From positions 1 through 41,169 of IMG/VR virus record IMGVR_UViG_3300006751_000029: a DNA stretch of 41,169 nt; one strand, 5' to 3'. Source of the stretch: a virus. Under the pieces are notes generated by a model, which was not told the DNA's origin, did no database searches, and saw only the letters and a list, made by a program, of their open reading frames with translations. The translations under genes were made by a program, and so were the position numbers. Positions 1-41,169 of this stretch are shown here, one piece after another. The first letter of the stretch is position 1. The number at the start of each line of letters is the position of its first letter.

Positions 1-77
1 AAGAACCCCCAGAATATATCCAGACCGCAAGGTCTGAAACAACCTTTATATGAGGCTATTACCCCCTCATTTTCAGG
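1..77 (-). other. Non-coding stretch with two hairpins behind the decoration-protein gene
   Basis: Read leftward from the stop codon at 78, this stretch holds two small inverted repeats. One has arms ATGAGG and CCTCAT with a 9-nt loop (about 49-69). The other has arms CAGACC (21-26) and GGTCTG (31-36) around four bases. Neither is followed by a convincing run of T on the leftward strand, so they are weak terminator candidates at best. They may be RNA stability or processing structures between late genes. If the window closes into a circle, the next gene downstream is the one starting at 41151. Confidence 0.45.
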
Positions 78-497
78 TTAACGATAATAAATGTAGACTG
101 TTCCACCACCATCAGCATGAGCAGATGATACGAGAGTAAGGTCATTGTCACCGACAGCAAAGACCGCCTGGTCTTCGTCAAGAGTAGCTGTTGCCACCCT
201 TGCTACGTCAGTTGCCATTGACATTGCACTAGACAGAGCTGTGCTACTATTTTTGACAGTTAATGTTTTAGAACTGACATTTTCGCCATTTCCAACAACA
301 AGAACAATGTCATAAACAGTAAACTTGAACGGAGTATTAATTGTAACAGTTTCACCGCTACCAAGAGCTGTGAAATCACAAATAATTTTTCCATCCTGAG
401 CAACACACTCTGGAACTGTACCATTGCCACTATGAGTAGCAGATATATCTAACGCACCGCCTGAAGCTCGCCAATTAGCAATACTTGATTTAGCCAT
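78..497 (-). CDS. Putative capsid decoration or minor head protein, 139 aa
   Basis: I do not recognise the family by sequence. The protein is small, rich in Gly, Ser, Thr, Val and Ala, predicted mostly beta, and has no membrane segment. It lies directly after the major capsid gene on the same strand, 12 bp downstream. That is the usual place for a head-stabilising or decoration protein. The N-terminus (MAKSSIANW, then repeated T/V/G strands) fits a compact beta-sandwich. The role is inferred from position and composition only. It could also be a short virion surface protein. Confidence 0.55.
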   Translation of the reverse strand: MAKSSIANWRASGGALDISATHSGNGTVPECVAQDGKIICDFTALGSGETVTINTPFKFTVYDIVLVVGNGENVSSKTLTVKNSSTALSSAMSMATDVARVATATLDEDQAVFAVGDNDLTLVSSAHADGGGTVYIYYR

Positions 498-509
498 TAT
501 TTACCTCTA

Positions 510-1784
510 TTATTCAAATGTCGCTAAAATAAGCGAACTTTGATTAACACAGGAAAGAGCCGCTGCATCATGAGCCGCAGATTGATTCTTATAAAAAGCA
601 TCACCTGAGGACTCTAAAGCATCGGCTTCAGCAAAAAAGTCTGCACGATTGTAGCCATTAATGACAGCACCGCCAAGTTCGATGGTATTTGCATGATCGT
701 CCACTTCAGAAGTGAAGTGAAGATCTTCTGCAACTGCTTTACCAATTGCACCTTTACCGAATACAATTGCATTGCGTGTTCTGGCAGTGCCAGAAGCTAA
801 TGTTACAGCAGAATCATCGAGACGGGCAGAAACGGTAGATCCGAAGAAATAACCAGATTCATCCCATTCACGAATACCAACGATATCTTCAAAGATACAG
901 AAACCAGCATAGTAGCCAGCCATTCCATTAAGCTCAGGCATTTTAACACCGCCTGAACCCATGAAACCATAACGCTGGGCACTTTCATAGTCACCATCAC
1001 TTTGAAGAGAAGCAAGCTGTGCTGGATGCATTACAATGCACCAGAACTTGTAACCTTCAGCTGTTTCCATCTGAGGGATCTTTAGAGACATACATTTAAC
1101 ACGCAGTTCTCTTAAAATATCAGCAGTCATAGCTGTGTTACAAGTACCAAGACCACCATCTGTATTACCAATAGCAGCATCTAAGTTTGCATTGGTTTTG
1201 GTATACTTTTCTGTACCAATAACCGTTAAGGCACTGGATACATTTGCATACCAGTTCGGATGATATCTACGAGCGAGACCGAGTCCGTCACTAGATGTAC
1301 CAATAGAAAGGTTAGGCGATACACCTTCATAGAAGGTTTGAAATACAGCCTGGTTTTCCCATTTAGTAAACCATCGTGCTAATTGTGGTCTTGCTTCGTC
1401 CATCAGCTTAAACACTTTTTGACGTTGTTCTGACATAGATCCAGATTTCTTCATGACTGCTTTTCTATACTGATTGCAGTAGGCACGGAGCCACTTCATA
1501 GCCTGGTCTTCACCAGTGCCTTTTAAAGTGGTATCACCGTACACAGGTGAACCAGAAAGTTCACTCAAGAAAGGAATAAGCATATTATCCCGTCCCTGAG
1601 CAACATAGTCACTCAAGATTTCCATTGGATTTCCAGAAGGGCGATAAACGGGGTTACCGTTATCATCCTGCGAGATATCCACATTGCCAGAGAACTGTGC
1701 CCAAAATGTATTGAACCAGCTTTCTTTGCGGAGCAGTGAGTTTAGAATTTCAACATTTGCAATCCAACTTTGTGAGGATTCCAT
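510..1784 (-). CDS. Major capsid protein, N4-gp56/DUF4043-like
   Basis: This 424-residue protein should be the shell subunit of the head. Its length, its position after portal and scaffold, and its sequence character fit the N4-gp56 family (DUF4043) of HK97-fold capsid proteins. Features I associate with the family are an N-terminal arm with a WFNTFWAQF stretch, an early acidic and Gly-rich segment, a central segment around KFWCIVMHPAQ, and a C-terminal GYNRADFF segment at about residues 376-383. The last is typical of this family near the end of the P/A domain. The gene is 24 bp downstream of the scaffold gene. The family call comes from recognition, not a database search. Confidence 0.82.
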   Translation of the reverse strand: MESSQSWIANVEILNSLLRKESWFNTFWAQFSGNVDISQDDNGNPVYRPSGNPMEILSDYVAQGRDNMLIPFLSELSGSPVYGDTTLKGTGEDQAMKWLRAYCNQYRKAVMKKSGSMSEQRQKVFKLMDEARPQLARWFTKWENQAVFQTFYEGVSPNLSIGTSSDGLGLARRYHPNWYANVSSALTVIGTEKYTKTNANLDAAIGNTDGGLGTCNTAMTADILRELRVKCMSLKIPQMETAEGYKFWCIVMHPAQLASLQSDGDYESAQRYGFMGSGGVKMPELNGMAGYYAGFCIFEDIVGIREWDESGYFFGSTVSARLDDSAVTLASGTARTRNAIVFGKGAIGKAVAEDLHFTSEVDDHANTIELGGAVINGYNRADFFAEADALESSGDAFYKNQSAAHDAAALSCVNQSSLILATFE

Positions 1785-1808
1785 AAGTTAAACTCCTGTG
1801 GTATATAG

Positions 1809-2780
1809 TTAACGATTAACCTGTTGATTGACCTTTTGTAATTCCTCATATGAGAGATTGTCGAGAGTTTCTCGGAGTTCTTTTTGGCTAAGATCAGCGA
1901 TTTTAACCATTTTAGCATTTTTGCCAGTACCACGAACATCAACCTTTTCAGAAGTTTTTGCTGTTGCCTTCTGAATATCGCTTCTAGCTTTTTGCTCTCC
2001 GTTCATCTGGTAATGCTTAACAATTTTGTCTACACCAAATTTGTCAATCATCGCCTTCTGAAACGACCTCTCGGTTAACAGCCCATTCTCAACGTAGGAA
2101 TTAGCAGAATCAACCACAGTATTGAACTCATCATCAGATAACTCAATTCCCTGTTTCTGATAGTCATTTTTCATCGAGTCGATAAAATTCTGATTATCAC
2201 GGGAGTTGAACCTGGTTGCGATAGCTTCCTGGGTACGTTTATTGATCAAGTCAGATTCCATCTGCCGAACAAGCTCTTTTTGCTCATTCACAGCGGCATC
2301 ATCATACGGATCAATTATATCCAGTTTCGCTTTTTCCTCAGCCAGACCAGTCTCGATATCATCACCCGACAGCTTGGAGAACACTTCTTCATCAGAAAGT
2401 TCTTCAGGCTTTTGAGCAATTTTTCTCAGCTCACCAAGTTCGTTGCCCTGCTCGCCAATTTTCTTTTGAGAATTAGTAAGCATTTCAAGTAGATCTTCCC
2501 TTGATTTGCCCTGGAATTGTGATGGTTCACTTTCAGAGGTTTCCTGTCCCTCATCTGATGCAGTTGGACTGTCCTGCTCCGCTGCTTGTCCCTCATCGGG
2601 GTCAGCTACAGGTTCCGCTTCATCGGATTCGCTTTTGAGGTATAGGTCACCATCCTTTTCAATTATTAAATTTTCTTTTGTTTCAGCTGTCTCAACAGCT
2701 GCCTCTTCAGGATTAATTTTTTGATCCAAATCATTTAACTCTTTTTGCAAGCCTGGATCTACTTGTGTTTCTTCAGCCAT
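1809..2780 (-). CDS. Putative scaffolding protein, 323 aa
   Basis: The protein is very acidic and largely helical. Its N-terminal third (residues about 1-95) is disordered and rich in E, D, S and Q. The remainder is coiled-coil-like, and the C-terminus ends in a helical segment around LRETLDNLSYEELQKVNQ. This composition, and the position between portal and major capsid protein, are typical of internal scaffolds that guide procapsid assembly and then leave. Its ATG overlaps the stop of the preceding 49-codon gene as TAATG, which suggests coupled translation. No protease domain is visible. Confidence 0.72.
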   Translation of the reverse strand: MAEETQVDPGLQKELNDLDQKINPEEAAVETAETKENLIIEKDGDLYLKSESDEAEPVADPDEGQAAEQDSPTASDEGQETSESEPSQFQGKSREDLLEMLTNSQKKIGEQGNELGELRKIAQKPEELSDEEVFSKLSGDDIETGLAEEKAKLDIIDPYDDAAVNEQKELVRQMESDLINKRTQEAIATRFNSRDNQNFIDSMKNDYQKQGIELSDDEFNTVVDSANSYVENGLLTERSFQKAMIDKFGVDKIVKHYQMNGEQKARSDIQKATAKTSEKVDVRGTGKNAKMVKIADLSQKELRETLDNLSYEELQKVNQQVNR

Positions 2781-2929
2781 TATTTGCCTCTCTTTTTAGT
2801 TATGTTATCTACTTTTGCCTTATAAATATTCCGCATTGCATTTGACCTGGTGTATTTTACTCCTGGCTGCCGATTCGGTTTTTTCAAGGCAGGTTTTAAA
2901 ATAGGTATATTTAAAATCTCATCGAACAT
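2780..2929 (-). CDS. Small basic protein between portal and scaffold, 49 aa
   Basis: Read directly from the sequence. The frame opens with MFDEILNIP and ends KKRGK before a TAA that overlaps the scaffold ATG (TAATG). Proline and lysine are abundant (for example ILKPALKKPNRQPG). The frame fills the gap between the poly-lysine peptide gene and the scaffold gene without leaving space, which argues that it is translated. No strong Shine-Dalgarno is visible, only AAGAAAG upstream. Function unknown. By position it may be a minor head or connector-associated peptide. Confidence 0.55.
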   Translation of the reverse strand: MFDEILNIPILKPALKKPNRQPGVKYTRSNAMRNIYKAKVDNITKKRGK

Positions 2930-2993
2930 AATAAGCTTTCTTTTTCTTTTTCTTCTTCAGTTTTTTCTTCTTCGACTTTTTATACATTTTCAT
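2919..2993 (-). CDS. Poly-lysine micro-protein behind the portal gene, 24 aa
   Basis: Read directly from the sequence. The 24 residues begin MKMYKKSKKKK and end AYYVR, and about 14 of the 24 are lysine. The ATG lies 4 bp past the portal stop, and the TGA overlaps the start of the next small gene. Such a cationic peptide would bind nucleic acid or the acidic scaffold. Because the frame is mostly AAA/AAG codons, it could also be a chance A-rich tract. Its exact fit between two genes supports a real gene. Confidence 0.45.
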   Translation of the reverse strand: MKMYKKSKKKKLKKKKKKKAYYVR

Positions 2994-2997
2994 ATAT

Positions 2998-4944
2998 TTA
3001 TTTGCCACGCTTGTCCACCATTTGGTTTATTTTTTGTGATTCTAATCTTAATTTTTCTTCATCATTCATCATGCCCCGTTCTGTTTTCATATTATCGAGA
3101 AGACCTTTTGTCTTTTCAATATCATTCTGCTGCCTTTGAAGCTCTCCCTCTTCACCTTGTTGAGCTGCCTGAGCCTGCATTGTATTGTCAATAAACTCCA
3201 CAAATTTATCTGAACCTGATATTGGGGCACTTTCCACCAGTGTTCTTATATCCACCAGTGCAGGATTGATCTGACCGATGATATTTGTCAGTGCCAGCAT
3301 CCTGTTAAAATTATCTTCAATGTTAGTAATATTATTTTCACCTTCATCTAGTTCTACATACAGTGACGGGTTTCTAACATCGTTCATCATTTGTCCAGCC
3401 ATTTCTAAATTAATAATCATTTCAGAAAATACGCTTTCTTCCTTTGTTCTGATAATTCTATCTTTTTCTGTATAGACAAATGCAAAATTATCTACAAAAT
3501 CTTTTGCCAGTGCTTTCCTGAGCCTGGATAAATTCTTAAAATACGGATTAATTGCTGCGGCTGCTCTCTGCACTTTCTGCTCAAACAAGACTCCTGACTC
3601 TCCTGATCTTGCTGTTTCCCCTTTCATTGCCTCAGATATCAAAGAAACACGCTGTGCAAAACCAACGCTGTTTTCTGCATTCAGCATAATGTCGGGGGGC
3701 AGTGATCCAGGTGGGAGTTTTTGCGGCATGATAGCAGGATTATTCAGCTCATAAACCATATTAGGCTGATTCCCTTTTTCTTTTAGTGCCTTAATTGTTT
3801 CTTTTTCCCGTTTGTCCACGAAGACACCCCCCGACAGTATCTGGGTGACATAGTCTCTTACTTGAGACTTTGCTTTATTTACATCATCTTGTATGTCGAG
3901 AAGGAGGTCGACTAAAGACGTTTGCTCATTTACCTGGACATTGTAGTTATAGCTCCACACGGGAAAACAATCGAAGTTAGCAGTAGGCTGATCTGCATCC
4001 TCATCTTTAACAACCAAATTTTTAAAATAAGGAATGATCGTTGTAACATGAATTTTATCCTGGTTAAACTCCTGCAGCATCTGCAGTCCTGGATTTTCTT
4101 TTTTCAGTTTTGCCATTTCACTGCGAGGAACAATAGTATAATCTACACCATCAAACAGTTTAACCATTTTTGTTGTTACCCGTTCCTGCATTTCCAGGAT
4201 ACGGTAACGGTCATTAATTTTATCATAATTCTCTAAATTAGCTGAATAAACCTTATCGGTCATTCTGCGGATAGTATCAGACAGTGCGTTCCACCACCAT
4301 TTACCACGCTCTACTTTTACATCATAGGGATCTATCGTATATTTTTCACTGATCACATCCATAGGTTCCCAGCCTTCTTTAACGATCCAGCGGCAATGTT
4401 TTAACTCATAATCATTTCCTCTGGTCTCTGGATCTATATAGACCCTGAAATTATTTAATACTTCATACTCATAATCTAAATATCCATCATCACCCATTAC
4501 CCAGGATCTTTGTATCCAGCCGCCTAATTTTGTCGTTAATGCATCAATAAATGCAATCTGCAGTTTATCTTCCAGATCCTGCTCATCATTAATCGCATTC
4601 CATCTTTTCTGGATCACATCTGCAGTATTCACACTATCTACGGTAATTGGTTTAAACCGTGCCCGTCTTCTGTTAAGCTGTTCATTACCGACCAAGGTAG
4701 AAATAATCGGTGCAATAATATTATACTTTAAAGTTGGTTTTTTATATTTTTTGGCATTGGTCTTTTCATCCGCTGTCCAGGTATCATTATTTAAATACCG
4801 CACAGCTTTCTCGGATTCTTCCCTGGCATTCTCAAATGAGTCACGGGAAAACTTCCAGCTTTTTAATACTTTATCTGCCTGTTTGGATAATACACCAGCA
4901 GCATATTGAGAACCTGATGGCTGTGTCTTACTGTACTCAGCCAT
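2998..4944 (-). CDS. Portal protein, P22-type
   Basis: This 648-residue protein should form the dodecameric ring at the head vertex through which DNA enters and leaves. The N-terminal half contains features I recognise from P22-like portals: an early helical region with a conserved Asn-Asp-Thr-Trp segment (residues about 52-55), a PTLKYNIIAPIIS segment, a GNEQLNRRRARF segment, and a core with FRVYIDPETRGND. The C-terminal part is helical and glutamine-rich, as expected for the crown and barrel of this family. The start codon overlaps the terminase stop (TAATG), so the two are probably translationally coupled. Length is normal for the family. Confidence 0.85.
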   Translation of the reverse strand: MAEYSKTQPSGSQYAAGVLSKQADKVLKSWKFSRDSFENAREESEKAVRYLNNDTWTADEKTNAKKYKKPTLKYNIIAPIISTLVGNEQLNRRRARFKPITVDSVNTADVIQKRWNAINDEQDLEDKLQIAFIDALTTKLGGWIQRSWVMGDDGYLDYEYEVLNNFRVYIDPETRGNDYELKHCRWIVKEGWEPMDVISEKYTIDPYDVKVERGKWWWNALSDTIRRMTDKVYSANLENYDKINDRYRILEMQERVTTKMVKLFDGVDYTIVPRSEMAKLKKENPGLQMLQEFNQDKIHVTTIIPYFKNLVVKDEDADQPTANFDCFPVWSYNYNVQVNEQTSLVDLLLDIQDDVNKAKSQVRDYVTQILSGGVFVDKREKETIKALKEKGNQPNMVYELNNPAIMPQKLPPGSLPPDIMLNAENSVGFAQRVSLISEAMKGETARSGESGVLFEQKVQRAAAAINPYFKNLSRLRKALAKDFVDNFAFVYTEKDRIIRTKEESVFSEMIINLEMAGQMMNDVRNPSLYVELDEGENNITNIEDNFNRMLALTNIIGQINPALVDIRTLVESAPISGSDKFVEFIDNTMQAQAAQQGEEGELQRQQNDIEKTKGLLDNMKTERGMMNDEEKLRLESQKINQMVDKRGK

Positions 4945-6518
4945 TATGCTGATTTCCAGTTAGTAGAACCGCCACCTATAGGAGCTGATTTAAGCACTCT
5001 ATATCTCCATCCTTTTTTCCTTATTTCTGCAGTAACCAAATTAGGAAGAACCTTCAGGCATCCATATCTTGTGGCATCATAATGGTGATCTGGTGCATTC
5101 GTATCGATATCTTCAGGATCATTTTCTGCTGATGGTAAGTTAGGAAATGTTTCAATACTTTGGCTACAATTTTCTGTAAACCTCATTCTAGGCACTCCTT
5201 CATCGGGCACAGATAATGCTTCATAGACGATCTTTGCTCCTGATTTACGATCATTATTTGCCTTGGAAAGATAGATTTCTTCATCACTGTAAAAATCTGC
5301 AGGACTATAAAGTGCCCCTTCTTTCTCCGAATGTTTTGTCCAATATGCTGGATCTGCGATATCATCATCAAAGTCTGTTGGTTTTAATTTATATTTATCC
5401 CAGGTGTACTTATTAACAAACTGTGCCTGCTTTGATGCAGACAGTCCTATTTCGGTAATTTCATCAAATATTATCATATTCATATCACGGTCTACCGCAG
5501 CGAACAAACAAACAAAAGGAGCTTTTGTGCCATAGTCATAGAACCGATACAGGGCATGGTTGCCTTTTTTAAAGTGAACTCCATACTGAAAATCTGACTG
5601 AGGGATCACATGGTGCATCGGGTTCCAGTTATCAAAGAAGGTACCAGCAAAAACATCCCAGCGACCTTCCAGCCACATAGCTCTTAGAATAGGATTCAGG
5701 TTTTTTAGTTTCCTGACATAGGCTGGATCGTTATGAAGTAAGGTAGGATTATCGAAAACAGTCGCTGGGATAAATTGCCAGGAAATGCCCTCTTCATCCA
5801 CATACGCATCTCCTGACTTGTTTTTTTGATAGTATACATCAAACTCATCATTATACACAGGTTTCCCTACTGTAGTTGGTGGGCATACATCAATAAATTT
5901 TTTCTTGAGCCAGATATGTCCAATATTGCCTGGGTTGGATGTCAGGCATATCTGTGGTTTTAATTCTTGGTTATCTGTACGGGCTGAAGTACTTAATTCT
6001 TCGACCCAGTCCTCTGGGAACTGGTTGGCTTCATCAATGCCGATAAAATTATAGTTACCCCCGATGTAGTTATCTAGTGCCCGTCTGTCCTGACAGTGTA
6101 CGAGATAGACCTTGGCTCCGCTGGGAAATAAATAACACTTGCTTCTTTCCTGCCACTTAGCCCCGTACAGTCGGTATAGCTTATCACATTCAGGTTTAAG
6201 GTTTCTTTCAAGCTGTGGGTATGTCCTTCTGATGAGTAATGCGATATAATCAGGGTAGTCAATTGATATTCTTTCAACTTTAACCTGACAGGTTTTACCC
6301 TCCTTTTTAAGATGATCCGCTTGCTCTTTCGTAATTTTTTTCCTGTTACGCTCATAATACCATTTCCTTGGGGTTAGTGCTGCTTTCCAGGATAACATCA
6401 AAGATTTGCCACCTCCTCTGGCTCCTCCGTAGAATATCCAGCTGGCTGAACTCTTTAAAAATTCAGTCTGTTTTCCTTTGTGTGGTTTAAACGCTACCTC
6501 AGAAGGGGAGGTCATCAT
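4944..6518 (-). CDS. terL: Terminase large subunit (packaging ATPase/nuclease)
   Basis: This 524-residue protein is the motor that cuts and packages DNA. The Walker A motif is GGARGGGKS at residues 31-39. Walker B with catalytic Glu is FIGIDE at 158-163. A TSNPG coupling motif lies at 193-197. The C-terminal nuclease domain shows acidic positions in RFYDYG (Asp328), DIADPAYW (Asp386/Asp389) and DHHYDATRYG near the end. Two adjacent ATGs (6518 and 6515) are possible starts. The gene overlaps the upstream SSB-like gene by 20 bp. No small subunit lies next to it. Confidence 0.93.
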   Translation of the reverse strand: MMTSPSEVAFKPHKGKQTEFLKSSASWIFYGGARGGGKSLMLSWKAALTPRKWYYERNRKKITKEQADHLKKEGKTCQVKVERISIDYPDYIALLIRRTYPQLERNLKPECDKLYRLYGAKWQERSKCYLFPSGAKVYLVHCQDRRALDNYIGGNYNFIGIDEANQFPEDWVEELSTSARTDNQELKPQICLTSNPGNIGHIWLKKKFIDVCPPTTVGKPVYNDEFDVYYQKNKSGDAYVDEEGISWQFIPATVFDNPTLLHNDPAYVRKLKNLNPILRAMWLEGRWDVFAGTFFDNWNPMHHVIPQSDFQYGVHFKKGNHALYRFYDYGTKAPFVCLFAAVDRDMNMIIFDEITEIGLSASKQAQFVNKYTWDKYKLKPTDFDDDIADPAYWTKHSEKEGALYSPADFYSDEEIYLSKANNDRKSGAKIVYEALSVPDEGVPRMRFTENCSQSIETFPNLPSAENDPEDIDTNAPDHHYDATRYGCLKVLPNLVTAEIRKKGWRYRVLKSAPIGGGSTNWKSA

Positions 6519-6810
6519 CTTTCGTTTTTATTTTATCCTGTTCCTCTTGTTGTTCTCTTTTAGTATCTTTATGTGCAAATCCAGCTCCCAGCTGATGCTT
6601 CTCAACTTCTTTATCTCTTGCCTCTGGATCTGTCAGCTGCAGCGATAAATAATTTTTACCTGCATCTGATGTTTTTTCCCAGCCAGCTATTCTATATGAT
6701 TTGCCTTCTACATTTAATTTTCCAGTTAAGTCAGGCTTATTATCGCCCTGCTCTTTATAATCATTTGTAAACAATGCTCCTCTATTGGTGTCATCGTATT
6801 TAGAATCCAT
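6499..6810 (-). CDS. Putative single-stranded DNA-binding (SSB-like) protein, 103 aa
   Basis: The C-terminus is DDDLPF (residues 98-103), close to the acidic tip that bacterial SSB uses to recruit partner proteins. A charged flexible linker (residues about 75-97) precedes it. Before that is a compact segment (about 28-62, DLTGKLNVEG to LSLQLTD) whose alternating pattern suits a small OB fold. It is shorter than cellular SSB. ATG 6808-6810 overlaps the end of the upstream gene and has GAGGG 8 nt ahead. Its neighbours are a replication-initiator-like gene and terminase. The SSB call rests mainly on the tip, and the OB fold is not proven. Confidence 0.6.
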   Translation of the reverse strand: MDSKYDDTNRGALFTNDYKEQGDNKPDLTGKLNVEGKSYRIAGWEKTSDAGKNYLSLQLTDPEARDKEVEKHQLGAGFAHKDTKREQQEEQDKIKTKDDDLPF

Positions 6811-7456
6811 GATCCATACCCTCGCTATTCTTGTCTATATATACTCTACTATTTGGTTTATTTTTTTTATCATTTTTTTCCCAGGTTCGCACTGCTGCTT
6901 TCCAATCTACCATCGGTACCTTGCCTATTTTCCAGCCATTGGATTCATAATGATTCAAAAACTGCTGCGGATCCACTTCATTTTTTCGTTCCTTGCAATA
7001 TTCTTTCACCTGCTCTAATGATGGTCTAGTTAATTTACGCCTGGAATAGGGTTGTTTAACAACTTTCTTTTTTTCTCCAGGTTCTGACTGAACAATAAAA
7101 TCACCCTTCTCATTTTCTTTCACCAGCCCAAACCGTTCAAGTGACTTGATAATACTATTATGAAAATTATTATTCGGATGCAATACTTCACCATGATGAA
7201 AGTCAACATACTTTGTAAGATACCATTTATCACTACCCAAATCTATGATTCTATCTCCAAACATTTTAAGTACTTCATCTTTATCACCAATCTTATCAGC
7301 CTTAATAAAAAATTGTGCCAGAGGCAGGTTTACCTCCCAGATTCCTGCATGATCGCATTTGGCACATATATAAAACCAAAAGCATTTATACTCTGGTTTT
7401 AACAGCTGAAACCATTGCTGATCAAATATTCCTGTGTCTGTGTGTCTCTTTGCCAT
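6800..7456 (-). CDS. Phage replication-initiator or helicase-loader-like protein
   Basis: I place the start at 7456 (MAKRHTDTG) because GAGAGG lies 6 nt upstream. A longer reading from 7486 is possible but has no such site. This gives 218 residues. The N-terminal half (FDQQWFQLL to LERFGLV) resembles the winged-helix N-terminus of phage replication organisers. The C-terminus has NHYESNGWKIGK...MVDWKAAVRTWE, a pattern common at the end of phage replication proteins. It would bind the origin and bring in host helicase. It lies in the leftward unit beside the SSB-like gene, far from the DnaC-like gene. Confidence 0.65.
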   Translation of the reverse strand: MAKRHTDTGIFDQQWFQLLKPEYKCFWFYICAKCDHAGIWEVNLPLAQFFIKADKIGDKDEVLKMFGDRIIDLGSDKWYLTKYVDFHHGEVLHPNNNFHNSIIKSLERFGLVKENEKGDFIVQSEPGEKKKVVKQPYSRRKLTRPSLEQVKEYCKERKNEVDPQQFLNHYESNGWKIGKVPMVDWKAAVRTWEKNDKKNKPNSRVYIDKNSEGMDHGF

Positions 7457-7607
7457 GATTACCTCTCTCTTGTTCGTAGGTCTCACTATCGGATTTAATT
7501 TTCCGAATGAGTTCCTGTCTAGTTGCTGCCTCTGCGATAATTATATACCGCCCAGACCTTGTTCTTTTTTTAGCATAAAACTTTGCTTTATCTCTGTCTC
7601 CGACCAT
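7422..7607 (-). CDS. Small hypothetical protein, 61 aa
   Basis: No family recognised. The frame is basic (MVGDRDKAKFYAKKRTRSG) with a short hydrophobic strand RYIIIAEA followed by a helix RQELIRKIKSD, so it may fold as a small alpha/beta unit. A GGAG lies 9 nt before the ATG. The gene overlaps the HTH gene upstream by 20 bp and the replication gene downstream by 35 bp. The tight packing supports translation but not a role. Confidence 0.5.
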   Translation of the reverse strand: MVGDRDKAKFYAKKRTRSGRYIIIAEAATRQELIRKIKSDSETYEQERGNHGKETHRHRNI

Positions 7608-7797
7608 TCAGCCACTCCATTACATCACTATACAAATATCGGATCGTTTTGCCTCCTCTATTGCTGTTATCTATCGCAACTGGCATTGGATCTTCCTCTA
7701 AGTTACGCCATTTATAGATAGCTTGTCTAGTCACTCCTATCTTATCACACAATTCTGCTGTGCTTAATAAAGCTTCTTCTGTCATTGTTATACTCAT
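7588..7797 (-). CDS. Small helix-turn-helix DNA-binding protein (AlpA/excisionase-like)
   Basis: The 69-residue protein holds one MerR/AlpA-type HTH at about residues 11-35 (LSTAELCDKIGVTRQAIYKW). It is followed by a short wing-like segment ending in YSDVMEWLNGRRQR. This is the architecture of AlpA-type regulators and phage excisionases. GGAGAGAAAATG gives a strong start at 7797. Possible roles are control of the leftward promoter or partner of the tyrosine recombinase encoded at 14445. Neither can be settled from sequence. Confidence 0.7.
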   Translation of the reverse strand: MSITMTEEALLSTAELCDKIGVTRQAIYKWRNLEEDPMPVAIDNSNRGGKTIRYLYSDVMEWLNGRRQR

Positions 7798-7809
7798 TTT
7801 CTCTCCAAT

Positions 7810-8679
7810 TTAGTTGATTTCAGGATTGTCTGGCAGTGGAAGTTCTTCTCCGCAATCTTCACAATATAAAAACTCATGTGTATTTGTGTCTTTTTCTTCA
7901 GGTTGATATTCAATATTCTCATGTGGGCAAATCCGAATATTCTTTTTTATTTCTTTCATAATTTTATATGCAATCTGCGGAACTATGGCGTTTCCGAGTC
8001 CTGTAAGTCTGTCCATCCTGCTGGGAATCCCATGATCTTCTCGGCTAATTTCGGTGTTATCATAAATATCCTGCCATTCTTCTTTAGTACATACGGTATG
8101 TGACCACCGCCTTTCGGTGTTGTCAGCGTTGGGCAATGATTCATATATATCCTCGGCTTGCCTTCTAACCTGATCCAGGTCGTTTTTATAATCACCGCTT
8201 CCTCTTCTAATACACACTGCAAAGTAACGTCTTCGCATCGTAGAGACTCCAAAATCCCGTGCATCAAAAACTGCATCACCCCAGTCGTATCCAATATTTT
8301 CGACTTCCTTGCGGAGTATTTCTTTCCACTTTGTGAATCCTTGAACATTTTCAAAGATAATTGATTCTGGTTTGCATTCATCACATATCCTTAACATTTC
8401 ATAAAATAAATCATCCTGATTAAAACCACCCCTCTTTCCTGCTACACTAAACGCAGGACAGGGAAAGCCACCTGTAATAAGATCAACATTATTAAAATCA
8501 TAACCGTTTAATTTGCGTATATCCTCATAAATAGGAACACCTGGAAAGTTCTTGTTAAGTACCTTCTGACAATACTTGTCTATCTCACAAAATCCAACAA
8601 GATCCAGGTTATCCTCCCAAACCCACTTGGCTGCCAGTGCAAACCCACCAATACCACTGAATAAATCAAGGACTCGCAT
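7810..8679 (-). CDS. dcm: DNA (cytosine-5) methyltransferase, Dcm type
   Basis: The 289-residue enzyme should transfer a methyl group from S-adenosylmethionine to C5 of cytosine in a short target, probably protecting phage DNA from restriction. Motif I is DLFSGIGGF (5-13). Motif IV is PCPAFS with nucleophile Cys74 (the usual form is PCQPFS). Motif VI is ENV (110-112), motif VIII is RRRYF (149-153), and motif X is GNAIVPQ (230-236). The target recognition region between VIII and X is short. A C-terminal extension has CPH (251-253) and CEDC (273-276), perhaps a zinc site. A second frame over 7983-8144 also reads as methyltransferase-like (see findings). Confidence 0.9.
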   Translation of the reverse strand: MRVLDLFSGIGGFALAAKWVWEDNLDLVGFCEIDKYCQKVLNKNFPGVPIYEDIRKLNGYDFNNVDLITGGFPCPAFSVAGKRGGFNQDDLFYEMLRICDECKPESIIFENVQGFTKWKEILRKEVENIGYDWGDAVFDARDFGVSTMRRRYFAVCIRRGSGDYKNDLDQVRRQAEDIYESLPNADNTERRWSHTVCTKEEWQDIYDNTEISREDHGIPSRMDRLTGLGNAIVPQIAYKIMKEIKKNIRICPHENIEYQPEEKDTNTHEFLYCEDCGEELPLPDNPEIN

Positions 8680-8794
8680 TTGCTTTCTTTCTTTTCCATT
8701 TTTTATTCTGAATCGCAGTTCGACCCTCTGTCTTCCACTTGTTATTTAACTTGATACGCCTTTGTTTCTTTAATTTTGCTTTTTTATTTGGCAT
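8666..8794 (-). CDS. Small highly basic protein, 42 aa
   Basis: Read directly from the sequence. The frame starts MPNKKAKLKKQRR at 8794 and ends KKANASP before the TGA at 8666-8668. Lys and Arg make up about 40 percent of the residues, and there is no hydrophobic core, so it may bind nucleic acid or be disordered. It starts 2 bp after the stop of the 155-residue gene and overlaps the methyltransferase ATG by 14 bp, so it is embedded in the operon. Small basic proteins with an MPNKKA-type start are familiar from other phages, but I know no function. Confidence 0.6.
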   Translation of the reverse strand: MPNKKAKLKKQRRIKLNNKWKTEGRTAIQNKKWKRKKANASP

Positions 8795-8796
8795 TT

Positions 8797-9264
8797 TTAT
8801 AGTTCTTTCCATATTACTTTATCTATAGGACAAAAATAAAATTCCTGATTAACTCCAGTGTACCTACTGTCAGTTCTATAATTTATATCCCAATATTTTT
8901 TAGTCTTTCCATAAACAATAGCCATATGACTTTTACTCTTATTTACAATCATATAAGCATAAGGTTTTGGATGTGCCTTGTCCCAACTATGTTTTGCACA
9001 CACAATAAACTGATCTTTATATTTCCAATCTGCAGCACAAGTAAAATCAACACTAACATTTTTAACCTCAATACGCTGCCTGATAAATAAATCACCATTA
9101 TCCTTATGGTCTTTCCAATCTTCATGTTTATCTGCTTTTGTCATTGGCTGAATCTCTACTGGAATACCTTTTTTATAAAAATATTTTGCACAGATAAATA
9201 CAGCATCACTACTGTTATCTAAATGTTCTAAAAATTTTTGATGATTATTGTTTAACTCACTCAT
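8797..9264 (-). CDS. PD-(D/E)XK nuclease-like protein, 155 aa
   Basis: A possible nuclease core is visible: Asp58 in GDLFIRQ, then IEVK (Glu66, Lys68), which gives the D-Xn-ExK pattern. It is followed by a predicted strand and helix pair (DQFIVCAKHSW, PYAYMIVNKSKSHMAIV) as in small restriction-enzyme-fold proteins. The domain is minimal, with no extra DNA-binding module seen. It is two genes upstream of the cytosine methyltransferase, so a restriction-modification-like or host-DNA-degrading pair is possible. The catalytic assignment is inferred, and the protein could be a non-enzymatic relative. Confidence 0.5.
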   Translation of the reverse strand: MSELNNNHQKFLEHLDNSSDAVFICAKYFYKKGIPVEIQPMTKADKHEDWKDHKDNGDLFIRQRIEVKNVSVDFTCAADWKYKDQFIVCAKHSWDKAHPKPYAYMIVNKSKSHMAIVYGKTKKYWDINYRTDSRYTGVNQEFYFCPIDKVIWKEL

Positions 9265-9267
9265 TTC

Positions 9268-9447
9268 CTACCCTAGTTTCCTACCTTTCCTACCCCTTCT
9301 AGTCCAGGGTGCTTTTACTGTGTTGTTATTGCTTTTATCCGCATTTTTCATCAGTTTATCAATATGAGCGTTATCTTTGTAATTTATGTAAACACAATAG
9401 CATATTACTGCTGCTAAGGCTATTATGATTAGGATGTATGCTGCCAT
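9268..9447 (-). CDS. Small single-span membrane protein, 59 aa
   Basis: Read directly from the sequence. The N-terminal 21 residues form one transmembrane helix (MAAYILIIIALAAVICYCVY). A polar middle follows, and the tail is strongly basic (TRRGRKGRKLG). The basic C-terminus predicts that the tail stays in the cytoplasm. The gene sits 7 bp after the AbrB-like gene and 3 bp before the PD-(D/E)XK-like gene, clearly within the operon. The role is unknown. Superinfection exclusion or membrane anchoring of a DNA-bound partner are possibilities only. Confidence 0.6.
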   Translation of the reverse strand: MAAYILIIIALAAVICYCVYINYKDNAHIDKLMKNADKSNNNTVKAPWTRRGRKGRKLG

Positions 9448-9454
9448 GTTTGTA

Positions 9455-9703
9455 TTAATCTTCTTCTATGTAGCTAGCACATATAAGTTCAGTACGGTCT
9501 TCGTCAGAGTAATCTTTCTTTCTTTCTATTCTTATACCGCTGCTTATTATACCATCTTTATCTTGTTCGTGAACTTCTTCAACACAAAATACTAATTCAT
9601 CATTTAAATTCCAGTTTAGTAAATCTTTCCATATTTCAGATGGTAGATTAACTATCCTTGATGAGGTGCTTCTTAAATTACATTTAAATAGTTTATTCTT
9701 CAT
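9455..9703 (-). CDS. AbrB/SpoVT-like small protein, 82 aa; first leftward gene
   Basis: Residues about 10-46 (LRSTSSRIVNLPSEIWKDLLNWNLND) follow the swapped-hairpin pattern of AbrB/MazE-type DNA-binding domains, where a strand with R-x-V-x-LP is followed by a helix and a turn. The rest is acidic. As the first gene after the leftward promoter it may autoregulate that unit. The start is supported by a long GAGAGAGAG purine stretch just upstream. The family match is by pattern and moderate. No antitoxin-toxin pair is visible next to it. Confidence 0.45.
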   Translation of the reverse strand: MKNKLFKCNLRSTSSRIVNLPSEIWKDLLNWNLNDELVFCVEEVHEQDKDGIISSGIRIERKKDYSDEDRTELICASYIEED

Positions 9704-9772
9704 TTTATCTCTCTCTCTTTTATTGTTGTTTGGGTTTTCTTTAACATATTTATTAGTATTGATATGATAGAT

Positions 9773-9800
9773 TTTATAGAACAGTTGTTATATTTGTCAA
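9773..9800 (-). promoter_or_regulatory. Sigma70-like promoter for the leftward unit
   Basis: On the minus strand, TTGACA (9795-9800) and TATAAA (9773-9778) are separated by 16 bp. The -35 is a consensus match and the -10 differs at one base. The elements lie about 70 bp ahead of the AbrB-like ATG at 9703. Nothing else in the leftward unit looks as good, so it probably drives the leftward genes. Confidence 0.65.
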
Positions 9801-9869
9801 CTAAAACCTTTTTTTTGTTTTGTGTCAGTGCCATACATATAAATGAAGAGCCGCCCCGTCCCGAAGTCT

Positions 9870-9882
9870 GGGTGGGTCACCC
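9870..9882 (+). repeat. Small GGGTG-GGT-CACCC hairpin
   Basis: A 5-bp stem with a 3-nt loop. A close relative (GGGTGGGTCACTCC) occurs at 18043-18056 just before another rightward gene. The two copies share GGGTGGGTCAC exactly. Confidence 0.35.
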
Positions 9883-10002
9883 TCTATAAAAAACAATGTT
9901 TGCGATCATTATCTATCCTCTGTGACCTGTCCAGATTGTATGCCAGAGTGACTGAAGATCCACAATATATAGTATAGTATCCTGTTTCTCCTCGGTGGAC
10001 AG

Positions 10003-10028
10003 CACAACATTCTTGGAATAATGTTGTG
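10003..10028. repeat. Hairpin CACAACATT / AATGTTGTG
   Basis: A perfect 9-bp inverted repeat with an 8-nt spacer. The left arm belongs to an AGCACAACATT sequence (10001-10011) that recurs at 10293-10303 on the far side of the G-rich and AT-rich tracts. This could be an operator or an origin-flanking protein site. Confidence 0.55.
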
Positions 10029-10034
10029 TTTTCT

Positions 10035-10154
10035 GGGGCTTAGGGAGGGGCAGGGGTAGGTATTAGGTAGGGGCAGGGTAAGGTATTAGGTAGGGGCAGA
10101 GAGGGGGCAGGGGTAGGGGTTCGGTAGGGGTTGGTCAGGGGGGTCTCTGCCCCT
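10035..10154 (+). repeat. G-rich repeat tract with 11-bp inverted repeat
   Basis: The plus strand carries more than ten runs of three or more G. The 19-bp unit AGGTATTAGGTAGGGGCAG occurs at 10058-10076 and 10081-10099. GGGGCAGGGGTAGG occurs twice. AGGGGCAGAGA (10092-10102) pairs perfectly with TCTCTGCCCCT (10144-10154), closing a loop that is itself G-rich. The strand could form G-quadruplexes. Possible roles are an origin element, a replication pause or a packaging site. Confidence 0.7.
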
Positions 10155-10172
10155 CCTCTGCACCTTACTAGG

Positions 10173-10261
10173 AGTCCACATATATATAATAGAATAGAAC
10201 AGTATATAATAAGAGAACAATATAATAACACTATATTGTACTATATACTATATTGTTACTA
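10173..10261 (+). repeat. AT-rich tract with iteron-like direct repeats
   Basis: ACTATATTGTACTA (10230-10243) and ACTATATTGTTACTA (10247-10261) are direct repeats 17 bp apart. ACAATATA (10217-10224) is an inverted partner. The whole tract is made almost only of A and T and should melt easily. It lies beside the G-rich tract. This is the most likely unwinding element if the region is an origin. Confidence 0.5.
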
Positions 10262-10318
10262 CTGTCGATAGATCTATTTATTTTCCCTCGATAGCACAAC
10301 ATTTTTAAAGATAATCCA

Positions 10319-10346
10319 TTGTAAACCTTAGTTAACTATGTAATAT
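10319..10346 (+). promoter_or_regulatory. Candidate promoter for the rightward unit
   Basis: TTGTAA (10319-10324) and TAATAT (10341-10346) are separated by 16 bp, with TG just ahead of the -10. They precede the first rightward start codon by about 35 bp. The match is moderate. Other TATAAT-like hexamers lie in the AT-rich tract upstream. Confidence 0.45.
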
Positions 10347-10365
10347 AGGGCTCAACAAGAAACCC

Positions 10366-10375
10366 AATCATGGAG
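10366..10375 (+). promoter_or_regulatory. AATCATGGAG leader, copy 1
   Basis: Precedes the 42-codon gene at 10382. The embedded ATG is in frame 12 nt upstream of the chosen start. GGAG is 6 nt from that start. Confidence 0.7.
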
Positions 10376-10381
10376 ATTACA

Positions 10382-10510
10382 ATGAAGAGAACAATATATT
10401 TAAGTGGACGTTATCAAGAGAAGAAGTCACGGATCAGGAGATCTGACTTATATTGGTATGCAGGACGAACTCTGGCTGTTGTCAGTTTCTTTGTCTGGGC
10501 AGGAATTTAA
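10382..10510 (+). CDS. Small basic membrane-type protein, 42 aa; first rightward gene
   Basis: Read directly from the sequence. It begins MKRTIYLSGRYQEKKSRIRR, a strongly basic segment, and ends in a hydrophobic stretch (TLAVVSFFVWAGI) long enough to enter or cross a membrane. The topology would place the basic end in the cytoplasm. It is preceded by the AATCATGGAG leader shared by the early genes. No family known. Confidence 0.55.
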   Translation: MKRTIYLSGRYQEKKSRIRRSDLYWYAGRTLAVVSFFVWAGI

Positions 10511-10516
10511 CTAACT

Positions 10517-10526
10517 AATCATGGAG
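10517..10526 (+). promoter_or_regulatory. AATCATGGAG leader, copy 2
   Basis: Precedes the gene starting at 10533. The embedded ATG (10521) is in frame, so an automated start call would land on it. The true start is more likely the next ATG because GGAGGAA then serves as its ribosome binding site. Confidence 0.7.
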
Positions 10527-10532
10527 GAAATC

Positions 10533-10850
10533 ATGAAATCAAACATCAAAAATACAGTAAAAGTTGGTGACATCTTAACTGTCAAACCAGAGGAGCAAAT
10601 CTGGGTATCTAAAGTAGTGAATGATGACTGGGAACCTAAGAATGTTAAGTGGGAGTCAGCAGAAGTAGTAAAAGTATACAAAACTGCAGACGAGGTGAAT
10701 AACGATAAAGAATACTGTGAAAATATAACGCATGAGGATGGAGACCATTTTCCATTATTCAGAATAGAAGATCCTCGTAGAGGAGAACTTGTTCTTTATA
10801 CTCACAGATTCTTCGTGGACATAATTAAGAAAGCAGGGAGGAAATCATGA
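10533..10850 (+). CDS. Early hypothetical protein, 105 aa
   Basis: No family recognised. The start at 10533 (MKSNIKNTVKVGD) is chosen over the in-frame ATG at 10521 because GGAGGAA lies just ahead of it. The protein is mixed alpha/beta. An N-terminal KVGDILTVKPEEQIWVSKVV segment resembles a small beta-barrel, followed by acidic loops and a basic C-terminus. No membrane span, Cys cluster or nucleotide-binding motif. It overlaps the next gene by 4 bp (ATGA), so the two are coupled. A host-directed early function is possible but not shown. Confidence 0.65.
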   Translation: MKSNIKNTVKVGDILTVKPEEQIWVSKVVNDDWEPKNVKWESAEVVKVYKTADEVNNDKEYCENITHEDGDHFPLFRIEDPRRGELVLYTHRFFVDIIKKAGRKS

Positions 10851-11281
10851 AAAACATACTATTTGACGCAACGCTTAAAATCTGTGGATGGATCGAGGAT
10901 AAACTCCTTGGTGGTCATGAATACCACGAATGGTCTACCGAGGAAGGTCATGTCGGACACTCTTCTGGTGGTGGCAGATTGACCTATTGTGATGATACCG
11001 AGGGTGATGGTCTTGAGGGGATCAGGTTTGGCAGGATCCACTGGGTACGAAGTTATTCACTGAGCAACTATAGTGTTCCTGTCCTCACTTGGGTCATCCC
11101 ATGTGGCGAGAGATGGAGGATAGTCCGATATCTGAAATACTTGGTCTGCAGGATCTTTGTTGACAGTCGGATCAGGATCATTCGTAATTACTGTTACGAT
11201 TATGTGGCATTTGACTGTCGCTTTCCTCATTGGGACAAGGAGTATATCGCCAATAAACTAAAAAGATCGATCACGGGTTAA
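10847..11281 (+). CDS. Early hypothetical protein, 144 aa
   Basis: No family recognised. The sequence is rich in Trp, His, Arg, Gly and Cys. Residues about 20-45 carry several His and Gly (GGHEYHEW, GHVGHSSGGG), and a later stretch (about 90-128) is basic and aromatic with scattered Cys (ERWRIVRYLKYLVCRIF, NYCYDYVAFDC). The His and Cys could bind metal, but no standard zinc pattern is formed. The start has GGAGG 6 nt upstream. A tRNA-like RNA element begins 10 bp past its stop. Confidence 0.6.
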   Translation: MKNILFDATLKICGWIEDKLLGGHEYHEWSTEEGHVGHSSGGGRLTYCDDTEGDGLEGIRFGRIHWVRSYSLSNYSVPVLTWVIPCGERWRIVRYLKYLVCRIFVDSRIRIIRNYCYDYVAFDCRFPHWDKEYIANKLKRSITG

Positions 11282-11290
11282 CCGAGGATC

Positions 11291-11332
11291 AGGGTGAATG
11301 GTTTTTGAAGGGTTCGATTCCCTTCCCACCCT
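11291..11332 (+). ncRNA. tRNA-like minihelix, copy 1 (acceptor stem plus T arm only)
   Basis: AGGGTG (11291-11296) pairs with CACCCT (11327-11332). A 10-nt linker leads to a T-arm hairpin GAAGGG (11307-11312) / CCCTTC (11320-11325) with loop TTCGATT, which fits the canonical tRNA T loop. C11326 is unpaired. There is no room for D or anticodon arms. It shares alignable sequence with copy 2, with compensatory changes in both stems. Bacterial RNase P is known to accept such acceptor/T-stem minihelices in vitro, so RNA processing is a likely role. This role is inferred. Confidence 0.65.
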
Positions 11333-11333
11333 C

Positions 11334-11351
11334 TACGACAATGAGGTCGTA
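11334..11351 (+). ncRNA. TACGAC / GTCGTA hairpin following minihelix 1
   Basis: A 6-bp stem with loop AATGAG. The same stem with loop AATGAA follows minihelix 2, at the same distance from it. It directly precedes the AATCATGGAG leader of the next gene. Confidence 0.6.
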
Positions 11352-11356
11352 AACTA

Positions 11357-11366
11357 AATCATGGAG
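11357..11366 (+). promoter_or_regulatory. AATCATGGAG leader, copy 3
   Basis: Lies 5 nt after the hairpin of minihelix module 1. The embedded ATG (11361) is in frame with the start at 11376, 15 nt upstream. Confidence 0.7.
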
Positions 11367-11375
11367 GATAAAATC

Positions 11376-11639
11376 ATGAAAACAATAGAACATCAAAGAG
11401 CAATCCAACACGCTATCTGGTGGTACGAGGATACATTTGGGTATGTCGATGAATCAACTAAAGAAACGCTAAACCTGATCGGTGCAAAGTACAAATGCAT
11501 TGACGATGTCTGGGGTAAAGCTGATCATGTTGATGACGAGGATGGAAATTATATATATCCAGAATTATCAGGTGGAGAATATGATGCGATAATTTACGGA
11601 TTGGAGAAAGTTCAAACTAACAATCATGGAGGTAATTAA
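11376..11639 (+). CDS. Early hypothetical protein, 87 aa
   Basis: No family recognised. The start is placed at 11376 (MKTIEHQRAIQHAIWW) after GGAGG. The protein is acidic (about 20 percent Asp and Glu) with a Trp-rich N-terminal helix and a loop DHVDDEDGNYIYPELSGG that has the look of an acidic ligand-binding loop. Its last codons (NNHGGN) are formed by the AATCATGGAGG leader of the next gene, so that leader is kept even at the cost of being coding. Confidence 0.62.
   Translation: MKTIEHQRAIQHAIWWYEDTFGYVDESTKETLNLIGAKYKCIDDVWGKADHVDDEDGNYIYPELSGGEYDAIIYGLEKVQTNNHGGN
11622..11631 (+). promoter_or_regulatory. AATCATGGAG leader, copy 4
   Basis: Located inside the last codons of the 87-residue gene, ahead of the start at 11642. 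The embedded ATG is out of frame with that start. Confidence 0.7.
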
Positions 11640-11641
11640 TC

Positions 11642-12070
11642 ATGAAAGATCGTGCAATAATCGAACTAATCGATAAGTGGCTTGACCTGAGATTCCCCAA
11701 TGCTGATAGTTTCTATCGTGCAGAGTGGCATCACAGATATGAGAAATATGGAATTGAGTTTTCAATTCATATGGATTCAGAAAGCAGACTCGTCTGGAAA
11801 AAACTGTATCTGGAATTTCTGGATGCACCACAGACTGAGGGTGCTAATTGGATTGTGGTTTATTCCACAGACCCAGATGATGGTTCATGGTTTAAAGATG
11901 CGTGGGCTATCTTTGAAAATGAAGTAGATGCTAAGAGACATTTCGAGAAGATAAAAAAGCGTGACGATTTATGTTCTGTATCTTTAACCAGAGTAGTTCA
12001 ATCTACAGATTATGTCGGGAATCCTGCCAGAACAACCAGACCAGATCTGGTAAGCAGGGAGGATAAATAG
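11642..12070 (+). CDS. Early hypothetical protein, 142 aa
   Basis: No family recognised. The N-terminus MKDRAIIELIDKWLDLRF is helical. The middle is strand-rich with several Trp (EGANWIVVYSTDPDDGSWF). Residues about 86-112 (KDAWAIFENEVDAKRHFEKIKKR) form an amphipathic helical region that resembles small alpha/beta phage proteins without known role. The C-terminus is basic and polar. The stop lies 5 bp before the second tRNA-like element. No Cys motif or membrane span. Confidence 0.62.
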   Translation: MKDRAIIELIDKWLDLRFPNADSFYRAEWHHRYEKYGIEFSIHMDSESRLVWKKLYLEFLDAPQTEGANWIVVYSTDPDDGSWFKDAWAIFENEVDAKRHFEKIKKRDDLCSVSLTRVVQSTDYVGNPARTTRPDLVSREDK

Positions 12071-12075
12071 ACAAC

Positions 12076-12119
12076 AGGGCAGTATGGTATCTGGGGAGGT
12101 TCGAGTCCTCCCCTGCTCT
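12076..12119 (+). ncRNA. tRNA-like minihelix, copy 2 (acceptor stem plus T arm only)
   Basis: AGGGCA (12076-12081) pairs with TGCTCT (12114-12119) with one G-T pair. The T-arm hairpin is GGGGAGG (12093-12099) / CCTCCCC (12107-12113) with loop TTCGAGT, a canonical T-loop sequence. The linker is 11 nt. Compared with copy 1, two acceptor pairs and three T-stem pairs differ by compensatory double changes. That is strong evidence that the RNA structure is selected. An upstream AAGCAGG could also pair with the 3' strand, but no anticodon arm can then be formed. Confidence 0.68.
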
Positions 12120-12120
12120 C

Positions 12121-12138
12121 TACGACAATGAAGTCGTA
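12121..12138 (+). ncRNA. TACGAC / GTCGTA hairpin following minihelix 2
   Basis: Identical 6-bp stem to the copy at 11334, with one change in the loop (AATGAA). It is followed by TAAATCATGGAG of the next leader. Confidence 0.6.
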
Positions 12139-12143
12139 AATTA

Positions 12144-12153
12144 AATCATGGAG
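12144..12153 (+). promoter_or_regulatory. AATCATGGAG leader, copy 5
   Basis: Lies 5 nt after the hairpin of minihelix module 2. The embedded ATG (12148) is in frame with the start at 12160. Confidence 0.7.
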
Positions 12154-12159
12154 ATTGAA

Positions 12160-12645
12160 ATGAGAAAATACAAACACATTTTTGATCAGTTAGGCTTGTC
12201 TGAATCGACTAGCAGTAATGATCTGGGAGTGAATTATACTCTGAATGAGAATGATGGTAATGATTTGTATGAGATAAAAATACATATCGCTAATTCTGAT
12301 CATACCAATGAGGATCTGGAGCAGTACGCTTACCATATCATCACTCATGGTCAGGAGTTACTAATCAATTATCTGATCGATGATATCGATGAGTTATTCA
12401 GCATAATAAAAAGTAACAGAGAATTGCTGTCAGCCCTGCAGAAAGGGAAAGATAGTCTGGAGAAGATAACTGTCTATACAGAGTCACCTGTATTGATAAA
12501 ATACGGGATTGCTGTAGACGTATCTGATGATTGGTCTGATCCTATTATTGAGACTTATTCATATTGGACTGAGAAAGATAGAGATCAGGCGTACAGGGAA
12601 TTGAAACAAGAACAAAGAAACAGATTTGGAGGAGAAGAATCATGA
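12160..12645 (+). CDS. Early hypothetical acidic protein, 161 aa
   Basis: No family recognised. The start is set at 12160 (MRKYKHIFDQLGL). The protein is strongly acidic, with a central helical region (residues about 58-112, EQYAYHIITHGQELLINYLIDDIDEL through ALQKGKD) flanked by strands. Acidic early proteins of this size sometimes mimic DNA, but no specific similarity is visible. It ends with GGAGGAG codons that double as the ribosome binding site for the next gene, which it overlaps by 4 bp. Confidence 0.62.
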   Translation: MRKYKHIFDQLGLSESTSSNDLGVNYTLNENDGNDLYEIKIHIANSDHTNEDLEQYAYHIITHGQELLINYLIDDIDELFSIIKSNRELLSALQKGKDSLEKITVYTESPVLIKYGIAVDVSDDWSDPIIETYSYWTEKDRDQAYRELKQEQRNRFGGEES

Positions 12646-13142
12646 AAAGACAACTCATAAGAACTGAGGGTGGAGGATTGTATTCTGCCAGTTCAATAAA
12701 TAACAAAAATAAAACTGTGGAATGCTTTCCTAGTGGTGGTGGTTTTGTTCGCACAATACCATTCTCTAAGATTGTAGACTTCGATGCAAAGCCAACAGAG
12801 ATCTATAAAAAAGTCGTAGTCGGTTTTGAGGGAGTACCTGTTGTCGAGGCATTCATCAACGAGGATACCAATTGGAATGGTTGGGAGATACCCCATGTCA
12901 CTCTGGAAGGACTGAGAAAATTCGCAGACAACCAGAATCAGCATCTGGATGATACAGATAATTGGGGCAGAGTCGTGATTAGAGAAGAGGATAAAACATT
13001 CTCATTTAATGACGAAGAGTTCGCCAGAGAAAATTGGGTATTCTATGGATCAGAACCAATCATAGACACCGATGGTACAATACATGACGTTTATAACATT
13101 GGTCTGGGTCTGATCTGGGAAATCATAGAGGAGGAATCATGA
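12642..13142 (+). CDS. Early hypothetical protein, 166 aa
   Basis: No family recognised. The N-terminal part is rich in Gly, Ser and Asn (EGGGLYSASS, PSGGGF). The C-terminal two thirds are acidic and aromatic (NEDTNWNGWEIPHVTL, NWVFYGSEPIIDTDG), predicted as mixed strands with one helix around TLEGLRKFADNQNQHL. It is coupled to both neighbours by ATGA overlaps, so it is translated from the same message as the 161- and 63-residue proteins. No catalytic motif visible. Confidence 0.62.
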   Translation: MKRQLIRTEGGGLYSASSINNKNKTVECFPSGGGFVRTIPFSKIVDFDAKPTEIYKKVVVGFEGVPVVEAFINEDTNWNGWEIPHVTLEGLRKFADNQNQHLDDTDNWGRVVIREEDKTFSFNDEEFARENWVFYGSEPIIDTDGTIHDVYNIGLGLIWEIIEEES

Positions 13143-13330
13143 AAATAAGAAAAAATAGTATAGTCAGACTTAACTATCAATTTGACAATGCAGTAGTGAC
13201 TGTCGATGATTACAGCATCGATGATGATGATGGCGATGGCAACGACAGACCCGTAATTGAGTTCAAACTCGAAGACGGAGATGGCTATTACGCATACTTT
13301 GACCAGATATCAAGAGTAGTCAAATACTAA
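13139..13330 (+). CDS. Early hypothetical protein, 63 aa
   Basis: No family recognised. The protein is a small strand-rich unit with a run of acidic residues (IDDDDGDGNDRP, about 24-36), perhaps a metal-binding loop, and an aromatic C-terminus (GYYAYFDQISRVVKY). GAGGAGGAATC lies ahead of the ATG, which overlaps the upstream stop by 4 bp. It resembles a small SH3-like barrel in length and strand pattern, but this is only an impression. Confidence 0.55.
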   Translation: MKIRKNSIVRLNYQFDNAVVTVDDYSIDDDDGDGNDRPVIEFKLEDGDGYYAYFDQISRVVKY

Positions 13331-13337
13331 AGTCGAA

Positions 13338-13380
13338 ACCCCAGAGCATTCTGGGGTCGCAGGGAACTGATCTACCCTGC
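13338..13380 (+). other. Two adjacent hairpins after the 63-residue gene
   Basis: ACCCCAGA (13338-13345) pairs with TCTGGGGT (13350-13357) around GCAT. GCAGGG (13359-13364) pairs with CCCTGC (13375-13380) around 10 nt. There is no T run after either, so they are not typical terminators. They occupy the same kind of place as the tRNA-like modules, between early genes and before a leader. Confidence 0.55.
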
Positions 13381-13405
13381 CTGAAGAAGACAGATCAATT
13401 AACAT

Positions 13406-13415
13406 AAACATGGAG
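13406..13415 (+). promoter_or_regulatory. Variant leader AAACATGGAG, copy 6
   Basis: Differs from the other copies by one base (A for T at the third position). The embedded ATG (13410) is in frame with the start at 13422. Confidence 0.6.
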
Positions 13416-13421
13416 AATAAA

Positions 13422-13907
13422 ATGGGATACACACATTATTGGTATACACCAGAGAACCTAGATAAAGCAAAGTGGAACAAGTTCAAAGATGAAGTGTCAG
13501 AACTCATCTCTGAAACTAAGTGTCTGCGTTTTGAATCTGATAGTCCAGACTCACCGACTGTATCAAGTCAGGCAATACGTTTCAATGGCATTGGCAGGAA
13601 CGGACACGAGACCCTGTACATACCCAGATGGAATGACCCAGAGTCACTTTATACTCAGGTCAATGAGAAGGGACTTATATTCAACTTCTGCAAAACTGCT
13701 TATAAACCATATGATCATTATGTCGTTGGCGTACTGATTTTATTGGAAAAGCACTTCGGCAGCCAGGTCGAAATTCGCTCGGATGGCGAGTGGGAAACAG
13801 TCAAATCTAGTTGGTACAAAGCAAGGCATGAACTTAGAAATGATAAGTATGATCTAGGAAATGATGAATGGGTAACATCAGAAAGGCTGTTAAACGCCCA
13901 AAAATAG
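13422..13907 (+). CDS. MGYTHYW-type conserved phage protein, 161 aa
   Basis: The N-terminus MGYTHYWYTPENLDKAKW and the later FNFCKTAYKPYDHYV segment (residues about 90-105) are hallmarks of a family I recognise from many phages with unknown function. The start at 13422 is supported because the family begins with MGYTHY, which rules out the in-frame ATG at 13410. The rest is alpha/beta with a helical middle (YVVGVLILLEKHFG). The conserved Cys, Lys and Tyr suggest a functional surface, but no activity is known to me. Confidence 0.75.
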   Translation: MGYTHYWYTPENLDKAKWNKFKDEVSELISETKCLRFESDSPDSPTVSSQAIRFNGIGRNGHETLYIPRWNDPESLYTQVNEKGLIFNFCKTAYKPYDHYVVGVLILLEKHFGSQVEIRSDGEWETVKSSWYKARHELRNDKYDLGNDEWVTSERLLNAQK

Positions 13908-13958
13908 CCTTTAAAGGCGATAAGTGGTGTGGAGCCTAGGGTATCTTAGGTTCCACAC
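13907..13958 (+). other. Palindrome and 12-bp stem-loop after the MGYTHYW gene
   Basis: GCCTTTAAAGGC (13907-13918) is a perfect palindrome starting at the last base of the stop codon. It is followed by a stem-loop of 12 bp (13927-13938 with 13947-13958; arms GTGTGGAGCCTA and TAGGTTCCACAC, one G-T pair) with an 8-nt loop. There is no T run. This may be an RNA processing or stability element, or an attenuator ahead of the promoter at 13991. Confidence 0.5.
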
Positions 13959-13990
13959 TTCTGGGATGTAAAACAAAAGATTTAAAGTAT

Positions 13991-14019
13991 TTGCACTTGA
14001 TAGTAATTTATGGTAACTT
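13991..14019 (+). promoter_or_regulatory. Candidate internal promoter
   Basis: TTGCAC (13991-13996) and TAACTT (14014-14019) are 17 bp apart, with TGG just before the -10 (extended -10 type). They lie ahead of the small gene at 14046 and behind the stem-loop that may end the previous unit. Confidence 0.4.
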
Positions 14020-14030
14020 ATGTAAACAAT

Positions 14031-14040
14031 AATCATGGAG
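14031..14040 (+). promoter_or_regulatory. AATCATGGAG leader, copy 7
   Basis: Ahead of the start at 14046. The embedded ATG is out of frame with it. Confidence 0.7.
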
Positions 14041-14045
14041 ATAAA

Positions 14046-14267
14046 ATGACAATATCAGAAATAAAGAAACGCACTCAGGAAACAGCACCATACTTTTTCA
14101 GCAAGGATACGATGAAGTTTTTTGGTCAAAGACTGTATGACTTTAAAGTAGAGAAACAGCCAGATGGCAGATATAAAGTATCAGCACCAAGTGGTGACAA
14201 TTGGGATGGCGATCATGAGACAGTACGCTATTTTAACCCAGATAACAATGAGTTAGAGACTAAGTAA
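14046..14267 (+). CDS. Conserved small phage protein, 73 aa (EIKKRTQETAPYFFS family)
   Basis: The sequence pattern TISEIKKRTQETAPYFFS, then FFGQ, KQPDGRYKVSAP, and VRYFNP near the end, is one I recognise from small phage proteins of unknown function. It is probably a two-strand, one-helix domain. The start at 14046 is chosen because of the leader and because the family begins with M-T-I/V. An in-frame ATG at 14010 would add 12 residues encoded by the leader. It precedes a 57-codon gene and the recombinase. Confidence 0.7.
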   Translation: MTISEIKKRTQETAPYFFSKDTMKFFGQRLYDFKVEKQPDGRYKVSAPSGDNWDGDHETVRYFNPDNNELETK

Positions 14268-14268
14268 C

Positions 14269-14442
14269 ATGAAAAATAAAAACATAATAGAGGCAATGAA
14301 AAGTATATTTATGCTTGGTTTTAGTGGGGCTGAATTTGAGATTTACGAAGATAGACTTGATTGCACACGCAAAGAGTTATTAGAGGCTGAAGACCTACTA
14401 AGAAAATTTATTGACCTCTGTGAAAAGAAACTAAAAGATTAA
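14269..14442 (+). CDS. Small helical hypothetical protein, 57 aa
   Basis: Read directly from the sequence. It begins MKNKNIIEAMKSIFMLGF one base after the previous stop and ends CEKKLKD. The C-terminal half (KELLEAEDLLRKFIDLCEKKL) is a long amphipathic helix, perhaps a coiled coil. There is no separate strong Shine-Dalgarno (only AGAG in the end of the previous gene), so it may be translated by coupling. The stop is 2 bp before the recombinase ATG. Confidence 0.55.
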   Translation: MKNKNIIEAMKSIFMLGFSGAEFEIYEDRLDCTRKELLEAEDLLRKFIDLCEKKLKD

Positions 14443-14444
14443 TC

Positions 14445-15011
14445 ATGACTGTACAACCAATTAAAGACCCCAGAAAGATCAAAAGAATGATCGCAGTCCT
14501 TGAGAAATCAAATCCAAGGAATGTACTTATGTTCAGAGTAGGGCTTAATACTATACTAAGAATCCAAGACATTCTGGATCTCAGGGTCAGCGACATATTT
14601 CATCCAGATGGATCTTTCAAAGAGTATCTATCTCTATTTGAAAGAAAGACCAAGAAGAGTAAAGCTATCAAGTTAAATAGCCTGATCAGGATAGAGATCA
14701 AAAAGTTTGTAGATCGTTATGATCTGAAAGAAGATGATTATATATTCTTCTCACTACACAATCCTGCAAGAAACTTAGATCGAGTGGAGGCATGGAGGAT
14801 CTTAAAAAAAGCCTCTGATAAAGCAGGTATAGAAAATTTCGGTACTCATTCAATGAGGAAAACTTTAGCATGGACAATCTACCAGAAGACCAAAGACATA
14901 TCTCTGGTAATGTATATGCTGAATCATCAAAGCCCCACAGCTACAATGAAGTATCTGGGGTTAGTACAGGACTCTATCGATAAGACATACGAAGAGTTCG
15001 CAATCGGATAA
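14445..15011 (+). CDS. Tyrosine recombinase, catalytic domain only
   Basis: The 188-residue protein carries the full catalytic set: Arg39 (ILRIQDILDL), a beta-hairpin Lys at about 70-71 (KTKKSK), His135 and Arg138 (THSMRKT), His161 (LNHQS) and nucleophile Tyr170 (KYLG). It lacks the N-terminal core-binding domain of lambda-type integrases, so it is about half their usual length and closer in size to invertase-like family members. Possible roles are integration, dimer resolution or DNA inversion. It lies among early genes, not next to an obvious repressor or attachment site. Confidence 0.85.
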   Translation: MTVQPIKDPRKIKRMIAVLEKSNPRNVLMFRVGLNTILRIQDILDLRVSDIFHPDGSFKEYLSLFERKTKKSKAIKLNSLIRIEIKKFVDRYDLKEDDYIFFSLHNPARNLDRVEAWRILKKASDKAGIENFGTHSMRKTLAWTIYQKTKDISLVMYMLNHQSPTATMKYLGLVQDSIDKTYEEFAIG

Positions 15012-15019
15012 TCATGGAG
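15010..15019 (+). promoter_or_regulatory. AATCATGGAG leader, copy 8
   Basis: Overlaps the last codon and stop of the recombinase gene and precedes the start at 15028. The embedded ATG is out of frame. Confidence 0.7.
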
Positions 15020-15027
15020 GTTATAAA

Positions 15028-15393
15028 ATGAGAAAAATAAATAATGTACGCATCACAATTAAAGACATTACTGAGGCACTGCATACTATTCATCAGGGTT
15101 ATCTGGATGCACACTTCGACTCTGAGGAATATTATAGATTAACTTATACAGGAGATCTGGACACAGAGGATCGTGGTATCGAAGTTAGGTTACAGGTAGT
15201 GGATGATACTTATCATGTACTGTCTGGAGATCCTCAGTACGATACTGACCACAGAGGATTCTGGGGCTGTGCTTTTATTCCTGTTGGATATGGTATGAAC
15301 AATCATCACAAGTTTAACTTAGAGCGAAAGTTAAAAAAAGTAGCTAGAGAATTAATCGATGATGCCTGTGAGAATTATTGGGAACTTAAATAA
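15028..15393 (+). CDS. Hypothetical protein, 121 aa
   Basis: No family recognised. The protein is alpha/beta with an acidic centre (DLDTEDRGIEVRLQVVDDTYHVLSGDPQYDTDHRG is spread over residues about 49-83). It has a His and aromatic patch (HRGFWGCAF) and a basic helix near the end (FNLERKLKKVARELIDDACENYW). GGAGG lies 8 nt before the ATG. It is the last gene before a terminator-like hairpin at 15421, so it closes the first rightward block. Confidence 0.62.
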   Translation: MRKINNVRITIKDITEALHTIHQGYLDAHFDSEEYYRLTYTGDLDTEDRGIEVRLQVVDDTYHVLSGDPQYDTDHRGFWGCAFIPVGYGMNNHHKFNLERKLKKVARELIDDACENYWELK

Positions 15394-15420
15394 AATATAG
15401 AAGAGTACGCATCCCCCAAG

Positions 15421-15478
15421 CCCCCTGCTTTAACATAATGGACTTCGCAAATCCTTTACAGTTGGCAGGGGGTTTTTT
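15421..15478 (+). terminator. Terminator-like hairpin with T run
   Basis: CCCCCTGC (15421-15428) pairs with GCAGGGGG (15465-15472) and is followed by TTTTTTAT. The loop is unusually long at 36 nt and can hold further structure. It lies after the 121-residue gene and before the HTH gene at 15506. It should end or attenuate transcription of the first early block. Confidence 0.7.
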
Positions 15479-15505
15479 ATATTCAGGGATCAAATAGAGG
15501 TATAT

Positions 15506-16117
15506 ATGAGCGATTTAAAGAAAATGGATGAGTCCAGAGCAAATAAAATCATAGAACAAGTCCAAGAAGAACAAGCCCAGAAAGAAATAAATGATATTAA
15601 AGAAAAAGGCAAATCAATTGGTTTGTCTATGGAGGGGTTCAGTGATCTGGATGTACCTGTAGATCAGGCTCCGCTGCTACAGCCTATTAATGGCAAATAT
15701 AGAATAGACCAACAGCACTTCGCTTTAATGTTTCTGGAAGTATTCCAAAGAGAAAGCCCTATGACAGGGGATCTAATTCCTATGTACGCTCATGTTGCGA
15801 GGATGCTAGACATACCGAAGACCACCCTGAAACAGTGGTGGAAACGCAAAGAAGAGATCCAGGCTCAACAATCAACCATGATGAATAAGGGAATGGATTA
15901 TCTGGGCACAAACTTCATGGTAGAAATGATACGCATGACTCAGGCTATGTCTACAATAGATTATACTGAGATGCTCAATGGCAAACCTGCAGACGTTAAA
16001 AACTTTATTACTTTATTAAATACTCTGGTAAATAAGATCAGATTACTTACAAACCAATCGACCAATAATGTGGCTCATGAGCATAGAGTTCAGATGGTTA
16101 TTCCAGATTCCGATTGA
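15506..16117 (+). CDS. HTH DNA-binding protein, candidate terminase small subunit
   Basis: The 203-residue protein starts with a charged coiled-coil-like segment (residues about 1-35). It has a homeodomain-like HTH in the middle (about 100-122, MYAHVARMLDIPKTTLKQWWKR) and a helical C-terminal part. This arrangement occurs in small terminase subunits and in some replication or transcription regulators. No other small-subunit candidate is seen near the large terminase, which makes this protein a candidate despite its location in the early unit. The alternative is an origin- or operator-binding regulator. Confidence 0.45.
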   Translation: MSDLKKMDESRANKIIEQVQEEQAQKEINDIKEKGKSIGLSMEGFSDLDVPVDQAPLLQPINGKYRIDQQHFALMFLEVFQRESPMTGDLIPMYAHVARMLDIPKTTLKQWWKRKEEIQAQQSTMMNKGMDYLGTNFMVEMIRMTQAMSTIDYTEMLNGKPADVKNFITLLNTLVNKIRLLTNQSTNNVAHEHRVQMVIPDSD

Positions 16118-16142
16118 CAATAAATGTAAACTGATGTAATTT
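16114..16142 (+). promoter_or_regulatory. Promoter for the recombination genes
   Basis: TTGACA (16114-16119) and TAATTT (16137-16142) are 17 bp apart, with TG directly ahead of the -10. The -35 overlaps the stop codon of the HTH gene. It should start a transcript covering the exonuclease and annealing genes. Confidence 0.55.
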
Positions 16143-16163
16143 CTAATTATAATTTGTTAACTA

Positions 16164-16173
16164 AATCATGGAG
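16164..16173 (+). promoter_or_regulatory. AATCATGGAG leader, copy 9
   Basis: Ahead of the exonuclease start at 16179. It is the last copy in the rightward unit, and later genes use tight overlaps instead. Confidence 0.7.
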
Positions 16174-16178
16174 TTTAC

Positions 16179-17111
16179 ATGAAATATAGAAAAGCACCTG
16201 ACAACTATACTGATTGGTTGCAGGACAGATCAGACAATCCATCCATCGGTGCATCAGCATCAGCTAGTATCTTAGGATTAAATCCTTGGCATTCCGAAGT
16301 AGATCTATGGGATGATCTAGTAAATGGTATAAAACCACAAGATGATAATCTGGCTATGTGGCTAGGCAGGGAGATGGAGCCTATAATTAAAAAGCTATTT
16401 ATGGATAAGACAGGACTGAAGGTATTAAATGATAACAAGATCAGGATTGATGAAGAGTATCATTTTTTAACGACAAATTTGGATGGAATGGTGGTCGGTG
16501 AGGGTGTTCCTGTTGAATATAAAACTACAGGTATGCCTTGGAATGGGGATATACCTGATCACTATTTTGTCCAGATACAGCACCAGATGATGGTTACAGA
16601 AAGTCCATCTATCTATTTTGTATCTTTATCTCTGGGGCAAAGGAAAGAATTGATCGTGGAAAAATACAGTCGCAACGATGAGTTCATTGCTGATATGAGA
16701 TCTTCTTTGGTGAACTTCTGGAACAATCATGTTGTCACAGAAATACCACCAGAGCCTAAAAGTGTAGAAGATGCTAAAAAGATATTTGATGTTGTAGAGC
16801 CTGAGTCTTCAGCTATGGCACAGCCAGAAGATCAATTAGTCTGGTCATCATTGACAGATTTAAAGAGACAGAAGGTTGAACTTGAAAAACAGATTAAGGC
16901 TCATCAGCTTGATATCATGAAGAGACTGGGAGACAGGGAGTCTCTGGTGGATCAGCATGGTCAGACTTTAGTTACATGGAAAAAGACTAAAGACTCTCAG
17001 GTGTTTGATGTCAAGGGATTTGAAAAAGACAATCCAGAGTTATATAATAAATATAAAAAAACCAGAAACGGATATAGACGTTTCACAATTAAAGAGGTTA
17101 TCAATGGTTGA
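16179..17111 (+). CDS. YqaJ-type viral recombination exonuclease
   Basis: The 310-residue protein should degrade one strand of linear double-stranded DNA to make 3' overhangs for the annealing protein encoded next. Catalytic features of the YqaJ/lambda-exonuclease fold are visible: Glu65 in LGREMEP, Asp102 in TTNLDG, Glu113 and Lys115 in VEYKTT, and a Gln-rich helix at about 132-137 (VQIQHQMM). A coiled coil at about 215-250 follows the nuclease. The stop overlaps the RecT start by 8 bp, the expected coupling of the pair. Confidence 0.88.
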   Translation: MKYRKAPDNYTDWLQDRSDNPSIGASASASILGLNPWHSEVDLWDDLVNGIKPQDDNLAMWLGREMEPIIKKLFMDKTGLKVLNDNKIRIDEEYHFLTTNLDGMVVGEGVPVEYKTTGMPWNGDIPDHYFVQIQHQMMVTESPSIYFVSLSLGQRKELIVEKYSRNDEFIADMRSSLVNFWNNHVVTEIPPEPKSVEDAKKIFDVVEPESSAMAQPEDQLVWSSLTDLKRQKVELEKQIKAHQLDIMKRLGDRESLVDQHGQTLVTWKKTKDSQVFDVKGFEKDNPELYNKYKKTRNGYRRFTIKEVING

Positions 17112-18012
17112 TATAAAAAAAGCAAAAACAGAGTCCAGGTTGCTAACAAAAGAACAAGCAAGTCTGAAGACTACAGTACAAGGTAAAGAGTTCTATGAAC
17201 AGATCAGGAATGCTCTTCCACAGGGTGGACTAACAGCTAGGAGATATATCTCTGCCTGTTTAACTGCTCTGGCTGTTACACCCAAGTTAATGCAGTGTAA
17301 ACCTTCATCAGTATTAAAGGCGTTTATGGAGTCAGCACGGTACGGTCTGGAGCCTAACTCACCACTGAGTGAGGCAGCACTTATTCCTTTTGGGAATACA
17401 GTACAATTCCTGATCGAGTATCGTGGCATGATGAAACTAGCCTGGAATACAGGACTTTTAAACAGTCTTGATTTTGATAAGGTTTGTGAGAATGATCATT
17501 TTGTATATAATAAAGGCAAGGGTATTCAGTTTGAGCATACTCCAAATTTAAAAGGAGATCGTGGTGAAGCATATGCTTACTACGCTATTGCTGAACTAAA
17601 GAATAATGGTTATGCACTTCATGTGATGAGCAAGGATGAGATCTTGAAACACGCCAAGCATTTTAGCAGGGCTTTCAAACAGAAGAACTCTCCTTGGCAG
17701 ACAGATTTTGATGCTATGGCGTATAAAACTGTGATCAGGCAATTATGTGATAAGAAACTGCCCAAAGCTACGACTGAACAGTCTTTGTTGCTGAACGAGG
17801 CTGCTCATATCGATGACTTTGTCGATAACAAGGTTATTGTCGATGAAGATTATCATGTCGATATAGAACCAGAAGTAGAGGTAGTTAAAGAGGAGCCTCA
17901 AATAGAGGAGCCTAAGATAGAAGAACCCAAACATGAGGACTTTATTTCTCCGAATGATCCTGGTGATGAGCATCAGGAGGTTCAGACAGAGATCGCAGAA
18001 ATAGAAGGTTAG
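17104..18012 (+). CDS. recT: RecT-family single-strand annealing protein
   Basis: I start at 17104 (MVDIKKAKTESRL) because AAAGAGG precedes it. An earlier in-frame ATG at 17005 lies inside the exonuclease gene. This gives 302 residues. RecT features include RYISACLTAL, SVLKAFMESARYGLEPN, and the FLIEYRGMMKLA segment typical of the family core, followed by a basic region. The last 60 residues are disordered and acidic with repeated EEPK-type units (about 258-280). Such tails can contact SSB or the exonuclease. The pair should carry out replication-linked recombination. Confidence 0.9.
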   Translation: MVDIKKAKTESRLLTKEQASLKTTVQGKEFYEQIRNALPQGGLTARRYISACLTALAVTPKLMQCKPSSVLKAFMESARYGLEPNSPLSEAALIPFGNTVQFLIEYRGMMKLAWNTGLLNSLDFDKVCENDHFVYNKGKGIQFEHTPNLKGDRGEAYAYYAIAELKNNGYALHVMSKDEILKHAKHFSRAFKQKNSPWQTDFDAMAYKTVIRQLCDKKLPKATTEQSLLLNEAAHIDDFVDNKVIVDEDYHVDIEPEVEVVKEEPQIEEPKIEEPKHEDFISPNDPGDEHQEVQTEIAEIEG

Positions 18013-18038
18013 ATCAACTGATCTGATTCTTCTCCAAG

Positions 18039-18072
18039 GTTGGGGTGGGTCACTCCATGAACCTGCCCCAAC
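18039..18072 (+). repeat. Imperfect stem-loop ahead of the zinc-ribbon gene
   Basis: GTTGGGG (18039-18045) pairs with CCCCAAC (18066-18072), with a further GGT/ACC pairing inside across a TG/TG internal loop. It contains GGGTGGGTCAC, shared with 9870-9880. It sits between recT and a gene that has no visible Shine-Dalgarno, so it may influence translation there. No T run follows. Confidence 0.5.
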
Positions 18073-18084
18073 TACCACATACCA

Positions 18085-18357
18085 ATGGACGAAGATAATA
18101 AATCAATTATTGAATGGATTTTATTCAGGACGAGGGACACATATTCCAAACAGATCCTACGCAATAAAGCCAATGCAAGAGTCCCCAGATTGAAAGTAGA
18201 TGAACATATTAAATATTGTAAAGGGTGCAAAACTACATGGTATGAACATAAAATGGGTGGATCTTATACAGGCAAATGGAGCCACAATATAAGAGACAGT
18301 ATGCCGACAATAGGGAAAAAAAGAGAATTGTGTCCTGACTGTAGGGATGCTAAGTGA
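18085..18357 (+). CDS. Zinc-ribbon-type protein, 90 aa
   Basis: Two Cys pairs, CKGC at about residues 45-48 and CPDC at about 83-86, form a likely zinc ribbon. The N-terminal part is helical and basic. The start ATG at 18085 has no recognisable ribosome binding site, and a stem-loop lies just upstream. The stop overlaps the next gene. Small zinc-ribbon proteins in recombination operons often bind DNA or a nuclease partner, but that is inference from position. Confidence 0.6.
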   Translation: MDEDNKSIIEWILFRTRDTYSKQILRNKANARVPRLKVDEHIKYCKGCKTTWYEHKMGGSYTGKWSHNIRDSMPTIGKKRELCPDCRDAK

Positions 18358-18803
18358 AATTTGCTGAGGCACTTGCTGATGGCAAAGGTTCAGAGAGAAT
18401 TGTATTATATATTATTAAAAAGAAATATAGCACAGCATTCATCAGGGATGGATATAGTAAGGAATATGATATCGCTATACCAGAAATAGATAAAACCATA
18501 GAAGTTAAAAAAGATTTCAAATCCCAGGAAACAGGGAACATTGTTATTGAAACATCAATGAATGGGCAGCGTTCTGGATTGTCTACGACCCAAGCAGATT
18601 GGTGGGTATTTCATCCAGAGCCTACAGAACTGATCTGGATCACACCAGAGACTATAAAAGATATGATAGATATTGAAAATTATAAAGAAGTTGAATTTAC
18701 AGGTGCTGGAGATAAAGCAAGTAAAACAGCTTATTTAATTTTAAAAGAACATTTAGTATTATATTCAATTAGAAAACAGGACATTAGTAATTACATTGCG
18801 TAA
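18354..18803 (+). CDS. PD-(D/E)XK endonuclease-like protein, 149 aa
   Basis: Asp39 (KEYDIAIPE), then Glu50 and Lys52 in TIEVKK, give the PD-(D/E)XK pattern. The next strand carries NIVIET, typical of small phage nucleases of this fold. The C-terminal part is mixed and ends in a helix. It overlaps both neighbours by a few bases and sits directly before the Holliday-junction resolvase gene. It could process branched or flapped intermediates, or act on host DNA. Confidence 0.68.
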   Translation: MKFAEALADGKGSERIVLYIIKKKYSTAFIRDGYSKEYDIAIPEIDKTIEVKKDFKSQETGNIVIETSMNGQRSGLSTTQADWWVFHPEPTELIWITPETIKDMIDIENYKEVEFTGAGDKASKTAYLILKEHLVLYSIRKQDISNYIA

Positions 18804-19227
18804 AATTAAATTAGTTGTACAACAAAGCCCAAAACCACAGAAAAGACACAGGCATACAAGCAAAGGATGGACATATGATCCCTCATCTGGGGATAAAAAG
18901 GCGTTTATTCTAATGCTACGCTCAGAAGCCTCAATAAAGCCCTTTAATGGAGCAATTACTGTTAAGATTAGGTTTGCTATGCCTTACCCGAAGAAATACT
19001 TCAGAACAGGTAAATTTAAAGGTCAATTAAAACCAAATGCTCCTTTTGAATTTATAAACAGACCTGACATAGATAACCTGCTTAAATTCGTGATGGATGC
19101 AGGTAATAAAGTGCTTTGGCATGATGATTGCCAGATCTGGAAGGTAACAATGGAGAAAGTATACAGCCTGGAACCAGGTACAGAGATAATCGTGGAGGAA
19201 ACAGATGAGTCATTTCAAAAAGATTAA
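18796..19227 (+). CDS. rusA: RusA-type Holliday junction resolvase
   Basis: The 143-residue protein contains the RusA signature RPDIDNLLKFVMDA (residues 89-102), with catalytic Asp91 and Asp93 and a later WHDD (Asp110/Asp111). The N-terminal PKPQKRHRH segment is the basic DNA-contact strand of the family. It starts with TTG inside the previous gene. RusA cuts four-way junctions, which would clear branched DNA before packaging. Length is normal for the family. It overlaps the helicase-loader gene by 23 bp. Confidence 0.87.
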   Translation: MRKIKLVVQQSPKPQKRHRHTSKGWTYDPSSGDKKAFILMLRSEASIKPFNGAITVKIRFAMPYPKKYFRTGKFKGQLKPNAPFEFINRPDIDNLLKFVMDAGNKVLWHDDCQIWKVTMEKVYSLEPGTEIIVEETDESFQKD

Positions 19228-19780
19228 AGATCCTTTAAATAAATTTAAAAAAGGATACCAGAGAAATAATCCTAACCTGCTGAAACATTTAGAAAGCAAA
19301 CTAATCAATGGTGAGCCTTTTCATTATTTGTTTCTAGGTTCTGTTGGCTGTGGCAAAACCTATCTGGCTAGACATATAATGTATTATAGTTCAACTCGTT
19401 GGGAATATATTAAAGTATATAAATTCTATCAGGAATATTTGGGCATTATTGGCAGTAATGCCTATGATAAATTTGATGCACTTCGATCACATAGTGTGCC
19501 TATGCAATCTGAATCATTATTGATTGATGATCTGGGGAATGAGAAACCATCTACAGAAGCAGCACATGATTACCTTGGTGGTTTAATCGAAAGAAGGTAT
19601 GACTACCTGGAACGCAAAGCGGATATAAGCAGGACTATTATTACTACGAATTTAAATGGTGATCAAATAGATGATATTTACGGATCTAGAGTATTAGACA
19701 GGATCAAGCAGTACTTTATTATCTGCAAATTTAATGATATCAGTTTCAGGGATAAGAAAAAAGAGATAATCTCAGGTTAA
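19205..19780 (+). CDS. DnaC/IstB-like helicase loader ATPase
   Basis: The 191-residue AAA+ protein has Walker A GSVGCGKT (45-52), Walker B LLIDD (105-109), a sensor TTN (147-149) and arginines in YGSRVLDRI (Arg162, Arg166) that match the DnaC/IstB pattern. No DNA-binding domain is added at the N-terminus, which has only a basic segment. It should load host replicative helicase at the phage origin, in line with the lack of a phage helicase. It ends the rightward unit and overlaps the oppositely oriented next gene by 4 bp. Confidence 0.82.
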   Translation: MSHFKKIKDPLNKFKKGYQRNNPNLLKHLESKLINGEPFHYLFLGSVGCGKTYLARHIMYYSSTRWEYIKVYKFYQEYLGIIGSNAYDKFDALRSHSVPMQSESLLIDDLGNEKPSTEAAHDYLGGLIERRYDYLERKADISRTIITTNLNGDQIDDIYGSRVLDRIKQYFIICKFNDISFRDKKKEIISG

Positions 19781-20070
19781 AGAACCATCCACCAAGCAGC
19801 TCCAACTTCTACAAACACATCTGATGCTGTATTGATTGCCCACTTCTGTTTAGTCCCATAAGTTTCTTCAGTGCCCTCTACATAGACCTCGAATATCTCC
19901 CAGGCTATTCCTATTATAAGTACCCATAGAACTGCCCAGAGATCCGATGCTCCAAGCCATTGAGCTACCTTCGCTATAAATAAACCTGCTGCTATGTGGT
20001 AGGATGTCCAACCATCTAGTGCCCCAGAGCTGATCTGCCATGAATAAAAAGTTGCTAATGGATTTTTCAT
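19777..20070 (-). CDS. Small multi-span membrane protein, 97 aa
   Basis: Hydrophobic segments at residues about 24-38 and 45-61 (LWAVLWVLIIGIAWEIF) and a partly hydrophobic C-terminus (VFVEVGAAWWMVL) suggest two to three spans. The pattern WEIFE...WAINTASDVFVEV is one I associate with small phage membrane proteins of unknown role. It is the last gene of the leftward unit and follows several single-span proteins, so a role in lysis or envelope alteration is plausible. Function not proven. Confidence 0.6.
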   Translation of the reverse strand: MKNPLATFYSWQISSGALDGWTSYHIAAGLFIAKVAQWLGASDLWAVLWVLIIGIAWEIFEVYVEGTEETYGTKQKWAINTASDVFVEVGAAWWMVL

Positions 20071-20084
20071 ATTATACCCTCATT

Positions 20085-20405
20085 TTAATTCTTACCATTG
20101 ATACGAGAAACACTGCCTTTCACCTCCATTATGACATCCGAAAGATCATTGACTTCTTTGACCATGTCCAAATGCCTAACATCACGAGTAGCATCTGAGG
20201 CGTTCCACCTGTCTAACATTTTAAGTAGAATACTTTCGATGTTCTCAATGTGTTGCGATTGACCTTTATTTTCTATGGACAATTCCTCCAAAGCATCTGC
20301 CTGTTCATCAGCCCTTTGCGACTGTTTCAAATAACTATAAAAAAATGCACCCACTATGAGAGCAATTGCACCATATTCTGCATATAATTCTAAAAACGAT
20401 TCCAT
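20085..20405 (-). CDS. Single-span membrane protein with coiled coil, 106 aa
   Basis: A transmembrane helix at residues about 12-26 (GAIALIVGAFFYSYL) is followed by a long charged coiled coil to the C-terminus. The N-terminus is short and acidic. This fits a class of holin-like or inner-membrane spanin-like proteins, though no lipoprotein partner is seen. It sits in a cassette of similar proteins with 2- to 14-bp gaps. Confidence 0.6.
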   Translation of the reverse strand: MESFLELYAEYGAIALIVGAFFYSYLKQSQRADEQADALEELSIENKGQSQHIENIESILLKMLDRWNASDATRDVRHLDMVKEVNDLSDVIMEVKGSVSRINGKN

Positions 20406-20406
20406 A

Positions 20407-20469
20407 TTACCTCGAAATTACTATTATCCATATTATTAAAACCACTAAATCAAAACAAAATTCATCCAT
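20407..20469 (-). CDS. Hydrophobic micro-protein, 20 aa
   Basis: Read directly from the sequence. It begins MDEFCFDLVV, continues with a run of Ile, Leu, Val and Trp, and ends SR. It would form one membrane helix. The ATG overlaps the stop of the upstream 32-residue gene (TAATG), and the stop lies 1 bp before the next start. The fit is exact, but a frame this short could also be chance. Confidence 0.4.
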   Translation of the reverse strand: MDEFCFDLVVLIIWIIVISR

Positions 20470-20567
20470 TATTCTTCTTCTTCTTTTGTTTTACAATCGT
20501 CACATAAACCATGCATGGGTATGCTGATAGACTTATCACATTCTATACAATGAAAAGGTAAAGGCAT
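20469..20567 (-). CDS. Zinc-ribbon-like micro-protein, 32 aa
   Basis: Read directly from the sequence. It has two Cys pairs, CIEC (residues 7-10) and CDDC (22-25), with an acidic tail of four Glu. The spacing fits a tiny zinc ribbon. Its ATG overlaps the stop of the holin-like gene upstream (TAATG) and its stop overlaps the next ATG in the same way. The four cysteines argue against a chance frame. Confidence 0.55.
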   Translation of the reverse strand: MPLPFHCIECDKSISIPMHGLCDDCKTKEEEE

Positions 20568-20833
20568 TACTTCCCCTTCAATGTTAGATCAATATAAACT
20601 TTTAAATCAGACTTGATCTCTGCATTCCACTTTTTTATCTTGCCAAGTTCATCCATAATAATATCCATCCGATGCTGTAAATTCTCATGTTTCTCATCAA
20701 ATCTTTTTAAAGTATCTTCTACTTTTTCTTTTAATATAAACCTGACTACACTATATAAAGCAAAAGCTAAACCAACACTAATAGCAACTGGAAATCCTAG
20801 TTCTTGTATTAACTTTATAACATCATCTGTCAT
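20567..20833 (-). CDS. Holin-like single-span protein, 88 aa
   Basis: A helix at residues about 13-34 (FPVAISVGLAFALYSVVRFIL) is followed by a charged coiled coil (KEKVEDTLKRFDEKHENLQHRM onward) and a basic end. This is a common layout for small phage holins and for proteins often annotated as holin-like. AAGGATG lies ahead of the start. The neighbouring genes have the same layout, so assignment to lysis is by class and context only. Confidence 0.6.
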   Translation of the reverse strand: MTDDVIKLIQELGFPVAISVGLAFALYSVVRFILKEKVEDTLKRFDEKHENLQHRMDIIMDELGKIKKWNAEIKSDLKVYIDLTLKGK

Positions 20834-20879
20834 TTTTTAACATCCTTATTAAATTAATATAATTCTTTAAATCTTTCAT
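20823..20879 (-). CDS. Possible 18-residue leader peptide
   Basis: Read directly from the sequence. It begins MKDLKNYINL at an ATG that overlaps the stop of the 110-residue gene and ends inside the start of the holin-like gene, covering that gene's ribosome binding site. Its translation could couple the two neighbours. There is no further support, and it may be chance. Confidence 0.25.
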   Translation of the reverse strand: MKDLKNYINLIRMLKNDR

Positions 20880-21211
20880 TATTTTCGTTTCTTTTTTTTC
20901 TTTCCCCAACTTAGAGGATTGAGATTTAATTCTTTTTCGTACCAATCTAACTCCTCTTGCATTTGTGCAATTTTAACTTCTTCCTCTGCTATATGTTTAT
21001 CCATTAAACTCCTTATTTCAACAGCAGCTGATTCCAGCTCTCGCTCAACTGATTCAAGTCGAGACATAACTGAATAGAACGAATAAATAATTGAACCGAA
21101 TACAATAAAGGTATTGAGCAAAAAACGGATATTAATATGCAGTATAAAATTGTCTGATAGTATACTTCCTGAGTAACTCCTCGCAGTTTTAAGTTTGTTC
21201 TCCTCACTCAT
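20879..21211 (-). CDS. Membrane protein with coiled coil, 110 aa
   Basis: A polar N-terminus (residues 1-26) is followed by a transmembrane segment at about 29-49 (FLLNTFIVFGSIIYSFYSVM), then a long acidic coiled coil (LESVERELESAAVEIR to EELDWYEKEL), and ends in KKKKKRK. The lysine tail may bind DNA or membrane lipid. The gene begins directly after the giant protein gene, with start and stop adjacent. It could belong to the ejection apparatus or to lysis. Confidence 0.58.
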   Translation of the reverse strand: MSEENKLKTARSYSGSILSDNFILHINIRFLLNTFIVFGSIIYSFYSVMSRLESVERELESAAVEIRSLMDKHIAEEEVKIAQMQEELDWYEKELNLNPLSWGKKKKKRK

Positions 21212-24200
21212 TTACTCGAAGACTTCTATAGTCTCTAAACCTTTTTTAGCTTTTAGCGTATTAATTAAACCATCTATTCTCTTAGCAGAGATCCTTGCTA
21301 ATTCAGCTTCTCTACTTGCATTAGCAGCTTTTTTATAATAGACTTTTTGCTCTGCAGATGTTTTAGCAGCTTTTGCTTTTTCAATTAACTCCTCTGCTGT
21401 TTTAATATATCTTGTTTCTTCTGCGTAATAATCAGAAACCATTGAATTATAGGTCTGTGTAGCTATCTCTATCCCGTTTATTCCATTAACATGACAGCCT
21501 AATGCTATTTCCCTGACCATATTCCAATCACCTCTATGCAATGCTATCTCATATAAATCTTTTGCTCTTCTTCTGGTCATACCCTTACTGCCAGGAACAA
21601 ATAAATTTGATACACTCCAATCTTTATCTTTCCTTAACATCGATTGTGTACTGAATGGCAATGGTGATTTCAATAATAATTTAACTGCACCTAGAAACCA
21701 ATCCATCTTTTGTTTATCCTTTAAATCATAATTAACAAATCCACTAGGAGTTTTATCTGTTAATATTTGAGAAGTGATCTGAATCACTGGAGATGCTTTT
21801 GCACCGACTCTTCTTATTGCTGCTTTAGGAAAATTGAATCCTGTGTCATCATAAAACAATTCTGGTAATTCTCTGAACTGTTTACCCCATCTTTTATATT
21901 CTTCTGTACCATCTTTATTTCTGCCTGTGAACAACCTGGTTCCATTGCCAATGGTATTACCAAACATCGTATAATCCCAAAAAGTCATATCCCGATCTTT
22001 ATAGTATTCTGGATTTTCTTCTTCATCTCTTTTTCTGTATAAAGCATTAAGCATATTGATACCTATTCCATAGTATATAAATGCCTTAATCCAGAATCTT
22101 CTTCCTATTTTTTTGCGAATACTTTTAGCTTCTTTTGTCATTGCACCCATACCTGTAGGAGCGAGTGCCTGTCTTACTGTGGAAACTGTCCAATCAGGAG
22201 ATAATAAGAACCAACCCATTATCTGCCTCATCTTAGGACTGACCATTAACAATTCCCATTCTTGACCACCAAAAGTATCATTCACTATCTGAGCAATCTC
22301 TCGTTTAGCCATTGCCATATCTTCTACTTTTGCAGGATCTAATTTTGAAACAAGATCATTGTATGCTGTTATTTTAAATCCATCATGCAAATAATCCCAC
22401 AGAGCAATACTCCATCTATCAAAAAATGAATCCAATAATCTGTATACTGGTTTCATTATACCAGTTCCTCTTAATTCTCTAGTCTTCCAGAAACCACTAA
22501 TTTTATCTACTGGAATATCCATACTGGCACCTAGCTGAACACCATGCTCTACACCATCTTTAGCTAAACTTTCTCTTCCCCATAGAAATCCTTTACCTTT
22601 AACAAATCCTTGCCAGAAAGTGTTCCATAATATTTTAGTAGTTGCTTTAAATCCTATTAAAGGAACTGCTGTTTCAGATAATGCCAAATGATGAAAAAAT
22701 GATATAGTTAATTGAGTTGTTTTTAAAAAAGCATTTATAGATTCTAAACCATTTAATAAATTTCTATTTGTTCTTACTATCTTACGCTGTTTTATAGATT
22801 CTAAAATTGCAATACCCTTAATATCAGGCAACGTAATTCTATTATCAAACAGCACAGTTAAGGCTCTAACTATATCAGGATGTATTTTATAATAGCTAGT
22901 TAAACCAATGCGAAAAGCAGGATGCCTGATTTCTTTGTAACTATCTGGGGCACCTTTGGGAGGTACTAATAATTTATATTTTTTACCATCGGGTGCTTCA
23001 ATCGACAATTGTTTTAAATCATTAATAAATAATTTGTTAGCAATAACATGGTTTGTCAAACTGCTGTATATTTTTAATATATCACTGATATCTAAATATT
23101 TAGGTGTTAATCCAAATTCATCTATACCTTCCGTCAGTGTTTTAACATACCGTTGTTTTTGAAATCTATTTTCAGTCGGAAATTTGAACCAATTTACAAC
23201 GTCTTTAGTTTTATTTTTATCAATATCCCAGATATGAGTAACATAATTTTCAACTTCCTTATCAGAAAGTTCTGGATTAAACCTCGTTTGCAGTGCCCAC
23301 AATTCTTTAAATCTTTTTCTAACAGCCTGTACCATAGGTTCTAATCTGTCCCTGGTAGCCTGGTCATAAAACATTCTTTCAAGCTCTGTATCATCAATCT
23401 GCTCAGGGAATGTATCTGTCTTCTCTAATAAAAAGGTGATTAATTTTCGTTCATTGGATGTTGTTTTTTCTAATAATTCATTTAAAAATTGATTTAATTC
23501 TAAGGAAGCTAACCTAATATACTTTAATCTGTTCCTGATAAACTCAGATACATTTTCTGCCTGTAGATCCGCATCTTGTTCCATAACCTCTTTACGGGCA
23601 GCTTTCTTTTCTGCACTAAGTTTACGCTCGTCAGGAGATAATGGTTTAAGTGAGTGAGATATAGACCCAGGTCTGCCTGGGGTAGGTCTTTTTAGATTTT
23701 CTTTTTCGTAGCCGAATTTGGATTGGTAGTCTTGGAAGACTTCCCAGATCGGTTTGTAAAGGAAACGGTCAGCGGTTCTGAGTAAATTGGGTCTTGCGGA
23801 GAAACTGGGGTGATTCCTCGCTTTCTTAATATTTTTTGTATAGCTGTTAGTTTTGTTGCCATGTTCTATTAAATTTGAATCTGTGTTATAATCATGAGTG
23901 ACAAAATTACCATTACTAATATAATAATCCAAAGCATTTAATACAACCTCTGCATGAGCCTCATCAAAAATAAGAAATTTCATAGACATATGATTAACTG
24001 ACTCTGTAAAATTTGCTCCATAGGGCTTAGGATTAATTCTTTTATGTACTCTATCGATATCTTTTTCTGTAAATGGTGTTCCATCTGCTTTTCTAAGTAG
24101 CATACCTGAATCTTTACCTTTTGGGTTAGGTTTTTCTGTGACCATACTATCCTGCAAAGTTGCATCACCAATCATAGCACCTACCATATTCCCCATATTT

Positions 24201-27200
24201 ATAGTCGCTCCAGGTAATACAATACCAAGATTAATTTCTAAAGCACCCCAAGATCCAAATCTTTTTGTGAGACTATGTGGTATATTAAGTTCATCGAGTA
24301 AAGTTATCTGACCCCGATCATTTGTAATTGCAGATACTATATCAGACCAATAATCCTGCTTTGTTTGAATACTTAATTCGGTACCAGTTTTTAAATACAA
24401 TCTTTCTGAACCTGGATTCAAACCAATGATAATTCTTGGTGCCCTCTTCCCTTCACGCTCCATAATATCATCGATGTATGCAGTGTTCGTCCACATATCC
24501 CTATCTTTCACAGCTTTTTTATCTAAAATTCTTTTCTCACCTTTTACAGTATATGTTTTTTTCTGTCTGGGTAAAGGTGCTGTTATAAATTCTTCATTTA
24601 ATGTTGCTGATGGTGTCCATTCACCACGATTTTTCATTTCCTCTATTAAAGCAATTTCTGTTTTTGAATAATCGGTAGCAGACTCCCAACTGCCATCTCC
24701 TATCATTGTTTGATTCTTTTTATCTTTAGCTGGGGATAATTCTGTTTTACCATATTCCCATAACATTGCCTGTATCATTTGAGGATACATATCAAAATGT
24801 TCTGCTAATTTGCTGCTAAGATACTGGATATATCTATGTTCAGTTTCACCTAAAGCTTTTGGTAAATTTCTACCTTTTTTATTTTTTCTGGTTCCCAAAT
24901 ATCCAAATGTTCTTTGCACATGAATATCATTTACCGTAAAAGGCATGAACTCATTCTCGACAGCTCTTTCAAAACTTACCATATAATTACTTACTTTTAT
25001 ACCACCTGCATAAGATCCTGTTTCATATAATTGCTGTATAGCATTTCTTTGATTTTCATTAATTTTTAATTTGTTCCCATTCAGTTTGGGTCTATCTCTT
25101 AAAGCCTTCTGAAATTCTTCTTTATTTGTTATAGGATTAATTTCCCTGGCTAATAACATAATATGAAGTGTGTCCTGCAAATTAACTTCCACAGCATTCT
25201 GTGCTGAAGTAACACCAAACAGTACAGAAACTTCCCTCATATTTTCTGGATTAATTAAATCAGCCAAACCTTTACCAAAATCATAATACCAAAATCCCAT
25301 ATCTGGATGCTTGGCTATAACAGTTTTTACTATATCAATTAATTCTTGAAAGCTTCTGGCTTTTACAAATTTATCACCAGTTCTTTCATAACCTTTACGC
25401 TTAACAGGGGCACCTTTAATTTTCTTTAATTGTTCTGTCGTTGGTGTCTGATCATCTACAAATAAATTTTCAAGATCAGTTTCTATATCACCAATCGGTA
25501 ATGATGGAACTGGTTCACCTGGTTCGGGGATACCTAACTTTTTACGCCTCTTTTTTAACTGATGACTTATATCTGTAGGTTCTTCTGCTATAGTTGGCTG
25601 TATTTCCTCCGTAATTGCCCCTTTAAGGAGCTTTTGCAGGTCTTTGCTAACATTACCTTCATCTACTTGTTTTTTAAAATTTTCAGCACTTTCTAATAAT
25701 GACTCTGCGTATTGCTTAAATTTTTCTAATATATTTTTTAATGCTGTACCTATTTTACCTTTAGGTGGAGTTCCAACAGCATAATCAATAGCAAGTGAAC
25801 TGAACCATTCCATGTTGCTTTGTTCTGTTTTGATACCAGTAGACTTTTCATATTTCGCTCTTTCATCTTTGACTTTATTCTCGAATCCAGTGTCTGCTTC
25901 AGTTTGCCTTTTATACCATGTCTCTGCTCTTTCCTCAACTACAGTACCAATATCAGCACCACGATTAATAACAACTATATCATGTAAAACTTCATCTCTT
26001 ATCTCTTGATAATTAGTTCCTGCAACTTGTATTTGTTCTGGTTTCAGTCCCGTAAGATCAGAATCTTCAATTGCTTGTCTTGCTGATGTAGCACTTTCTG
26101 GATTATTAGGATCATCTACATTGTCCTGTAATGATCTTATTTCATCTACATACTCATATGTCTGCTGGTCTTCTGGATCAAGTTCTTCAAATACTTTAAT
26201 AACTTCTTTTATTGCTTCAGTTCTGCCAGGTTTAATTTCTTCTAATTCAATCTTTTCAATTTTTGCTTCATCAGTTACAGCTTTTAATTGTGTTTCTACA
26301 TTAGATAAACTTTGTTCTAACTTAGATCTTTGGGTAGGAGTCAAATCTTCATTGGCAAGTGCAACTTCTGTCCTCTCTTTTGTTTGAGTTAAGTTCTGAT
26401 ATTGAGATTGTAATTTTTCTGTTTTCTCTGCTTTAACTCCTGCTGCTGTTGGTTTTTCATCTTGCTTTGCAATATCTTCATAGTGCTTTTCAATAGCATG
26501 AGCATAATCATATTTAGATTTACCAAGAGGTTTTAATCCTAATTCTTTAACTACAGCACGAAGAGGTTCCATCTTAACATCAACCTCAAGCATTAAATCT
26601 GCTCCGCTTTGCATTCCCTTTCTTGGTTTAGATAAAAATGTTTTAATTCTTTCAGGAGTAAACTCTGGAGTTGGTTCTCCGACTGTTTCAGTAACTTCTT
26701 CAGTTTTTTTAGCTTGCTCTAAAACCTTTTTTACTAAATTTATATTGAGACTAGCATCAAATGAAGGATCATCCTTCTTCTTTTCAGCTTCATACTCCAA
26801 CCAGCTATCTAAGTCTTTTTGTAAATAGGCAACTTTGTCTTTATTAAATTCTTTTAATTCTTTTTTTCTACGTTTATAATTACTCTTAGCTATTTTAATA
26901 ACATCTTCTTCTGTTATATCGCCAGATGCTAATTCATCACTATATAAATCTTTATAAGTCGCTATTGATTCTTCTTCAGTAGTTTCACCCCTGGTAATAT
27001 CCTGTTCATATTTATCTAAATCAGTTACTTCTTCTTCAGTCACTTCTTCAGCTTCTTCAGCTTCTTTAGTTTCTTCAGTCACTTCTTCTTCTTCCAAAGT
27101 TTGTGACCTAGATCTTAACTTTTCTAATTCAGATGCTAAATCTTCCTCAACTTCAGACACAGGAGTAACAGGAGCCTCACCAGTTACTTTTTCTTTAGCT

Positions 27201-28366
27201 TTTGCAGCCATTCTAATTGCAGCAACTGGAGCAGCAGATCCTATTTCAGCAAATGCTTCAGCTAAAACTGCTGAAGGTTGTATTTCATCTCCTGCTACTA
27301 AAGTACCAGCTACTTCACCACCAGCACCTAATGCTGCCTGAGTTGTAAGTTCTTTGGTACCTGCTGTTAAAATCTTTCTTCCTGGTGCTGTAACAAACTT
27401 TCCAGCAATTCCAGCACTAACCATATCAAATATTGCAATAGGAACACCCTTTTTAAGTCCCTTCGTTCTTGCTTCTGACATAAGCTGTTCGTCTTGGAAT
27501 CCTTTCAATAATTGATCTGGGTTGGTGGTATCTATTCCATGTTCCCCCATTGTTTCTAAAACCTTACCAGAATATTCCAACGCTAAAGATGCCATTCCTG
27601 CTGTTGTTATACCTGCATATGTTGCTCCAGCTATTGCACCTGGGGCACCTGCTACAGTTGCTCCAATACCAGCACCAGTAGCTATACCTGCCGCCTGATA
27701 TGGTATAAATTGAGCTAATGATTCAACTACTAATTGACCCACAATTTCAAAAGGATCTAATGCTAATCTTTTTAAAGCATCTCCAAATGTTTTTGCTTCA
27801 TTAAATTCTTTAAATGCTTTTGTTCTCGGTATCTCTCTTGCCTCTGCCTGAAGTGAAGCAATTTCTTTCACTCGCTCTTCCATATCCCAATCCATTTCTT
27901 CTTTGAGAAGAGCATTAGTCAATTTAAAATTTTTCCAACCAGCTCTAAATGCATTTGCTAATCCTACAAATTCATCTCTTATTCCCCACTCATCTACTGG
28001 TTCTAATGGTTCTGTTGGAAGAGGCTCTTCAGTTTCAACTCTTGGTGTAAATTCTGAAGGAAAAAACTCAGAACTTTGCTGAGGTGGAATCCGAGCATCT
28101 ACTGTGTTTTTTATTTGCTCATTTAAATTATTTAATTCAGGATCTTCATAATTAATAACAGATTGTTCCTGAGCTTGAACTAATGGTTGCTCAGTTTCTA
28201 TTAAATTATATTGAGCTATACTGTCTTTATAATCAGGGGATTTTGATAACGCAGAAAATAATTGATCATCATTAAGACTTTCATATGGATCTATACCTTC
28301 ATTTTGTGTAACAAGACTTTTTCTGAATGCAGATACAAATTGCTGTGTTGTAAGTTGTTGAGCCAC
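21212..28366 (-). CDS. Giant multidomain internal virion/polyvalent protein, 2384 aa
   Basis: Layout by approximate residue: Gln/Glu-rich N-terminus; Gly/Ala-rich hydrophobic stretch (210-272) suited to membrane insertion; acidic low-complexity EE/VTEE stretch (412-458); helical coiled-coil section; a segment with LHDIVV...VEERAE (about 790-830) resembling a degenerate zincin-like domain; a domain with FGVTSAQ...NLQDTL (985-1110) like those in polyvalent phage proteins; a long C-terminal region (1600-2384) with hydrophobic helices. Size, domains and position after the tail genes fit a protein carried in the capsid and injected with DNA. It is not a clear RNA polymerase. Function inferred. Confidence 0.7.
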   Translation of the reverse strand: MAQQLTTQQFVSAFRKSLVTQNEGIDPYESLNDDQLFSALSKSPDYKDSIAQYNLIETEQPLVQAQEQSVINYEDPELNNLNEQIKNTVDARIPPQQSSEFFPSEFTPRVETEEPLPTEPLEPVDEWGIRDEFVGLANAFRAGWKNFKLTNALLKEEMDWDMEERVKEIASLQAEAREIPRTKAFKEFNEAKTFGDALKRLALDPFEIVGQLVVESLAQFIPYQAAGIATGAGIGATVAGAPGAIAGATYAGITTAGMASLALEYSGKVLETMGEHGIDTTNPDQLLKGFQDEQLMSEARTKGLKKGVPIAIFDMVSAGIAGKFVTAPGRKILTAGTKELTTQAALGAGGEVAGTLVAGDEIQPSAVLAEAFAEIGSAAPVAAIRMAAKAKEKVTGEAPVTPVSEVEEDLASELEKLRSRSQTLEEEEVTEETKEAEEAEEVTEEEVTDLDKYEQDITRGETTEEESIATYKDLYSDELASGDITEEDVIKIAKSNYKRRKKELKEFNKDKVAYLQKDLDSWLEYEAEKKKDDPSFDASLNINLVKKVLEQAKKTEEVTETVGEPTPEFTPERIKTFLSKPRKGMQSGADLMLEVDVKMEPLRAVVKELGLKPLGKSKYDYAHAIEKHYEDIAKQDEKPTAAGVKAEKTEKLQSQYQNLTQTKERTEVALANEDLTPTQRSKLEQSLSNVETQLKAVTDEAKIEKIELEEIKPGRTEAIKEVIKVFEELDPEDQQTYEYVDEIRSLQDNVDDPNNPESATSARQAIEDSDLTGLKPEQIQVAGTNYQEIRDEVLHDIVVINRGADIGTVVEERAETWYKRQTEADTGFENKVKDERAKYEKSTGIKTEQSNMEWFSSLAIDYAVGTPPKGKIGTALKNILEKFKQYAESLLESAENFKKQVDEGNVSKDLQKLLKGAITEEIQPTIAEEPTDISHQLKKRRKKLGIPEPGEPVPSLPIGDIETDLENLFVDDQTPTTEQLKKIKGAPVKRKGYERTGDKFVKARSFQELIDIVKTVIAKHPDMGFWYYDFGKGLADLINPENMREVSVLFGVTSAQNAVEVNLQDTLHIMLLAREINPITNKEEFQKALRDRPKLNGNKLKINENQRNAIQQLYETGSYAGGIKVSNYMVSFERAVENEFMPFTVNDIHVQRTFGYLGTRKNKKGRNLPKALGETEHRYIQYLSSKLAEHFDMYPQMIQAMLWEYGKTELSPAKDKKNQTMIGDGSWESATDYSKTEIALIEEMKNRGEWTPSATLNEEFITAPLPRQKKTYTVKGEKRILDKKAVKDRDMWTNTAYIDDIMEREGKRAPRIIIGLNPGSERLYLKTGTELSIQTKQDYWSDIVSAITNDRGQITLLDELNIPHSLTKRFGSWGALEINLGIVLPGATINMGNMVGAMIGDATLQDSMVTEKPNPKGKDSGMLLRKADGTPFTEKDIDRVHKRINPKPYGANFTESVNHMSMKFLIFDEAHAEVVLNALDYYISNGNFVTHDYNTDSNLIEHGNKTNSYTKNIKKARNHPSFSARPNLLRTADRFLYKPIWEVFQDYQSKFGYEKENLKRPTPGRPGSISHSLKPLSPDERKLSAEKKAARKEVMEQDADLQAENVSEFIRNRLKYIRLASLELNQFLNELLEKTTSNERKLITFLLEKTDTFPEQIDDTELERMFYDQATRDRLEPMVQAVRKRFKELWALQTRFNPELSDKEVENYVTHIWDIDKNKTKDVVNWFKFPTENRFQKQRYVKTLTEGIDEFGLTPKYLDISDILKIYSSLTNHVIANKLFINDLKQLSIEAPDGKKYKLLVPPKGAPDSYKEIRHPAFRIGLTSYYKIHPDIVRALTVLFDNRITLPDIKGIAILESIKQRKIVRTNRNLLNGLESINAFLKTTQLTISFFHHLALSETAVPLIGFKATTKILWNTFWQGFVKGKGFLWGRESLAKDGVEHGVQLGASMDIPVDKISGFWKTRELRGTGIMKPVYRLLDSFFDRWSIALWDYLHDGFKITAYNDLVSKLDPAKVEDMAMAKREIAQIVNDTFGGQEWELLMVSPKMRQIMGWFLLSPDWTVSTVRQALAPTGMGAMTKEAKSIRKKIGRRFWIKAFIYYGIGINMLNALYRKRDEEENPEYYKDRDMTFWDYTMFGNTIGNGTRLFTGRNKDGTEEYKRWGKQFRELPELFYDDTGFNFPKAAIRRVGAKASPVIQITSQILTDKTPSGFVNYDLKDKQKMDWFLGAVKLLLKSPLPFSTQSMLRKDKDWSVSNLFVPGSKGMTRRRAKDLYEIALHRGDWNMVREIALGCHVNGINGIEIATQTYNSMVSDYYAEETRYIKTAEELIEKAKAAKTSAEQKVYYKKAANASREAELARISAKRIDGLINTLKAKKGLETIEVFE
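23641..23820 (-). other. GC-rich patch inside the giant gene
   Basis: The 60-bp line at 23761-23820 has 32 G/C and the line before it 25, against about 13 in a typical line further into the gene. The patch encodes residues about 1515-1575, ending in GRPGSISHSLKPL, the junction between a central domain and the C-terminal domain. A recombination seam or recent import would explain the composition. Confidence 0.5.
27023..27099 (-). repeat. Low-complexity repeat encoding Glu-rich linker
   Basis: Short TTC-rich units (on the plus strand TCTTCAG, TCACTTCTTC) recur and encode EVTEE and EAEEAEE units. It is a length-variable linker within the giant protein. Confidence 0.6.
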
Positions 28367-28368
28367 TG

Positions 28369-29328
28369 TTATTCAACGTATTGGAATAAATTAAGTGGGT
28401 CTGCTTGTTGTGATTGCTCTTCTGGTAAAGTCTCAGTATTCATTTTACCAAGCTCTGCTCTTGCTTTTATTATTTGCCCTTTGTGTCTTTCAAACCATAG
28501 CGTTCTGATCGCTTTTGGTGATCTCTCTTCTCTAGGAATTGATACAAACTCATTTGTACCATCAGAATTCCAAAGAATAAATCCCTTTTGCTCTTGTATA
28601 TTTTTTACTGGTATTCTCATAGCTAAACCATATAAACTAGTTATTAATGTATGATAGTTACCTGATAGTATATTCCCACCACCAGCCCCCATATCTTTTT
28701 CTATTTCTTTTGTCAATGCATCTCTAAATTTAAATAACTCTGCATTTTTTTTAACTTCTTCTGTAGTCATGCCTTCAATACTAATATCTATTCCCTGTGC
28801 TAAATCAAAATATCTATCTTGTGCAAATGTATGAAATGTTCTATTTTTTTTATTTCTTTTTTCCTGTACAGTTTCTGCTCTCTCGGATGCAATTTCTTGT
28901 CTTAATTTATGATTCCGTATTCGACTTAATGCATTCATTTCTGAAGTATTCATTGTACTGCCATGAGTTTTATAATATGCTTCTATTTTTTTAGATGTCA
29001 TATTTTTATCAAAATTAAATTTATTAAGTATTTTCATGGTGCCTGACTGCATTGTTTTACTATGTGCAACAGCCTGATCAAGTGTTAATTTACCAGCATT
29101 GACCTGGCTCATTATACTTGCAACATCAGAAGAATCTAAACGAGATGAGATTAGATTTTGTGCCCTGTTTTTAAGTATCTGGTTTCTGAGCTGTATAGGA
29201 TCTACACCCCTTAATGTTTCATATAAAGTTTTAGGCTGTTCAACTGTCTCTTCTTCAGTCATTAAACCCTGTTGCTGTCCTATTGGTTGCTGATTAGTTA
29301 CTAAACTTGTTTGATCTCCGTTAGCCAT
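28369..29328 (-). CDS. Internal virion protein candidate, 319 aa
   Basis: No family recognised. The first 30 residues are Gln- and Glu-rich and disordered. The rest is helical and basic (for example SKKIEAYYKTHGSTMNTSEM, IRNHKLRQEI) with a Gly-rich loop DMGAGGGNILSG near residue 215. There is no membrane helix. It sits between two large virion proteins, each within 10 bp, and so probably belongs to the ejectosome set (like the three ejection proteins of T7 or P22, by position). Confidence 0.55.
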   Translation of the reverse strand: MANGDQTSLVTNQQPIGQQQGLMTEEETVEQPKTLYETLRGVDPIQLRNQILKNRAQNLISSRLDSSDVASIMSQVNAGKLTLDQAVAHSKTMQSGTMKILNKFNFDKNMTSKKIEAYYKTHGSTMNTSEMNALSRIRNHKLRQEIASERAETVQEKRNKKNRTFHTFAQDRYFDLAQGIDISIEGMTTEEVKKNAELFKFRDALTKEIEKDMGAGGGNILSGNYHTLITSLYGLAMRIPVKNIQEQKGFILWNSDGTNEFVSIPREERSPKAIRTLWFERHKGQIIKARAELGKMNTETLPEEQSQQADPLNLFQYVE

Positions 29329-29336
29329 AATAATTC

Positions 29337-31226
29337 CTATTTAGCTGATGCTAATGTTTCTTGATCACTAACATCAAATTCTGTTACCGTTGATATACTT
29401 TTTAATAATTCTCTTAGCCTTTGCTCTGAAAGACCTGTTTCTCTTTTTAATGCAGCATAAAACCCTTTAGTAAATTTAGGATCAGAAAGGTTACCAGTTG
29501 ATGGATCAATATAATCTCCTACCTTAGATTTTAAATCCGCAGTAATCTTATCAATTTTTGATTTTAATTGTTTTGCTATATTTTTAGAAGTTGGATCTGT
29601 CTTTTTACTTTCTACATTATACCTTTTTAAAGACGTTTCTAAATTTTGAATATCTCCTTTTGCTAGAAACTTTTTACTTATCTTACCAGATAAAACCCCA
29701 GGACTATCAGAATACAAACCCAACTCAGACACTGATTTTATCTTTTTACCCTTTGGAACTGACGTAACAAGTTTAACACCTGGAACAGGTTCAGGCTTTA
29801 CATACTTACTTAAATATTTTTGAAGTTCAGGATCTGTTTCTGAAACCCAGTTCTTAGTACCATCTTCACTTTCTAAAGCATAATGATAACCTGCTTCTTT
29901 GCTAACTTCTTTACGACTTCCAGGCAACAATTTAACTTCTTCACCTCCATAAGCTATATTTACATATTCTTCTCCAGGATAAGCTTTTTGTATATCAATA
30001 AATTCTGGAGCTGTTTTTTTAGCTGGCTTATCTGCTGTAACAGTTTCAACATCAGGATCATAAAAACCACCATATAGATCTTTTCTTGTTTTATCTGCAA
30101 TATCTAAACTCTCTGGTCTTTGAAGACTAGACGAAATCTCAGAGTCAACTGGTTTTACTGTTTTTTTAACTGGCTTAACTATTTTACCACCTTCACCAAC
30201 TTCAATTTTCATATCTTCATTAACACCAGGAACAACACCAGGTTTAACTTCAGGGATAACTTCACCAGCAGGAACTTCACCAGCAGGAACAGCACCAGCA
30301 GGAACAGCACCAGCACCACCAGCAGCATTAATTTGAGAAACAGCTGTATTTATTTCCGCAAGGGTAGCATCTGCACCAATTTTATTCGTAACAATACGCT
30401 CCAAATTTCTTTGATCACTAGCTTCTTTATATATCTGCTGTCTGCTCCAACCTTTTCCAAGATACTCTTTAACTACATTCTCACCTAAAACTGTTTCAGA
30501 AAATTCCATTTGATCAATCACTTGTTGTCTTGCACCACGCAGTTGTACATATTCAGAAGGAGAAACTCGACCTACTGTATCTACACCTTCACCAGTTAAA
30601 GATGGTAATTCTCCAGTTTCTGCCGCTGTTTTAAAATCATCATAAGAACCTTCAAATTGACCACCAGCAACTGCTTCCTGATATGCACCTTTATTCGCAA
30701 CACCTTGCTGTATACCAGCACTGGCAACACTTGCACCTAATCCAATAATATCACCAGCTAATTGTTTTTTCCATTGGCTTGTAGCAGTATCAAACGCTTG
30801 TTCTGACCGTTGTTCTTCTGCACCTATTCGTGCTTCTACATCAGCAGCTTTCTCGCCCAGCCTTGCAGTTTCTGCTGTCTGAGCTGCTACTGCTTTTTCT
30901 GTAGCTGTTGATAATGCTTGTTGTGTTTTCTGACCAGCAGATAATCTCATTTGAGCTTCAATGCCAGAACCAGTTAAACCAGTCTTAGCTACATCATAGC
31001 CTACCTGTTGCTGCATTTGTCTACCTTGCTGACCTACAGCACGAAGTTGTGGCTGCATAGCCATGTGCATAACATCCCTGTTTGCTTGTCTGCCCCTGAG
31101 ATAACTCAGGTATTTTTTCATATAATCAGTTTGAGGTTTATAATCGTCTTGATCAGGTTTGTTTAAATATGTTCCAACAGTCTTTGCTGCTGCTGGTAAT
31201 GCTGCTGCTAATAATTGCCATGCCAT
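29337..31226 (-). CDS. Internal virion/ejection protein candidate, 629 aa
   Basis: Residues 1-20 (MAWQLLAAALPAAAKTVGTY) are a hydrophobic, amphipathic helix. Residues about 45-160 are Gln- and Ala-rich coiled coil, a composition seen in DNA-ejection proteins. At about 300-330 lie VPAGA/VPAGE repeats, and the C-terminal half is charged and helical. The start overlaps the stop of the tail protein gene (TAATG). I infer a role in the channel that carries DNA across the envelope. Sequence similarity to a named family is not evident. Confidence 0.58.
   Translation of the reverse strand: MAWQLLAAALPAAAKTVGTYLNKPDQDDYKPQTDYMKKYLSYLRGRQANRDVMHMAMQPQLRAVGQQGRQMQQQVGYDVAKTGLTGSGIEAQMRLSAGQKTQQALSTATEKAVAAQTAETARLGEKAADVEARIGAEEQRSEQAFDTATSQWKKQLAGDIIGLGASVASAGIQQGVANKGAYQEAVAGGQFEGSYDDFKTAAETGELPSLTGEGVDTVGRVSPSEYVQLRGARQQVIDQMEFSETVLGENVVKEYLGKGWSRQQIYKEASDQRNLERIVTNKIGADATLAEINTAVSQINAAGGAGAVPAGAVPAGEVPAGEVIPEVKPGVVPGVNEDMKIEVGEGGKIVKPVKKTVKPVDSEISSSLQRPESLDIADKTRKDLYGGFYDPDVETVTADKPAKKTAPEFIDIQKAYPGEEYVNIAYGGEEVKLLPGSRKEVSKEAGYHYALESEDGTKNWVSETDPELQKYLSKYVKPEPVPGVKLVTSVPKGKKIKSVSELGLYSDSPGVLSGKISKKFLAKGDIQNLETSLKRYNVESKKTDPTSKNIAKQLKSKIDKITADLKSKVGDYIDPSTGNLSDPKFTKGFYAALKRETGLSEQRLRELLKSISTVTEFDVSDQETLASAK
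30261..30320 (-). repeat. 15-bp tandem repeat encoding VPAG[A/E] units
   Basis: Four units of 15 bp (TTCACCAGCAGGAAC and variants) run head to tail. The first two are identical, the third differs at its first bases, and the fourth is more diverged. They form a flexible linker in the ejection protein and are likely to vary in copy number. Confidence 0.75.
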
Positions 31227-34200
31227 TATACTATTACCTCTGCTTGTATGTCTAAGTCATATATGATAGACTCAATTGTGTCTGCATTGTCAACCTGGAA
31301 AACTACGGATTTTCCACGATTATATCCCAATGGAACTCCACGCCACTCATCTCCATCCATAGCTACTTCATGAGTTCGTGTTATTTCATTCCTGCTTGCA
31401 TCATCTTTTGTGATGATTGTAGAGAAAGATTTATCCTCTCCTGTATATCCTGCCTTGACTTTTCTTAATACACCTTTTTCAAAAAACATTTCTTTTGTTT
31501 TTATCACAGAATCATCTGATGTATAAGATGAACCTGGATATTTTATAATACTTTTATTATCATCATTCTGGTACATTAAATTAACATTATCCGTTTGACT
31601 GCCACCAGTCATACTTACAGAGGCTGTAATACCTCCTTTACCTAGATCTATAAATCTTGACCATATTCCTCTATCAACCTGGAATACATACTGATACTGA
31701 GTCTCCCCTTGAACATATTTCTGACATAATATATATTGATTTCTAACACTGTTCTCATAAGCAAAATATTCTTTACTTAGATCTACATTAATAATGTTTT
31801 TGCTGATCAGCCTGAGTGCATCCTTGTCCCATAAAACAACACCGACCTCACTAAGCCATAATAGTACATCTCCAACTCGTACTAATGTTTCTGGTGCAAA
31901 TAAACCATATTGTGTTTTTTCTTCTATCAGTGAACTTGCACTGCCCTGCCATCCGCTTGCAGAGCCTTCAAGAACAAAACGATTAATACTGTTTCGGGTG
32001 TAAATAAGGAATGTGTTTTGGTATTGGTATTGTAGAAAAGAAGGTGCTGGCACAACCCTTAGTACTGGTTCCCTAACAGTTTTAAAATATAGATCAGGAA
32101 AAGAGTTATAATTAACATCCGACCATCTGACCATGTTCTTTCGTTCTTTTTCTTCAGTTGCTTCAGTTTCTGAAAAAGAAATATTATTATTATAAGATAT
32201 ATTACTTAAACTATCTGCATTTTTAAATCCTAATATATTATCGTAAGCAGGAAACTGATTAACAATATTAGAGAATTTCGCATAACTATCCGCATCACTT
32301 GGATCAAGGTACTCACCTATTTGTAATTGTATATCATTATATTGAACACCATAAGGACATAATTGATTAGTGTCATGCGTTGCTCCAAGTGTGACCCCAC
32401 CAAACGAACCATCAGTAATTTTATTAAAATCCCATTCCACAGTCTTTGAATGAATCTCTCCTAATCCATTATAAGACCAGACAGATACTTTTGATTGGTC
32501 TGAATCCCATGTCATCAGCATATATCTAACACCATCTGTTGCATTCACCGTAGAACCAAACGACCCTGAACCTACTTTAAATCCTTCACCAAGGAATACT
32601 TTATCTGCATAATCATCTTGTGTCCATCCAAGTATAGTAGATAAATTATTATCAGGAACTGACATAATCCTGTAATCATCAAGATACATATAACAATCTG
32701 AATATGCCCCAGTCAACCCACTGGTTGGTTGATACCTTTTTATAAAAAGCCTCAACGCTTTTATCTCTCCAGAAGGATCTTTTGCTGGTGCTTGTCCCCA
32801 TATTGTAGCAATATTATATATATAATTTTTCTCCTTTTCACCTGAACCATCTATTACCCCAAGATAAGGGATATGTTCACCAGATACAACTGAACCCTCA
32901 GATGTATCAACATGGGAATATAAATCTAACCAGAATGATATATATCCAGCCTTTCCACTTAATGATGCTTCATTAAATTGATCTCCATGCAAATGTATAC
33001 CAGCATCGTTATCATTTAACTTTAGAGAATAATTGTCAACAGTTTGTGTACTGGTATTTATTATATATGCCCAGTTGTCATCGTTACCAGGATTAAAGCC
33101 AAGCATGAATGCTTTTGAATTTCTATGTATAACTATGTCACCATCAACAAAAACATCATCATCTCTTTCAGTTTCTATTTTATTATTCACATTAACCCTG
33201 TTGCATCTTAAACCACCAGATGCCAATTCAATAGGATATGAAAGATAAGTACCGCTATTTTCAATCATTGCTCCTTTAAAAAATGATTGTCTACGAAAAT
33301 CAACCTGATTAATATTTAATACTGATCCATAATGTATTCCAAAATTTTCTTGATAAGTAATTGTATCACCACTTATAGCAGATATATCATTATATGTATT
33401 TGATACACCAGCATAACTACCCTGATCAGCTTGGGGATTCCAACATAAATATATAGTCCTGGGTGAATTTGCTGTCAAATAAGGTACTTGTATAATAAGA
33501 TCTACATACTCACCCGTTTCAAAACTGACTGGCGATCCATCTTGATTAGTTGCAACTGAAAATCCAACATATAAAGGAGTAGTTAAATCCTGATCAAATA
33601 TTCTAAAATGAGGCGTATTTGTAAATATTGCCTCTGAAGTTGTATCAGTTAAAAAGTCTGATACAGAAAAATTTTCTATAGGAGTCACTTCAGGATAGGT
33701 AGTATCTTTATCATACAATCTAATAATCATATTTGCATCAATATAATTTGCTGTATCTGTATTATTTATAGTGATTGGATGGAAATATTTAAAACTCCAG
33801 GGAAACCTTATATTGGACTGAACATTACCAAGCATAGTAATACCGCCTACATATGCAGCAGTTTTTGCAATTGGAGCTACATCATTTTCATAACTGACTA
33901 TACCTCCAGCAGGAGGAATTGTTAATACATAACTGTTACCAGTGTCTTTACCTTCAATTGTTTTATCTACTATTTCCTGCTGTTCTGAATAAGTAAGTGA
34001 ATATACACCACTACCTGACTTATAAGGTATGACCCTTATATAAAAATTAAAATATTTTAATGTTTCATTTATATTCTCAGGAACATCTGGAACTGTAAGG
34101 TTGAAGACCTTTATCTTATCTAAATAATGTTCAATAGTACCATCAGCATTAATCTTTTGATACTGCATATCTAAAGTAGGACTTAGTGGAGAAGGATTAC

Positions 34201-34936
34201 TTTCATCTCCAAATTTAGTCACTGCTGTATAAGCAACCTGAACAAGACCAGGAGTAGATATATATGTTTGTGTAGATGCTGTTTCAAAAAGTTCAGTCTC
34301 TACGCTAGTCATCTGTTCTATTTCAGGTCTATTTCTAGGAGCAGGTAAACCAAGTTTTCCAACTCTCACAAAACCATCTTTATCAATTGCAACAAAATGA
34401 GCATTATTTACATTGTCTGTTATAATAATCTTATCATCAGACAATACAAACTGAGGATCTGAATTTGAAGTATATGTTATTCCAGCAGATGATAATAGCT
34501 CAGGTAAAGTAGATCCAACACCATCAGAAGCAAATTCAGCAGAATTAGTCCAGGTAGCCCCATCAGATAAATTTACTTTATAAAGCACATGAAGCTCATA
34601 TACACCACTAACCTCGCCATATACCAACAAAATATAGTCCGTAGCCATAGATTCATATTCAGCTTTATTGCTAAGATCTATATCTGTAGGAAGATAATAA
34701 GGCTCACTGATAGATATTATACTGGAACCATCCTCCCAAAATAAACCAGACTCTGCTGTAAATAAAAAATCATCGAGATCAGAATCAAACTGCTCAGGAT
34801 CTTTTCTCCTGTGCAGAGTGCCATCACCTATAACTTCGTAATTATCGCATTGCTGAAGCTGACTGTTTTCTATTAAATCAGATCGTGTAAGCTCGTTTAA
34901 GCCACCCGTAAGGAGAGGTAATGCACGCTTTGACAA
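31226..34936 (-). CDS. Large beta-rich tail protein (nozzle/hub type) with inserted DUF2341-like and lectin-like domains
   Basis: The first 200 residues (LPLLTGGLNELTRSDLIENSQLQ, repeated D-G-T turns) and the last 300 (SFLQYQYQNTFLIYTRNSINRF, VGDVLLWLSEVGVVLWDKDAL) look like blades of one beta-propeller, the fold of T7 gp12 and related nozzle proteins. Between them, at about 440-510, lies a segment ending in SPRTIYLCWNPQA that resembles DUF2341. A jelly-roll-like stretch follows (about 550-770). The inserts would project outward and could bind glycans. The 1236 residues make it longer than usual nozzles because of these inserts. Confidence 0.65.
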   Translation of the reverse strand: MSKRALPLLTGGLNELTRSDLIENSQLQQCDNYEVIGDGTLHRRKDPEQFDSDLDDFLFTAESGLFWEDGSSIISISEPYYLPTDIDLSNKAEYESMATDYILLVYGEVSGVYELHVLYKVNLSDGATWTNSAEFASDGVGSTLPELLSSAGITYTSNSDPQFVLSDDKIIITDNVNNAHFVAIDKDGFVRVGKLGLPAPRNRPEIEQMTSVETELFETASTQTYISTPGLVQVAYTAVTKFGDESNPSPLSPTLDMQYQKINADGTIEHYLDKIKVFNLTVPDVPENINETLKYFNFYIRVIPYKSGSGVYSLTYSEQQEIVDKTIEGKDTGNSYVLTIPPAGGIVSYENDVAPIAKTAAYVGGITMLGNVQSNIRFPWSFKYFHPITINNTDTANYIDANMIIRLYDKDTTYPEVTPIENFSVSDFLTDTTSEAIFTNTPHFRIFDQDLTTPLYVGFSVATNQDGSPVSFETGEYVDLIIQVPYLTANSPRTIYLCWNPQADQGSYAGVSNTYNDISAISGDTITYQENFGIHYGSVLNINQVDFRRQSFFKGAMIENSGTYLSYPIELASGGLRCNRVNVNNKIETERDDDVFVDGDIVIHRNSKAFMLGFNPGNDDNWAYIINTSTQTVDNYSLKLNDNDAGIHLHGDQFNEASLSGKAGYISFWLDLYSHVDTSEGSVVSGEHIPYLGVIDGSGEKEKNYIYNIATIWGQAPAKDPSGEIKALRLFIKRYQPTSGLTGAYSDCYMYLDDYRIMSVPDNNLSTILGWTQDDYADKVFLGEGFKVGSGSFGSTVNATDGVRYMLMTWDSDQSKVSVWSYNGLGEIHSKTVEWDFNKITDGSFGGVTLGATHDTNQLCPYGVQYNDIQLQIGEYLDPSDADSYAKFSNIVNQFPAYDNILGFKNADSLSNISYNNNISFSETEATEEKERKNMVRWSDVNYNSFPDLYFKTVREPVLRVVPAPSFLQYQYQNTFLIYTRNSINRFVLEGSASGWQGSASSLIEEKTQYGLFAPETLVRVGDVLLWLSEVGVVLWDKDALRLISKNIINVDLSKEYFAYENSVRNQYILCQKYVQGETQYQYVFQVDRGIWSRFIDLGKGGITASVSMTGGSQTDNVNLMYQNDDNKSIIKYPGSSYTSDDSVIKTKEMFFEKGVLRKVKAGYTGEDKSFSTIITKDDASRNEITRTHEVAMDGDEWRGVPLGYNRGKSVVFQVDNADTIESIIYDLDIQAEVIV

Positions 34937-34948
34937 TTACTACTCCTT

Positions 34949-37597
34949 TTAGAATGTGTGTTGAACAATAGTCCAAAATGCAGACCATCTCATAGTACCA
35001 GCATTTGCACCAGAGTCGATTACTTGTGCTACAAGTGTGTTTGAATCTATTGCTACTTGAGCGTTTAAGTCAGTATCTTCTGTTTCATGTGTCCTAACAA
35101 CTGGAGTCCCAACTATTGCATAAGTTCCACCATCATTCTCACAAATAAATTCAATAATATATCCAATAGTTTTAGCAGCTCCTGTCGTAGAACCAACAAT
35201 ATGGACTGTGCCACAAGCAACTGTATCACTATCAAAAGTTATACCACCAGTACCACTATCTATACTTTGCCAACTGGCTGACATAGTAAGACTATCAAAT
35301 GTATGAATATGAACGCCTCTTGTATCGCCAGCAGAGGCAAATGCACCTGCAGCAAATGATAATTCAAACTGTCGGTCTGCCTTGGCACTTGTTCCAAGTG
35401 CAATAGTACTTTTACCAGATGATGTGCTAGTATCACCAATCGCTACTGCGTTTGCTCCACTTGCTACACAATTGTCTCCCAATGCTACACTATCTACTCC
35501 TGATGCTCTTACAGCTCTACCAAAACCAACACCATAATTCCCTGCTGCTACTGAACCAGAACCGCCAACAACCGCATAATCTCCTGAAGCAGTTGCACCA
35601 ATTAAAGCTACCCCTCCAGTTCCATTGGGAGTAAGAGTAATATCGCCATTGCTGTCAGTAGATGTCATTGTATTCCCGTCTAATCTTATATTATCCACAT
35701 TCAACTGACCGCCAGTAATAACATTTGTTCCTGCTGCTATTGCACCACCAAATGTAGCTGTTTTATCATAAGTAAGAGTTAATACATCATCTGCACCACC
35801 AACAGCAGCTAAAGAAGCTCCTGAAGTAGAATCATTAAGTCTAAATATCATTTTACTATAATATTGATCTTCTGTTTGTTGCATTACAGTAATAGCAGAT
35901 AATTCATGTGCTGTTCCTGTTGCACTTTCACCTTTAAATAATATTTCAGAATCTCTACCACCAACAGCATTTTGTTCATCAGTATTGGTCATTGTCAATC
36001 TAGCAATTGTACCAGCTGTTATTGTATCACCTGCTGGCATTGAGCCAGTAACATGAAGATCACCTGCAACTTTTAAATTATCTCCTATTAATACATCTGA
36101 TGTTGCATTTCCAATTGCAATATCACAATTTGCTGTATCTGTACCTATTCTTATCACTGCATTAGTAATAGAAGAAGTAGAGTCTGAAGCCATATTGGTA
36201 ATCGCACCAGTCTTCCCAGATTCAATGCTTATACCGCCAAGATCAGATAATAAATAAATCGAATCATCACCTGTCCCCTGGTCTACATAAATTTTAATTG
36301 TTTCACCTGTTCCACCATCTGCATGAAGATAAATTGCATTTGCTGCGTTTTCACTAGCTGCAAGATTAATTGAAGCTGCTACAGCAGTTATATCAATATC
36401 TAAACCAGCAACTGAACCAGGTACTCCACTTGTAATATCTATACCTCCTGTTGTAGCCTTAATATCGACAGCATCTGCAATAGTTTCAGTTGATGTAATT
36501 TTAACAGATGAACCTATAGCATAAATATCAATATCTTCACCTGCCGCAGCACCTGATGCAAAAATATCAATACCACCAGCAGTTGATGTGATAGTTAAAG
36601 CATCAGCAGCTGTACCAGCTGAACTTAAAGCTAATTTTTGAGTACCACCTCCAGCAACAGCAAGAGTTAGATCTTTTCCTGAACCAGTAACTGTCACATT
36701 TGAATCATCCGTTCCATCTATAGACACGGTGCTGCCATCTAATGTGAATCCAGCAGAATCAATATCTACTGCACCTAAAGTTACAATATCAATTTCCGCT
36801 GAGTTACCCTGTATTGTAACACCACTATGTCCATCTATTTCTACTGTGGATGCTTCTGAATCTATATTAATTGAACCTGCTGTTGTTTTCCAGGTTGATG
36901 CCGCAGCACCTGTTATATTTAATGCACCACTACTTGCAACAGCTAAATTTGTACCATCACCCTCAATCTTTTCACCATCATCACCAAAAGTAAGACCTAT
37001 ATTTGCAGGGATGTTTACATCTGATGATGCTGTTAAATTAATATCCCCCGATGCTCCAATGGTTAAATCAGAACTATTACCAGATAAATATTCATTTCCA
37101 TCAACAAACTGTAATTTTACTCCAGTAGCCATTGTTACAACTCCTGTATGAGCTGTTGTGCCTGTAACGGTTAAATTATCATTTACTGTTGTTTCTGAAG
37201 TAGTATGCCCAATAGATACAGGACTTCCAGATGTAGCTGTATTAATAACCACTCCATTACTGGTATTTGTATTATCCAGTGCTAAAGTTGATGTAGCATT
37301 AATATCTACCGCTGCAGTAGCAAGATCAATCTCACCATCTGCAACCAGGTTTAATATTGTATCTCCTGAACTATAAATATATATAGCATCATCACGAAAC
37401 CGTAATTGGTTATTGGATTCCACTCGTATTGCTGCAGATGAGATCTTAATAGAAGAAGCAGTTGCCCCTCCAGCACCATCATCTGTCCAGACAGATTTTA
37501 ACGATGCAGTTAATCCTGCATGATCCGCAGCTGCTCCAACGCCTACTAGCTGTTTATAAATTGTTGCTGGTGTGTTACCTTTTAAATAATCAGTCAT
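34949..37597 (-). CDS. Tail fibre/adhesin with repeat shaft and YadA-like head repeats, 882 aa
   Basis: Residues 1-60 may attach to the tail. A long shaft of degenerate repeats follows, clearest at about 330-465, where units of roughly 45 residues carry GGIDI, DIDI and SINL strands. At about 690-735 are head-type repeats of the trimeric-autotransporter kind (SVALG, AVAIG, TIALG, about 14 residues apart). A globular C-terminal domain ends in WTIVQHTF. The protein is low in Lys and Cys and almost all beta. It should be the trimeric receptor-binding fibre. Its gene is between the tail and adaptor genes. Confidence 0.78.
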   Translation of the reverse strand: MTDYLKGNTPATIYKQLVGVGAAADHAGLTASLKSVWTDDGAGGATASSIKISSAAIRVESNNQLRFRDDAIYIYSSGDTILNLVADGEIDLATAAVDINATSTLALDNTNTSNGVVINTATSGSPVSIGHTTSETTVNDNLTVTGTTAHTGVVTMATGVKLQFVDGNEYLSGNSSDLTIGASGDINLTASSDVNIPANIGLTFGDDGEKIEGDGTNLAVASSGALNITGAAASTWKTTAGSINIDSEASTVEIDGHSGVTIQGNSAEIDIVTLGAVDIDSAGFTLDGSTVSIDGTDDSNVTVTGSGKDLTLAVAGGGTQKLALSSAGTAADALTITSTAGGIDIFASGAAAGEDIDIYAIGSSVKITSTETIADAVDIKATTGGIDITSGVPGSVAGLDIDITAVAASINLAASENAANAIYLHADGGTGETIKIYVDQGTGDDSIYLLSDLGGISIESGKTGAITNMASDSTSSITNAVIRIGTDTANCDIAIGNATSDVLIGDNLKVAGDLHVTGSMPAGDTITAGTIARLTMTNTDEQNAVGGRDSEILFKGESATGTAHELSAITVMQQTEDQYYSKMIFRLNDSTSGASLAAVGGADDVLTLTYDKTATFGGAIAAGTNVITGGQLNVDNIRLDGNTMTSTDSNGDITLTPNGTGGVALIGATASGDYAVVGGSGSVAAGNYGVGFGRAVRASGVDSVALGDNCVASGANAVAIGDTSTSSGKSTIALGTSAKADRQFELSFAAGAFASAGDTRGVHIHTFDSLTMSASWQSIDSGTGGITFDSDTVACGTVHIVGSTTGAAKTIGYIIEFICENDGGTYAIVGTPVVRTHETEDTDLNAQVAIDSNTLVAQVIDSGANAGTMRWSAFWTIVQHTF

Positions 37598-37607
37598 TTT
37601 TTACCCC

Positions 37608-38423
37608 TTAATATTTGTAAGTCATGTCTCTACTCATGTATGTTGCTTCCAGATTCGTATATTGAAATTTTAATGAAACCATTTCACTGTCAAATATTTC
37701 TTTATTTACAGCGAATATATCTGGATCTTTGTACTTTGGTCTACTTGTTAATGCGTATAAAACGCCTGATATTAACAATTGCCTATAGCTCTCTGGTAAA
37801 TCTATGATTGCATCTTTACCTACAACATTCTCAATAAATGAGTAAGACTTTTTACACTTTAATTTTAAAATTTCTGATGAGTCTGCTAAATCTTTTGGAA
37901 AATAAATAAACCTTCCTATTTGAGACCAGTAATTTTCAGTAGAATTATTACTGTCTGATACTTTTTCATAGTCCACCTGAGTCCACTCCTCATTATCTAA
38001 ATAAACTCCTTTTATCTCAATAACATTATCATCCAGCCTTAATCTCTTTAAAGCCACATTCCAATCCCATTCAAATGGAAACCTACCATAATCTTCTATT
38101 TCATCTGTAGTTTCTAAGTGAATTGCAGTTGTTGTCATTGCATCTATAGAGGCAGTAATAGTAGAAGGAGTAACTTGAATAAGCTCTCTCCAAAGACCAA
38201 TTTCATGGTTTATCCTTCTGATTACTTTATTTACCTCAGCTTTAACAATACTTATATTAGGCTGTTCTGGAAGCTCTAAAGCAATATCCTGATATACATC
38301 ATAAAACAATAACGGATTTACCTGTGTAGCACTGCCTTCTGTTACATTCGCTAAATGCTGTGCAGAAGTACTGGTTATTGTAGCTTCTAATGTAGGGGCT
38401 TCTTCGTGTAATTTTAGAGCCAT
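37608..38423 (-). CDS. Head-tail adaptor-like protein, 271 aa
   Basis: The family is not recognised by motif. The protein has an Ala/Thr-rich N-terminus, a helical segment around VKAEVNKVIRRINHEIGLWREL, a strand-rich middle, and a helical C-terminus (LPESYRQLLISGVLYALTSRPKYKD). A helical bundle with an inserted beta segment and a 'SGVLYAL' helix is the layout of podovirus adaptor proteins that sit below the portal. It overlaps its upstream neighbour by TAATG. Adaptor function is inferred from layout and place. Confidence 0.55.
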   Translation of the reverse strand: MALKLHEEAPTLEATITSTSAQHLANVTEGSATQVNPLLFYDVYQDIALELPEQPNISIVKAEVNKVIRRINHEIGLWRELIQVTPSTITASIDAMTTTAIHLETTDEIEDYGRFPFEWDWNVALKRLRLDDNVIEIKGVYLDNEEWTQVDYEKVSDSNNSTENYWSQIGRFIYFPKDLADSSEILKLKCKKSYSFIENVVGKDAIIDLPESYRQLLISGVLYALTSRPKYKDPDIFAVNKEIFDSEMVSLKFQYTNLEATYMSRDMTYKY

Positions 38424-39049
38424 TAACTATAAGCCTCCTCTGCTTTTGCTGGCTGACCAGTAAAAGATGGAAGATTTGATATATTTAACACAGCTTCACC
38501 GATAACTCTGTAAATAAAATTTCTTGAATAATTAAGTCCAGATATAAGATCAACATCACCACTCCAGTCATCTGGATTTGGATTTTCTATAAATTGAAAT
38601 ACAACAGCTGTATCTGCTCCATCATCAATTAACTGACCAGAAACAAAATAAACATTGTTTCCACGCCTGAAATAAAACACTTCTTCAGATGTAGGTCTGA
38701 ATGAAACTTCCAAAGCCATGCGTTTAAACTCTTCCCTTGGTATTTCTTTCAAAGTTAAAGCCTGAACGAAATCCATACTTGGTCTTTGAAATACATCTAC
38801 CAGCTTTATAACACTGCCAGAAGATGCAAGATCAGGTAACGAAACTGTAATCTGAGAATTTTCAAATTCAAGATTATGTTCAACTTCTTTAATTAGATCT
38901 GGAATCTCTACCAGGTTATAGCCCTCTTCTTTTGCAAGAAGACCACACATACTGTCCACAAAACACTGACTGACAAGACCCCTGAACCGTTGAAGATCTG
39001 GATCTCCAAGTCTTTTACCAACTTCCCGTAATATGTCCCGATACTTCAT
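38423..39049 (-). CDS. Adaptor/connector-type structural protein, 208 aa (paralogue of next gene)
   Basis: It shares order and motifs with the 203-residue neighbour: an N-terminal helix with REVGKRLGDPD, a hydrophobic helix, EGYNLVEI, a central VIKLVDV, EEVFYFRRGNNVYF, then NPDDW and a final helix. Duplication from one ancestor is likely. The two may form layered rings between portal and tail. Start and stop overlap the neighbours by 4 bp or by TAATG, giving one coupled cluster. Confidence 0.55.
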   Translation of the reverse strand: MKYRDILREVGKRLGDPDLQRFRGLVSQCFVDSMCGLLAKEEGYNLVEIPDLIKEVEHNLEFENSQITVSLPDLASSGSVIKLVDVFQRPSMDFVQALTLKEIPREEFKRMALEVSFRPTSEEVFYFRRGNNVYFVSGQLIDDGADTAVVFQFIENPNPDDWSGDVDLISGLNYSRNFIYRVIGEAVLNISNLPSFTGQPAKAEEAYS

Positions 39050-39657
39050 TCTCCAGTCTGCTCTTCCCGTATTCTGCCAACTGAATAATCAACAACCTTA
39101 TACAAAAAATCTAACGAATATCCATCTGTCATAACATCTGAATCACCATAATCATTTGGAGCTGCTATATAATTAATTAAAATTGAACCAACATCACCTG
39201 TTCTTTCTAAAGGATAAAATTTTATAAAATCGCCTTCTCTATAATAAAAGATTTCATCAGCAAAAGGATATTCATCTTGATCAAATAATCGATTATATTC
39301 ATCCAGACCAATTGGAATAAACTTATATGTCTGTATCCCTGCTGCTCCAGATACTGCCTGCTCATCAACAATACTTATTATTTTAAGTACCTGGCTTGAT
39401 AAAACGCTGGAAGAACCACTGATCTGAATAGGATGACCACTCACTATTACATTATAAGATTCTGTTTTAGCAATTAAGGGATAGCCATCCCTGCTGTAAC
39501 CGCCCAAAGCAAGAGAACATATACCTTCATATATCAATTCTTTTGCACGGTCTGAATAAGTATCGCCTAAAGGATCGTTAATACGAGTTAATACTTCACT
39601 TTTAACTTGATCAAATGTAAAGCTTTTAGGGCTAATTGCTTCTGTTGCAATACTCAT
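39046..39657 (-). CDS. Adaptor/connector-type structural protein, 203 aa (paralogue of previous gene)
   Basis: Corresponding parts to its neighbour are VKSEVLTRINDPLG, a helix, DGYPLIAK, VLKIISIVDE, ADEIFYYREGDFIKFYP, and a C-terminal SLDFLYKVVDYSVGRI helix. Sequence identity by eye is modest, so the duplication is old. No catalytic residues. The place beside a lysozyme-like gene suggests a tail-tip or connector role. Confidence 0.55.
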   Translation of the reverse strand: MSIATEAISPKSFTFDQVKSEVLTRINDPLGDTYSDRAKELIYEGICSLALGGYSRDGYPLIAKTESYNVIVSGHPIQISGSSSVLSSQVLKIISIVDEQAVSGAAGIQTYKFIPIGLDEYNRLFDQDEYPFADEIFYYREGDFIKFYPLERTGDVGSILINYIAAPNDYGDSDVMTDGYSLDFLYKVVDYSVGRIREEQTGE

Positions 39658-39986
39658 ACGCTATCAATTAACCTGATTAATTCATCTTTAGGAACAAAAG
39701 TTTCTTTCCAGGGTATACCTTTACTTGTTGCCATTTTCTTTAATTTCTGATATTTCACTTTCTTTAAATCATCTTTCTTATCTAAATATTGTACAGAATC
39801 ATATTTCTTTATCATTGCTTCTGCAATATTTTTATCAACTACCAACGGTATTTGATACTTAAATATAAAACTCTTTCTATTCCATATCCAATTCTGATCT
39901 AATACAACCATTTCTTCTTTTCTAAGAAACTTTGAAGAAGGTGCATTTCTAATAGCTTCATTATCTATTATCTCTACTTGTTTCAT
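39654..39986 (-). CDS. Small protein with SAP/HeH-like C-terminus, 110 aa
   Basis: The C-terminal 40 residues (KYQKLKKMATSKGIPWKETFVPKDELIRLIDSV is split over about 77-110) fit the helix-extension-helix pattern of SAP/HeH domains, which bind DNA. The N-terminal part is mixed with Trp and Lys. It overlaps the lysozyme-like gene and the 203-residue gene by 4 bp each. It could contact DNA in the connector, or be a chaperone. Confidence 0.5.
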   Translation of the reverse strand: MKQVEIIDNEAIRNAPSSKFLRKEEMVVLDQNWIWNRKSFIFKYQIPLVVDKNIAEAMIKKYDSVQYLDKKDDLKKVKYQKLKKMATSKGIPWKETFVPKDELIRLIDSV

Positions 39987-40465
39987 TTATCTCTCCTCTT
40001 ATTTGCTAACTCTAAAAAATGCTTTTCAGTTCCAGCACCATGAACGGTATTGTAAAATTCTTTCCATTGAGAGGCACACTCTTCCAGAGTTTTTGGTAAT
40101 GGCTTTGGAACTCTTCTATATTTGATCCTGCAAAAAGCAGCACCAAGAGCTATATCGTGCCACATAATATCATGCAGCTCTTCCTCTGTCCAAGCTAATA
40201 TTTCACTGGGCTTTCTATGAACCGCCTCACCAAAGCTTTTTAATACATCCTGTCTGTAAACTAAATAATTATCTATACAGTCTTTTGCTGTAGCAACTTC
40301 TACCTGGAAAAATGATCTGGCAATATCTGAACCAATTTGACTTATATATTTATATCCAGACTCTACCAGCCCAGTTAAAAATACAAGCTCCTCAGCTTCC
40401 TCCGACCACATATTCATTTTTTTCAGAACATCTGCGATCAAAGCCCTGATCTGTTTTTGATTCAT
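39983..40465 (-). CDS. Lysozyme/transglycosylase-like protein, 160 aa
   Basis: The segment LTGLVESGYKYISQIG...FFQVE (residues 30-56) has the Glu-Ser and Gln spacing of goose-type/lytic-transglycosylase-like enzymes, with Glu35 as candidate catalyst. The C-terminal YNTVHGAGTEKHF matches a conserved end I associate with phage-encoded proteins of this type. The domain is compact, with no signal peptide or cell-wall-binding part. It is next to a holin-like gene, so it could be the endolysin, or a virion muramidase given the flanking structural genes. Confidence 0.6.
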   Translation of the reverse strand: MNQKQIRALIADVLKKMNMWSEEAEELVFLTGLVESGYKYISQIGSDIARSFFQVEVATAKDCIDNYLVYRQDVLKSFGEAVHRKPSEILAWTEEELHDIMWHDIALGAAFCRIKYRRVPKPLPKTLEECASQWKEFYNTVHGAGTEKHFLELANKRRDK

Positions 40466-40466
40466 T

Positions 40467-40718
40467 TTACCACAGTTTCCATTTACTCTGGATCACTGCT
40501 TTAGCGACATCAAGTGCTTCTTTCATGATTTTATCTCGTTCAGATTTATCAAGCTTCTTATCTTTGTAACCATCTTCTAATGCTTTTACCATTTCACCAA
40601 TCTGTACAACAATATTTCTATTTTTGACAGTTACAGTCGTAGCATATCCAGCTACAACTAATCCAACCATATAGAATAGATTTGACCAACTTACCCACTC
40701 ACTAAAAAACTCACCCAT
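40467..40718 (-). CDS. Holin-like membrane protein, 83 aa
   Basis: One hydrophobic helix at residues about 13-32 (LFYMVGLVVAGYATTV) is followed by a charged amphipathic C-terminus ending in Trp residues (IQSKWKLW). This layout and its place 1 bp before the lysozyme-like gene fit a holin. The 20567-20833 gene is an equally good holin candidate, so the genome may carry two. Confidence 0.6.
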   Translation of the reverse strand: MGEFFSEWVSWSNLFYMVGLVVAGYATTVTVKNRNIVVQIGEMVKALEDGYKDKKLDKSERDKIMKEALDVAKAVIQSKWKLW

Positions 40719-40719
40719 A

Positions 40720-41151
40720 TTAACCTCCTGGATTTGGTTTTAATGTATCAACCGTTTCTAATAAAGTAGTTTTACTATCACTACTTTTATATGAAATACC
40801 CCTGGCTGATAAAAATGTTTTAATTTCTGCTACAGTATTACTACTGGTAGGGATCTCAGAAAATAATGTAGCAACACCATTTACTAATTTATGTTTACCT
40901 ATAAGTACTCTACCGTGTCCGTCATCGTGTTTATCTGCACATTTAGATACAAAGTACGTTTCTATAGTATTAAAGTTATCTGAACGCTTTACAACTGATC
41001 CATCTACTTCTACAAAATAATCATAACCAGATGAAGGGTAAGTCAAGGTTTCGACAGTTCCGTCTGCATATGTCTTTGTGCGAACAGCATTCGGAGTAGT
41101 ATTGCGATGCAACCTAACTCGATGACCTTGACTACACCTTCTGATAATCAT
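40720..41151 (-). CDS. Structural protein with C-terminal HeH-like domain, 143 aa
   Basis: Residues 1-100 are beta-rich with charged loops. The C-terminus (VAEIKTFLSARGISYKSS, about 107-124, then DSKTTLLETVDTL) fits the helix-extension-helix fold often appended to phage head or tail proteins. It begins 18 bp from the window edge, and there is no good ribosome site in those 18 bp, so its leader may lie at the other end if the molecule is circular. The role is not known. A head completion protein after the capsid genes is plausible. Confidence 0.5.
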   Translation of the reverse strand: MIIRRCSQGHRVRLHRNTTPNAVRTKTYADGTVETLTYPSSGYDYFVEVDGSVVKRSDNFNTIETYFVSKCADKHDDGHGRVLIGKHKLVNGVATLFSEIPTSSNTVAEIKTFLSARGISYKSSDSKTTLLETVDTLKPNPGG

Positions 41152-41169
41152 ACTTAGGCAGCAGCCTCT
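41152..41169. other. Window edge, short non-coding end
   Basis: Eighteen bases upstream of the leftward start at 41151. They contain AGGC/GCCT arms around TGCT on the minus strand and no clear Shine-Dalgarno at the usual distance. No overlap with positions 1-20 is seen, so circular closure is not shown by a terminal repeat. Confidence 0.4.

Follow-up and report, generated by a model that had tools for sequence, protein, structure and literature searches.

Anticodon-less mini-tRNA elements between the gene cassettes of diverse phages as candidate RNA-processing signals

The window analysed here, the whole stretch of 41,169 bases, is an IMG/VR virus record of an ocean phage that encodes terminase, portal, RecE/RecT-like, RusA-like and tyrosine-integrase proteins. 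In its early operon, two spaces between genes each hold a compact structure resembling part of a tRNA. Are these remnants of tRNA genes, binding sites, recombination sites, or signals that cut the message into units? A preliminary description, made from the window alone, had reported at both places an acceptor-like stem enclosing a T arm. Both structures were found in the sequence, with the following layout.

10847-11281, plus strand: gene upstream of element 1 (144 aa, no family match; stop codon 9 nt 5' of the element)
11291-11332, plus strand: mini-tRNA element 1 (covariance model R1, 65.1 bits, E 3.8e-13)
11291-11296 with 11327-11332, plus strand: acceptor stem of element 1, AGGGTG with CACCCT (sequence)
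about 11297-11303, plus strand: mini D hairpin of element 1, AA-TGG-TT (sequence)
11313-11319, plus strand: T loop TTCGATT of the element 1 T arm, on stem GAAGGG/CCCTTC (sequence, fold)
11333, plus strand: C74-equivalent of element 1, after the N73-equivalent U11332 (a position that is C in about 85-90% of 69 distinct elements)
11334-11351, plus strand: trailing hairpin 1, TACGAC-AATGAG-GTCGTA (fold; helix 3 covaries in 23 copies)
11352-11375, plus strand: leader 1, with ribosome-binding site ATGGAGG ahead of ORF 11376-11639
11376-11639 and 11642-12070, plus strand: coupled gene pair between the elements, gap 2 nt
12076-12119, plus strand: mini-tRNA element 2 (R1, 82.1 bits, E 4.3e-17)
12076-12082 with 12113-12119, plus strand: acceptor stem of element 2, AGGGCA(G) with (C)TGCTCT (sequence)
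12083-12089, plus strand: mini D hairpin of element 2, TA-TGG-TA (sequence)
12100-12106, plus strand: T loop TTCGAGT of the element 2 T arm, on stem GGGGAGG/CCTCCCC (sequence, fold)
12120, plus strand: C74-equivalent of element 2 (the C position conserved among the 69 distinct elements)
12121-12138, plus strand: trailing hairpin 2, TACGAC-AATGAA-GTCGTA (fold; helix 3 covaries)
12139-12159, plus strand: leader 2, with ribosome-binding site ahead of ORF 12148/12160-12645
12148-13330, plus strand: coupled set of three overlapping genes after element 2

As the preliminary description had counted, the stems of the two elements differ by exactly five compensated double changes, two in the acceptor and three in the T stem; there is also one G-C/G-U change, and C11326 is bulged in element 1 (sequence and MFE fold). 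An identical hairpin had been placed 1 nt behind each element: one C and then identical TACGAC/GTCGTA stems do follow both, but the loops differ by one base. The AATCATGGAG leader described behind each module is also present and carries the ribosome-binding site, but it occurs ahead of module-free genes as well (e.g. near 10368, 10518 and 11623) and so is not specific to the modules. The window holds these two copies only, a search with R1 having found no third. MFE folds keep both modules, alone and within 161-171 nt of context, so the alternative fold that might have broken the stems did not appear; fold energy is in itself weak evidence here (z -1.3 and -3.4). ARAGORN found no tRNA in the window, and among 4227 Rfam families none scored above its gathering threshold at the modules. 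The only tRNA-clan matches in a permissive Rfam search were tRNA-Sec (E=1.9) and a 17-nt T-arm fragment of tmRNA at 12.3 bits against a gathering score of 47; since this match covers the T arm only, identity with tmRNA was rejected.

Do the modules have homologues? A direct DNA similarity search of the phage collection and a search with the exact hairpin pattern gave no match, and related-locus searches that started from the integrase or from the gene following module 2 gave no relatives. In IMG/VR, a terminase search gave 74 relatives, and a pattern combining T arm and hairpin added more. In these phages the module recurs on the coding strand, several times per contig (three copies in L014, five in L079, four in L082 and seven in L059). 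A strict structural scan of 710 kb of terminase-relative contigs gave 14 matches (7 distinct), against none in the reversed sequence and none in five Markov shuffles. When 23 distinct copies were aligned, 91% of pair cells held standard pairs (69.6% in shuffles) and 97 cells held double changes (31.4 +/- 4.2 in shuffles), with the acceptor, the T stem and the trailing hairpin each covarying. A 43-row model alignment, which was fitted to the structure, has 244 double-change cells against 72 +/- 8, and alignment A3, whose rows were partly selected for pairing, covaries too. An asymmetry in favour of G-U over A-C was considered as a sign that the pairing is in RNA: the two combinations are equally frequent in the model-fitted alignment (15 each, no overall excess), the T stem alone having G-U only. 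The covariance-model search that had been proposed as a check, made with R1, detected further copies across phage contigs; over whole records it found marine relatives with up to six copies per contig, and weaker matches in G016 and in large contigs that are unrelated (G027-G029). Because 23 homologues covary in all helices and the scan controls were zero, the existence of the modules is well supported. Judged from these comparisons of sequence, both are real and belong to a large RNA family that is apparently undescribed; our literature search, which covered open full text only, found no paper describing the element.

The family has the anatomy of the upper half of a tRNA. The acceptor stem is of 6-7 bp, the T-arm loop is of the UUCGANU type and conforms to the UUCRANY pattern of tRNAs, and a linker of 10-12 nt holds a mini D hairpin, NN-UGG-NN, in which two or more pairs surround a UGG triloop. 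The preliminary description had seen no space for D or anticodon arms. There is indeed room for a D hairpin of 2-4 bp only, but that hairpin exists, covaries and carries a G18G19-like UGG. The anticodon arm, and with it the four-arm cloverleaf of a tRNA gene, is absent. In 30 copies selected without regard to this hairpin, a single tRNA among them, the inner D pair forms in 27 and the second pair also in 27, compared with 18.7 and 12.4 in shuffles, and the second pair varies as TA, AT, CG and GC. The pairing prediction was tested on new data: the acceptor is perfect in 26 of 45 non-tRNA matches to the compensated GATGGTC, against 5 of 36 for the single mutant GATGGTA (Fisher P 7e-5).

On the 3' strand, 11-13 nt separate the T loop from the end of the acceptor, and N73 follows; N+1 is a purine in most copies. 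C74 is present in about 85-90% of the 69 distinct elements and the next base is U or A, C75 occurring in 1 of the 69. Among 318 genuine tRNAs from the same contigs, 92% have C74, with CCA (113), CAA (105) and CTA (23) as tails. Since C74 is shared with these tRNAs and C75 is nearly absent, the elements obey the tRNA tail rule while avoiding a complete CCA. A stack of about 12 bp made of acceptor and T stem, a T loop and a 3' N73-C74 together give the shape of an RNase P substrate. There is some variation: certain G016 copies are continuous 12-bp minihelices without a D hairpin, the stack of the marine clade has 13 pairs if an A-U pair is counted, one above canonical, and in most copies A precedes the acceptor, where pre-tRNAs usually have U. 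The trailing hairpin, of 5-7 bp and starting one nucleotide later, is found in the window's clade and in G016; because many contigs lack it, its role is not general.

Some relatives depart further from this plan. Three elements (L246 1414-1480, L249 4850-4916 and L244 2773-2842) share the frame of acceptor and trailing hairpin around a longer and different interior, and we read them as intermediate or diverged forms. One G016 copy (L247 minus strand, about 1150-1210; L059 5840) comes close to a cloverleaf through additional arms, of which one is D-like (GGC..GCC) and another has 6 bp and a loop of 4 nt; this suggests descent from a full tRNA.

How far does the family extend? A wider pattern, TATGGTA-N(3-9)-GGTTCGANTCC, gave at least 120 matches in IMG/VR. 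Six of six acceptor pairs form in 50 of the 88 distinct non-tRNA matches listed, against 2.3% expected when the 5' and 3' sides are exchanged between matches; about 100 distinct elements in 85 loci passed a strict filter among the matches listed. The contigs that bear them differ widely in gene content (phage RNA polymerase, DNA polymerase, several terminase types, GroEL). Model R2, built from diverse copies, detects the element in 45 of 46 such records, most of which contributed to it or were chosen by the same pattern. Two isolated Cellulophaga phages carry the element according to model searches: phiST, at NC_020842 35028-35090 on the minus strand, directly 5' of CGPG_00053 (R2, 40.6 bits), and phi13:1. 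The earlier statement that no phage family with this module is known is thereby overturned; the element is widespread in very different phages and has only gone unannotated.

Only the stronger full-length model matches were used. Those of about 21 bits or less (phi38:1, T4) are T arms of real tRNAs, and a 24-bit match in crAss001 was not convincing. Six pattern matches (L081, L084, L085, L087, L088 and L089) proved to be ordinary tRNAs or chance. Annotation programs can misread the elements: the 'tRNA-Phe' that ARAGORN reports in L078, L079 and L086 overlaps a mini-tRNA element and was taken as a false call. In the crAss-like phage cr130_1 (L211, NC_055901.1 82000-82390) an annotated tmRNA ends in a 41.5-bit mini-tRNA element and seems to hold an ordinary tRNA inside; the tmRNA annotation is probably wrong, and because of the overlap this match was kept apart from the others. 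A genome-wide bacterial scan with a strict pattern gave four matches, of which only L210, a Planctomycetes MAG contig, resembles the element on inspection. The Arthrobacter phages related to the phage of L331 gave no full-length matches, that in Eileen being a real tRNA.

The position of the elements is as regular as their structure. In most cases an element starts between -9 and +15 nt from the upstream stop codon and lies 20-60 nt before the next start codon. At seven loci, 27 of the 40 gene boundaries that exceed 25 nt carry an element, and none of the 27 where genes overlap or nearly touch does. Part of this contrast is trivial, as the element needs space; what is informative is that elements fill most of the spaced boundaries. 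Contig G016 has one element at each of six successive spaced boundaries. In the window the two modules part three coupled gene sets (10847-11281; 11376-11639 with 11642-12070; 12148-13330). This placement, on the coding strand at boundaries and away from coupled ones, is that of operon punctuation. A terminator role was rejected: there is no T run, terminator-like sites do not exceed chance in the region, and the modules have none. In L331 (3885-3941; high GC, related to Arthrobacter Bridgettevirus) the element fills the entire gap between stop and start, with the start codon right after N73-C74.

Two other places in the window deserve mention. At the spaced boundary 13330|13410 one might expect a module; instead there are two adjacent hairpins at 13334-13381, CCCCAGAGCATTCTGGGG and GCAGGGAACTGATCTACCCTGC, which are not tRNA-like (R1, 9.1 bits) and are possibly another processing or decay signal. 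At 10040-10160, where the leftward and rightward gene blocks diverge, lie G-rich direct repeats (GGTAGGGGCAGGG.. units), possibly an origin or control region.

Does the element act on the gene behind it, or on the one in front? It might stay uncut and bind a protein that recognizes the tRNA elbow (a phage regulator, EF-Tu, the CCA-adding enzyme, TruB or TrmA), serving as a 5' UTR operator for translation or stability of the next gene. The position just 5' of the ribosome-binding site would suit such an operator, and the T-loop/D-loop identity elements read by these proteins are kept. We nevertheless think this unlikely: many copies per genome ahead of unrelated genes suit a general signal better, and the N73-C74 tail and fixed length of 11-13 nt are processing features that a binding site does not need. 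Alternatively, the mini-tRNA could remain on the upstream mRNA, after an RNase Z cut or without one, as a protective 3' end comparable to the tRNA-like structures of plant viruses. Elements do start within a few nt of the upstream stop, and in several comparisons the downstream gene is a different one but the element keeps to its upstream neighbour. Against this, the full CCA is avoided (C75 in 1 of 69), so that CCA addition would be needed, and the trailing hairpin and the spacing to the ribosome-binding site point to a downstream role too; we rate this explanation as quite improbable.

The comparison of close relatives raises a third possibility, that the elements act as DNA. G020 and G021, which are 99.2-99.96% identical, are one gene-plus-element cassette apart, with breakpoints at the element and leader. 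L246 (at 3878-4260) and L078, 99% identical phage contigs from different metagenomes, show exactly this one-cassette difference. Behind one conserved upstream gene, moreover, different gene families are found although an element is always kept. Such swaps fit modular exchange through similar joints. The early operon also contains a tyrosine integrase (14445-15011, 188 aa, PHROG 216) that consists of the catalytic domain alone and shares about 40% identity with Streptococcus phage recombinases. Could the elements be folded single-stranded recombination sites, like the attC sites of integrons, through which this recombinase moves cassettes? Integron attC sites likewise have a conserved structure and variable sequence, lie between cassettes and are many per array. 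The exact one-cassette difference between G020 and G021, the changing downstream families and the integrase gene 2.3 kb downstream in the window would all agree with this, and in view of the modular exchange pattern we keep the idea, at a low probability. But attC is folded DNA with recombinase core sites, whereas the phage element conserves the tRNA elbow and tail (the UUCGANU loop, UGG D loop and N73-C74 are tRNA-specific) and no attC-type core was seen. Moreover, its place is fixed, on the coding strand ahead of the ribosome-binding site; recombination within the identical 23-bp leaders explains the cassette change; and the relatives of the window's integrase are in Streptococcus phages.

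It is also conceivable, but very improbable, that the elements serve as decoys against a host defence aimed at tRNAs, or that they are what integration has left of tRNA genes, in the way that att sites keep 3' tRNA fragments. Carriage of tRNAs is common among phages, and an immunity that cleaves tRNA tails has reportedly been found. A fragment derived from integration, however, would conserve the 3' part of a tRNA only, with no 5' acceptor partner; here the 5' acceptor strand covaries with the 3' strand, so that these are not dead fragments, and position and spacing at gene boundaries are irrelevant to decoys.

The preliminary description had proposed minimal tRNA-like processing signals, and this remains the best-supported reading, given the homologues, the intergenic positions that avoid coupled boundaries, the ruler length, the N73-C74 tail and the MFE folds. 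Specifically, we consider it rather probable that host RNase P, probably with RNase Z, cuts at the elements and so gives each gene cassette its own 5' end. RNase P cuts model hairpins made of an acceptor and T-stem-loop, using the 12-bp stack as a ruler and pairing with D73-C74-C75 (PMC11143913); the 12-bp ruler is also described in PMC4919913. The cut of RNase Z falls behind the discriminator, and CC or CCA directly at that place represses the enzyme (PMC7479834). The conserved length, the elbow elements and C74 therefore fit RNase P, and CCA avoidance fits RNase Z, or simply hosts that are CCA-less. C74 itself is somewhat unfavourable for RNase Z. This counts against the model, as do the extra pair in the marine stack, the A ahead of the acceptor, the equal numbers of G-U and A-C, and the many contigs that lack the trailing hairpin.

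In the model that we infer, the element, an anticodon-less mini-tRNA whose acceptor, mini D hairpin and T arm stack as a tRNA 'top half' between gene cassettes, would be taken for a pre-tRNA by the host's tRNA-maturation enzymes. RNase P would cut at the 5' side of the acceptor, just past the stop codon of the upstream gene, and a cut after N73 would probably be added by RNase Z (or an equivalent enzyme). The downstream mRNA would then have the folded mini-tRNA at its start or, once the second cut is made, a single C followed by the trailing hairpin, the ribosome-binding site coming next; in L331 a cut after N73 would yield a leaderless mRNA. 5' stem-loops slow mRNA decay, and the trailing hairpin, in those contigs that have it, may as a 5'-terminal structure resist 5'-dependent decay. 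A long transcript would in this manner be split into units with defined ends, with neither internal promoters nor internal terminators.

Several known systems resemble parts of this scheme. The AT1-type model hairpins of RNase P share the stack of 7+5 bp closed by the T loop and are cut in vitro at the canonical site (PMC11143913), but they are synthetic and end in RCCA, whereas the phage elements are natural, lie between genes in mRNAs, have a mini D hairpin and end in NC[U/A]A. The tRNA-like domain of tmRNA also consists of the upper tRNA half, with acceptor, T arm, a reduced D arm and no anticodon arm. Its 5' end is made by RNase P. Unlike tmRNA, the phage element has no long insert, tag reading frame or pseudoknots, and there are many copies per genome. 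A tRNA-like fold serves as a cutting signal in mascRNA/MALAT1 and in the TMER transcripts of murine gammaherpesvirus, where the tRNA-like part is followed directly by a hairpin; these differ in host, polymerase and purpose, and cloverleaf-like arms are kept. Mitochondrial tRNA punctuation has tRNA-shaped elements between genes and mRNAs released by RNase P and RNase Z, as proposed for the phages; the mitochondrial punctuators, however, are full, functional tRNAs in organelles, and the phage elements cannot decode. The element would work like tRNA punctuation, yet is neither a tRNA, having no anticodon arm, nor a tmRNA.

It is tempting, though this must be held tentatively, to extend the scheme to many unrelated phages, in which RNase P and RNase Z would release cassettes with programmed 5' ends, hairpin-capped or leaderless, and the same joints would ease cassette exchange. 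Current annotation overlooks the element or labels it tRNA or tmRNA, and the isolated Cellulophaga phages phiST and phi13:1 allow direct testing. If the processing model is true, the elements would be an unrecognised and widespread phage way of dividing polycistronic messages, independent of promoters and terminators, that exploits the RNA processing enzymes most conserved across bacterial hosts. They would form a natural class of minimal RNase P substrates, a portable part for making defined 5' ends, and a bacterial-virus counterpart of mitochondrial tRNA punctuation.
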